31,600 bases of DNA. Source: a virus. The position numbers and the translations under genes are program-made. Within the stretch, counting starts at the first letter, position 1, and each line of letters starts with the position of its first letter. This document shows, in pieces, positions 1-31,600 of this stretch. The DNA lies in IMG/VR virus record IMGVR_UViG_3300042350_002182, positions 1 through 31,600 of that record. One strand, given 5' to 3'. The notes beneath the pieces are model-generated. The model was not told where the DNA came from and did not search any database. It saw only the letters and a list, made by a program, of their open reading frames with translations.

Positions 1-46
1 CGCGTGAATTACCCACGTGCTATGGCGCAGAAGGGACCCGTAAGCC

Positions 47-736
47 TCAGCGTGCCGTTGCAAGGGCCTTCTCCAGGCTGCTGCGTAAGTAGACCCCAAA
101 GCGACGTTGAACGACCTTCTGGCCGATCTCAGCCATGGGAAAGCGAGCCTGATAACGCGCGCGCTGGTCGGTAGCGATGAAGTAGGGGAACAGCTGCTCA
201 CGGCTGCGGCGGTAGATGCCAGGGGGGCGGTCGCCACCACGTGGCGTTCCGACAAAGAAGCCACCGCGTGCCTTGCCGCTTAGCCCCTTCTGGATGCGCT
301 TGATGGTGGCGAGGCTGACACCACCCGAGGCGTCACGCTTGACCAGCGATGTGGGCTGCAGCTGCGCACCTGCGGGGATGGTGCGCGTGCCCACGATGCT
401 GCCAAGGAACTTGCGCTCAAAGCCCTTCTGTGGGCGTGTACCACCAGCGATGCCGAAGCGCAGGTAGCGGGCACGGTCGCGGCCCTGTTGGTCGTTGGCG
501 TAGACGGTGGCCTCGAGGGTGCGCTTGGTGCTCTTGCCTGCGAGGAAGGCGGTCTGCGTAAAACGGTTGGGCCGATCGAAGTATTGGCGTGTTGCACCGT
601 TAAGCGCAGCACGGGTGTCAAAGGCGGTGCTGTTGAGCGCCTGGCTAATGGCGAACGGCAGCTGCTTGGTCATGGCATCCGTCCAGCGGATGGCCTTGGG
701 CAGCTCGGACTTGATGTCGAGGGTGAGAGTGGCCAT
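47..736 (-). CDS. Minor tail / neck protein, lambda Z-like
   Basis: This 229-residue protein has the outline of the lambda Z minor-tail family (about 190 aa), which acts at the head-proximal end of the tail before head joining. An N-terminal alpha-helical part contains 'AISQALNSTAFDTR', a basic middle runs to about residue 180 and is rich in R, G and K, and the C-terminal part reads 'YFIATDQRARYQARFPM' followed by a long helix ending near 'SLEKALATAR'. No enzymatic motif is visible. The ATG at 736 is the only plausible start: upstream codons in frame contain no ATG, GTG or TTG close by, and there is no clear ribosome site. It lies downstream of the primase on the same strand, far from the tail operon where Z usually sits. 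The family call comes from architecture and recall, not alignment; another tail-completion family is possible. Confidence 0.6.
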   Translation of the reverse strand: MATLTLDIKSELPKAIRWTDAMTKQLPFAISQALNSTAFDTRAALNGATRQYFDRPNRFTQTAFLAGKSTKRTLEATVYANDQQGRDRARYLRFGIAGGTRPQKGFERKFLGSIVGTRTIPAGAQLQPTSLVKRDASGGVSLATIKRIQKGLSGKARGGFFVGTPRGGDRPPGIYRRSREQLFPYFIATDQRARYQARFPMAEIGQKVVQRRFGVYLRSSLEKALATAR

Positions 737-937
737 GCGCCAAGGGTAAGGCGCGAGCCGGTGGTGGTCGATCGAAAAGGCAGTAGATCTCCTGTCAACC
801 TTCCAACCACGCCAACGTTGCCCCTATAGCTCCTTTTTCCCTGCACCCTCTCCCTATTCTATAGAATACTACTAAGGTTAGAAGGTTAGAGAGGATAGGA
901 GACCCCTTGAAGTAACAGGGATTTTTGCCTTCCAACC
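737..937. other. AT-rich intergenic region with repeats (possible replication or regulatory site)
   Basis: This 201-bp gap between the primase stop and the Z-like start is visibly richer in A+T than its surroundings. It holds a perfect 14-bp palindrome (TATTCTATAGAATA, 855-868), a tandem AAGGTTAG pair (874-881, 882-889), an 8-bp palindrome CAACGTTG (813-820), and CCTTCCAACC at 799-808 and 928-937 with the near-inverse GGTTAGAAGG at 876-885. A third CCTTCCAACC lies inside the primase 3' end at 975-984. No convincing rho-independent terminator is seen. Such clusters beside a replication gene can be initiator-binding iterons or operators; that is inference. Confidence 0.55.
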
Positions 938-984
938 TCATCCGGGAGGTTGGACAAACACCCATTTATTCCGACCTTCCAACC
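799..984. repeat. Iteron-like 10-bp repeats (CCTTCCAACC / GGTTAGAAGG)
   Basis: Exact CCTTCCAACC occurs at 799-808, 928-937 and 975-984. The inverted one-mismatch version GGTTAGAAGG lies at 876-885. Spacing between copies is irregular (about 120 and 37 bp), unlike classical phased iterons. The third copy is within codons of the primase gene, the second abuts its stop codon. Confidence 0.5.
855..868. repeat. 14-bp perfect palindrome
   Basis: TATTCTATAGAATA equals its own reverse complement. It sits in the AT-rich gap next to the primase-helicase gene and could be a dimeric-protein operator or the base of a small cruciform. Confidence 0.6.
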
Positions 985-2962
985 ATGCGCGCTTCTTTTC
1001 GTATCCCAGGTCTCTCATGATGGACGCAACCTGCATCTGGTCCGCGCGGCCTTGGCGCTCGACCGGCTTGCTGATCGCTTCGGTCAGCAGCAGCTCGCTG
1101 GTGATGGGTCGGCCGGCATTGCGCGGGGCGCCGAGCCACTCCTGGATGGCCGCCTTCCACGGGCTGTCCACCAGGTAGGACTGGTTCTCCTGATCCACCT
1201 GCTGGGAGTGCTGTGCGCCGAGGTGGTTGGGCTCGCCGGCCTTGTAGGCGGCAACAGCTGCGGACCAGATGGCATCGCGCTCCAGCAGCAGGCCATCGAC
1301 AGGGATGTGCGGCGCGGTGGTCACGGGGATGACCCAGAAGCGGCGGTTGCCGGTGTCGTCGACCAGAAAGCCGGTGTCCCGGTTGGTGCTGCCGACGATG
1401 ATGGATCGCCGCGGGAACGACTCGGTGGTGCGCTGGTAGGGCGCGCGGAACATGTCGGTCTGCTGCGTGAGGAACGCCTTCACCTGACCGGCGTGCTTGC
1501 GGCCGGTGATGTGGTCGAGCTCGGCCCACTCCATCAGCCAGGAGCGGTGCAGCACCATCAGGTCATCCTTCGAGCCGATGTCGCGCAGGGCATCGGAAAA
1601 CCAGAGGCCGCCGAGGTTGCGCCAGAAGGTGGACTTGCCGCAGCCCTGCGGTCCCATCAGGACGCAGGCGGAGTCGTGCTTGCAGCCGGGCTCGAAGATG
1701 CGACGGACGGCAGCGATCAGGGTGGCCTTGAGCATCGCGTCGTAGAGGCTGCCGGGCTGATCGCCGGGCCGCAGGTATGCGGTGGCGAGGTGGTCGATCG
1801 GCACGGGTGGCACGTTGTCTGCGACGTGCTCTAGGTATTCGCGCACGGGGTCGTAGGGGTTCTCGACGGCGACGACGTGCACAGCGTCGGCGGCGAGCTC
1901 CTTGGTGACCTTGACGCCATCCTGAGCGAGCTTCAGGTAGAAGTGCTCGATGTGCTCGATCGGCTTCTGGTCAAGCTCAATGGCCTGGGTGAAGGTGTTC
2001 CAGCGCAGGCGGTCGGCCATCTGCTGGCGCAGCAGTTGGAGCAGCTCGTTGGACTCGAGCTTGAGGAGCTTTCCCTGCGACGGGGTGACGGTGGGATCCG
2101 CCTGCGCGGCCTGGCGCTTGGGCGGGGCTGGGGTAGGCCGTGACGCCTTCTGATGGCCGGCGAGGTGGGCCAGGGTGCCGAGGGTGACGCCGTGGCCGTT
2201 GAAGGTGGCCCACTTGGCTTCGCAGGCACCGGGCTCGAACTTGCCGGAGATGGCTGACCATTCGATCCAGTCGGCCAGCAGGCTGTCATGCCCGACGCTG
2301 TGGAGTGCCATGCCGACCTGAACCCAGCGGTCGTAGTCGTCGGCCTCGGCGGATGGGATGGATGCGAGGTAATCCCGTGCGCGGCTGGCGTCGGTATCTG
2401 GGAGGCGCAGCAGGGGTGCGGGCTCAGGCTGCTGGCGCTGCATCTGCTGAAGCAGCAGCGATGGCGCCTCGGCTAGTGGGAGGCTGCCGGGGCCGCGGCC
2501 TTTGAGCCAGCGGTAGGCGCCTGTGATGGGGTGCGCGCCTGCGACGACGGACTGGCAGCCAGCCCAGCGGAGTTCGAGCTGCTCGCCCTTGATGGAGGAT
2601 CGCAGCTTGGTGGTCTTGATGGTGGTCCAGAAGGGTTCGGGCACCTGGTAGATGATCTGGAGGCGCCCGTCACGGCCGGAGGTGACGGCCCAGGACTTGG
2701 GGAGGTCGCGCAGTGGTGCGCCGAGCTGTTCGAGCACCTCGGAAGCTCCGAGGCCGTCGTGATCGACGAACAGGAGGCCACCGGACTGCGGGCCGGCGAT
2801 GACACCGATCGCGACAGCGCGGCCGACCTGGATCTCAGCTGTGAGATCGGCGCGGCTGATGGGGTGCTTCTGCCATTCGGGTTGGTAGGGGCGCTTGTCG
2901 TGACCGACGGCGACGAGAGCCCAGGAGTCAGGGAGTGCAGCGAGCTGATCGAGGAGAGTCAT
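938..2962 (-). CDS. Primase-helicase: prim-pol + PriCT-2 + VapE-type helicase
   Basis: A 674-residue replication protein expected to prime and unwind phage DNA. Residues ~1-160 are a bifunctional primase/polymerase domain, with a metal-binding DxD in 'FVDHDG' (67-69), 'TSGRDGR' at 94-100 and the 'HPITGAYRW' segment near 144-152. Residues ~190-272 match a PriCT-2 module ('DDYDRWVQVGMALHSVG'). Residues ~365-640 are the virulence-associated-E ATPase/helicase: Walker A 'GPQGCGKST' (437-445), an acidic Walker B-like 'WLMEWAELD' (475-483), 'STNRD' (525-529) and the arginine-rich 'TGNRRFWVIPV' (537-547). A proline-rich linker (273-295) separates the halves. Start is the ATG at 2962, 36 bp after the nuclease gene; both lie in a minus-strand replication operon with the helicase. 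The last codons contain one copy of the 10-bp repeat found in the downstream gap. No key residue appears lost. Confidence 0.92.
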   Translation of the reverse strand: MTLLDQLAALPDSWALVAVGHDKRPYQPEWQKHPISRADLTAEIQVGRAVAIGVIAGPQSGGLLFVDHDGLGASEVLEQLGAPLRDLPKSWAVTSGRDGRLQIIYQVPEPFWTTIKTTKLRSSIKGEQLELRWAGCQSVVAGAHPITGAYRWLKGRGPGSLPLAEAPSLLLQQMQRQQPEPAPLLRLPDTDASRARDYLASIPSAEADDYDRWVQVGMALHSVGHDSLLADWIEWSAISGKFEPGACEAKWATFNGHGVTLGTLAHLAGHQKASRPTPAPPKRQAAQADPTVTPSQGKLLKLESNELLQLLRQQMADRLRWNTFTQAIELDQKPIEHIEHFYLKLAQDGVKVTKELAADAVHVVAVENPYDPVREYLEHVADNVPPVPIDHLATAYLRPGDQPGSLYDAMLKATLIAAVRRIFEPGCKHDSACVLMGPQGCGKSTFWRNLGGLWFSDALRDIGSKDDLMVLHRSWLMEWAELDHITGRKHAGQVKAFLTQQTDMFRAPYQRTTESFPRRSIIVGSTNRDTGFLVDDTGNRRFWVIPVTTAPHIPVDGLLLERDAIWSAAVAAYKAGEPNHLGAQHSQQVDQENQSYLVDSPWKAAIQEWLGAPRNAGRPITSELLLTEAISKPVERQGRADQMQVASIMRDLGYEKKRAWLEGRNKWVFVQPPG

Positions 2963-2998
2963 TCATGTGGCTCATGCGCTGCAGATGTTGGGCGAAGG

Positions 2999-3373
2999 TT
3001 AGCGAGGTTGGCAGGTGGCTGTGACGATTTGCAGAGCGTCACCCACTGATCGGGCCACGCCAGCGATGCCACCGGCGAGGTGGACGGCATCGCGCCAGCT
3101 GCGCTGCTGCGGCGTGAGGCGGCCCGTGGGGGTCTTGATCTCGATGGAGGTGAACACGGCCAGGGTGGTGCCCACCATGTCGGGGGTGACCACGATGGTG
3201 CGCCAGCCGATCAGATCAGCGGAACCGCGGGCCAGGCCGAAGGTGACCAGCCGGCCGGTGCGGGGGTCGGGCAAGGCGCCGCACTGGTTGCGGAACAGTC
3301 TGGTCTGCGGATCGGTGCCGAGCGCGAGCCTGATGCGCTGCTGCAGGTCGGTTTCGGCGTTGGCCACGATCAT
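2999..3373 (-). CDS. VRR-NUC domain nuclease
   Basis: A 124-residue protein of the VRR-NUC branch of the PD-(D/E)XK nucleases, a group that acts on branched or flap DNA and is common in phage replication modules. Visible motifs: 'RLFRNQCGALPD' near the N-terminus, 'GLARGSADLIGW' (the metal-binding aspartate) and 'IEIKTPTGRLTPQQRSW', with E-x-K and the conserved TG-LTPQQ signature, followed by 'GGIAGVARSVGDAL'. The start is set at the ATG at 3373, whose ATGA overlaps the helicase stop and implies translational coupling; an upstream start at 3412 would add 13 residues inside the helicase gene. The family length (about 100-130 aa) agrees with the short form. Confidence 0.88.
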   Translation of the reverse strand: MIVANAETDLQQRIRLALGTDPQTRLFRNQCGALPDPRTGRLVTFGLARGSADLIGWRTIVVTPDMVGTTLAVFTSIEIKTPTGRLTPQQRSWRDAVHLAGGIAGVARSVGDALQIVTATCQPR

Positions 3374-4749
3374 GCGCGCTGCTGCCGCGCAAAGTAGACG
3401 TGCTTGGCCCATGCGACTGGGTTGCGCATCCCGCGGGCTTGGCCAAGGTGGATCAGCTGTTGAAGGGTGCGCGCCTGGCCCTGATCACGGCGCCTGGCAC
3501 GGGCCACTGCCTCGCGCGCCAGCTCCTGCAGCTCGCCGTCGGTCTGCCTGATCTCTCGAGCTGGTGCTGCGCACTCGGCACCACAGCACGGGCAGACAGG
3601 CGCGGGCTTGAACGCAGCGAAGCAGCTCTCGCAGGTGCGCACTGCTGGAGCCGGCGGGCCGCCCTTGCCGGTGCGTCGCCGGGCATCATCCAGCGTCCAT
3701 GTCCGTACATCGTCCGGGAAGCCATGGCGGTGGACGTTGCCGACGTGATCCAAGATCAGCGCGTGATCCTTGCCTGGTGCGGGGCGCAGCACGCGGCCGA
3801 CCTGCTGCAGGTAGAGCCCTTCGGATTGCGTGGGTCGCAGCAGGATGGCGCAGCCGACCGATGGCACGTCGGTGCCTTCGCTGATCACGTCCACCGAGAC
3901 GAGAACCTGTAATGCGCCAGTTGCGAGATTGTTGATCGCAAGTTCACGATCCTGAACGGAAGTAGTACCAAGTACGGTCTGCGACGTGATGCCGCTGGCG
4001 CGGAATTGTGCGGCGACGTGCTCAGCGTGAGCGGTGGTGCAGCAGAAGGCGATCGCGCCGCAGCCGCGGCCAAGGCGTTGATAATGCTCAATCGAGTCGC
4101 CGGTGATGGATTGCTTGTCCAGCTCGGCTGCGGCTTGCTCTGGTGCGTAATCGCCTGATCGGACTCGCAGATTCGCCTCTTGGAATCTAATTTGAGGCGC
4201 ATAAATTCGCGCGCCTGTAAGGAAGCCTTGTGCAGTCAGATCTTGCATCGAGGGACCGAGCACAAGGCGATCGAACATTGCACCAAGGCCGCAGCCGTCA
4301 CGGCGCACCGGGGTGGCGGTGACGCCAAGGCGAATTGCATGGGGCCAGTGGTCGAGGATCTGCGACCACGTGCCGGCGACGGCGTGGTGCGCTTCGTCAA
4401 CAATGACGAGATCGGGCTGCCAGGTCTGCAGCTTGAGGCGGCGGGCGAGTGTCTGCACCGACGCGACTTGCACCGGGTGATCCGACGGCTCGAAGCCGGC
4501 GGCGATGACGCCATGGTCGACGCCGGCCCAGGTGAGCTTCGCGCTCGCTTGGCGAATTAGCTCACGCCGGTGGACGAGGATCAGCACGCGACGACCACGC
4601 TCGACGGCGCCAGCAGTGATGGCGGCGAACACGATGGTCTTGCCACCGCCAGTGGGCAGCACCAGCAACGGCGCGCGTGCGCCTGAGCGGTAAGCCGTGC
4701 GCAGATCGTGTATTGCGCGGGATTGATAGTCGCGAAGCGTGAGACTCAT
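3370..4749 (-). CDS. SF2 DNA helicase (DEAH, SSL2/RadD-like) with C-terminal zinc motif
   Basis: A 459-residue superfamily-2 helicase. It shows a Q-motif-like start ('LRDYQSRAI'), Walker A 'PTGGGKT' (32-38), the DEAH box (118-121), motif III 'TATP' (144-147), the C-terminal RecA-like lobe with 'SEGTDVPSV' (290-298) and motif VI 'QQVGRVLRP' (315-323). A four-cysteine cluster (C373, C376, C386, C389) looks like a zinc ribbon, as in RadD/YejH-type and many phage helicases. It is first in the minus-strand replication operon (helicase, VRR nuclease, primase-helicase) and probably aids replication fork or recombination-intermediate processing. Start ATG 4749 has no strong ribosome site. The divergent gap to the exonuclease gene (4750-4844) must carry its promoter, but no convincing minus-strand -35/-10 pair is seen. 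Confidence 0.9.
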   Translation of the reverse strand: MSLTLRDYQSRAIHDLRTAYRSGARAPLLVLPTGGGKTIVFAAITAGAVERGRRVLILVHRRELIRQASAKLTWAGVDHGVIAAGFEPSDHPVQVASVQTLARRLKLQTWQPDLVIVDEAHHAVAGTWSQILDHWPHAIRLGVTATPVRRDGCGLGAMFDRLVLGPSMQDLTAQGFLTGARIYAPQIRFQEANLRVRSGDYAPEQAAAELDKQSITGDSIEHYQRLGRGCGAIAFCCTTAHAEHVAAQFRASGITSQTVLGTTSVQDRELAINNLATGALQVLVSVDVISEGTDVPSVGCAILLRPTQSEGLYLQQVGRVLRPAPGKDHALILDHVGNVHRHGFPDDVRTWTLDDARRRTGKGGPPAPAVRTCESCFAAFKPAPVCPCCGAECAAPAREIRQTDGELQELAREAVARARRRDQGQARTLQQLIHLGQARGMRNPVAWAKHVYFARQQRA

Positions 4750-4810
4750 GGGACTTGACCTGAGCTGCCGGGAAGCAATACCAAGGTGAGCGGCCCGATG
4801 ATAGCCGGCA

Positions 4811-4827
4811 GGGCAGGAAATACTTAG
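4811..4827 (+). promoter_or_regulatory. Putative phage promoter, motif copy 1
   Basis: GGGC-N5-ATACTTAG, in the same spacing as copies at 7590-7606 and 11677-11693. AATACT (4819-4824) would be the -10 element; there is no clear -35. It lies 17 nt before the exonuclease start, so a transcript would carry a short leader with the purine-rich GGGGGAAGGG (4835-4844). Confidence 0.45.
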
Positions 4828-4844
4828 AACTACTGGGGGAAGGG

Positions 4845-5744
4845 ATGAGAAGCCGGGAAATCGTGGTAAGTTCTGGGAGCATTCAATGCGGCCTGCCTAT
4901 GGAGATCGCCGACTACCACCGCCACAGCGCGGTATCAAAGAGCCACCTCGACCAGGTGGCACGCAGCCCGTTGCATTACTGGGCGGCGTACCTGGACCCC
5001 AACCGCCAGCCACGCGAGGCAACGCCTGTGATGGTGATCGGCTCAGCCGTGCACACCCACGTGCTCGAGCTCGACACCTGGGACCAGCGCTATGTCACCT
5101 GCCCTGAAGGCATCGACCGGCGCACCAAGCAAGGGAAAGCCGAATGGGAGGCGTTCTCTGTGGCCAGCAGCAACCGCACAGTGCTGAGCAAGGCCGACGC
5201 CGATCTGGTGATGCGGATGGGTCAGGCGATCTATGCGCACCCTGCTGCGGCGTTCCTGTTGCAGCGTCCCGGCCTGGCCGAGCAGACCTACCTGTGGACG
5301 GATGAGGCCACTGGTCTCGAGTGCAAGTGCCGGCCGGATTGGATGACGCGCGACGGCCAGCTGATCGTGGACCTGAAGACCACCGAGGATGCGAGCCCGG
5401 TCGGGTTCCGCAAGTCGGTGGCCAACTTCCGCTATCACGTCCAGGCGGCCTGGTATCTCGACGGACTCGAACGCGCCACCGGCCGCCGGCCCGAGCAGTT
5501 CATCTTCATCTGCGTGGAGAAGAAACCACCGCACGCGGTGGCGGTCTATGCCGCGAGCGTGGAGATGGTGGCTACCGGCGCGATCACGGCCGAGGGTGAT
5601 TTGGCCCGGCTGGCGCTGTGCCGCGAGTCGAACGAATGGCCGGGGTATTCGAACCAGATCGAGGTGCTCGACCTGCCGCCTTGGATGCGGCCGCGGCCGG
5701 ATGGCTCGGTGCCGGCAGCGCCAGCCGAAATTGAGGCCTTCTGA
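4845..5744 (+). CDS. RecE-type exonuclease (PD-(D/E)XK, exonuclease VIII C-domain family)
   Basis: A 299-residue 5'-3' exonuclease that would resect double-stranded ends to feed the RecT-type annealase two genes downstream. RecB-family nuclease motifs are clear: 'GSAVH' (H70), E146 in 'LAEQTYL', 'KCRPDW' (D165), the catalytic 'IVDLKTT' (D176, K178) and the QxxxY signature 'HVQAAWYLDG' (Q200, Y204). Start 4845 is preceded by GGGGGAAGGG; the next in-frame ATG at 4899 gives 'MEIADYHRHSAVS', which fits the usual N-terminus of the family, so the first 18 residues are uncertain. The C-terminus ends in acidic-hydrophobic 'EIEAF', resembling an SSB tip. Its stop overlaps the start of the 45-aa gene (TGATG). 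Confidence 0.88.
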   Translation: MRSREIVVSSGSIQCGLPMEIADYHRHSAVSKSHLDQVARSPLHYWAAYLDPNRQPREATPVMVIGSAVHTHVLELDTWDQRYVTCPEGIDRRTKQGKAEWEAFSVASSNRTVLSKADADLVMRMGQAIYAHPAAAFLLQRPGLAEQTYLWTDEATGLECKCRPDWMTRDGQLIVDLKTTEDASPVGFRKSVANFRYHVQAAWYLDGLERATGRRPEQFIFICVEKKPPHAVAVYAASVEMVATGAITAEGDLARLALCRESNEWPGYSNQIEVLDLPPWMRPRPDGSVPAAPAEIEAF

Positions 5745-5881
5745 TGGATCAGATGGCCAACCTCATCGTGATCGCGATCACCACCTGGTGCGGCGCGATC
5801 TTCCTGCAGCACATCACCGACGCGTCGCTGCTCACGGCGGCCGCCGGTTCATTCTTCATCCTGATGGCTCTCAAGTCATGA
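5744..5881 (+). CDS. Small membrane protein between exonuclease and RecT
   Basis: A 45-residue peptide, overlapped at its start by the exonuclease stop (1 nt) and at its end by the RecT start (4 nt, ATGA), so it is translationally embedded in the recombination operon. After a short polar start (MDQMAN) it is almost wholly hydrophobic: 'LIVIAITTWCGAIFL' and 'LLTAAAGSFFILMAL' look like two membrane helices with a short polar turn (QHITDAS). No family is recognised. It may be a coupling peptide, a superinfection or membrane factor, or filler that keeps ribosomes moving between exo and recT. The tight overlaps support real translation. Confidence 0.6.
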   Translation: MDQMANLIVIAITTWCGAIFLQHITDASLLTAAAGSFFILMALKS

Positions 5882-6567
5882 CCGAACAATCCACAGCACT
5901 CACTACCACGCAGGGCAGCGTGTTCTCGGGCATCCAGGCGTTCGAGGATGCGCAGCGCATCGCCAAGGCACTTGCCAGCTCGACGCTGATTCCACCGCAG
6001 TTCCAGGGGCAGCAAGGGTTCGCAAACTGCTTGGTGGCGCTGGAGATCTCGCACCGGATGCGGATGAGTCCGTTCCAGGTGATGCAGAACCTCCACATCA
6101 TCCACGGCCGCCCCAGCTGGAGCAGCCAGTTCATCATCGGCTTGGTCAACGGCTGCGGCCGGTTCAGCCCGCTGCGCTACGAGATGTCCGGCACCGGCGA
6201 CGGACTGGCCTGCTACTGCGTGGCCACCGAGCTGGCCACCGGCAACGATCTGAAAGGACCGACCGTGAGCATGGCGATGGCGAAGAAGGAAGGTTGGGCC
6301 ACCAAGAGCGGCAGCAAGTGGCAGACGATGCCCGAGCTGATGATCCGTTACCGGGCCGCGGCCTTCTGGGGCCGGCTATACATCCCCGAGCTGCTGGTTG
6401 GCATCCAGACCGACGAGGAAGTGGTGGACGTGGAGCCGGTGACGGTGCGCGCTGCCGAGCCTCAGCAGCCGAAGGCGAGCCTGGAAACTCTGAACCAACA
6501 GATCGCCAACCCACCGCCGGTGGTGATCACACCTGTGGAGGAGCCTGCTGATGACGAGATCTTCTGA
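5878..6567 (+). CDS. RecT-type single-strand annealing protein
   Basis: A 229-residue annealase that would coat and pair the single strands made by the upstream exonuclease. The family signature is a run of conserved blocks: 'QGFANCLVALEISHRM', 'MSPFQVMQNLHIIHGRPSW', 'SSQFIIGLVNGCGRFSPLRY', then 'KEGWATKSGSKW' and 'MPELMIRYRAAAFWGRLY'. The tail from about residue 185 is proline- and acid-rich and ends 'PADDEIF', an SSB-like acidic tip. The start is the ATG at 5878, overlapping the stop of the small membrane gene; an open frame continues upstream but only as a shadow of the exonuclease. Length is close to that of short RecT relatives. Confidence 0.85.
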   Translation: MTEQSTALTTTQGSVFSGIQAFEDAQRIAKALASSTLIPPQFQGQQGFANCLVALEISHRMRMSPFQVMQNLHIIHGRPSWSSQFIIGLVNGCGRFSPLRYEMSGTGDGLACYCVATELATGNDLKGPTVSMAMAKKEGWATKSGSKWQTMPELMIRYRAAAFWGRLYIPELLVGIQTDEEVVDVEPVTVRAAEPQQPKASLETLNQQIANPPPVVITPVEEPADDEIF

Positions 6568-6778
6568 GTCTGGATACCTGACACCGCGCGAGCTGGCTGC
6601 GCGATGGCGGAACATCGTCTCGCTCAGCACGCTCGACAACTGGCGCAGCAGCCAGAACCGTGGCCCGCGGTTTGTGAAGATCGGCGGCCGAGTTCTCTAC
6701 CCAGTGGTGGAGGTCGAAGCCTACGAACAGCGCAACCTGCGCGGCCTGCCTAACAACCCTTCGCAACCCAACCGATGA
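6551..6778 (+). CDS. Excisionase/AlpA-like HTH DNA-binding protein
   Basis: A 75-residue MerR/AlpA-type winged-helix protein: 'YLTPRELAARWR' followed by 'VSLSTLDNWRSSQNRGPRFVK' and the wing 'IGGRVLYPVVEVEAYEQRN', typical of excisionases and small phage transcription regulators. It starts inside the 3' end of the RecT gene (17-nt overlap) after a GAGGAG ribosome site (6538-6543), and its stop overlaps the next ATG (ATGA). With no integrase in view, it may regulate early transcription or direct excision; the sequence does not decide. Confidence 0.7.
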   Translation: MTRSSESGYLTPRELAARWRNIVSLSTLDNWRSSQNRGPRFVKIGGRVLYPVVEVEAYEQRNLRGLPNNPSQPNR

Positions 6779-7092
6779 CCTTCAAGCTGAACCTGTCGAT
6801 CTTCAAGAGCACCAAGCCTGACAGCAAGGTGGACTTCACCGGAATGATGAACGTGAAGGTGGAGGAGCTGGACGCGTTCTGCGCGTTCGTGATGAGCCAG
6901 ACGCCGGACCAGTACGGCTCAGTCCAGGTGCCGATCAGCGGCTGGAAGAAGACCAGCAGCAAGGGCCTGGCGTATGTGAGCGCCGTGGCGCAGCCGCCGC
7001 GCGACTGGGTGCCGCCTGTGAGCGCGCAGAGCGCCGCGCAGAGCCTGGCCCAGGCGGTGGATGGGGAAGTGCTGGATGTGGATCTGTTCTAG
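6775..7092 (+). CDS. Possible ssDNA-binding protein (OB-fold-like, acidic C-terminal tip)
   Basis: A 105-residue protein not assigned to a named family. Residues ~1-78 could form a small beta-barrel: 'KVDFTGMMNVKVEEL', then 'YGSVQVPISGWKKTSSKGLAYVSAV', resembling OB-fold strands of phage SSB-like proteins (W-KK--KG--Y-S). Residues 80-95 are a low-complexity A/S/Q linker ('SAQSAAQSLAQA'), followed by the acidic tip 'VLDVDLF'. A globular domain, a flexible linker and an acidic-F tip is the layout of SSB. Its place at the end of the exo-RecT operon fits. Its TAG stop lies in a CTAG shared with the convergent minus-strand gene. Confidence 0.5.
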   Translation: MTFKLNLSIFKSTKPDSKVDFTGMMNVKVEELDAFCAFVMSQTPDQYGSVQVPISGWKKTSSKGLAYVSAVAQPPRDWVPPVSAQSAAQSLAQAVDGEVLDVDLF

Positions 7093-7292
7093 GAGTTCAT
7101 CAGCTCGCATTCGAGGCGAGCGATCTCGTTGACGGCCTGCTGCAGCAGCTGCTGCTGGTAGCAGGCCTGCTTGAGGAGAGCAGCCGCCAGAACGCCCGCG
7201 TCCTTGCTTTCGACCAGGGCGCGGGCTTGTTTTTCGATGGTGAACTGCTGCTCGGTGGTGAGCTTCACCGCCATCCACTCGCCGAACCGCAT
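7089..7292 (-). CDS. Small helical protein (cyanobacterial/cyanophage-type hypothetical)
   Basis: A 67-residue, mainly alpha-helical protein ('KLTTEQQFTIEKQARALVE', then 'QQQLLQQAVNEIARLECEL', a likely coiled coil). It resembles, from memory, short picocyanobacterial and cyanophage hypotheticals starting 'MA-KLTTEQQF'. An internal ATG at 7274 (MAVKLTT) may be the true start, giving 61 aa. Its TAG stop (7091-7089) lies in the CTAG at 7089-7092 that also ends the convergent plus-strand gene. A TATAAT hexamer on the minus strand (7325-7320) could be its -10 box; the matching -35 is weak. Function unknown. Confidence 0.6.
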   Translation of the reverse strand: MRFGEWMAVKLTTEQQFTIEKQARALVESKDAGVLAAALLKQACYQQQLLQQAVNEIARLECELMNS

Positions 7293-7302
7293 GGTGCCAT
7301 AA

Positions 7303-7319
7303 TGGCGGGGTACCTTGGA
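7303..7319 (+). promoter_or_regulatory. Divergent regulatory gap; degenerate copy of promoter motif
   Basis: TGGC-GGGGT, identical to the first half of the copy at 11677, is followed by ACCTTGGA instead of ATAGTTAG. It lies between the divergent starts at 7292 (minus) and 7329 (plus). The minus-strand TATAAT at 7325-7320 borders it. Which strand it serves is unclear. Confidence 0.25.
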
Positions 7320-7328
7320 ATTATACCG

Positions 7329-7556
7329 ATGGAGTGTCCGCGGTGCACCAGCGGCGAGATCAGGACGATCACCACCAACGGCAAGGAGGCCGGCAGGGTG
7401 ACCCGTCAGCGGAGGTGCCTGAAGTGCCGGCACACGTGGTACACGGTCGAGCTGCCGGTGAGCGTGGCGGTGATCGGCTGGACACGCGGGACGGGGAAGT
7501 CCGTGCCGGTGCTGCGTGTGCCGGTGGACCTGGCGGTGGGCAAGGAGGCCGTGTGA
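7329..7556 (+). CDS. NrdR-like zinc-ribbon protein
   Basis: A 75-residue protein starting MECPRC. The pattern C-P-x-C, a basic stretch ('RVTRQRRCLKC') and 'RHTWYTVE' is the N-terminal zinc ribbon of the NrdR class of regulators, where the ribbon binds DNA and an ATP-cone senses nucleotides. There is no ATP-cone here; residues ~45-75 are a short unrelated tail rich in V and P ('GKSVPVLRVPVDLAVGK'). It may be a stand-alone DNA-binding regulator, perhaps competing at nrd-type boxes. Start 7329 is chosen because it puts CPRC at the N-terminus; no ribosome site is visible and an upstream ATG at 7302 is in frame. Confidence 0.6.
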   Translation: MECPRCTSGEIRTITTNGKEAGRVTRQRRCLKCRHTWYTVELPVSVAVIGWTRGTGKSVPVLRVPVDLAVGKEAV

Positions 7557-7589
7557 AGAACTGTCACAGCGGGACGGCAGGTGCCCCGT

Positions 7590-7606
7590 GGGCGGTGCAT
7601 ACTTAG
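7590..7606 (+). promoter_or_regulatory. Putative phage promoter, motif copy 2
   Basis: GGGC-N5-ATACTTAG, sharing exact spacing with the copies at 4811 and 11677. CATACT (7598-7603) is the likely -10. Just upstream, GGTGCCCCG (7580-7588) is also found before the 11677 copy (11646-11654). A 52-nt leader without Shine-Dalgarno sequence leads to the gene at 7659. Confidence 0.45.
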
Positions 7607-7658
7607 GGGACCGGAGGCGATCAGTCCTCCACTCGGCAGCCCAGAGGCTGCGCTGAAC

Positions 7659-7832
7659 ATGCAGGATCAGATCATTGCCCTGATCGCTCAGTTCAACGCT
7701 GAGGCTCATGACATCGCTCAGGAGCTGCGCGGCAGCCTGCCTCACAAGGATCCGGGCCGTTACTTGGAGCTGAGCCGTCGTCACGGCGAGCTGCTGCGCT
7801 GGATCGAGTCCTGCCGAGGGCATCTGGCCTGA
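7659..7832 (+). CDS. Small helical protein, first gene after promoter copy 2
   Basis: A 57-residue, soluble, helix-rich protein ('MQDQIIALIAQFNAEAHDIAQELR', 'GRYLELSRRHGELLRWIESC'). No family is recognised. ATG 7659 is chosen because the sequence from there is amphipathic and protein-like, while the open frame upstream back to 7581 crosses the promoter motif. There is no Shine-Dalgarno sequence before it. A 28-bp C-rich gap separates it from the next gene. Confidence 0.5.
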   Translation: MQDQIIALIAQFNAEAHDIAQELRGSLPHKDPGRYLELSRRHGELLRWIESCRGHLA

Positions 7833-7860
7833 GCCTCCGGGCTCCCACACCACTCCACCC

Positions 7861-8055
7861 ATGCTCACCACCACCCTTCTGGTGATCTGGAAGCTGCTCC
7901 TGCCGCTGCTGGTTGTGGTCGCAGTGATCGACTGGCTCACCGCCTCTGACGATCGCCGTGTTCGCATCCTGCGCCGCACTGGTCTCAGTCAGCTGCAGAT
8001 CGCCACCCGCCTCAACATCACCCGTTACCGAGTCCGCCGGGCGCTCGCATCATGA
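7861..8055 (+). CDS. Membrane-anchored helix-turn-helix protein
   Basis: A 64-residue protein with one N-terminal membrane helix (residues ~4-25, 'LLVIWKLLLPLLVVVAVIDWL') and a C-terminal HTH of resolvase/sigma-like type ('ILRRTGLSQLQIATRLNITRYRVRRAL'). A DNA-binding helix pair tethered to the membrane in so short a protein is unusual; similar small proteins are remembered from picocyanobacterial phage islands. It begins after the pyrimidine-rich 'CACTCCACCC' with no Shine-Dalgarno sequence and starts a chain of overlapping genes; its stop overlaps the next ATG (ATGA). Confidence 0.6.
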   Translation: MLTTTLLVIWKLLLPLLVVVAVIDWLTASDDRRVRILRRTGLSQLQIATRLNITRYRVRRALAS

Positions 8056-8180
8056 TCAACCGCATCAACAACACCATCTGCTTTCTGATCGCCGCGGCCG
8101 TGTTCGCGATGATCGGCCTCGATGCCAGCAACCAGCCTGGCATGACCCACAGCGGCACGCAGCTGGAGGTGCGCAAGTGA
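8052..8180 (+). CDS. Small single-pass membrane or secreted protein
   Basis: A 42-residue peptide with one hydrophobic segment ('ICFLIAAAVFAMIGL', residues 9-23) after a polar basic start, then a polar tail (NQPGMTHSGTQLEVRK). It might be an exported peptide or membrane protein. Both ends overlap neighbours by 4 nt (ATGA and GTGA), which is the main support for it being translated. Function unknown. Confidence 0.5.
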   Translation: MINRINNTICFLIAAAVFAMIGLDASNQPGMTHSGTQLEVRK

Positions 8181-8353
8181 CCCGCCCACGCCGTTTCTAC
8201 TTCCAGATCAAGTCCGCCAACATCATCGAGTGCATCACGGCTCACAGCTTCACCGAGGCCAAGCACAAGGCCGCAAGCGAATGGCTGCCGTGGTGGGACC
8301 AGATCGAATGGCTCAACCCTGAAACCGTCACCGACCCGTCCATTCATGCCTGA
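8177..8353 (+). CDS. Small hypothetical protein, GTG start
   Basis: A 58-residue protein beginning VTRPRRFYFQIKSANIIECI and ending in a Trp-rich stretch ('EWLPWWDQIEWLNPE'). The pattern resembles short cyanophage proteins with an alpha/beta 'sensor of sequence' fold, but no named family is assigned. GTG 8177 has GGAGG upstream (8164-8168 region) and overlaps the previous stop by 4 nt; the stop overlaps the next gene by 8 nt. Confidence 0.5.
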   Translation: MTRPRRFYFQIKSANIIECITAHSFTEAKHKAASEWLPWWDQIEWLNPETVTDPSIHA

Positions 8354-8588
8354 GATCACTGGAGCGATGCTGCCCTTCATCTGGGCAGAGGATCCATCAC
8401 CAGCGAAGCTGGGCGATGGCATCAGCCGGCCGAAGCCCGGCAGCCGCACTCGCGAATACAAGCTGATCGTCTACCCGACCGGCGCCAGGCCGCTGACGTG
8501 GATCACACGCGCGGAGACCAAACGGCACGCGATTCGCTACGCGCAGAACCGCTGGCCGGGTGCTGACGTGGAGGCGCTTCCTGAATGA
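8346..8588 (+). CDS. Small basic hypothetical protein
   Basis: An 80-residue soluble protein. The first half is proline-rich ('WAEDPSPAKLGDGISRPKPGSRTREYKLIVYPTGARP'), the second half helical and basic ('TRAETKRHAIRYAQNRWPG'). The 'ITRAETKRHAIRYAQNRWP' part matches the layout of its upstream neighbour ('SFTEAKHKAASEWLPWW'), so the two may be distant paralogues. Overlaps both neighbours (8 and 4 nt). Function unknown. Confidence 0.5.
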   Translation: MPEITGAMLPFIWAEDPSPAKLGDGISRPKPGSRTREYKLIVYPTGARPLTWITRAETKRHAIRYAQNRWPGADVEALPE

Positions 8589-8791
8589 CTGGCAGTACCG
8601 CCCTCTGGATCATCGCTGGCATCTTTTCGTGCCTGATTTTCACCTTCAACGAGCGCCATTGGATCAGAGGCATGGAACTTGTAGATGCAATGTTGCTGTT
8701 GATGTTTTACACTTTCTTTGTCATTATAGGCCCGCTAGGCTTGACTATGCTTTTGATCGCACAACTAATTGTTTTTCTTTCAAATCTATGA
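8585..8791 (+). CDS. Small membrane protein, two to three helices
   Basis: A 68-residue hydrophobic protein: 'ALWIIAGIFSCLIFTF', a polar turn (NERHWIRGMELVD), then 'AMLLLMFYTFFVIIGPLGLTMLLIAQLIVFL'. The second half of the gene is visibly AT-rich compared with its neighbours, suggesting a different origin. No family is recognised; it could be a membrane or exclusion protein. Overlaps by 4 nt on each side. Confidence 0.55.
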   Translation: MTGSTALWIIAGIFSCLIFTFNERHWIRGMELVDAMLLLMFYTFFVIIGPLGLTMLLIAQLIVFLSNL

Positions 8792-8970
8792 CTGAACCTC
8801 TCTCCCCCGCCGCGCAGGCGGTGTTAGATGCCGCCGGCTCCGCATTTGACCAAGCCGGAACAACTCGCCAAGGCATTGCCGCCGCCCTGCTAGCTGCTGC
8901 TGTGTACTGCACACGCGAACGACGCATCTTGATGACCATCGCCGCCGAGCTGGAGGGTGCCGATGCCTGA
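8788..8970 (+). CDS. Small Ala-rich hypothetical protein
   Basis: A 60-residue helical protein ('PAAQAVLDAAGSAFDQAG', 'IAAALLAAAVYCTRERRILMTIAAELEG'). The layout 'aQAVLDA---...-aiAAALRAAA' is familiar from many short cyanophage and cyanobacterial proteins of unknown function. Starts in an ATGA overlap and ends 8 nt into the next gene. Confidence 0.55.
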   Translation: MTEPLSPAAQAVLDAAGSAFDQAGTTRQGIAAALLAAAVYCTRERRILMTIAAELEGADA

Positions 8971-9082
8971 CGCCCTGCTAGCCCTCGCCCTGCTGCTCGC
9001 CCTCGGCGCAGCGGTTGAGCTGTGCATCAAGGCGGCCTTCGTGCGCCTGCTGCCGTTGCTGCTGAGGTTGGGACATGACTGA
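8963..9082 (+). CDS. Very small membrane peptide
   Basis: A 39-residue peptide with an almost continuous hydrophobic Leu/Ala run ('LLALALLLALGAAVEL', then 'AAFVRLLPLLL'). It overlaps its neighbours by 8 nt on each side with a start preceded by GGAGGG (8952-8957). Translation is inferred from position only; no family known. Confidence 0.4.
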   Translation: MPDALLALALLLALGAAVELCIKAAFVRLLPLLLRLGHD

Positions 9083-9275
9083 CCCCATCCGCGCCAAGCT
9101 GGAAGCGCTGATCACCGACAGCGGCACCTACCGTCAAGGCCAGCAGGATGAACGCCAGCGCCTGCGCAGCTTGATTGATGTTCGCATCGACCAGTTGCGT
9201 GGTGTCGTCGGCATCCGCAACCGGGAGCAGATGTGCGCTGAGCTGCTCCAACTTCGCCAGTTGATTGACCCATGA
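9075..9275 (+). CDS. Small coiled-coil-like protein
   Basis: A 66-residue charged helical protein ('RAKLEALITDSGTYRQGQQDERQRLRSLIDVRIDQLRG', 'NREQMCAELLQLRQLI') with heptad-like spacing of L and I. No family is recognised. GAGGTTGGG precedes the start; overlaps 8 nt upstream and 4 nt downstream. Confidence 0.5.
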   Translation: MTDPIRAKLEALITDSGTYRQGQQDERQRLRSLIDVRIDQLRGVVGIRNREQMCAELLQLRQLIDP

Positions 9276-9541
9276 ACCACCGCATCAGGATCGACCAGCA
9301 GCGCGCCGACATGATGGAGGCGCTCTACCAACGCAGCGGCCGCACCTGCTGCACCTACACCGGGTTGTGGGAGGAGTTTGCGCTGGAGATGGCCGCCAAC
9401 TTCCGCGACACCTACTACCCGGAACTGCTTGATCGGGTGTGCGCCGCGATGGATGCCACCGGCTCGGTGATGACGCAGAAGCAGGCGCAGCAGGCAATCG
9501 AGGTGTGCCGCCAGCAGCTGCTCGGGGAGCGTTGGCGGTGA
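9272..9541 (+). CDS. Hypothetical protein
   Basis: An 89-residue soluble protein. An N-terminal 'DQQRADMMEALYQRSGRTCCTYTGLWEEF' is followed by a helix ('MAANFRDTYYPELLDRVCAAM') and a C-terminal 'MTQKQAQQAIEVCRQQLLG'. Four cysteines are spread without a clear zinc pattern. No family known. It overlaps 4 nt at both ends. Confidence 0.5.
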   Translation: MNHRIRIDQQRADMMEALYQRSGRTCCTYTGLWEEFALEMAANFRDTYYPELLDRVCAAMDATGSVMTQKQAQQAIEVCRQQLLGERWR

Positions 9542-9828
9542 ACTACAAGGGAGTCTGCGCCGCACTGGTGGAGCGGCTGGCTGAGTTCGTGCCAGCCGAT
9601 GACCCGATGCTGTTGGAGGCGAAGAAGATCGTCGCCCATCAGCCGCCGCAGTTTGAGAAAGGCGCGAAGAACAAGTCGGCAGTGTTGACACCTGAGATGG
9701 TGCGTGAGCTGCGCCGGCTCCGTCGTGAAGGCTGGAGCTACGGCCGGCTGGCGATCAGGTTCGGCATCAGCAGCCGTCACGCCTGCCGAATTGCAAGCAA
9801 CAAAGCCTGGAGCTGGATGGATGACTGA
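9538..9828 (+). CDS. Helix-turn-helix protein, GTG start
   Basis: A 96-residue protein with a C-terminal HTH ('LTPEMVRELRRLRREGWSYGRLAIRFGISSRHACRIAS') like those of resolvases and phage HNH-associated regulators. The N-terminal half ('VNYKGVCAALVERLAEFV...MLLEAKKIVAHQPP') is helical, with a basic linker (KGAKNKSA). GTG 9538 overlaps the previous stop by 4 nt and has GGGGAG about 8 nt upstream. Likely a DNA-binding regulator; target unknown. Confidence 0.6.
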   Translation: MNYKGVCAALVERLAEFVPADDPMLLEAKKIVAHQPPQFEKGAKNKSAVLTPEMVRELRRLRREGWSYGRLAIRFGISSRHACRIASNKAWSWMDD

Positions 9829-10051
9829 CCCGATCAACCCAGACCACTACAAACAGGGCAGCATCGAGTGCATTGAAGCAATCGAGGCTGCTCTGACGCC
9901 TGAGGAGTTCCGCGGCTACTGCAAAGGCAACGTGATCAAGTACACCTGGCGCGAGCGCCACAAAGGCGGCGGTGAGTCACTCGCCAAAGCGCTGTGGTAT
10001 CTCCGCCGACTTCTCGCCAAACTGGAGCCATGTTCTACCTCGCAGGGCTGA
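9821..10051 (+). CDS. DUF3310 protein
   Basis: A 76-residue protein matching DUF3310, a small family very common in phages and sometimes annotated as nucleotide-kinase-like. Signature blocks: 'INPDHYKQGSIECIEAIEA', 'FRGYCKGNVIKYTWRERHKGG' and 'LAKALWYLRRLL'. The biochemical role of the family is not established. It starts 8 nt before the previous stop and overlaps the next gene by 22 nt. Confidence 0.85.
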   Translation: MTDPINPDHYKQGSIECIEAIEAALTPEEFRGYCKGNVIKYTWRERHKGGGESLAKALWYLRRLLAKLEPCSTSQG

Positions 10052-10260
10052 ATCTGATCGAGCGGCTGGCGCTGTGGATCCTGTGCCGCAGCCCGCGCAC
10101 CAGCTTGGTAGTGGTGAAAGAGCACGCCTGGCCGTCGGTGTTTGTCGCCAGCGATCCGCGCGATCCGGTGGCGGCGCACGTCACCAACGGCGAGGTCGAG
10201 CCGCTTTCAATGCAGCTTGAGCGGTTGTACCACCAGCCCGCCTACGGGGAGGAGGAATGA
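10030..10260 (+). CDS. Hypothetical protein, possibly membrane-associated
   Basis: A 76-residue protein with a hydrophobic amphipathic N-terminus ('MFYLAGLNLIERLALWILC') followed by a soluble mixed part ('VVVKEHAWPSVFVASDPRDPVAAH'). A GGAG precedes ATG 10030, which is why this start is preferred to the upstream one at 9994. Overlap with the following gene is the ATGA at 10257. Function unknown. Confidence 0.5.
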   Translation: MFYLAGLNLIERLALWILCRSPRTSLVVVKEHAWPSVFVASDPRDPVAAHVTNGEVEPLSMQLERLYHQPAYGEEE

Positions 10261-10592
10261 TCAGCCTGCACGCCGGCCGCCTGCTGCTGGTGTGCAGCCG
10301 CTCCAGCCGCACGTGGCACGCGCGTGTGGTGCTTGGGCCGAAGCCTGAATACCAGCTTGAGGCCGACACCAGTACCTCAAAGCTCTATGAGGCGCTGCAA
10401 CGTGCGCAGGTGATCTACCAGGAGGCGGTGGCCAGCATCCGGCCAGCCGACAGCCAGCGCATGTGCTGGGACTGCATCCAATGGGATCCGCGGTGCAACT
10501 GCTGCGAGCTGGGCATCCCAGAGTGCCGGCGCAGCGGCGGCCGGTTCGCGCCACGATGCGAGATGTTCCAGCCATGCCGCGCGAATGGGTGA
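10257..10592 (+). CDS. Cys-rich putative metal-binding protein
   Basis: A 111-residue protein with a C-terminal cysteine cluster: 'CWDCIQWDPRCNCCELGIPEC' and then C-EMFQPC, eight cysteines within about 35 residues, suggesting two zinc sites. The N-terminal ~70 residues are alpha/beta ('RLLLVCSRSSRTWHARVV', 'LYEALQRAQVIYQEAV'). The cluster resembles short cyanophage zinc-binding proteins but no family is assigned. Good GGAGG ribosome site at 10251-10255. Overlaps 4 nt upstream, 19 nt downstream. Confidence 0.55.
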   Translation: MISLHAGRLLLVCSRSSRTWHARVVLGPKPEYQLEADTSTSKLYEALQRAQVIYQEAVASIRPADSQRMCWDCIQWDPRCNCCELGIPECRRSGGRFAPRCEMFQPCRANG

Positions 10593-10765
10593 CAGCCACG
10601 CGCGAGCCGTGGTGTGTGCTGATCCACCAGGCCGTAATGGCGATCGACCGGCACAACAGTCTGTTCTTTCAGACAGGCGACCGTTGGCATCTGCTGCAAG
10701 CTGAACGGCTGCGGCAGTATGTGATCGAGCTGAAGGACTGGATCAGCAGCCATGAGCGAGCCTGA
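10574..10765 (+). CDS. Small hypothetical protein
   Basis: A 63-residue soluble helical protein: 'EWVTATREPWCVLIHQAVMAIDRHNSLFF', then 'LLQAERLRQYVIELKDWISSH'. Unrecognised. ATG 10574 is chosen by the overlapping gene chain; an open frame extends to 10463 but its upstream part overlaps the Cys-rich gene deeply. Confidence 0.5.
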   Translation: MPREWVTATREPWCVLIHQAVMAIDRHNSLFFQTGDRWHLLQAERLRQYVIELKDWISSHERA

Positions 10766-10925
10766 AGTGATCAGCCGGCTCGATCGCGACGGCGGCTACA
10801 TCGAGACGCTTGAGCCTGCTGGTGGCGGCGAGCTGTACTACAGGAGCTGCGCGAGCGGTTACTGCCGGTACAGCTCGGACCTGTGGCAGGCGGAGTTATA
10901 CCTGACCCACCTACTAGCGCGATGA
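10752..10925 (+). CDS. Small hypothetical protein
   Basis: A 57-residue protein ('SEPEVISRLDRDGGYIETLEP', 'GGGELYYRSCASGYCRYSSDLWQAELYL'). Aromatic-rich and probably beta-structured; no family recognised. It starts 14 nt before the previous stop and ends with a 4-nt ATGA overlap with the next gene. Confidence 0.45.
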   Translation: MSEPEVISRLDRDGGYIETLEPAGGGELYYRSCASGYCRYSSDLWQAELYLTHLLAR

Positions 10926-11011
10926 CCCTCTCTGAAGCGTTCTACCTGATCGGGATGTACTGGCTGATCTGCGGCTTGGTGCTCTGCATCTGCAAGCGGA
11001 TCCTGCCGTGA
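10922..11011 (+). CDS. 29-aa membrane peptide, last gene of the overlapping chain
   Basis: A 29-residue peptide with one membrane helix ('AFYLIGMYWLICGLVLCI') and a basic end (CKRILP). Its only support is the ATGA overlap with the preceding gene and a composition typical of single-pass peptides. It could be a non-functional short frame. Confidence 0.35.
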   Translation: MTLSEAFYLIGMYWLICGLVLCICKRILP

Positions 11012-11107
11012 AAAGGGTGGCCGGTGATGGTGGCTCGCGCGCCTAACCCACCTCACCGCTGCCGGCCTGCAACGGACGCCCAATGCTGGAAGCAATGGAC
11101 CGTCAGC

Positions 11108-11413
11108 TTAACCCTCACCGGCGACCCAGCGCGCGATTGCCCATTCGCGAACAGCGGACCAGAACGGCTGGGCGCGATACCAGTCGATCCAGGGTTTGTG
11201 GCCCTTCTGGCTGTTGCACATGAGGCAACAGCTGACGAGGTTCTCGCGCACGGTCAGGCCGCCGTGCACCTTGGGGATGACATGATCGAGGGTCGGGCTG
11301 CGGCCGAGCGGATCGCCGCAGTAGGCACACTCGTAGTTCCAGGCGAGGTGGATCTGATCGCGCGCGGAGCGGCGTGTGACCAGGCGGGTCTCGTCAATGT
11401 GGTGCTGATCCAC
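11108..11413 (-). CDS. HNH endonuclease
   Basis: A 101-residue HNH nuclease with the zinc-finger-framed active site: 'CAYCG', 'TLDHVIPKVHGG' (DH with catalytic His), 'NLVSCCLMCNSQKG'. This form, ending in a Trp-rich helix ('WIDWYRAQPFWSAVREW'), is common in cyanophages both beside terminases and as a free-standing homing-type gene. It lies with a 61-aa gene on the minus strand, breaking a long plus-strand array, so insertion is possible. Whether it helps packaging or is a mobile nuclease cannot be told from sequence alone. The start ATG at 11413 lies 20 nt inside the upstream gene. Confidence 0.85.
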   Translation of the reverse strand: MDQHHIDETRLVTRRSARDQIHLAWNYECAYCGDPLGRSPTLDHVIPKVHGGLTVRENLVSCCLMCNSQKGHKPWIDWYRAQPFWSAVREWAIARWVAGEG

Positions 11414-11579
11414 TGAGGTCGGCTGGCAGGGGAACGGCGTGGACTTCGAGGTCCAGGAGGTCGTCGTCGTTGCGGATGAACTCAGCGATCTGGCTGTAGA
11501 TGTCTGCGGGCAGCTCCTCGGGGTCGGTGTCGGAGCGGATGATCAGCTTGGCGCTGATCTCCACGATGTAAGCCCGCAT
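11394..11579 (-). CDS. Small acidic hypothetical protein upstream of HNH gene
   Basis: A 61-residue protein: a beta-strand-like N-terminus ('MRAYIVEISAKLIIRSDTD') followed by an acidic helix ('LPADIYSQIAEFIRNDDDLLDLEVHAV'). It overlaps the HNH start by 20 nt, so the two form an operon transcribed away from the shared regulatory gap 11580-11716. ATG 11579 is favoured over an upstream frame extension that would cover the regulatory region. Function unknown. Confidence 0.55.
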   Translation of the reverse strand: MRAYIVEISAKLIIRSDTDPEELPADIYSQIAEFIRNDDDLLDLEVHAVPLPADLSGSAPH

Positions 11580-11647
11580 GGGAGCGGCCCGGCTTGGCCA
11601 ACGGTAGCGGGTGCGACGGGTGCGCCCCGTGTGACACCTTGCAAAGG

Positions 11648-11671
11648 TGCCCCGCATCCGGGGCAGGATGC
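11648..11671. repeat. Nested inverted repeats in divergent regulatory gap
   Basis: TGCCCCG-catc-CGGGGCA (11648-11665) is a perfect 7-bp stem with a 4-nt loop. GCATCC-ggggca-GGATGC (11654-11671) is a second perfect 6-bp stem sharing bases with the first, so the two are mutually exclusive. They lie 13 bp upstream of promoter copy 3 and between divergent genes, which suggests an operator rather than a terminator: no T-run follows on either strand. Confidence 0.5.
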
Positions 11672-11676
11672 CCTGT

Positions 11677-11693
11677 TGGCGGGGTATAGTTAG
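11677..11693 (+). promoter_or_regulatory. Putative phage promoter, motif copy 3
   Basis: TGGC-N5-ATAGTTAG, same spacing as copies at 4811 and 7590, with a good -10 (TATAGT, 11685-11690). It is followed 23 nt later by the start of the 43-aa gene. No canonical -35 is seen; the nested inverted repeats occupy that region. Confidence 0.5.
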
Positions 11694-11716
11694 GACATCG
11701 ACAGCCACCCACTCCG

Positions 11717-11848
11717 ATGCTCACCACCTACCAGCGCGAAACCCTTACCGCCCTCTACGCTTCCCTCGACTACCTCACCTGCAACGATCTGCCCGGCCAA
11801 GCCGAGATCCAAGCTGCAATCCAAGCCATCGAAAAGCAGGCCGCCTGA
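11717..11848 (+). CDS. Small helical protein after promoter copy 3
   Basis: A 43-residue protein ('LTTYQRETLTALYASLDYLTCNDLPGQAEIQAAIQAIEKQAA'-type; positions 2-43 helical). It starts with the same ATGCTCACCACC as the gene at 7861, after a C-rich leader without Shine-Dalgarno sequence. Similar short Ala/Gln-helical proteins are remembered from picocyanobacterial phages. Function unknown. Confidence 0.5.
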   Translation: MLTTYQRETLTALYASLDYLTCNDLPGQAEIQAAIQAIEKQAA

Positions 11849-11870
11849 GCGGCCCTCCTACCATCCACCC

Positions 11871-12074
11871 ATGACCTACATCCTCCGCATCGGACCGTGG
11901 CACGTCGGGCCATTCCCGACCCACATCGCGGCCCAGCATTTCGCCGAGACGCACGGGTGCGACGACTACACCCTGGTCCCGCTTGATGACCCTGCAGAGG
12001 CGCCTGGCCGGATCCACCGCCTGCGCATGGCGGAGCTGAAGCACCCGATGGCGCAGTCTGCGCTGGTGGGCTAG
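11871..12074 (+). CDS. Small hypothetical protein
   Basis: A 67-residue protein: 'YILRIGPWHVGPFPTHIAAQHFAETHG', then 'DDYTLVPLDDPAEAPGRIHRL'. The pattern 'GPF-t---A--fA--hg---y---pLd-P' is reminiscent of small cyanophage proteins but no family is named. Preceded by CCATCCACCC instead of a ribosome site. Its TAG stop (12072-12074) lies in a CTAG that also forms the stop of the convergent dCTP deaminase gene. Confidence 0.55.
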   Translation: MTYILRIGPWHVGPFPTHIAAQHFAETHGCDDYTLVPLDDPAEAPGRIHRLRMAELKHPMAQSALVG

Positions 12075-12586
12075 CCCTTGCTGGCGGTTACGGCCGCGTC
12101 CTGGTTGTAGCGGCCGGTGACCGCATAGCTGCGCGCCGGAATGCCCTCCATCTTGTGGAAGACCATCTGCCCGATCTTCATGCCGGGCCACAGCGCGATC
12201 GGGTGCATCCGCCGCGCGTTCTGCAGCTCCAGCGTCAGCCGGCTGCCATGCCACCCTGGATCGCAGTAGCCGGCCAGCAGGTGCTCCAGGCCCTCGCGGG
12301 CGCGGCTGGACTTGAGCACGAACTGCGCGGCGATCGAATCCGGCAGGTTGAAGATCTCGCGGGTCTCCGCCAGGCAGAACTCACCCGGCTGCAGCCAGTA
12401 GGGATCCTCGGCCGTGTGGCCGCTGATGCCATGGATCTGCAGCTCGGGGCTCTCAGCCACCTCGATCATGATCCGATCGCCCAGCAGCACGTCGATGCTG
12501 GCCGGGTTCACCAGTTCAGGATCGAACGGCAGCACCATCGCGTGCTTCTTGCACAGGTGGTGGATCTCGTAGTCGGGGAGAGGCAC
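12071..12586 (-). CDS. dcd: dCTP deaminase
   Basis: A 171-residue nucleotide deaminase converting dCTP to dUTP (some family members go directly to dUMP). Seen: 'VNPASIDVLLGDRI' (the P-A-S-x-D core), 'LQPGEFCLAETREIFNLPDSI', 'LKSSRAREGL' (substrate and allosteric region, 91-100), 'DPGWHGSRLTLELQN' with the likely catalytic glutamate E120, and 'GMKIGQMVF'. The start is set at the GTG at 12586, giving 'VPLPDYEIHHLCKKHAMVLPF', which fits the family N-terminus; a longer frame to 12793 runs through the endolysin gene and is rejected. It sits 7 nt after the endolysin stop at the end of the late operon, an unusual place for a nucleotide-metabolism gene. It supports dTTP supply for phage DNA. Confidence 0.9.
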   Translation of the reverse strand: MPLPDYEIHHLCKKHAMVLPFDPELVNPASIDVLLGDRIMIEVAESPELQIHGISGHTAEDPYWLQPGEFCLAETREIFNLPDSIAAQFVLKSSRAREGLEHLLAGYCDPGWHGSRLTLELQNARRMHPIALWPGMKIGQMVFHKMEGIPARSYAVTGRYNQDAAVTASKG

Positions 12587-12593
12587 GCGGTCG

Positions 12594-13676
12594 TCAGTAA
12601 ATCCAACGCACCCTAGGGCTGCCCTGACGGATGCCAAGGTGCACAAAGCCCTTGGGTGCGCCGTAGCCCAGCGAGTAGGGCCACTGCCTGTCGCACCAGT
12701 CCTGCACCGCGTTGATGTCCATGCCGTCGATGAAGAAGTCAACCGCACCGACGCCCGGCGCGGCATAGAGGTGCTCCGACTGGCTGGCGCCACCCACGGC
12801 CCGGTTTATGGCTGCGGGCCGGTAGCCGGAGGTGATGATGATCGGCTTACCGCCGAACCGTGCGCGCGCCTTCTCAAGGAACTGCGCCAGCTTCACCGCG
12901 GTGTCGCACTGATCTTGCCGATCGAAACGCCGCGCCTCCTGGTTCAGCGCGAACTCGCCGTAGGTGATGTGCGGCGTGATCTTGAAGCTGAAGGGCGACT
13001 CGGGCGTGAACGTCGCCTCGATCGGTCCGGTGGTCTGCCGCTCTCGGCCCCACAGATCGCCCTCAGCGATGCGGCGCCGCTTCAGGCCGGCCTCCACGTT
13101 GGTGCCGGGGTTGCGGTAGAGCAGCAGGGCATCAGGCACGCCAGGCCAGTCCTTTTCGCGCAACCGCTTGCTGATGGTCTCGAAGCCCTTGGCGCCGTAG
13201 AAGCCACTGCCGAGGTTGTAGGCGAAGCTGATCAGCGCGCACTTCTGGTGGTCTGCCATCTCGCCCCAGTGCGGCACCGTGGCGCGCAGCTTGTCAGCGA
13301 TCCGATCCACCTCCTGCCGCAGCAGCATGTCGGCCTCGACGGCGTTGATCCTGTCGCCGCGCTTGACCGGCCGGCCGTCGCCGTAGCGGGTGGTCCCGTA
13401 GCCGATCGTCCACGGATCACCACCGCTGGCCGGGTCAGGGTAAGCGTCGAGGTGGCAACCCTCGAACTGCTGGATCATGCTCAGCGCCGCGCTGAGGTCT
13501 GCTTGCTTCCCGTCCTGGCTCCAGGTGTTGAACCACGCCCGGTCACGGCGCATCGCCGCGGCGTAGCCGTTGACGGCCAAGTCCTGCTCCAGCTGGCTGA
13601 TGGCCGCGGCCTGATGCGGCAGCCCTTTGTAGAACCGGAACAGCTGTTCCAGTGTGATCGGGGCGGCGTTGGCCAT
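12594..13676 (-). CDS. Endolysin: GH24 lysozyme fused to M15 peptidase
   Basis: A 360-residue two-domain peptidoglycan hydrolase. Residues ~62-210 are a phage-type lysozyme (muramidase): the catalytic E72 in 'QQFEGCHLDAYPDP', then 'GGDPWTIGYGTTRYG' with T95/T96, and 'SFAYNLGSG'. Residues ~235-355 are an M15 (M15_3-type) D-Ala peptidase: 'SGYRP' (283-287), 'SEH' (zinc ligand H302), 'AVDFF' (D313) and 'FVHLG' (H346). The H-to-D gap is wider than in classic M15A enzymes, a variant remembered from cyanophages. The N-terminal ~60 residues are helical with no signal peptide visible, so release needs a holin; a candidate ends 3 nt upstream. Cutting both glycan and peptide bonds would be efficient against the thick cyanobacterial wall. 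Confidence 0.9.
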   Translation of the reverse strand: MANAAPITLEQLFRFYKGLPHQAAAISQLEQDLAVNGYAAAMRRDRAWFNTWSQDGKQADLSAALSMIQQFEGCHLDAYPDPASGGDPWTIGYGTTRYGDGRPVKRGDRINAVEADMLLRQEVDRIADKLRATVPHWGEMADHQKCALISFAYNLGSGFYGAKGFETISKRLREKDWPGVPDALLLYRNPGTNVEAGLKRRRIAEGDLWGRERQTTGPIEATFTPESPFSFKITPHITYGEFALNQEARRFDRQDQCDTAVKLAQFLEKARARFGGKPIIITSGYRPAAINRAVGGASQSEHLYAAPGVGAVDFFIDGMDINAVQDWCDRQWPYSLGYGAPKGFVHLGIRQGSPRVRWIY

Positions 13677-13679
13677 TGC

Positions 13680-13829
13680 TCAGCGGCGCTTGGGGAACAC
13701 CATCTGACCGGCCTGCAGCAGTAGCTGGATCCAGCTGTTGGACTTAAGCGGGCTGAGTGCAATGATCTCGCTGCCGGCAGCGATGACGATGGCGATGATC
13801 GCGGCGGTTTCGGGGCTCATGATGTCCAT
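13680..13829 (-). CDS. Small membrane protein, holin candidate
   Basis: A 49-residue protein with a strong hydrophobic helix (residues 8-25, 'AAIIAIVIAAGSEIIAL'), a short polar 'SPLKSNSWIQ' segment, a second amphipathic helix ('LLLQAGQMVF') and a basic end (PKRR). Size, topology and position directly before the endolysin suggest a holin or holin partner. From memory, near-identical small proteins with 'GSEIIALSPLKSNSWIQL' occur in cyanophages and picocyanobacteria. Holins have no fixed motif, so this stays an inference. Confidence 0.6.
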   Translation of the reverse strand: MDIMSPETAAIIAIVIAAGSEIIALSPLKSNSWIQLLLQAGQMVFPKRR

Positions 13830-13844
13830 GGCGATGCCCTTAGG

Positions 13845-14078
13845 TTACTTGCGCATTTCAAGAGCACGAACGCGCTGATCAAGCTGAGCTAGCTCGGCCC
13901 TGCTGTCGTTCTTCAGTTCTTCGACGGCGCGGGCCATTTGCTGAACGGTGGCCTCAACACGCGCGAATTGCACCTGCATAGAGATAAGCAAAGCGCCGAT
14001 GGCGAACATGCCGGCGCCCAGTGCCGCCGGGAGGGAAGCAGCGAACACGCCACCGACCGTTTTAGGTTCGTCCGCCAT
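13845..14078 (-). CDS. Membrane + coiled-coil protein (lysis/holin-associated candidate)
   Basis: A 77-residue protein: one membrane helix (residues ~11-33, 'VFAASLPAALGAGMFAIGALLI') followed by a long charged coiled coil (37-75, 'VQFARVEATVQQMARAVEELKN' onward). The order is opposite to haemolysin XhlA (coil then helix) but the parts are similar. The ATG at 14078 is chosen since it overlaps the preceding 57-aa gene by only 17 nt; a longer frame to 14183 would engulf it. It lies in the lysis region between the cyanophage-like small genes and the holin candidate. Confidence 0.55.
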   Translation of the reverse strand: MADEPKTVGGVFAASLPAALGAGMFAIGALLISMQVQFARVEATVQQMARAVEELKNDSRAELAQLDQRVRALEMRK

Positions 14079-14235
14079 CGGCTGGTCCGGGCACGCTCCC
14101 ATCGTAACGATCGAAGGGATCAGGCCTGCCGGCAAGGATGGCAAGAGCGCGTCGGTAGTAGTGGTTCTCAGTCTGTCCCACACGCTCCATGTGGTCGCGG
14201 ATCTTGCGCCAGTTTTCGAGCGTGTCGCGGTCCAT
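14062..14235 (-). CDS. Small hypothetical protein
   Basis: A 57-residue hydrophilic protein beginning MDRDTLENWRKIRDHMERVG, with a helix 'ENHYYRRALAILAGRPDP' and a Gly/Pro-rich end. It starts one nucleotide within the TAA of the gene before it (TAATG), a tight coupling that supports translation. From memory it resembles small cyanophage proteins beside the lysozyme. Function unknown. Confidence 0.65.
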   Translation of the reverse strand: MDRDTLENWRKIRDHMERVGQTENHYYRRALAILAGRPDPFDRYDGSVPGPADGGRT

Positions 14236-14372
14236 TACCGGCCCTGCCCTCTGAGGGGCTTGCGTCCACGGCGGCGGGGCCTACTGTGGTCGCCGAATCC
14301 TTGACGGGTGGTCTTGGGCGGCCCCGGCTGATGCTCGACGCGAGCTGCGCCGGCCTTAGCTTTAACGGCCAT
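14235..14372 (-). CDS. Small very basic protein, cyanophage-type
   Basis: A 45-residue, strongly basic peptide: MAVKAKAGAARVEHQPG, then 'KTTRQGFGDHSRPRRRGRKP' and GQGR. The whole layout is remembered as a conserved small ORF in cyanophage structural regions, which is one basis for the host assignment. No function is known; the charge suggests nucleic-acid or membrane contact. TGATG joins it to the upstream gene and TAATG to the downstream one. Confidence 0.7.
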   Translation of the reverse strand: MAVKAKAGAARVEHQPGPPKTTRQGFGDHSRPRRRGRKPLRGQGR

Positions 14373-14695
14373 CAGTTAGCGCTCCAGGGCAGGCCGGATG
14401 CGCGGGTTGGCTGGTGTTGTTCGTCAAGTTGTGCTTGGAGGGCTGCCTCGATTTCGCTCACTTTTTCGGCGCCACCAAGCTTGTCCTGCACCCAGCCGAT
14501 GACGATCTCGGGGGTGAGGTCAGCGTAAGGGATGACGTCACCTTCAGGCTGCTCCAAGCCGATAGAGCCGTAGGCAGAGCTGGCGTAGGTGCCGTCGTTT
14601 GCGGCCACGGTGTAATGGACCGTGAACACAATGCCGTCAGCGGTGTGGCGCTCCATCTGGGCGATGCCCCAGGTGTACTCAGTGGTGGTAGTCAT
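14372..14695 (-). CDS. DUF7936-like cyanophage protein
   Basis: A 107-residue protein with a beta-rich N-terminal part ('YTWGIAQMERHTADGIVFTVHYTVAANDGTYASSAYGSIGL'; residues 8-48) and a helical C-terminal part ('LTPEIVIGWVQDKLGGAEKVSEIEAALQAQLDE'). The 'HYTV-A-DGTY---AYG' and 'PYADLT-E-VIGWVQ-KLG' patterns match a family recalled from many cyanophages (DUF7936). It lies just downstream of the tail-fibre genes and may be a virion or fibre-associated protein; role not established. Confidence 0.7.
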   Translation of the reverse strand: MTTTTEYTWGIAQMERHTADGIVFTVHYTVAANDGTYASSAYGSIGLEQPEGDVIPYADLTPEIVIGWVQDKLGGAEKVSEIEAALQAQLDEQHQPTRASGLPWSAN

Positions 14696-14781
14696 GGGTC
14701 AGGTGGTGGTAGGTGAACTGTAGCTGGGGTGAGCGTGCCTAGTAAGCGATCATCAAGGTGCCGTCTGACTTGCGGTAGACA
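14696..14781 (-). other. Short gap with a start-less coding remnant
   Basis: Immediately after the stop of the fibre gene, in the +1 frame, lies a stretch reading GDVYRKSDGTLMIAY and then TAG (14785-14733 on the minus strand), a sequence typical of phage fibre C-termini. It has no start codon of its own. Otherwise the gap shows no promoter or terminator. Confidence 0.35.
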
Positions 14782-15540
14782 TCACCATGTGCTGATTGCC
14801 GTGCGCTTCCATGTGTTTGTCGCCGTGCAGACGTAGATGTAGTTGGCGTCCCAGCAGATTTCGCCGGTAGCGCCGGTAGCAGATGCAGATGCTGGTGTGC
14901 GGGCAGTGCGCACGCGAATGGTGTTCGCGTTTACATCTAGCAGCGTGGTGGGGCTACTAGTCCCAATCCCCACGTTGCCGGAGCTGTCGATGCGGGCGCG
15001 TTCTGTGCCATTGGTAAAAAACCGACGATAACCCGATGCACCTTGCTCGTATTGGTCTACAAAATGTAAGTTTGTGTTATCGTATATATCAAAAGTACGC
15101 TCACCGTTGTTATTAATATTTAGCGCAAGTCTATACTCCTGATTTGGACGAGTAAATAGTGCGTACACTCCATTGTTGGCTATATTTTCAAGTCTAAGTG
15201 CGTTTGCACCACCTGTTGATCGAATTGATCCAGCGACATCAAGCCTATAAGCGGGACTACTCGTCCCAATCCCCACGTTGCCGGAGCTGTCGATGCGCAT
15301 GGCCTCGGTGCCGCCTTCGACGAAGGCCAGCGTGTCTGCGCCAGGGCTGTAGATGCCGGTGTTGGGGTCGCCGTCGATGGCGATGGCGGGTGCTGCTGCT
15401 GAGCCAAGGGGCACAGCTTTCAGCAGATCGCTGATGCTGACTTTTTTGGTGACGTTGTTGCTTACATCAACGATGGGCAGCACGTCGGTGCTGGCTGCAT
15501 CGGTGTAAGCGGTGAGATCGGTAATCCTGATGTTGGCCAT
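14782..15540 (-). CDS. Tail fibre protein
   Basis: A 252-residue fibre with N-terminal 'ANIRITDLTAYTD' and 'DVLPIVDVSNNVTKKVSISDLL' (a phage-fibre attachment pattern), then two copies of the repeat 'RIDSSGNVGIGTSSP' (about residues 82-96 and 184-198) that precede beta-rich segments ('YRLDVAGSI', 'LLDVNANTIRVR'), and the C-terminal tip 'GEICWDANYIYVCTATNTWKR'. These parts are common in cyanophage and other marine/freshwater phage fibres. The central part (15040-15200) is AT-rich against its surroundings, suggesting modular exchange of the receptor-binding part. It follows the collar fibre and may be a second receptor-binding or accessory fibre. Confidence 0.75.
   Translation of the reverse strand: MANIRITDLTAYTDAASTDVLPIVDVSNNVTKKVSISDLLKAVPLGSAAAPAIAIDGDPNTGIYSPGADTLAFVEGGTEAMRIDSSGNVGIGTSSPAYRLDVAGSIRSTGGANALRLENIANNGVYALFTRPNQEYRLALNINNNGERTFDIYDNTNLHFVDQYEQGASGYRRFFTNGTERARIDSSGNVGIGTSSPTTLLDVNANTIRVRTARTPASASATGATGEICWDANYIYVCTATNTWKRTAISTW
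14960..15297. repeat. 35-bp direct repeat within fibre gene (14960-14994 and 15263-15297)
   Basis: Both copies read GTCCCAATCCCCACGTTGCC followed by the same 15 further bases, with no mismatch. They encode the two SSGNVGIGTS-type motifs. Exact DNA identity suggests recent duplication or gene conversion, and offers homology for domain swapping. Confidence 0.8.
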
Positions 15541-15577
15541 TGTACTTAGTGCGGTGGGTTAGTGGGCTGTGCTGTAT

Positions 15578-16651
15578 CTAAGTTTTGATACATCCCAACA
15601 AAGCGATATTTCGAGGGCGTGTTTCGGTGCCGCCGTTGTTGTTGGTCGCTGTTATTCCTGTAGAAACTAGACTAGTCGGCATTGGACGAAATGCTGATAC
15701 ACCATTTGGAGTGTAAAAACTGCTTGCATCGGATCCTTGTGTTACATCACTAATGACTGTGTGGCTATGCCCGGGATCGGTAATGGGGTGACTGTGGCTC
15801 AAGTAGTCCTGTGCTTGAGCCGAACCAAGATTGCGGCCGGGATCAACGCCGCGAGCATCATCCCAGCCACGGATAAATTCGCCGCGCAGGTCAGGAAGGT
15901 TGAAAGTGGTGCTGCCGTCGCCTACGCCGTAGGTGGTGCCGATGGCGCTAAACAGCGTGGCGTAGGTGGTGCGGCTGATGGCGGCGCCATTGGCTTTGAG
16001 GTAGCCGGTGGGAGCGGTGGTGCGCGCGGTCCAGATCACCGTTCCAGCTGGGGTTAGATCGGTCGCAGCCGGGATTGCGGCGATTTGTGTGTCCACATAG
16101 CCCTTGGTGGCGGCCATGTTGGTGGTGGTTGGCACGCCCGGCAACGTGAGGTTGCCGCTTAGCGTTCCACCGCTCAGGGCAAGGTAGGTGCTGGCTGCCG
16201 TGGCTATTTGCAAATAGCGAACGTCGCCAGCGGCTTGGGTAATGCCCTGCGGGTCAACCCTTACCCAGTTGCTGCCGTCCCACATCTTGAGTTGGTCGGG
16301 CGTCTGGGCAGTGTCCTGCCACAGAAGTCCCAGTGCCGGGGATGCCGGGGCGGTTGCTCCAGGGTTGGTGCTGATAGAAGCGCCCGGAAGGAAGCTAAGG
16401 ATTGTCCAGGTTGCGCCGTTCCAGACTTTGAGTACCGGCGGGTTGGTGCTGGTGTCGACCCAGGGCTGGCCGTTGTACGGTGCAAGTGGTTGCGTGGAAC
16501 CGACACTCAGGCCGAGTTGCGTGAGTGCTAGGCCCAGCACAGCGGCGGTGACCTTACGGGTTTGGCTGCCGCTGATCGAGCTGAACGGGAAAATGTCCGC
16601 CGAGGCAACAGCCGTTGCGGCTGGCAGCTGTGAGATCCTAAGCCCAGCCAT
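15578..16651 (-). CDS. Tail fibre with phage tail-collar domain
   Basis: A 357-residue fibre. The N-terminus 'GLRISQLPAATAVASADIFPFS' is a fibre attachment motif; residues ~50-125 hold two 'NQPW/GLLW-W-G--W' units ('PYNGQPWVDTSTNPPVLKVWNGATW', 'LLWQDTAQTPDQLKMWDGSNWVRV'; each about 25 residues apart) of the type that decorates cyanophage fibres; 'MAATKGYVDTQIAAI' is the widespread A--K-YVD fibre module. Residues ~200-357 are the collar domain: 'GTVIWTARTTAPTGYLKANG', 'YATLFSAIGTTYGVGDGSTTF' and 'LPDLRGEFIRGWD', ending in a His-rich 'SHSHPITDPGHSHT' segment and 'RPRNIALLGCIKT'. It follows J directly and probably sits at the tail tip. Confidence 0.85.
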   Translation of the reverse strand: MAGLRISQLPAATAVASADIFPFSSISGSQTRKVTAAVLGLALTQLGLSVGSTQPLAPYNGQPWVDTSTNPPVLKVWNGATWTILSFLPGASISTNPGATAPASPALGLLWQDTAQTPDQLKMWDGSNWVRVDPQGITQAAGDVRYLQIATAASTYLALSGGTLSGNLTLPGVPTTTNMAATKGYVDTQIAAIPAATDLTPAGTVIWTARTTAPTGYLKANGAAISRTTYATLFSAIGTTYGVGDGSTTFNLPDLRGEFIRGWDDARGVDPGRNLGSAQAQDYLSHSHPITDPGHSHTVISDVTQGSDASSFYTPNGVSAFRPMPTSLVSTGITATNNNGGTETRPRNIALLGCIKT

Positions 16652-19600
16652 CAGTAGCCCACCACAGTCAGATCAATAAGGCCAGCCACGGCAGTCCCGC
16701 TGCTGTTGATGCACTTCACTGTAACTGAACTGGTCGACTTGCTCAATACGATCGCGTTGACCGCACCTGAACCGGTGTCCTGCAGCGTGACTTGCACAGA
16801 TTTAACGGCACGGAACGGTTTAGTGAGGTTGATGGCCGTTCCAGCGCCACTGGAGCTGATACTTACGTCTTCTTTGTTTTCAATTACGTCGGGGTAATCA
16901 AGTTCGAAACTAATTTCAGTAAGTGCGCCAGGGGCTATACCGTCTACGCTGCGGAATAGTGTTTGTACTTGGTAGACGTCTTCTATTAGTTTTTCGTAGG
17001 GTGCATATGGGTGCAAGATGCCACTGGATTCGCCGCTAAGGGCGCCTGCGGTATAGGTGCGTTGTTCGGCGAAAATTGAGTCGTCGTTTTCTTGGAATAC
17101 TTCGTCGTCGTTTTCTTGGAAGATGTTTGTGTCGGCACCAGAAAGGGCGGCGATGCTGTGCTGGTACGTTGCGTAGGCTGTGGTATTAATCAGGATTGCG
17201 CTTTCTAGGAAGTTGTTGTCAAAGTTCCAGCGGTAATAACTGTCGAGCGTGGGGTCGATCTGCTCCAGTACTGCGATAGTTGAGGATGAGGAGGAGCCGG
17301 TAGTTGCTACGAAAGCGTCACCGCTTTGGGTAATTAGTTGGTCGCTGGCTTGGGTGGTTATGTTGAACAGTGTGACGAGTTGGGCGTTGATGAAGGTGCC
17401 GGGCCAAGTGATGTTGTCAATGGTTTCGTCGTAGACGGCGTTGCTGATTGGTGGACCGCCGATGTTGACGACGACGTATGCGGGCGTGTCGCTGCGCCAT
17501 TGGGTTGCATCGACCGACTTGACCATGACGGTCCACTCATCTCTGTCGAACAGCGCGGTCTCAAACCACTGCTGTTTGGCGTTGACGCCGCCTGAGTACA
17601 GTTCGATGCCTACGTCCCAGGTTTGGGCGGGGCTGTTATTGACGAGGCCGCCTTGTTTGTAGCGAATCTCGTAGCCGACAACATCCGACACGACGCCTTG
17701 GTCCCAAGAGCCGTACAGCGACAGCGGGAGTTGCCAGCTAAAGCGCTTCTGGCCGCTATTGGTGTTTTCGACAACGGTGAACAGGTTAGGGGTGGGCGGC
17801 ACAATTTCGCCACGCTCCACCGTGTCGTAGAGGTAGTTGCTGGGTTCTTCGCCGAAGATGGCGCTGGTAAAGGCAACCCGCAGTTCCCATTCGCCTGGGG
17901 CGTGGAAGGCAATGGTGTAGTAGCCCGTTAGGGGGATGTCGCTTAGGAAGTACCAGCCGGTGGCGTCGGGGGATTTGACGCCGGGGATGACCGTTGGGAC
18001 ATTGGTCGGGAATGCCCAGACCCGATAGCCGGTGACGCGTTCTGGGATGGGGCAGTTGCCGGCATCGACGATCAGCAGTTGGGTGCCGTCGGGCTGGTTT
18101 TGGTGGCGGATGACGGCGTTGTACGCCGGGTCGCTGAGGTCGGGAAGTGCTTCAAAGTTGGCGACGGTGACGGCGACCCAATCGCTTTGGCGCCCCAAGC
18201 GGTCAAAAGTGGCAACACGGAATTGGTAGGAGGCGGTGAAGACGTGTTCGGGAAGGGGGATGGTGGCGTTGGTTGTTGAGGCGACGAGGATGTCGCTCCA
18301 CTGCGTTGCGTCGGATTTGCGCCACTGGTAGCGGTAGCCGCGCACCAGCGTGTCGTCGGCAAGGTCGCGTTGCGGTGAGCGCCACTGCGCTTCAATCTGC
18401 ACGCGCTTGTTGCGGTAGATCAGTGCGGCCGACAGGTTTGTAACGACCAGCGGGCTCTGCAGAGTAAAGCGGTCCTTAGGGACTGCGATCGGCAAGTTGT
18501 TATCGACGTAGCCGTACTTGGAGTCGTTGTACTGGATTGCTTGAACTTCAAAGATGAGCTGGTCCGATTCCGCAATAGAGATGATGCGGTAAAGGGCTGC
18601 GTTTAGTGAGGTCCACTCCAGTACCCACAGCGCACCAGCCTGGGTTGTGACAACGCCATCGCAGGTGACGACGGTGCGGCCGTTGTCCTCTTCCACGACA
18701 TAGCCGGTAATGATGTCGCCGCTTTGAGTGATAAGTGTGTCGTCGTTTTGAGCTATGAGGGTACGCAGGTCGGATGCACCAGCGAGCGTGGTGTAGTCGA
18801 CGATGTTGAGCACCTGTAACTTGGGTTGCGTTGTGGTGCTGCCGTCGGGGTTGGTTACTGTTTCGCCGTTTGGGATGACGAGTGACAGCGTGTAAGAGAT
18901 TGCTGGGTTTAGGGCAAGCACGGCGTCGAGTACCAAGCGGTTGCCGTCTACTTCGACAAGGCGGCCGGCTAGGCGTTGGCCTTGGCGGAGGGGGTCCGCG
19001 ATCTGGATGATTTCGCCGACGCTGCTGGCCAAACCTTCGGCGGCGATGCGGAAGCTGACGGTTTCGGTTTCGTAGCGGTTGCTAAATAGCGTGTGCTTTG
19101 CTGCGCGAAGGGCTTGGCCGCGTGACGTGACGCCCAAGAGGCGCAGATCGACGGGGTTGTAGCCGAGGCGCTGGAGTAGCTCGTCATCTTGCAGGTATTC
19201 GACGACGCTGCTGTAGTTCTGCGCCGGGTCGTCCCAGTTGGCAATACAGACTGTTTTGCGGGCGGTGCGGGCGCTGCTGCTGTAGTTGAAGCACGGTGCG
19301 GTGACTTGACCGTCTTCGCCAACTTCTTGGATTACGTTGGCTTCGCTGAATTGTTGTACCGGAGGTTGCGGGCGATCCTGCGTTAGGTAGAGCTTGTTGT
19401 CGGCGTAGTAAATAAGACCGCGAAAAACTGAGGCAAGAGAATTAAGAACTTCAAAAACTGCGCCAGCGTTTTGGAGGTAGACGTTGCAGGTGAAGCGGGG
19501 TTCGGTGCTGCCTTGGCCGTCGTAGACCTGCTCGTCGCAATACTGCGAAATGGTGTAAAGGAACCAGGGGTCAATGGCGATTGACGAGACATACCGCCTT

Positions 19601-20526
19601 ACGCCGAAGCGGGGATTGAGAACAATGTCGCGAAAGATCCAGGCTGGGTTGTCGGTCCACGCAGTTTTGAACGTGCCGTTCCAGAGGCCGCTGTAAGTGC
19701 GGGTAGTTGGGTCGTAGTTCTGCGGTACTTGAACGCGCTTGCCGCGCAGGCGCAGACTTACATCGGGAATGGAGTTGAACTGGCGTGCGTCAACCTTGAG
19801 TCCCAGGTGGGCGGTGTTGGGGTAGGCGAACTTCTCGTCGACGATTTCGGTGTAGCTCTGCCAGACGATGCCGTTTTGTAGATAGGCACTGCCGCTATCG
19901 GCGGTTAGGCGTGTGACGCGGATGGCCCACGGTGCAGTACCAGTAAGATCGAACTCGTATGCGCGTTGGAATTCACTGTTGCTTTTGCCGCTTACAGTCG
20001 GCTCTGTGACAGTTACGAAGGGGCCGCCGTTGGCGCTAACAGCGATGCGGTAGGCGACGCTAGTTCCAGTGATGTCACCGTTGCTTTGATTGGTTGACTG
20101 GAGTGCGGTGTGCGAAATTACGACGCGGCAGCGTTCCACGTCGGCATCGGTAATTGTGCGCGTAATTGGCCCTATAGCGGTAGTAACTGCGGTACTAACT
20201 CCGACCGCAGTTTCTACTGTTGAAAAACCGGTTAGGGGTGTTTGGGTTTCGTCTGTGCCGGCGCGGTAATCGAGTGTGTAACCGGTGAAGTTTGCAGTTC
20301 CATCCGTGTTTTTAATCGGCGTGGAATCTAGGTAGGTATCCTTTTCGATGCCATTGGGGAAACCTTCGATCTCGCCTTCGGAAATGGCGTAGACGGTTTT
20401 GGCGAAGGCTGTCGAAAAGAGGTTGTTGCTTTCCTCCGTTGGGGTGCGCGTTGGTGCAATAATTGTCTGCTGGACTACGGTCTGCCCCCCACCACCGCCA
20501 GCACCTTCAACGCGAATATTGTCCAT
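16651..20526 (-). CDS. Tail tip / host-specificity protein (lambda J-like)
   Basis: A 1291-residue central tail-tip protein, last of the lambda-order tail genes; lambda J is 1132 aa. The N-terminus is Gly-rich ('GAGGGGGQTVVQQ') followed by the J-type 'LFSTAFAKTVYAISEGEIEGF' and 'FKTAWTDNPAWIFRDIVLNPRFGVRRYV', a phage-tail_3-like hub domain ('VFRGLIYYADNKLYLTQDRP', 'YFNYSSSARTARKT'-like) and later fibronectin-III-type beta segments ('YRYQWRKSDATQW', 'YQFRVATFDRLGR'). The distal part contains 'LITQSGD' twice and a short tandem 'FQENDDEVFQENDDSIF'. The C-terminal ~100 residues are beta-rich, likely the receptor-facing or fibre-docking end. Start ATG overlaps the I gene stop by one nucleotide. 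Confidence 0.93.
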   Translation of the reverse strand: MDNIRVEGAGGGGGQTVVQQTIIAPTRTPTEESNNLFSTAFAKTVYAISEGEIEGFPNGIEKDTYLDSTPIKNTDGTANFTGYTLDYRAGTDETQTPLTGFSTVETAVGVSTAVTTAIGPITRTITDADVERCRVVISHTALQSTNQSNGDITGTSVAYRIAVSANGGPFVTVTEPTVSGKSNSEFQRAYEFDLTGTAPWAIRVTRLTADSGSAYLQNGIVWQSYTEIVDEKFAYPNTAHLGLKVDARQFNSIPDVSLRLRGKRVQVPQNYDPTTRTYSGLWNGTFKTAWTDNPAWIFRDIVLNPRFGVRRYVSSIAIDPWFLYTISQYCDEQVYDGQGSTEPRFTCNVYLQNAGAVFEVLNSLASVFRGLIYYADNKLYLTQDRPQPPVQQFSEANVIQEVGEDGQVTAPCFNYSSSARTARKTVCIANWDDPAQNYSSVVEYLQDDELLQRLGYNPVDLRLLGVTSRGQALRAAKHTLFSNRYETETVSFRIAAEGLASSVGEIIQIADPLRQGQRLAGRLVEVDGNRLVLDAVLALNPAISYTLSLVIPNGETVTNPDGSTTTQPKLQVLNIVDYTTLAGASDLRTLIAQNDDTLITQSGDIITGYVVEEDNGRTVVTCDGVVTTQAGALWVLEWTSLNAALYRIISIAESDQLIFEVQAIQYNDSKYGYVDNNLPIAVPKDRFTLQSPLVVTNLSAALIYRNKRVQIEAQWRSPQRDLADDTLVRGYRYQWRKSDATQWSDILVASTTNATIPLPEHVFTASYQFRVATFDRLGRQSDWVAVTVANFEALPDLSDPAYNAVIRHQNQPDGTQLLIVDAGNCPIPERVTGYRVWAFPTNVPTVIPGVKSPDATGWYFLSDIPLTGYYTIAFHAPGEWELRVAFTSAIFGEEPSNYLYDTVERGEIVPPTPNLFTVVENTNSGQKRFSWQLPLSLYGSWDQGVVSDVVGYEIRYKQGGLVNNSPAQTWDVGIELYSGGVNAKQQWFETALFDRDEWTVMVKSVDATQWRSDTPAYVVVNIGGPPISNAVYDETIDNITWPGTFINAQLVTLFNITTQASDQLITQSGDAFVATTGSSSSSTIAVLEQIDPTLDSYYRWNFDNNFLESAILINTTAYATYQHSIAALSGADTNIFQENDDEVFQENDDSIFAEQRTYTAGALSGESSGILHPYAPYEKLIEDVYQVQTLFRSVDGIAPGALTEISFELDYPDVIENKEDVSISSSGAGTAINLTKPFRAVKSVQVTLQDTGSGAVNAIVLSKSTSSVTVKCINSSGTAVAGLIDLTVVGY
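17081..17121. repeat. Tandem 24-bp repeat (17-bp identical core) in J gene
   Basis: TCGTCGTTTTCTTGGAA occurs at 17081-17097 and 17105-17121. On the coding strand it gives two copies of (F)QENDD and a third degenerate unit (FAEQ). Confidence 0.75.
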
Positions 20527-21158
20527 CAGATGCTGTTCTGAATTTCGACGCCAAAGCTAAGCACGGCCAAAGAGCCGATCAGTCGTTCGCCGTAAAGCAC
20601 CGGCACCACGTCACCTTGGGCGGTATTGGCGTTGGATTTATCGAATAGGGCGCTTTTGAGTTGATCGGAACGGTCGGCTTGCGTGGTGGAGCCGTAATTT
20701 GCCCCAGGCATATTCGGTGTAGGGGTGAGCAGCTGGGCAACGCCGCCAAATACCAAGCTGAGGCCGATACTGCCGACTGCAGTAGCCACGGTCGCCCCAA
20801 AGAATCCGCTTCCGATACCACCGATGATTGCTCCGGCTGGGCCGAGAAATACAGCGGCGGCGATTAGTACAACCCCGGCGATGATCCTACCTACGCCGCC
20901 ACGCCCCACTGGCTGAGGTGCCAATACCACGCGCTTGCTGCAGGGCCAGTCGAGTTCGTCTTCGGAGAGGCCCATCGGGTCTTCGGTGACGACGCGCCAG
21001 GCGATGCCGTTTTCGGCGCTGTTGACCAAGAACAGGCGCAGTTCGGGCAGTTGGACGCACAGAGCGCGGATGGCTTCGGCGGCGCTGCCAACAGCAAGGC
21101 GGAATACGCGGCCAAAACGGCGCCCTGCTTCACCCAGCAAACGGACCGTTACCATCAC
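20526..21158 (-). CDS. Tail assembly protein (lambda I-like)
   Basis: A 210-residue protein of the lambda I family, needed with K and J to build the tail tip. The N-terminal ~85 residues resemble a ubiquitin-like/beta-grasp fold ('VRLLGEAGRRFGRVFRLAVGS', 'AIRALCVQLPELRLFL'). The middle is a Gly/Ala-rich hydrophobic region (about 108-160, 'IIAGVVLIAAAVFLGPAGAII', 'ATAVGSIGLSLVFGGVAQLL'), as in the family. The C-terminus has 'ANTAQGDVVPVLYGERLIGS', the family's most conserved stretch (QG--VP--YG---VGS). Two ATGs (21158, 21155) are possible; the second would overlap K by 1 nt, the first by 4. Confidence 0.88.
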   Translation of the reverse strand: MMVTVRLLGEAGRRFGRVFRLAVGSAAEAIRALCVQLPELRLFLVNSAENGIAWRVVTEDPMGLSEDELDWPCSKRVVLAPQPVGRGGVGRIIAGVVLIAAAVFLGPAGAIIGGIGSGFFGATVATAVGSIGLSLVFGGVAQLLTPTPNMPGANYGSTTQADRSDQLKSALFDKSNANTAQGDVVPVLYGERLIGSLAVLSFGVEIQNSI

Positions 21159-21880
21159 GCAGACCTCCTCAGGACAGCATAGGTCTGCTCCCTGAAGTAG
21201 GGGCTGTAAGTGCTAAGACCGGATAGGCGGCCGACCAAGTGCTGGTACAGCTGGTTGGCGGCCGGATCTTCCAGTACGGCGACGTGGTTGCAGCAAACAT
21301 CGTTGCGGATACGCATCAGCAGGACGTCACCGCGTTGAAGCACTGCGGTAGGCGGCAGTTTGGTGAAACCCTCTGCGGCGAAGTTGTCCTCGAAGTGCGT
21401 GAAGCCCCGGTCGTTCCACTCGCCTTCGTATTGGCGGGGGTAGTCGTTCATGGCGTAGGCGTGCTGCTGCCAGTACCAGTCGCGGACGGCGCTGTAGCAG
21501 TCATGGACGCCGTAGGCCCAAGGTCGGCCGATTAGGCCGGCATCTTGCGACGGATCCAGCCAAAACATCAGCGCGCTGGAGCAATCCCAGACCGCGTAGG
21601 GCAGGTTGAGTGCTTTGGATGCGCGGATATCGGCCTCGGATAGGCGCGGAAACTGGATGTGGGAGTGCCAGCTGCACAGGGCGTCGTCAAGGTATTGCGC
21701 TGTCTCGGTGGCTGAGATGGTGAAGGTGTCCGGCAGGGTGGCGGTGTTGCTGCAGGTGATGACTTCGCCGGTACGCAGGACAAATCCGCACGCCTCAATG
21801 GGGAAGGCGGCCTCGGCAGCGGCGCGGATGGCGGCGATCTGCTGCTGCGTAAGCGGGTTGCTGTAAGTGGAAAGCATCAA
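21155..21880 (-). CDS. Tail assembly protein (lambda K-like): JAMM + NlpC/P60
   Basis: A 241-residue two-domain hydrolase. The N-terminal JAMM/MPN metallopeptidase-like domain has E29 in 'PIEACGFV' and the motif 'SWHSHIQFPRLSEAD' (H72, H74, S81, D84), which appears intact. The C-terminal NlpC/P60 cysteine peptidase domain has C128 in 'YGVHDCYSAVRDWY' and H199 in 'CCNHVAVL', with 'LQRGDVLLM' between. Lambda K has the same layout and may digest peptidoglycan at tail entry or process a tail protein. It overlaps both I and L by 4 nt (ATGA). Confidence 0.92.
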   Translation of the reverse strand: MMLSTYSNPLTQQQIAAIRAAAEAAFPIEACGFVLRTGEVITCSNTATLPDTFTISATETAQYLDDALCSWHSHIQFPRLSEADIRASKALNLPYAVWDCSSALMFWLDPSQDAGLIGRPWAYGVHDCYSAVRDWYWQQHAYAMNDYPRQYEGEWNDRGFTHFEDNFAAEGFTKLPPTAVLQRGDVLLMRIRNDVCCNHVAVLEDPAANQLYQHLVGRLSGLSTYSPYFREQTYAVLRRSA

Positions 21881-22584
21881 CCTGACTTATCAACGAGGCC
21901 GGGGAATCCCCCGAACGGTAGGCGGCTACCAGCGCCAAAGCGCAGTTTGCAGCTCTCCAGTCGCTTGCCGCATACGTCGTTACTGAGCGATGCGACGGAG
22001 TTGTCGTTGACGTCCCAGTAGTTGGAGCCGCTGTAGTGGCAGCCGATGTTGCTGCGGTAAGTCCACTGGCATTGTTCGCGCAGCATTCGGCGGGCCGGCA
22101 GGCTGCGGCCTTCTAGGTCGAAGGCAACGGCGAGCTGGAACGTGACCGCCAGTTTGTTCTCGCCGCTTTTTTGCTCGATGATCCACTCGTCTGGGCCCCA
22201 GTAGGCATCAGGGTCTGCGCCGGGTTGGCCGTCGAGGTAGGTGGTGAGTGTACGGATGCGGCTGACGGTTGCACCAACGAGGTCGTCGTAGGTGTTGGCG
22301 AGGCCGGTAATGGCGAGGCCGATGTTGGCAAAAGTGATGCTGGGGCGAGCCAGCTGACCGCTGGTGTTGCGCTCGAAGCCCGACGCTTCAAGCGGTAGCG
22401 CGGTGTAGGTATCACCTTGGTAGGCGATATCCGAGCCGTTGACTTGGCTCCAGTTGCAGAAGCGGTAAATGGCTTGGTCGGTGCTGCCGGGTGGAAGTAA
22501 TACCGTGATGTCTAGGGTGTAGAGGTCTACTACCGTTGCTAGACGGGATTTAATCGTTTCGGCATTAGGTGGCTGTTGCGTCAT
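21877..22584 (-). CDS. Minor tail protein (lambda L-like), iron-sulfur cysteines conserved
   Basis: A 235-residue protein of the lambda L family, part of the tail tip hub. Four C-terminal cysteines, C172, C182, C205 and C212, have the spacing of the family's oxygen-sensitive [4Fe-4S] site in 'REQCQWTYRSNIGCHY' and 'NDVCGKRLESCKLRFG'. The 'LPFGGFPG' end is also typical. The N-terminal domain ('VVDLYTLDIT', 'FCNWSQVNG', 'YTALPLEASGFERNTSGQLARP') is the hub fold. Overlaps 4 nt with M and K. Confidence 0.92.
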   Translation of the reverse strand: MTQQPPNAETIKSRLATVVDLYTLDITVLLPPGSTDQAIYRFCNWSQVNGSDIAYQGDTYTALPLEASGFERNTSGQLARPSITFANIGLAITGLANTYDDLVGATVSRIRTLTTYLDGQPGADPDAYWGPDEWIIEQKSGENKLAVTFQLAVAFDLEGRSLPARRMLREQCQWTYRSNIGCHYSGSNYWDVNDNSVASLSNDVCGKRLESCKLRFGAGSRLPFGGFPGLVDKSG

Positions 22585-23102
22585 ACGTAGATGCGCTCCA
22601 GCTCGTAAGCTAGTTCGTAGCGGTTGCAGCTTACATAAGAGAGTTGCCAGCCGTCACGCAGTAAGTAGTTCTTAGGACTTTCGGTGAGCGCGATGGTGAT
22701 TGGTACGCTGTTAGCGATGGTCACACTGGTAAGCACGCCGCTTACGAGGTTAGCGGTGTAGTTTGCAGGACGTGTGTAACCTGTTAGTACCAAGCTGCTT
22801 ATGTTTGTGTAACCCAAAATCAGGGTTCCCGCGCTAAACTGCGCCACAAACGATTTACTGGTATCAGGTGGGCTCCAGCTTATAGGGGTATCGGCGCTGC
22901 GCTTTAGCAAGGCTTCGATGGTGAAAGCATCCGTGCTTTCTAGGATGTCGGTGCGGCAGCTCCAGACTTCCTTTTCGGCATTAAGGCCATCTGCCATGAT
23001 CTGGCTGTAGCCATCGCCGAAGGCAGCACGTTGAAAACGCTTGTTCCGCTTGACGGTGCTAGCAGTGGTAAGAGGAATATCGTTGAATGTGAGGTAGCTC
23101 AT
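22581..23102 (-). CDS. Minor tail protein (lambda M-like) with internal insertion
   Basis: A 173-residue protein: the M family is about 110 aa. The N-terminal half matches ('VKRNKRFQRAAFGDGYSQIM', 'GLNAEKEVW', 'TPISWSPPD') and the end does too ('LRDGWQLSYVSCNRYELAYEL'). Between them, residues ~84-145 are a beta-rich insertion (T, S, V and A rich, 'LILGYTNISSLVLTGYT', 'VSGVLTSVTIANSVPITI'), encoded by a visibly more AT-rich segment (22668-22853). It overlaps the tape-measure stop by 4 nt and L start by 4 nt. Confidence 0.85.
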   Translation of the reverse strand: MSYLTFNDIPLTTASTVKRNKRFQRAAFGDGYSQIMADGLNAEKEVWSCRTDILESTDAFTIEALLKRSADTPISWSPPDTSKSFVAQFSAGTLILGYTNISSLVLTGYTRPANYTANLVSGVLTSVTIANSVPITIALTESPKNYLLRDGWQLSYVSCNRYELAYELERIYV

Positions 23103-25381
23103 CGCAGGACGCCTCCACCACGGCGCTGGTCAACGAGGGTTGCCAACACAATACCGCGAACCTGGCCGGCGATTTGCTTTTGAGCCGCTGGACTCAGCTG
23201 CTCGCCGCTGTTTTCAACATTGATGGTGATGTTGTCCACCTGCACACTGTTGCCACCGCCGCCGCCCTTCATCGCCACGGGGATGCGCCGGCCATCAGGC
23301 AGGGGCACGTAGGCCTCGGGCATCGAGCCCTCGCCGAACATGGCCAGTTGAGGGCTGTTGGCGATGCCGCCGCGGGCGTACTTCTTGAGCGGCAGGGGGC
23401 CGTCGCTGGTCATGATGCCGCCAGTGGCAAACTTAAAGCCAGGGAACAGGCCGCCGATCGCCTTCACGATCGGTCCGATGATCGCTGCGCGCAGCGCGAT
23501 CCGCGCTAGGTCTGAAAGGATACTGGCAGCCAGCTCTTTAAAGTTTGCCTTGCCCGTGGTCACAAATGCCGTCAGCTGATCCTCAAGGCCCTTAAGGCCA
23601 CTTACCACGGCATCACCAATGGCGCCACCAAGATCCTTCACGCTGTTGTAATAATCCTGCAAGCGGTCGCGAATACCGGCGCCGATTGATTCGCTGTCAG
23701 TTTTTTGCTTCTTAGTTGCATCGTCTAATGCCTTGGCACGCTCGCGGAGGAGCCGCACATGCTCAGCCAGTGCCGGGTTGGTTTGGGCCAGGATGTCCAG
23801 CTGAAGCAGGTTCACCTCTGCGTTCAGCTTCTCCAGCTCCGTCAGCTCAGTTTTGCCGCGCGTTACTTCGGCAATCTTGGCGTCGTAGTCGGCCAGACTG
23901 GGCAGCAAATCTTTGAGCCCCTGCTGGTAGTTCCTATCGGCAAGCGCCAGATTACCTGCATACAGCTTGTCAATCAGGTCCTTGTAGGGCTCCGCGTCAA
24001 TCGAACCACCTGCTTCGTTGATCTCGCGCACCAGTTCCACCACGCTCAAGGTGAGCTGCTTGACTTGGCGCTCGTTCTCGGTGATGGCCCCATTGCGATC
24101 GAGAAGCAGCTGATCAACCGGCGAAGCGCCCACGCTTTTATAAGCTGCGGCCACGTCGGCAACGCTGTTCTGCAGCTGCTCTTGCAGGCTGATGGCCCGC
24201 TGCGTCAGGCTGGCACGGCGATCTTCCAGTCGCTCCTGTTCAGCTGCAGCACGCTTGGCCTCAGCGGCTCGCCTCTTGGCTTCTGCATCTGCTTTCCTGT
24301 CGGCGTCAGTCGTGTCGAGTCCCATCGAGCGCCCACTTGTCCGCCGGCCGGTGCCGGGGGAGGGGGCAGAGCCAAATGCCAGTTTGTTGAGGTCGGCCAG
24401 GATTTTTTTCTGCTCCTCAATGCCGCTGCTTACTCGGCTGGTAATGGTCTGCCAAGCGGCGCCAAAATCACCCGACAAGGCCTGGCCAGCAGCCTGCACC
24501 GCGGCCACCACGTTCTTGATCAGCACGTCTACCGCCTTGACCACAATGTAGATCGCAACTGCAATGCCGCGGATAACGCCCTCGATCACCTTAAACAGCG
24601 CCGTCCAATCCTGATCCGTGTCGAACAGATCGCCAAACACCTCAAGGATTGATTGCAGCGCCGGCAGCAACGCATCGGTCAGTTCAAGCCCAAAGCCCTG
24701 CGCCTTGATGCCTAATTCGGTGATCGTGTCATTGAACAAATCAGAGCGCGCCGCGAAATCATCGCCCACCTTGTAGGTGAACTTTTCCATGCTGGTTGCG
24801 CCTTCATTCAGCAGCGGGATCAGCTCGGCGCCAGACTTGCCGAACAGTGCAACGGCTGCGGCCGCCTTCTGCGCGCCGTCAGGCATGTCAGCAAAGCGAT
24901 CAGCGATCTGCTTTAGCGCCCTGTCGGCTGGTACAACTTGACCGTTGGAGTCTTTGACCTTCACGCCAAGCGCTTGGAATTTCCGCGCTAGATCATCGTT
25001 GCCCTCGGCCGCTTTGACCAGATTCACACTCAGCTTGGTGAGACCCTTGGCAAGGGTGCCCTGATCCACGTCTGCCAGCTTGGCGGCATTGCCCAAGCCA
25101 ATGAGCGCCTTGGCAGCGATACCAGTTTTTGCCTGCAGATTAAACAGCTCATCGCCTGCATCGATCGATTTTTTCACGATGGCAGTAAGGCCGCCCACGA
25201 TGGCGCTGCCGGCAATCGCAGCACCGAAGCCCATCACAGCGCCCTTCAGGCTGCTGAAGTTCATGGCAGCGTTCTTGGCCTGCCCCTGCAGACCCTGCAT
25301 GGAGTTGCCAAGGCGCCGGATGTTGTTCTCGCCCTGAACGTCCGCCTTGATGCGGAGCATGGCGTCCATGTTCATGGCCAT
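23099..25381 (-). CDS. Tail tape measure protein (lambda H-like)
   Basis: A 760-residue tape measure that sets tail length and is ejected at infection. Features: coiled N-terminus ('MLRIKADVQGENNIRRLGNSMQG'), hydrophobic segments near residues 48-66 ('AVMGFGAAIAGSAIVGGLTAI') and 270-290 ('VIRGIAVAIYIVVKAVDVLI'), long Ala/Lys/Arg/Glu helices (about 350-400), and a classic C-terminus ('FATGGIMTSDGPLPLKKYARGG', then 'FGEGSMPEAYVPLPDGRRIPV' and a poly-Gly stretch; positions ~660-720). 760 aa predicts a tail of roughly 110-115 nm by the usual ~0.15 nm per residue rule. No lytic transglycosylase or peptidase motif is seen. ATG 25381 is 1 nt after the TGA of the GT frame. Confidence 0.93.
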   Translation of the reverse strand: MAMNMDAMLRIKADVQGENNIRRLGNSMQGLQGQAKNAAMNFSSLKGAVMGFGAAIAGSAIVGGLTAIVKKSIDAGDELFNLQAKTGIAAKALIGLGNAAKLADVDQGTLAKGLTKLSVNLVKAAEGNDDLARKFQALGVKVKDSNGQVVPADRALKQIADRFADMPDGAQKAAAAVALFGKSGAELIPLLNEGATSMEKFTYKVGDDFAARSDLFNDTITELGIKAQGFGLELTDALLPALQSILEVFGDLFDTDQDWTALFKVIEGVIRGIAVAIYIVVKAVDVLIKNVVAAVQAAGQALSGDFGAAWQTITSRVSSGIEEQKKILADLNKLAFGSAPSPGTGRRTSGRSMGLDTTDADRKADAEAKRRAAEAKRAAAEQERLEDRRASLTQRAISLQEQLQNSVADVAAAYKSVGASPVDQLLLDRNGAITENERQVKQLTLSVVELVREINEAGGSIDAEPYKDLIDKLYAGNLALADRNYQQGLKDLLPSLADYDAKIAEVTRGKTELTELEKLNAEVNLLQLDILAQTNPALAEHVRLLRERAKALDDATKKQKTDSESIGAGIRDRLQDYYNSVKDLGGAIGDAVVSGLKGLEDQLTAFVTTGKANFKELAASILSDLARIALRAAIIGPIVKAIGGLFPGFKFATGGIMTSDGPLPLKKYARGGIANSPQLAMFGEGSMPEAYVPLPDGRRIPVAMKGGGGGNSVQVDNITINVENSGEQLSPAAQKQIAGQVRGIVLATLVDQRRGGGVLR

Positions 25382-25382
25382 G

Positions 25383-25703
25383 TCAACTGCTCCGGTTGTT
25401 GATGGTCAGCATCGCGGCCGCTTCCATGATCTGCAGATCCTCCAGCAGTTCGCGCGGGTCTTTCACTGCGTACATCTTAAAGAGCCACGCCACTGCCCCA
25501 TAATCGAGGCCCAGCACGCCGTTCATGGTGGTGCGCCACTGCGTCTGGCATCGCAGAAACATTTGAACGACCGTCCAGTTCTCCTCCCATACCTCGAAGT
25601 GCTCCGGCTCCGGCTCAGGCATCACAATCCCCAGAGCAGCAGCGTCAGCATCGGTTTCGTCCACCACTCCGCCGCTGGCCCAATGCTCAGCGGCCTCGGT
25701 CAG
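25383..25703 (-). CDS. Tail chaperone T-frame (DUF1799-like), made by -1 frameshift from the G gene
   Basis: The frame from CTG at 25703 to 25383 encodes about 106 residues and has no convincing own start (a GTG pair at 25667 lacks a ribosome site). It is in the -1 frame relative to the upstream chaperone and is entered from the A AAA AAC slip site at 25709-25703. Its sequence ('EPEPEHFEVWEENWTVVQMFL', 'MNGVLGLDYGAVAWLFKMYAV') matches the DUF1799 family of downstream chaperone frames. The G-T fusion would be about 225 aa and would escort the tape measure and tube subunits, as lambda gpGT does. Confidence 0.85.
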   Translation of the reverse strand: MTEAAEHWASGGVVDETDADAAALGIVMPEPEPEHFEVWEENWTVVQMFLRCQTQWRTTMNGVLGLDYGAVAWLFKMYAVKDPRELLEDLQIMEAAAMLTINNRSS

Positions 25704-25709
25704 TTTTTT
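25671..25709 (-). promoter_or_regulatory. Programmed -1 ribosomal frameshift site with hairpin
   Basis: The heptamer A AAA AAC (25709-25703) is in the correct phase: the zero frame reads AGA AAA AAC TGA and stops at once. An 8-nt spacer (25702-25695) precedes a perfect 7-bp hairpin, GCCGCTG (25694-25688) with CAGCGGC (25677-25671), loop of 10 nt. The -1 frame then runs 12 codons into the open T frame. Confidence 0.88.
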
Positions 25710-26059
25710 CTCTTGGCTCCCTTGATGCTGTCCATGTAGGACTTGAGCACCGCCACCGCGAGGAACGGCACCTCGAGCAGTTGGTCGAGCGCCTTCTGGC
25801 TAAAAGGAATCTCTTTGCTGTCGTCACCAGTCACGCCAGACCAGCCAACCAGCAGCTCGCCCGCGATCTCGGTGATCCGATCTAGGTCGCCAAGATCCTC
25901 GAGCTTCTGCAGCTCAGCCACCATCGGTGCGATCTTGCTCTGCGAAAGGCGCTTGAACTCACCGTCAAAGGTTTGCCGTTCGTGCCGACCACCATCGACG
26001 GGAACGTCGAATGTGATTGGCCAGATGTAGGTGTCGGATTGCTTGAGAACAAACGCCAT
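25700..26059 (-). CDS. Tail assembly chaperone (lambda G-like)
   Basis: A 119-residue acidic chaperone lying between the tube protein and the tape measure, the position of lambda G. 'YIWPITFDVPVDGGRHERQTF' and 'FSQKALDQLLEVPFLAVAVLKSYM' fit the family's strand-helix plan. Its stop is immediately behind a canonical slippery heptamer, giving two products: G alone and the G-T fusion. The start has AGGAG upstream within GGAGCATCCTCC, which could pair with itself and slow initiation. Confidence 0.88.
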   Translation of the reverse strand: MAFVLKQSDTYIWPITFDVPVDGGRHERQTFDGEFKRLSQSKIAPMVAELQKLEDLGDLDRITEIAGELLVGWSGVTGDDSKEIPFSQKALDQLLEVPFLAVAVLKSYMDSIKGAKRKN

Positions 26060-26073
26060 GGAGGATGCTCCTA

Positions 26074-27003
26074 TCAGGTGAAAGCGAGGCTCACTTCATC
26101 ATTGCCGGCCGTGGTCGGAACGGCAACATACGGGATGCTAAGCATCTGTACGCCATCCTGATCCCCATAGGTTGGGTTGGAAATATCGCACTGGCCGGCG
26201 GTGAGCGTGACGCGGTTGCCGGCGGTGGTGCCGTGCAGGAAGGTCAGGTTGCCGGTGGTTTCGGTCTGGGCGATACCGAAGTAGTCCTTGGTGGCCAGGG
26301 TGGGGGCCTCGATCATGACCGTACCGGCCGGTTTACGATCAGTGATCATGACCTCTTTCGTGCAGCCAACCAGCTCGCGGTAGACAGTGCTGTTGGCAAT
26401 CTCAAAAGTGACCGACTGGAGGCAGCCGGCGTAGCTGAAGAACTGGAAGGCGGACGTGTTGCCCTGCTTAAAGATCAAGGGACTGGCCTGCGCGCTGTAG
26501 GTGGTGGAAGGCAACGCCGTATCGGTCGGCGCGTTGTAAATGCCCACCATCGTGAAGTCAATGGTCGGGATCTGCCCCACCTCGGCGTTTAGCGTGAATG
26601 TCCCGCGGCAGCCGGTCAGGATGTGGCGAATGCCGTCGTTGTTGAAGTAGATCGTCGCAGAGCTGAACGCGCTGCTTACCGGCGCATAGGTGACGCTGGT
26701 GCTGGCCACGATCGTCTCCGACATGGCACAAGCCTGCAGGATGGCGCCGTAACGGGGGGCAGTGCCAGCAGTGCCGGAGCCCGCCATCTCCACCTGGAAT
26801 GTAATGCTCACCCGGCTATTGGCCAGCAGTTGCGGGCTATTGCCAAGGTAAGGACGGATTAAATCACGGCTGACCACATCAGCCTCGATCGGAGTGATCT
26901 CAAGGTTCCGCACCAGCAGGGCGTCGGTACCTGCCGGGGTGCTGTCCGTCCCGTAGGTGGCTTCCTTTTTAACCTGGATCAGTCTTTTGCGTGTCAGAGC
27001 CAT
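26074..27003 (-). CDS. Major tail (tube) protein
   Basis: A 309-residue beta-rich protein in the lambda V position. N-terminal 'KKEATYGTDSTPAGTDALLVRN' and 'SRDLIRPYLGNSPQLLANSRVSITFQVE' are characteristic of phage tail tube proteins (E-TYG-D--P). The central 'TIYFNNDGIRHILTGCRGTFTLNAEVGQIP' and 'FTMVGIYN' (a conserved G-Y/N-- end of the first domain) are followed by a second beta domain to 'VAVPTTAGNDEVSLAFT'. Five or so cysteines are dispersed. The start overlaps the previous small gene by 35 nt. Confidence 0.9.
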   Translation of the reverse strand: MALTRKRLIQVKKEATYGTDSTPAGTDALLVRNLEITPIEADVVSRDLIRPYLGNSPQLLANSRVSITFQVEMAGSGTAGTAPRYGAILQACAMSETIVASTSVTYAPVSSAFSSATIYFNNDGIRHILTGCRGTFTLNAEVGQIPTIDFTMVGIYNAPTDTALPSTTYSAQASPLIFKQGNTSAFQFFSYAGCLQSVTFEIANSTVYRELVGCTKEVMITDRKPAGTVMIEAPTLATKDYFGIAQTETTGNLTFLHGTTAGNRVTLTAGQCDISNPTYGDQDGVQMLSIPYVAVPTTAGNDEVSLAFT

Positions 27004-27136
27004 CGCTCAGTTCCTCGGGTTGGGGTTCAGAGGGATTGGCCGGCTCCGTCCGCTCGATGAGCTTCCGCTTGCCGGTTTTGGGGTCCAAGAGGTAAGAGCC
27101 TCCCTGACCCCAGTATTCGTCCACCATCGTAGCCAT
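26969..27136 (-). CDS. Small acidic protein between tail terminator and tube genes
   Basis: A 55-residue protein: 'MVDEYWGQGGSYLLDPKTGKRKLIERT' then a Pro/Glu/Ser-rich disordered tail. The 'GGSY--DP-TG---L---T' pattern is remembered from siphovirus tail operons at this place. Function unknown. It begins 2 nt after the terminator stop and overlaps the tube gene by 35 nt; a further ATG at 27127 is possible. Confidence 0.65.
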   Translation of the reverse strand: MATMVDEYWGQGGSYLLDPKTGKRKLIERTEPANPSEPQPEELSDGSDTQKTDPG

Positions 27137-27138
27137 GA

Positions 27139-27564
27139 TCAGCTCGCGAGATTTGTGACAGAGGTCCGATACAGCACACGATAGTCGCACTGGATCTCAC
27201 CGGCTGCGCCATCAGCCTCGGTAAAGACGAAGGTGACATTCGTGGGTTGAACGTCGATCGCGTAGCCGCCCAGCGTCAGGTCGGCCATCAGCTTGCTGTG
27301 CAGGCTCTCGATGATCGGGTCGGCCTGCTGGTCCGGGATGGCCCCGCGCACGATCACACTGACCCGCACCGTCATCGACCAGTCGAGCGTTGGCAGGCTG
27401 GTGTTCTGCTGCGCCGTGTCGCTGATCGGCTCCACCACGATCGCCGGGCTCTCCTCACGCGCGATTGGTTCCACCCGCGTGCGGTAGATCCGCGTGCCGA
27501 CGCCGGTGGTGTCGGTAAGCGCCGTGCGGACGGCAGCCAGGATGGTCTCACGGCGGGTTGTCAT
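27139..27564 (-). CDS. Tail terminator protein (lambda U-like)
   Basis: A 141-residue protein with the typical terminator layout: N-terminal helix ('ILAAVRTALTDTTGVGTRIYRT'), strand 'ESPAIVVEPISD', a central strand pair ('LDWSMTVRVSVIVRG'), helix 'ADPIIESLHSKLMAD' and C-terminal strand 'CDYRVLYRTS'. It caps the tail tube and joins it to the head. It directly precedes the tube gene block, the usual site. Overlaps the upstream gene by 4 nt. Confidence 0.82.
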   Translation of the reverse strand: MTTRRETILAAVRTALTDTTGVGTRIYRTRVEPIAREESPAIVVEPISDTAQQNTSLPTLDWSMTVRVSVIVRGAIPDQQADPIIESLHSKLMADLTLGGYAIDVQPTNVTFVFTEADGAAGEIQCDYRVLYRTSVTNLAS

Positions 27565-27905
27565 TGTCTTGCTGCCATGACCAAATCATTCAACAGCTTC
27601 GCCAGTGACTCCGCATCACCCGTCGCAGCAGCGGCGAGGATGCCGTTGGCTGTTGCGGTCAGGTCCAGTGGCTCAGACTCAGGCGGTGCCGGTGGCTTAG
27701 CGACGACCACGAGCGCACCATCCACCCAATCGAGTTGCTGCGTGGCAGGGTCGTAAGGCGGTTCAACATAGGGGCCGGTGAAACCAGCAATGAGGATCTC
27801 ATCCTCGGTGAAGGTGCTCGGATCGGTGCGGGTGAAACCGTTGGGCAAGGTGATGCGGAAGGGGAGCGGGGCAGGGCGATTGCCGTGGAAGGAGTAGAGC
27901 ATCAC
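27561..27905 (-). CDS. Fibre-associated or structural protein
   Basis: A 114-residue protein: 'MLYSFHGNRPAPLPFRITLPNGFTRTDPSTFTEDEILIAGFTGPY' (positions 2-46), then 'YDPATQQLDWVDGALVVVAKPP', and an Ala-rich helical C-terminus. The N-terminal part (NG-TRTDPSTFTEEEI--AG--GP) is a pattern remembered from cyanophage fibre neighbourhoods, perhaps a fibre chaperone or small virion protein. Overlaps the propeller gene by 4 nt. Either ATG of 'MM' may start it. Confidence 0.6.
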   Translation of the reverse strand: MMLYSFHGNRPAPLPFRITLPNGFTRTDPSTFTEDEILIAGFTGPYVEPPYDPATQQLDWVDGALVVVAKPPAPPESEPLDLTATANGILAAAATGDAESLAKLLNDLVMAARQ

Positions 27906-29551
27906 GCAAACCTCAGAGAGAATTGGTATAGGCCCTGCGCACTGTCGGTGAGCGCAAACATACGAGTGTTATCAGGCGATACGCGGACGCCCCACACCAG
28001 ACCAACTGGTCCGGTCAAACCATAAAATGCAATCAATTCCGTGGTATTAAGAGATGCCGTTGTCAGATCGTTAGGTGATGTCATTGAAATCTGCCTAACT
28101 TGTCTTCCTCCATTTAAGGCAGTGTCGCTAGTGGATGCGTACATGGTTCGACCGTCCGCAGTAACGTGAACTCCAAGGGCTCCCGTCAATGCAAAGCTCT
28201 GGGACAATGTGGCAGTTCCCACCTCGTAGGCAGTAGAAAGTGTGTATTTACGAATGTTGTTAGAGGCAGTGCCGGCAAGAAATAGCAGGGTTCCATCGCT
28301 GTTGATGTGAATACCGCGAGGAGCACTTTCTGTAGCAAATACATAAATAAATCCCTTGGCAGTGCTGATGTCCCATGCAGTGCCGAGTTGGATTTCGTAA
28401 ACAGTGTCATTTGTCTGACCTAAAACATATAACTCAGTACCGTCGTCCTTGAAAGTTATACCTGTGGGATTGGCTTCAAATCCAATAGATAGTGAGCGTA
28501 CAAAAGAAATTGTGGATACGTTAAAGGCTGATGACAACGAAAACTCTCTAATAGTGTCGTTGCCTTGTCCAGTGATATACATTTTAAAGCCATCTTCCTT
28601 GAACCAGAGTCCGGTAGGAGTTGCTTCACCGACTGTCGCAGACACGCGCACAAAAGATGCTGTGCTGACATCCCAGGAGGTACCTAGATTGTATTCATTA
28701 ACGTCGTCGCCACTTGTACCGATGACAAACATCCTGCTGCCGCCTGACGTGAAGAACAATGCGCGAGGCGACGTTTCCTGCGTGGCGACAGAAAAGCTAA
28801 GACTGGCGTAACTTGCAGTGCTAATGTCCCAAGCAGTGCTTAAAGTATATTGATAAACGGTATCGGTCGTTTGCCCAACCATGTAAAAAGCCAGGCCATC
28901 ACTCTTAAAGAAAATGCCTTGCGGTGTAGTATCTTGCGTCGTGACACTGAAACTTTTGCTGGCGTAAGTAGCCGTGGTGACGTCCCAAGCAGTGCTTAGT
29001 GTGTACTGATACACCGTGTCATTGTTGGTACCCATGACATACATCTTGGTGCCGCTGTCGCCAAAGAATGGCGTGCTCGGCACTGTGTCTTGCCCGCCGA
29101 CGTAGACTTTCTTTACGTCAACTGTGGCAGTGGCAAGATCGTAAGGCGTGGATAATGTGCAAGACCACACAGTATCTACATTATACCCGGTGAAATAAAG
29201 GCGGGTGCCATCATCACTGATAGCGATGCCATTGCAGTTAAGTTCATAATCGCCAACGACTAGGCTTTTACTGGAGTAGGTGATCGTTGCAAGATTCCAA
29301 GGTGTTGTGCATTCGTACTGAAAGATGGTTGCAGTAGTTCGCGTACCACGCACCGCAACATAGACATAGCGTCCGTCACGGCTAACATCAAAGCCCTCTT
29401 CAGCGCCAGAGCTGGTCAAAGCGTTGAAAACGCCGTCATAACCAAAGCGCGAGACGTACTTTTTGGCATCTTGCAACGCCACCACGTCCTCGGGCTGATA
29501 CACCCCGCTGGTGCGCTTGCTATCCGTTCCGCCAATCAGTCCAAGTCTCAT
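27902..29551 (-). CDS. Ten-repeat beta-propeller-type fibre protein
   Basis: A 549-residue protein almost wholly made of ~48-50-residue repeats of pattern G-(F/W)F--DG---Y--G----(D)TV--Y-LST-WD(V/I)STA-Y-S-SFS(V). Ten copies of the strand core can be picked out, for example 'GIAISDDGTRLYFTG', 'GIFFKSDGLAFYMVG', 'GLWFKEDGFKMYITG', 'GITFKDDGTELYVLG' and 'GVRVSPDNTRMFALT'. Such repeats form beta-propellers used for carbohydrate or protein binding. A ~35-residue N-terminal cap ('RLGLIGGTDSKRTSGVYQPEDV') may dock it. It is more AT-rich than its neighbours, so acquisition is likely. It lies in the fibre block between neck and tail terminator. Confidence 0.8.
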   Translation of the reverse strand: MRLGLIGGTDSKRTSGVYQPEDVVALQDAKKYVSRFGYDGVFNALTSSGAEEGFDVSRDGRYVYVAVRGTRTTATIFQYECTTPWNLATITYSSKSLVVGDYELNCNGIAISDDGTRLYFTGYNVDTVWSCTLSTPYDLATATVDVKKVYVGGQDTVPSTPFFGDSGTKMYVMGTNNDTVYQYTLSTAWDVTTATYASKSFSVTTQDTTPQGIFFKSDGLAFYMVGQTTDTVYQYTLSTAWDISTASYASLSFSVATQETSPRALFFTSGGSRMFVIGTSGDDVNEYNLGTSWDVSTASFVRVSATVGEATPTGLWFKEDGFKMYITGQGNDTIREFSLSSAFNVSTISFVRSLSIGFEANPTGITFKDDGTELYVLGQTNDTVYEIQLGTAWDISTAKGFIYVFATESAPRGIHINSDGTLLFLAGTASNNIRKYTLSTAYEVGTATLSQSFALTGALGVHVTADGRTMYASTSDTALNGGRQVRQISMTSPNDLTTASLNTTELIAFYGLTGPVGLVWGVRVSPDNTRMFALTDSAQGLYQFSLRFA

Positions 29552-29910
29552 TAGCTGATCTCCTCGTAGCCGATCACCAGTTCCAAGTCGCTTGCCGCAC
29601 TGGCCAAGGCGCGGATGCTGTCGCCTTCCTCTAGGTAGAAATACGTTTCTTTAGTGCTGAGCACTTGCGTAGCGTCAGCAGGCACTGCAATCGTCCTGGC
29701 AATGTAGCGATCCGTGGTGCCGTCGTAGATCGACACGCTGATGTCAGCGGCATTCACGCCATCCACATTGGCGCAGAAGATGCTGTTGATCTTCAGCACC
29801 TTACCGCTGGCGGCGCTGTTGGTTAGAGCGGCGGCCAAGCTCCCCGTGACGGCATAACGGGCTGTGCGTCCCAGGATCGTCGTAGGTGACTTGAGGTTTG
29901 GAGCAGCCAT
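29551..29910 (-). CDS. Virion structural protein
   Basis: A 119-residue beta-rich protein ('VLKINSIFCANVDGVNAADISVSIYDGT', 'AVPADATQVLSTKETYFYLEEGDSIRALASAASDLELVIGYEEI'; short parts only). The 'V-A--IFC-N----A-I-V---' and 'Y-LEEGDSIR--A' motifs recall a small structural family in cyanophages and myoviruses. It ends 1 nt into the propeller gene start and begins 1 nt into the preceding gene's stop. Confidence 0.65.
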   Translation of the reverse strand: MAAPNLKSPTTILGRTARYAVTGSLAAALTNSAASGKVLKINSIFCANVDGVNAADISVSIYDGTTDRYIARTIAVPADATQVLSTKETYFYLEEGDSIRALASAASDLELVIGYEEIS

Positions 29911-30167
29911 CAGAAGATCATCCCAGCGATAACGGGGTCAACGCCAACGGATCCGCCGCCGCCAGCAGTTGCCCACGAAAGTACAGCAGAGCCGTTGGTA
30001 CTAAGCACCTGCCCGCTTGTGCCATCAGTGGCAGGTAGTGTCCATACCAAGCTAGTGCCGACCGTTGCAGGTGACTTGAAACCTACGTAATTGGAGGAGT
30101 CGGCATCCTCAAACCGCAACTCACGCTGCGCTGTAAGTTCAATGTCAGTTAGGAATTGCCTAGCCAT
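29910..30167 (-). CDS. Small fibre-like protein
   Basis: An 85-residue protein starting 'MARQFLTDIELTAQRELRFEDADSSNYVGF', a recurring phage fibre N-terminus, followed by 'TLPATDGTSGQVLSTNGSAVLSW', the widespread fibre stalk motif (LP--DG--GQ-L-T-G-G-L-W), and a Gly-rich end. It is probably a partial fibre unit or adaptor that pairs with the neighbouring structural protein. Single-nucleotide overlaps on both sides. Confidence 0.7.
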   Translation of the reverse strand: MARQFLTDIELTAQRELRFEDADSSNYVGFKSPATVGTSLVWTLPATDGTSGQVLSTNGSAVLSWATAGGGGSVGVDPVIAGMIF

Positions 30168-30958
30168 CAGCCAACCACCACGACGCGGTAAGCATTACTG
30201 CTAGGGGCAGTGGCAAATACCAGCGTAACTTCATTGACGCTAGTGCGACCCACGTCAACCACCACATCATCGTAGGTGCCGGAGTTGGGGAATACCGATA
30301 CCTGTACGTCGCGGGTGTTGAAGTTGTGGGTGATGACATAACTGGTGGCAGAGCCATCACCAAAGTTGGCGACATATTTGCGAATCCTTCCGCTGTAGGT
30401 AGCCAGCTTCAACGGGGTGACGATGCGGGCGTCATCAGTGCCAGCGTCAACCTCGGCCTGGGTGGCAATCTCAGCAACGCCAGCAGTGGTCTCACTGGCG
30501 GCTGGTGCTGCGGTGCCGAACGTGACCCAGCTGATGTTGCTGGAACCGATCGTGCCGTTGATCTGATCCTGCCGGTAGGTCGTGGCGGCGCTGGTGCCTT
30601 CCTCGACCGTTGTGATGGCTTGCTCCAGCTCGGGGAAGGTGCTGGCGTCCAGCGAGCGCGTAGCAGCGCTGGCGGCCCCGTTCCAGATGTAGATGCCGTT
30701 TTCTGATGCTGTCGATTGAGCCCGCACCAGGATGCGGTCGCCCGACGCCATCGTGATGCCGTCGATCGTGGCGCCAGGGCTGGCCAGGTTCAGGTTCGAC
30801 TGGGTGGCGACTCGGCAGCCGTCCTTCCATGCCAAGCCTTCGACCAGAGAGTCCACATAGGACTTCGGCACCGCGTCGCCTGTAGCTGACGGGCTGGGCA
30901 GGTTGATGACTTTGGAGACCGACTGGAAGTCGAAGTCTGTGAAGATCTTCTTAGGCAT
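30167..30958 (-). CDS. Fibre protein with C-terminal tip module
   Basis: A 263-residue fibre. N-terminal 'KIFTDFDFQSVSKVINLPSP' and 'DAVPKSYVDSLVEGLAWKDG' form an attachment module; 'MASGDRILVRAQSTASENGIYIWNG' is the widespread GDR-L---Q----NG-Y fibre/stalk domain; 'TAGVAEIATQAEVDAGTDDARIVTP' is another common fibre motif. The last ~70 residues ('YVITHNFNTRDVQVSVFPNS', 'NEVTLVFATAPSSNAYRVVVV') are a small beta module of the same type as the C-terminus of the preceding head-tail adaptor gene, indicating shared tip or trimerisation elements. Confidence 0.78.
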   Translation of the reverse strand: MPKKIFTDFDFQSVSKVINLPSPSATGDAVPKSYVDSLVEGLAWKDGCRVATQSNLNLASPGATIDGITMASGDRILVRAQSTASENGIYIWNGAASAATRSLDASTFPELEQAITTVEEGTSAATTYRQDQINGTIGSSNISWVTFGTAAPAASETTAGVAEIATQAEVDAGTDDARIVTPLKLATYSGRIRKYVANFGDGSATSYVITHNFNTRDVQVSVFPNSGTYDDVVVDVGRTSVNEVTLVFATAPSSNAYRVVVVG

Positions 30959-30959
30959 C

Positions 30960-31568
30960 TCAGATCAGCCTCGCGAAGCCAGCGACGGGGACTGCAAACA
31001 CGATAACCGTGGTGTTCACGCTGGGATGCGACACATCGGCTTCAATCTCCTGGCTGCCGCTGTCGAACACCTCCACCGACGGAACCACGCCGCGGTTGTG
31101 GTTGATCGTCCAGGTTGCGGCCGGCGATGACTGCGTGAACACGTAGGCCGTGCCTTCGTCCTGGCCATCCACCCATTGCGCGCCGTCGTACTTCAGCACC
31201 TCGCCGGCTGTGGGACTGGTCAGCTCCACATCGGTCAGATCTGACAGGCCGAATGTCCGCGGGTTCTGGCCCGGTGCGGTGCTGCTCGGCGCCAAGCGCT
31301 GCAGGCCGATCTCGACCATGGCGCCATCGTCCAGTTTGCGCACCTCGCGCACCTGGTAGTTGACCCCATCCACCGTGATGCCGTCGCCAAACAGCAGGCC
31401 GCCGAAATCAGCAGCGCGCGCCGTCAGGCTGTAGTCGGTGCTCAGCACCATGTCGCCGGCCACCACCTGCGTTGGCATGTCCAGAAGGCCCAATGCCGTA
31501 ACGGCGCCAGCTGTGCAGCTGACGCCGAAATCGGCAAGGAACTGAGTGAGATCCTCAGTTAGAGCCAT
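30960..31568 (-). CDS. Head-tail adaptor (lambda FII-like) fused to fibre-type C-terminal module
   Basis: A 202-residue two-part protein. Residues 1-92 resemble lambda FII-type connectors: 'GLLFGDGITVDGVNYQVREV' and 'DDGAMVEIGLQRL' match the conserved core of that fold. Residues 105-138 are a fibre stalk motif ('GLSDLTDVELTSPTAGEVLKYDG', 'WV'), and 140-202 a beta tip module ('TWTINHNRGVVPSVEVFDS', 'TVIVFAVPVAGFARLI') also seen at the end of the next gene. The layout predicts a connector subunit carrying an external appendage at the neck. It begins in an ATGA overlap with the partial gene. Confidence 0.72.
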   Translation of the reverse strand: MALTEDLTQFLADFGVSCTAGAVTALGLLDMPTQVVAGDMVLSTDYSLTARAADFGGLLFGDGITVDGVNYQVREVRKLDDGAMVEIGLQRLAPSSTAPGQNPRTFGLSDLTDVELTSPTAGEVLKYDGAQWVDGQDEGTAYVFTQSSPAATWTINHNRGVVPSVEVFDSGSQEIEADVSHPSVNTTVIVFAVPVAGFARLI

Positions 31569-31600
31569 CAGCCGTACTTCTTCAGGCCGAAGCCGAAGCA
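31568..31600 (-). CDS. C-terminal end of upstream gene (partial)
   Basis: Only the last ten codons lie in the window, reading CFGFGLKKYG before a TGA that overlaps the next ATG. The gene continues beyond the right edge; it is probably a head or neck gene of the same operon. The ending is a Gly/Phe-rich, basic tail that cannot be assigned. Confidence 0.55.
   Translation of the reverse strand, partial: CFGFGLKKYG

Follow-up and report, generated by a model that had tools for sequence, protein, structure and literature searches.

The question raised by this locus is whether two short reading frames, G and T, are two separate genes or one gene whose end is reached by a -1 frameshift. The window analysed is the entire IMG/VR record IMGVR_UViG_3300042350_002182 (31,600 bases), in which the structural genes lie on the minus strand in the order tail tube, G, T and tape measure. 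The G/T pair is thus placed between the tail tube and tape measure genes, which is where the lambda G/GT pair is found. Table 1 lists the features of the locus together with two gene calls from the relative S-LBS1.

Table 1. Features of the G/T locus in the window, and the corresponding gene calls in S-LBS1 (sequence L003)
Feature	Position	Strand	Basis or remark
Tail tube protein	26074..27003	-	PF18906 Phage_tube_2, 84.7 bits; upstream of G
G frame, tail assembly chaperone, zero-frame product, 119 aa	26059..25700	-	ends GCC AAG AGA AAA AAC TGA
Slippery heptamer A AAA AAC, in phase with G	25709..25703	-	read directly
Zero-frame stop TGA abutting the heptamer ("intercodon" stop)	25702..25700	-	read directly
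8-nt spacer TGACCGAG, heptamer to stem	25702..25695	-	read directly
5' stem arm GCCGCTG	25694..25688	-	fold; inner pairs carry on at 25686-25685
3' stem arm CAGCGGC	25677..25671	-	fold; inner pairs at 25679-25678
T frame after -1 slip, 106 codons and stop, DUF1799	25703..25383	-	PF08809
Tape measure protein	23099..25381	-	PF09718 Tape_meas_lam_C, 77.5 bits; downstream of T
S-LBS1 G chaperone, gene A18	L003 3001-3381		annotated as FepC-type ABC transporter ATPase
S-LBS1 T frame, gene A20	L003 3579-3722		annotated as truncated, 47 codons

The original prediction had described an A AAA AAC heptamer in the correct phase with TGA as the next zero-frame codon, an 8-nt spacer followed by a perfect 7-bp hairpin, a -1 frame leading into a DUF1799-like frame, and a fusion of about 225 aa. 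Heptamer, phase and stop were confirmed at the base level, the spacer is as described and the two stem arms are fully complementary. The T frame matches PF08809 (DUF1799) with 66.6 bits against a curated cut-off of 26, and the frame lengths sum to 119 + 106 = 225 aa for the predicted fusion. In the minimum-energy fold (-21.1 kcal/mol, z -2.9) the 7-bp stem is continued by two G-C pairs past a bulged A and is closed by the 5-nt loop ATTGG. When the 22 called minus-strand genes were checked, in-phase AAAAAAC was found only at the G/T junction, and G was the only gene with an in-phase X XXY YYZ motif within its last 60 nt. This uniqueness argues that the junction is not a product of chance. Arginine codons with A as the third base are scarce in the minus-strand genes counted (AGA 6/204, CGA 11/204).

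Both frames can be assigned by similarity. G matches phrog_569 (E=4e-17) and phrog_313, "Tail assembly chaperone" (E=2e-6). Its match to PF08748 Phage_TAC_4 spans the full profile length and scores 17.0 bits (E=0.0072), below the cut-off of 21.1, and the S-CBS1 homologue of G scores 22.2 bits, above that cut-off. T matches phrog_680 (E=1.6e-29). In the fused family phrog_17368, the C-terminal half covers T and the N-terminal half covers the G of the relatives. In BFVD, the AlphaFold model of G (pLDDT 84) matches predicted tape measure chaperones of Serratia phage Scapp, which are entered under consecutive accessions as a short version and a long one of 236 aa. Solved structures searched with G, by profile and by fold, gave no match, and the T model (pLDDT 66) is too poor for a structure search. 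The gene order and the family matches (PF08809, the PHROG tail chaperones, and Phage_TAC_4 in S-CBS1) together agree with lambda G/GT.

Judged from the sequence, the locus is almost certainly a programmed -1 ribosomal frameshift in a tail-assembly chaperone gene, with G and a G-T fusion as its products. Most ribosomes would read G through to the TGA and release the 119-aa chaperone. A minority would pause at the hairpin and slip one base back on A AAA AAC, by which the TGA is avoided, and the shifted ribosomes would then read the DUF1799 (T) frame to give the 225-aa fusion. With simultaneous slippage of the two tRNAs, the junction would read GAKRKN-LTEAAEHW. As in lambda, to judge by homology and gene order, G would coat the tape measure protein while the rarer G-T would recruit tail tube subunits. 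That slippage occurs, how often it does so, which residue stands at the junction and what the products do in assembly are what we infer here.

The conservation of the elements was examined in a junction set built from IMG/VR scans and the isolates S-CBS1, S-LBS1 and S-CBS3, which gave 130 distinct junctions of the cyanosiphovirus lineage. In-phase AAAAAAC is kept in 129 of them; T is always in the -1 frame, and a stop (TGA or TAA) follows the slip site immediately in all 130. In the S-LBS1-like and S-CBS3-like clades the heptamer is present in 66/66. The codon before AAA is AGA, GCA, CGA, GAA, CAA, TCA or GTA, so the encoded residue varies (six amino acids) while the third base is A throughout, the pattern to be expected if selection acts on the heptamer rather than on the protein. 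In the main clade, synonymous variation almost disappears over the stretch that leads from the slip codons into the 5' stem arm, where the T-frame codons are AAA (79/79), AAA (78/79), CTG (79/79), GAG (76/76) and GCC (79/79); the exception is the second T codon. Farther downstream in T, the synonymous heterozygosity is 0.4-0.7 for most of the residues with several codons. From the deep conservation of the heptamer, the stop and the reading of T, we regard it as settled that the locus is more than a chance arrangement. A single relative of the lineage has a broken heptamer, AAAAAGC TGA (L061, around 3351-3360), which is either a sequencing error or a true variant with slippage in the P site only.

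A downstream stimulatory structure is common, though not obligatory, in frameshifts of the lambda G/GT kind, and the comparison with synonymous randomisations points to one here. Of the 57 real junctions, 35 have a perfect 7-bp stem at the proper spacing, as compared with 184 of 5,700 randomisations (3.2%), and the mean MFE z of the 57 natural junctions is -2.1 relative to the randomised ones. In the main clade all seven pairs are retained in 43/54 distinct 45-mers, and some of the 45-mers carry a C-A mismatch. Covariation in this clade was not above shuffles (51/500 shuffles attain the score), because most stem columns hardly vary; one stem pair does change among C-G, U-G and U-A. The hairpins of the sister clades differ in shape. 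That of S-LBS1 has a stem of about 13 pairs beginning 5 nt past the heptamer, that of the S-CBS3 group is a long stem closed by GCGCCG/CGGCGC, and other relatives have GGCGCCGUGGA/UCCGCGGC. The spacer is 5-8 nt across the S-CBS1, S-CBS3 and S-LBS1 hairpins. At first sight S-CBS3 had no hairpin; this was rejected, since it is seen only when 45 nt are folded, and 48 nt give the long stem at -20.6 kcal/mol. Differently built hairpins predicted at the same place in sister clades are a stronger structural argument than covariation.

The stop that abuts the slip site led to a wider survey of DUF1799 loci, with 113 evaluable distinct junctions. The slip site is AAAAAAC or GGGAAAC in all 113, the latter in 61, among them Pseudomonas and Rhodobacter phages. 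(A/G)3AAAC with a stop directly behind it occurs in 110; the only exceptions are three loci (L386, L398 and L399) that read AAAAAAC TCA TAG, with one sense codon before the stop, and these are natural controls for the stop-adjacent rule. Twelve apparent +1 junctions in the survey were all ordinary -1 sites with an adjacent stop. Overall, the stop abuts the slip site in 240/243 junctions. T opens with CTG or CTA in 239/242, although other leucine codons are common downstream; at the second position of T the residue can be T, I, R, M or S, yet its codon begins with A in 240/242. The fixed CTG/CTA and the leading A of the second codon suggest that the stop itself is selected.

These counts bear on a version of the same frameshift in which slippage takes place after translocation, when the stop has entered the A site and the E and P sites are occupied by the two tRNAs; the release factor would then compete with the slip and help to set the G:GT ratio. 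According to a passage in PMC4373837 on earlier work, frameshifting in bacteria falls when the HIV-1 slip site is followed at once by a stop, and extra RF2 abolished it. Together with the stop-adjacent pattern and the constraints on the two T codons, this makes release-factor competition plausible here. On the other hand, a fusion of equal length would come from the usual tandem slip, with tRNA-Asn occupying the A site, the abutting stop may merely end G cleanly, and a TCA codon intervenes in the three exceptional loci. We consider the post-translocation version possible but rather improbable. The general form of the idea, namely that the stop is part of the frameshift signal in tail chaperones of the DUF1799 type, that slippage competes with the release factor and that the G:GT ratio responds to RF2/RF1, is put forward only tentatively and as something on the unlikely side. 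If it is true, tail assembly would depend on RF2/RF1 activity through the G:GT ratio. The stop-adjacent (A/G)3AAAC rule is in any case a simple and testable one about bacterial frameshifting at a heptamer thought to be weak there.

The public records of S-CBS1, S-CBS3 and S-LBS1 list G and T as two unrelated genes, and so imply that T is made separately from an internal start, in the window a GTG at 25667. Of the 82 loci compared, 28 have such a GTG as codon 14 of the T frame, and the GenBank records place the T start at various internal points. Nevertheless, no start is conserved: 52/82 loci are without ATG in the first 38 codons of T, 10/82 are without any ATG, GTG or TTG, and a Shine-Dalgarno-like sequence precedes a candidate start in only two of the 82. 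The GTG of the window is itself not conserved and has no such sequence before it. The original prediction that T has no good start of its own thus stands as far as a conserved start is concerned, with the correction that a weak GTG does exist. Nine of the 82 loci have a stop in the T frame 3 nt ahead of the heptamer, which closes T there to ribosomes coming from any earlier start. Just past the slip site, and ahead of every candidate start, T encodes the conserved peptide LTEAAEHWA, which would thus be translated only by ribosomes that arrive through the shift. A separately made T would also leave the invariance of the heptamer without a reason. By sequence, then, T is without an independent translation start, and we hold its separate synthesis to be very improbable. 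The combination that had been named as counter-evidence, a separate T start and no conserved heptamer, was looked for among the relatives and was not encountered.

The run of six A raises another alternative, that RNA polymerase slips on the homopolymer and produces mRNAs one base shorter or two bases longer, in which the frames are fused. Six A is short for slippage by bacterial RNA polymerase, which counts against this. No long homopolymer is kept in the homologues; the 61 junctions with GGGAAAC have no such run at the same place, and both the hairpin downstream and the stop that follows at once point to the ribosome. Transcriptional slippage is accordingly hard to credit. Homopolymer runs are also error-prone in sequencing, but an error, or a decayed gene that mimics two frames, is a negligible prospect when the same arrangement is seen in the isolates S-CBS1, S-CBS3 and S-LBS1 and in many contigs from many metagenomes.

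Several known systems are comparable. With lambda gpG/gpGT (Levin 1993; Xu 2004; review PMC5009743) the locus shares the location between tail tube and tape measure, the -1 slip near the end of G and the fusion to a T domain without a good start. Lambda requires G and GT at a ratio of about 30:1, with G as the binding partner of the tape measure protein and T as that of the tail tube subunit (PMC5009743). The heptamer is GGGAAAG in lambda and AAAAAAC here, where the T domain is DUF1799. The description of the locus as the lambda device with another heptamer holds for its kind but misses one difference, as the zero-frame stop is 15 nt after the slip site in lambda and abuts it here. Likewise, the cassette may be called canonical with respect to tandem-slip heptamers, but not with respect to E. 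coli: A AAA AAC ranks with the most shift-prone heptamers on mammalian ribosomes, yet in E. coli it falls far short of A AAA AAG (PMC5009743; PMC4066793), bacterial ribosomes being less tolerant of the AAC-to-AAA shift (PMC4066793).

Among phages of other hosts, HK578, T1, OzMSK, Sushi, phiES15 and Pseudomonas phiAH14a have a homologous T (PF08809) and probably a homologous G (phrog_569), and most of this group have (A/G)3AAAC with an immediate stop, which is usually TAA in the enterobacterial DUF1799 phages. The records of OzMSK and Sushi annotate a frameshifted chaperone explicitly. Klebsiella phage Sushi (Webervirus; L173, around 855-872) reads GCA AAA GTT TAA, without an X XXY YYZ heptamer, and may use a different slip of the P-site type. 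The window is also comparable, by slip site and tail-chaperone role, to Acinetobacter phage Loki gp12/gp13, where an AAAAAAC slip site adjoins the stop (PMC5313236), and to Caulobacter phage phiCbK gp93/gp94, with an AAAAAAC slip site (PMC3556154); AAAAAAC is known in the tail chaperone of HCTV-2 as well (PMC5009743). The closest isolates are S-CBS1, S-CBS3 and S-LBS1, which share the gene order, the heptamer, the immediate TGA and a predicted downstream hairpin.

The mechanism is already known, as is AAAAAAC in tail chaperones, and some DUF1799 phages are annotated as frameshifted. Two things seem to be new, the recognition of this chaperone in the cyanosiphovirus lineage and, for DUF1799 chaperones, a tabulation of the stop-adjacent (A/G)3AAAC rule. 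Our literature search, which left most subscription papers outside its reach, found no report of a frameshift in the S-CBS or S-LBS1 phages. The assignment corrects the annotation across a freshwater and estuarine cyanosiphovirus lineage, where two "hypothetical" genes become one frameshifted tail chaperone. In S-LBS1, the FepC label of A18 and the truncation of A20 look like annotation errors; gene A19 of the same phage is a spurious reverse-strand call spanning the junction.

By its sequence the virus appears to be of a cyanobacterial type, with nearest relatives of the cyanosiphovirus type. Named phages, searched by megablast with the structural half, gave nothing beyond short tail-protein matches. 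A host prophage was sought in species genomes, and the search returned a single 3.3-kb contig (L178) from a Burkholderiales metagenome bin, by which no host is proved; its G gene is 88% identical to that of the window, and the contig is probably misbinned phage DNA. Among the virion genes of the window, 27902-29551 (minus strand) encodes a 549-aa protein of repeats such as DTVYQYTLSTAWDVTTATY, with a weak match to a PHROG family of unknown function and no other match; it is likely a beta-propeller. In the wider set, one junction comes from the unverified record MG065669 (L175), named "Campylobacter phage A123". The record is classed in Drexlerviridae (Tempevirinae), its DUF1799 chaperone junction is of the type seen in coliphages, and its stated Campylobacter host is doubtful.
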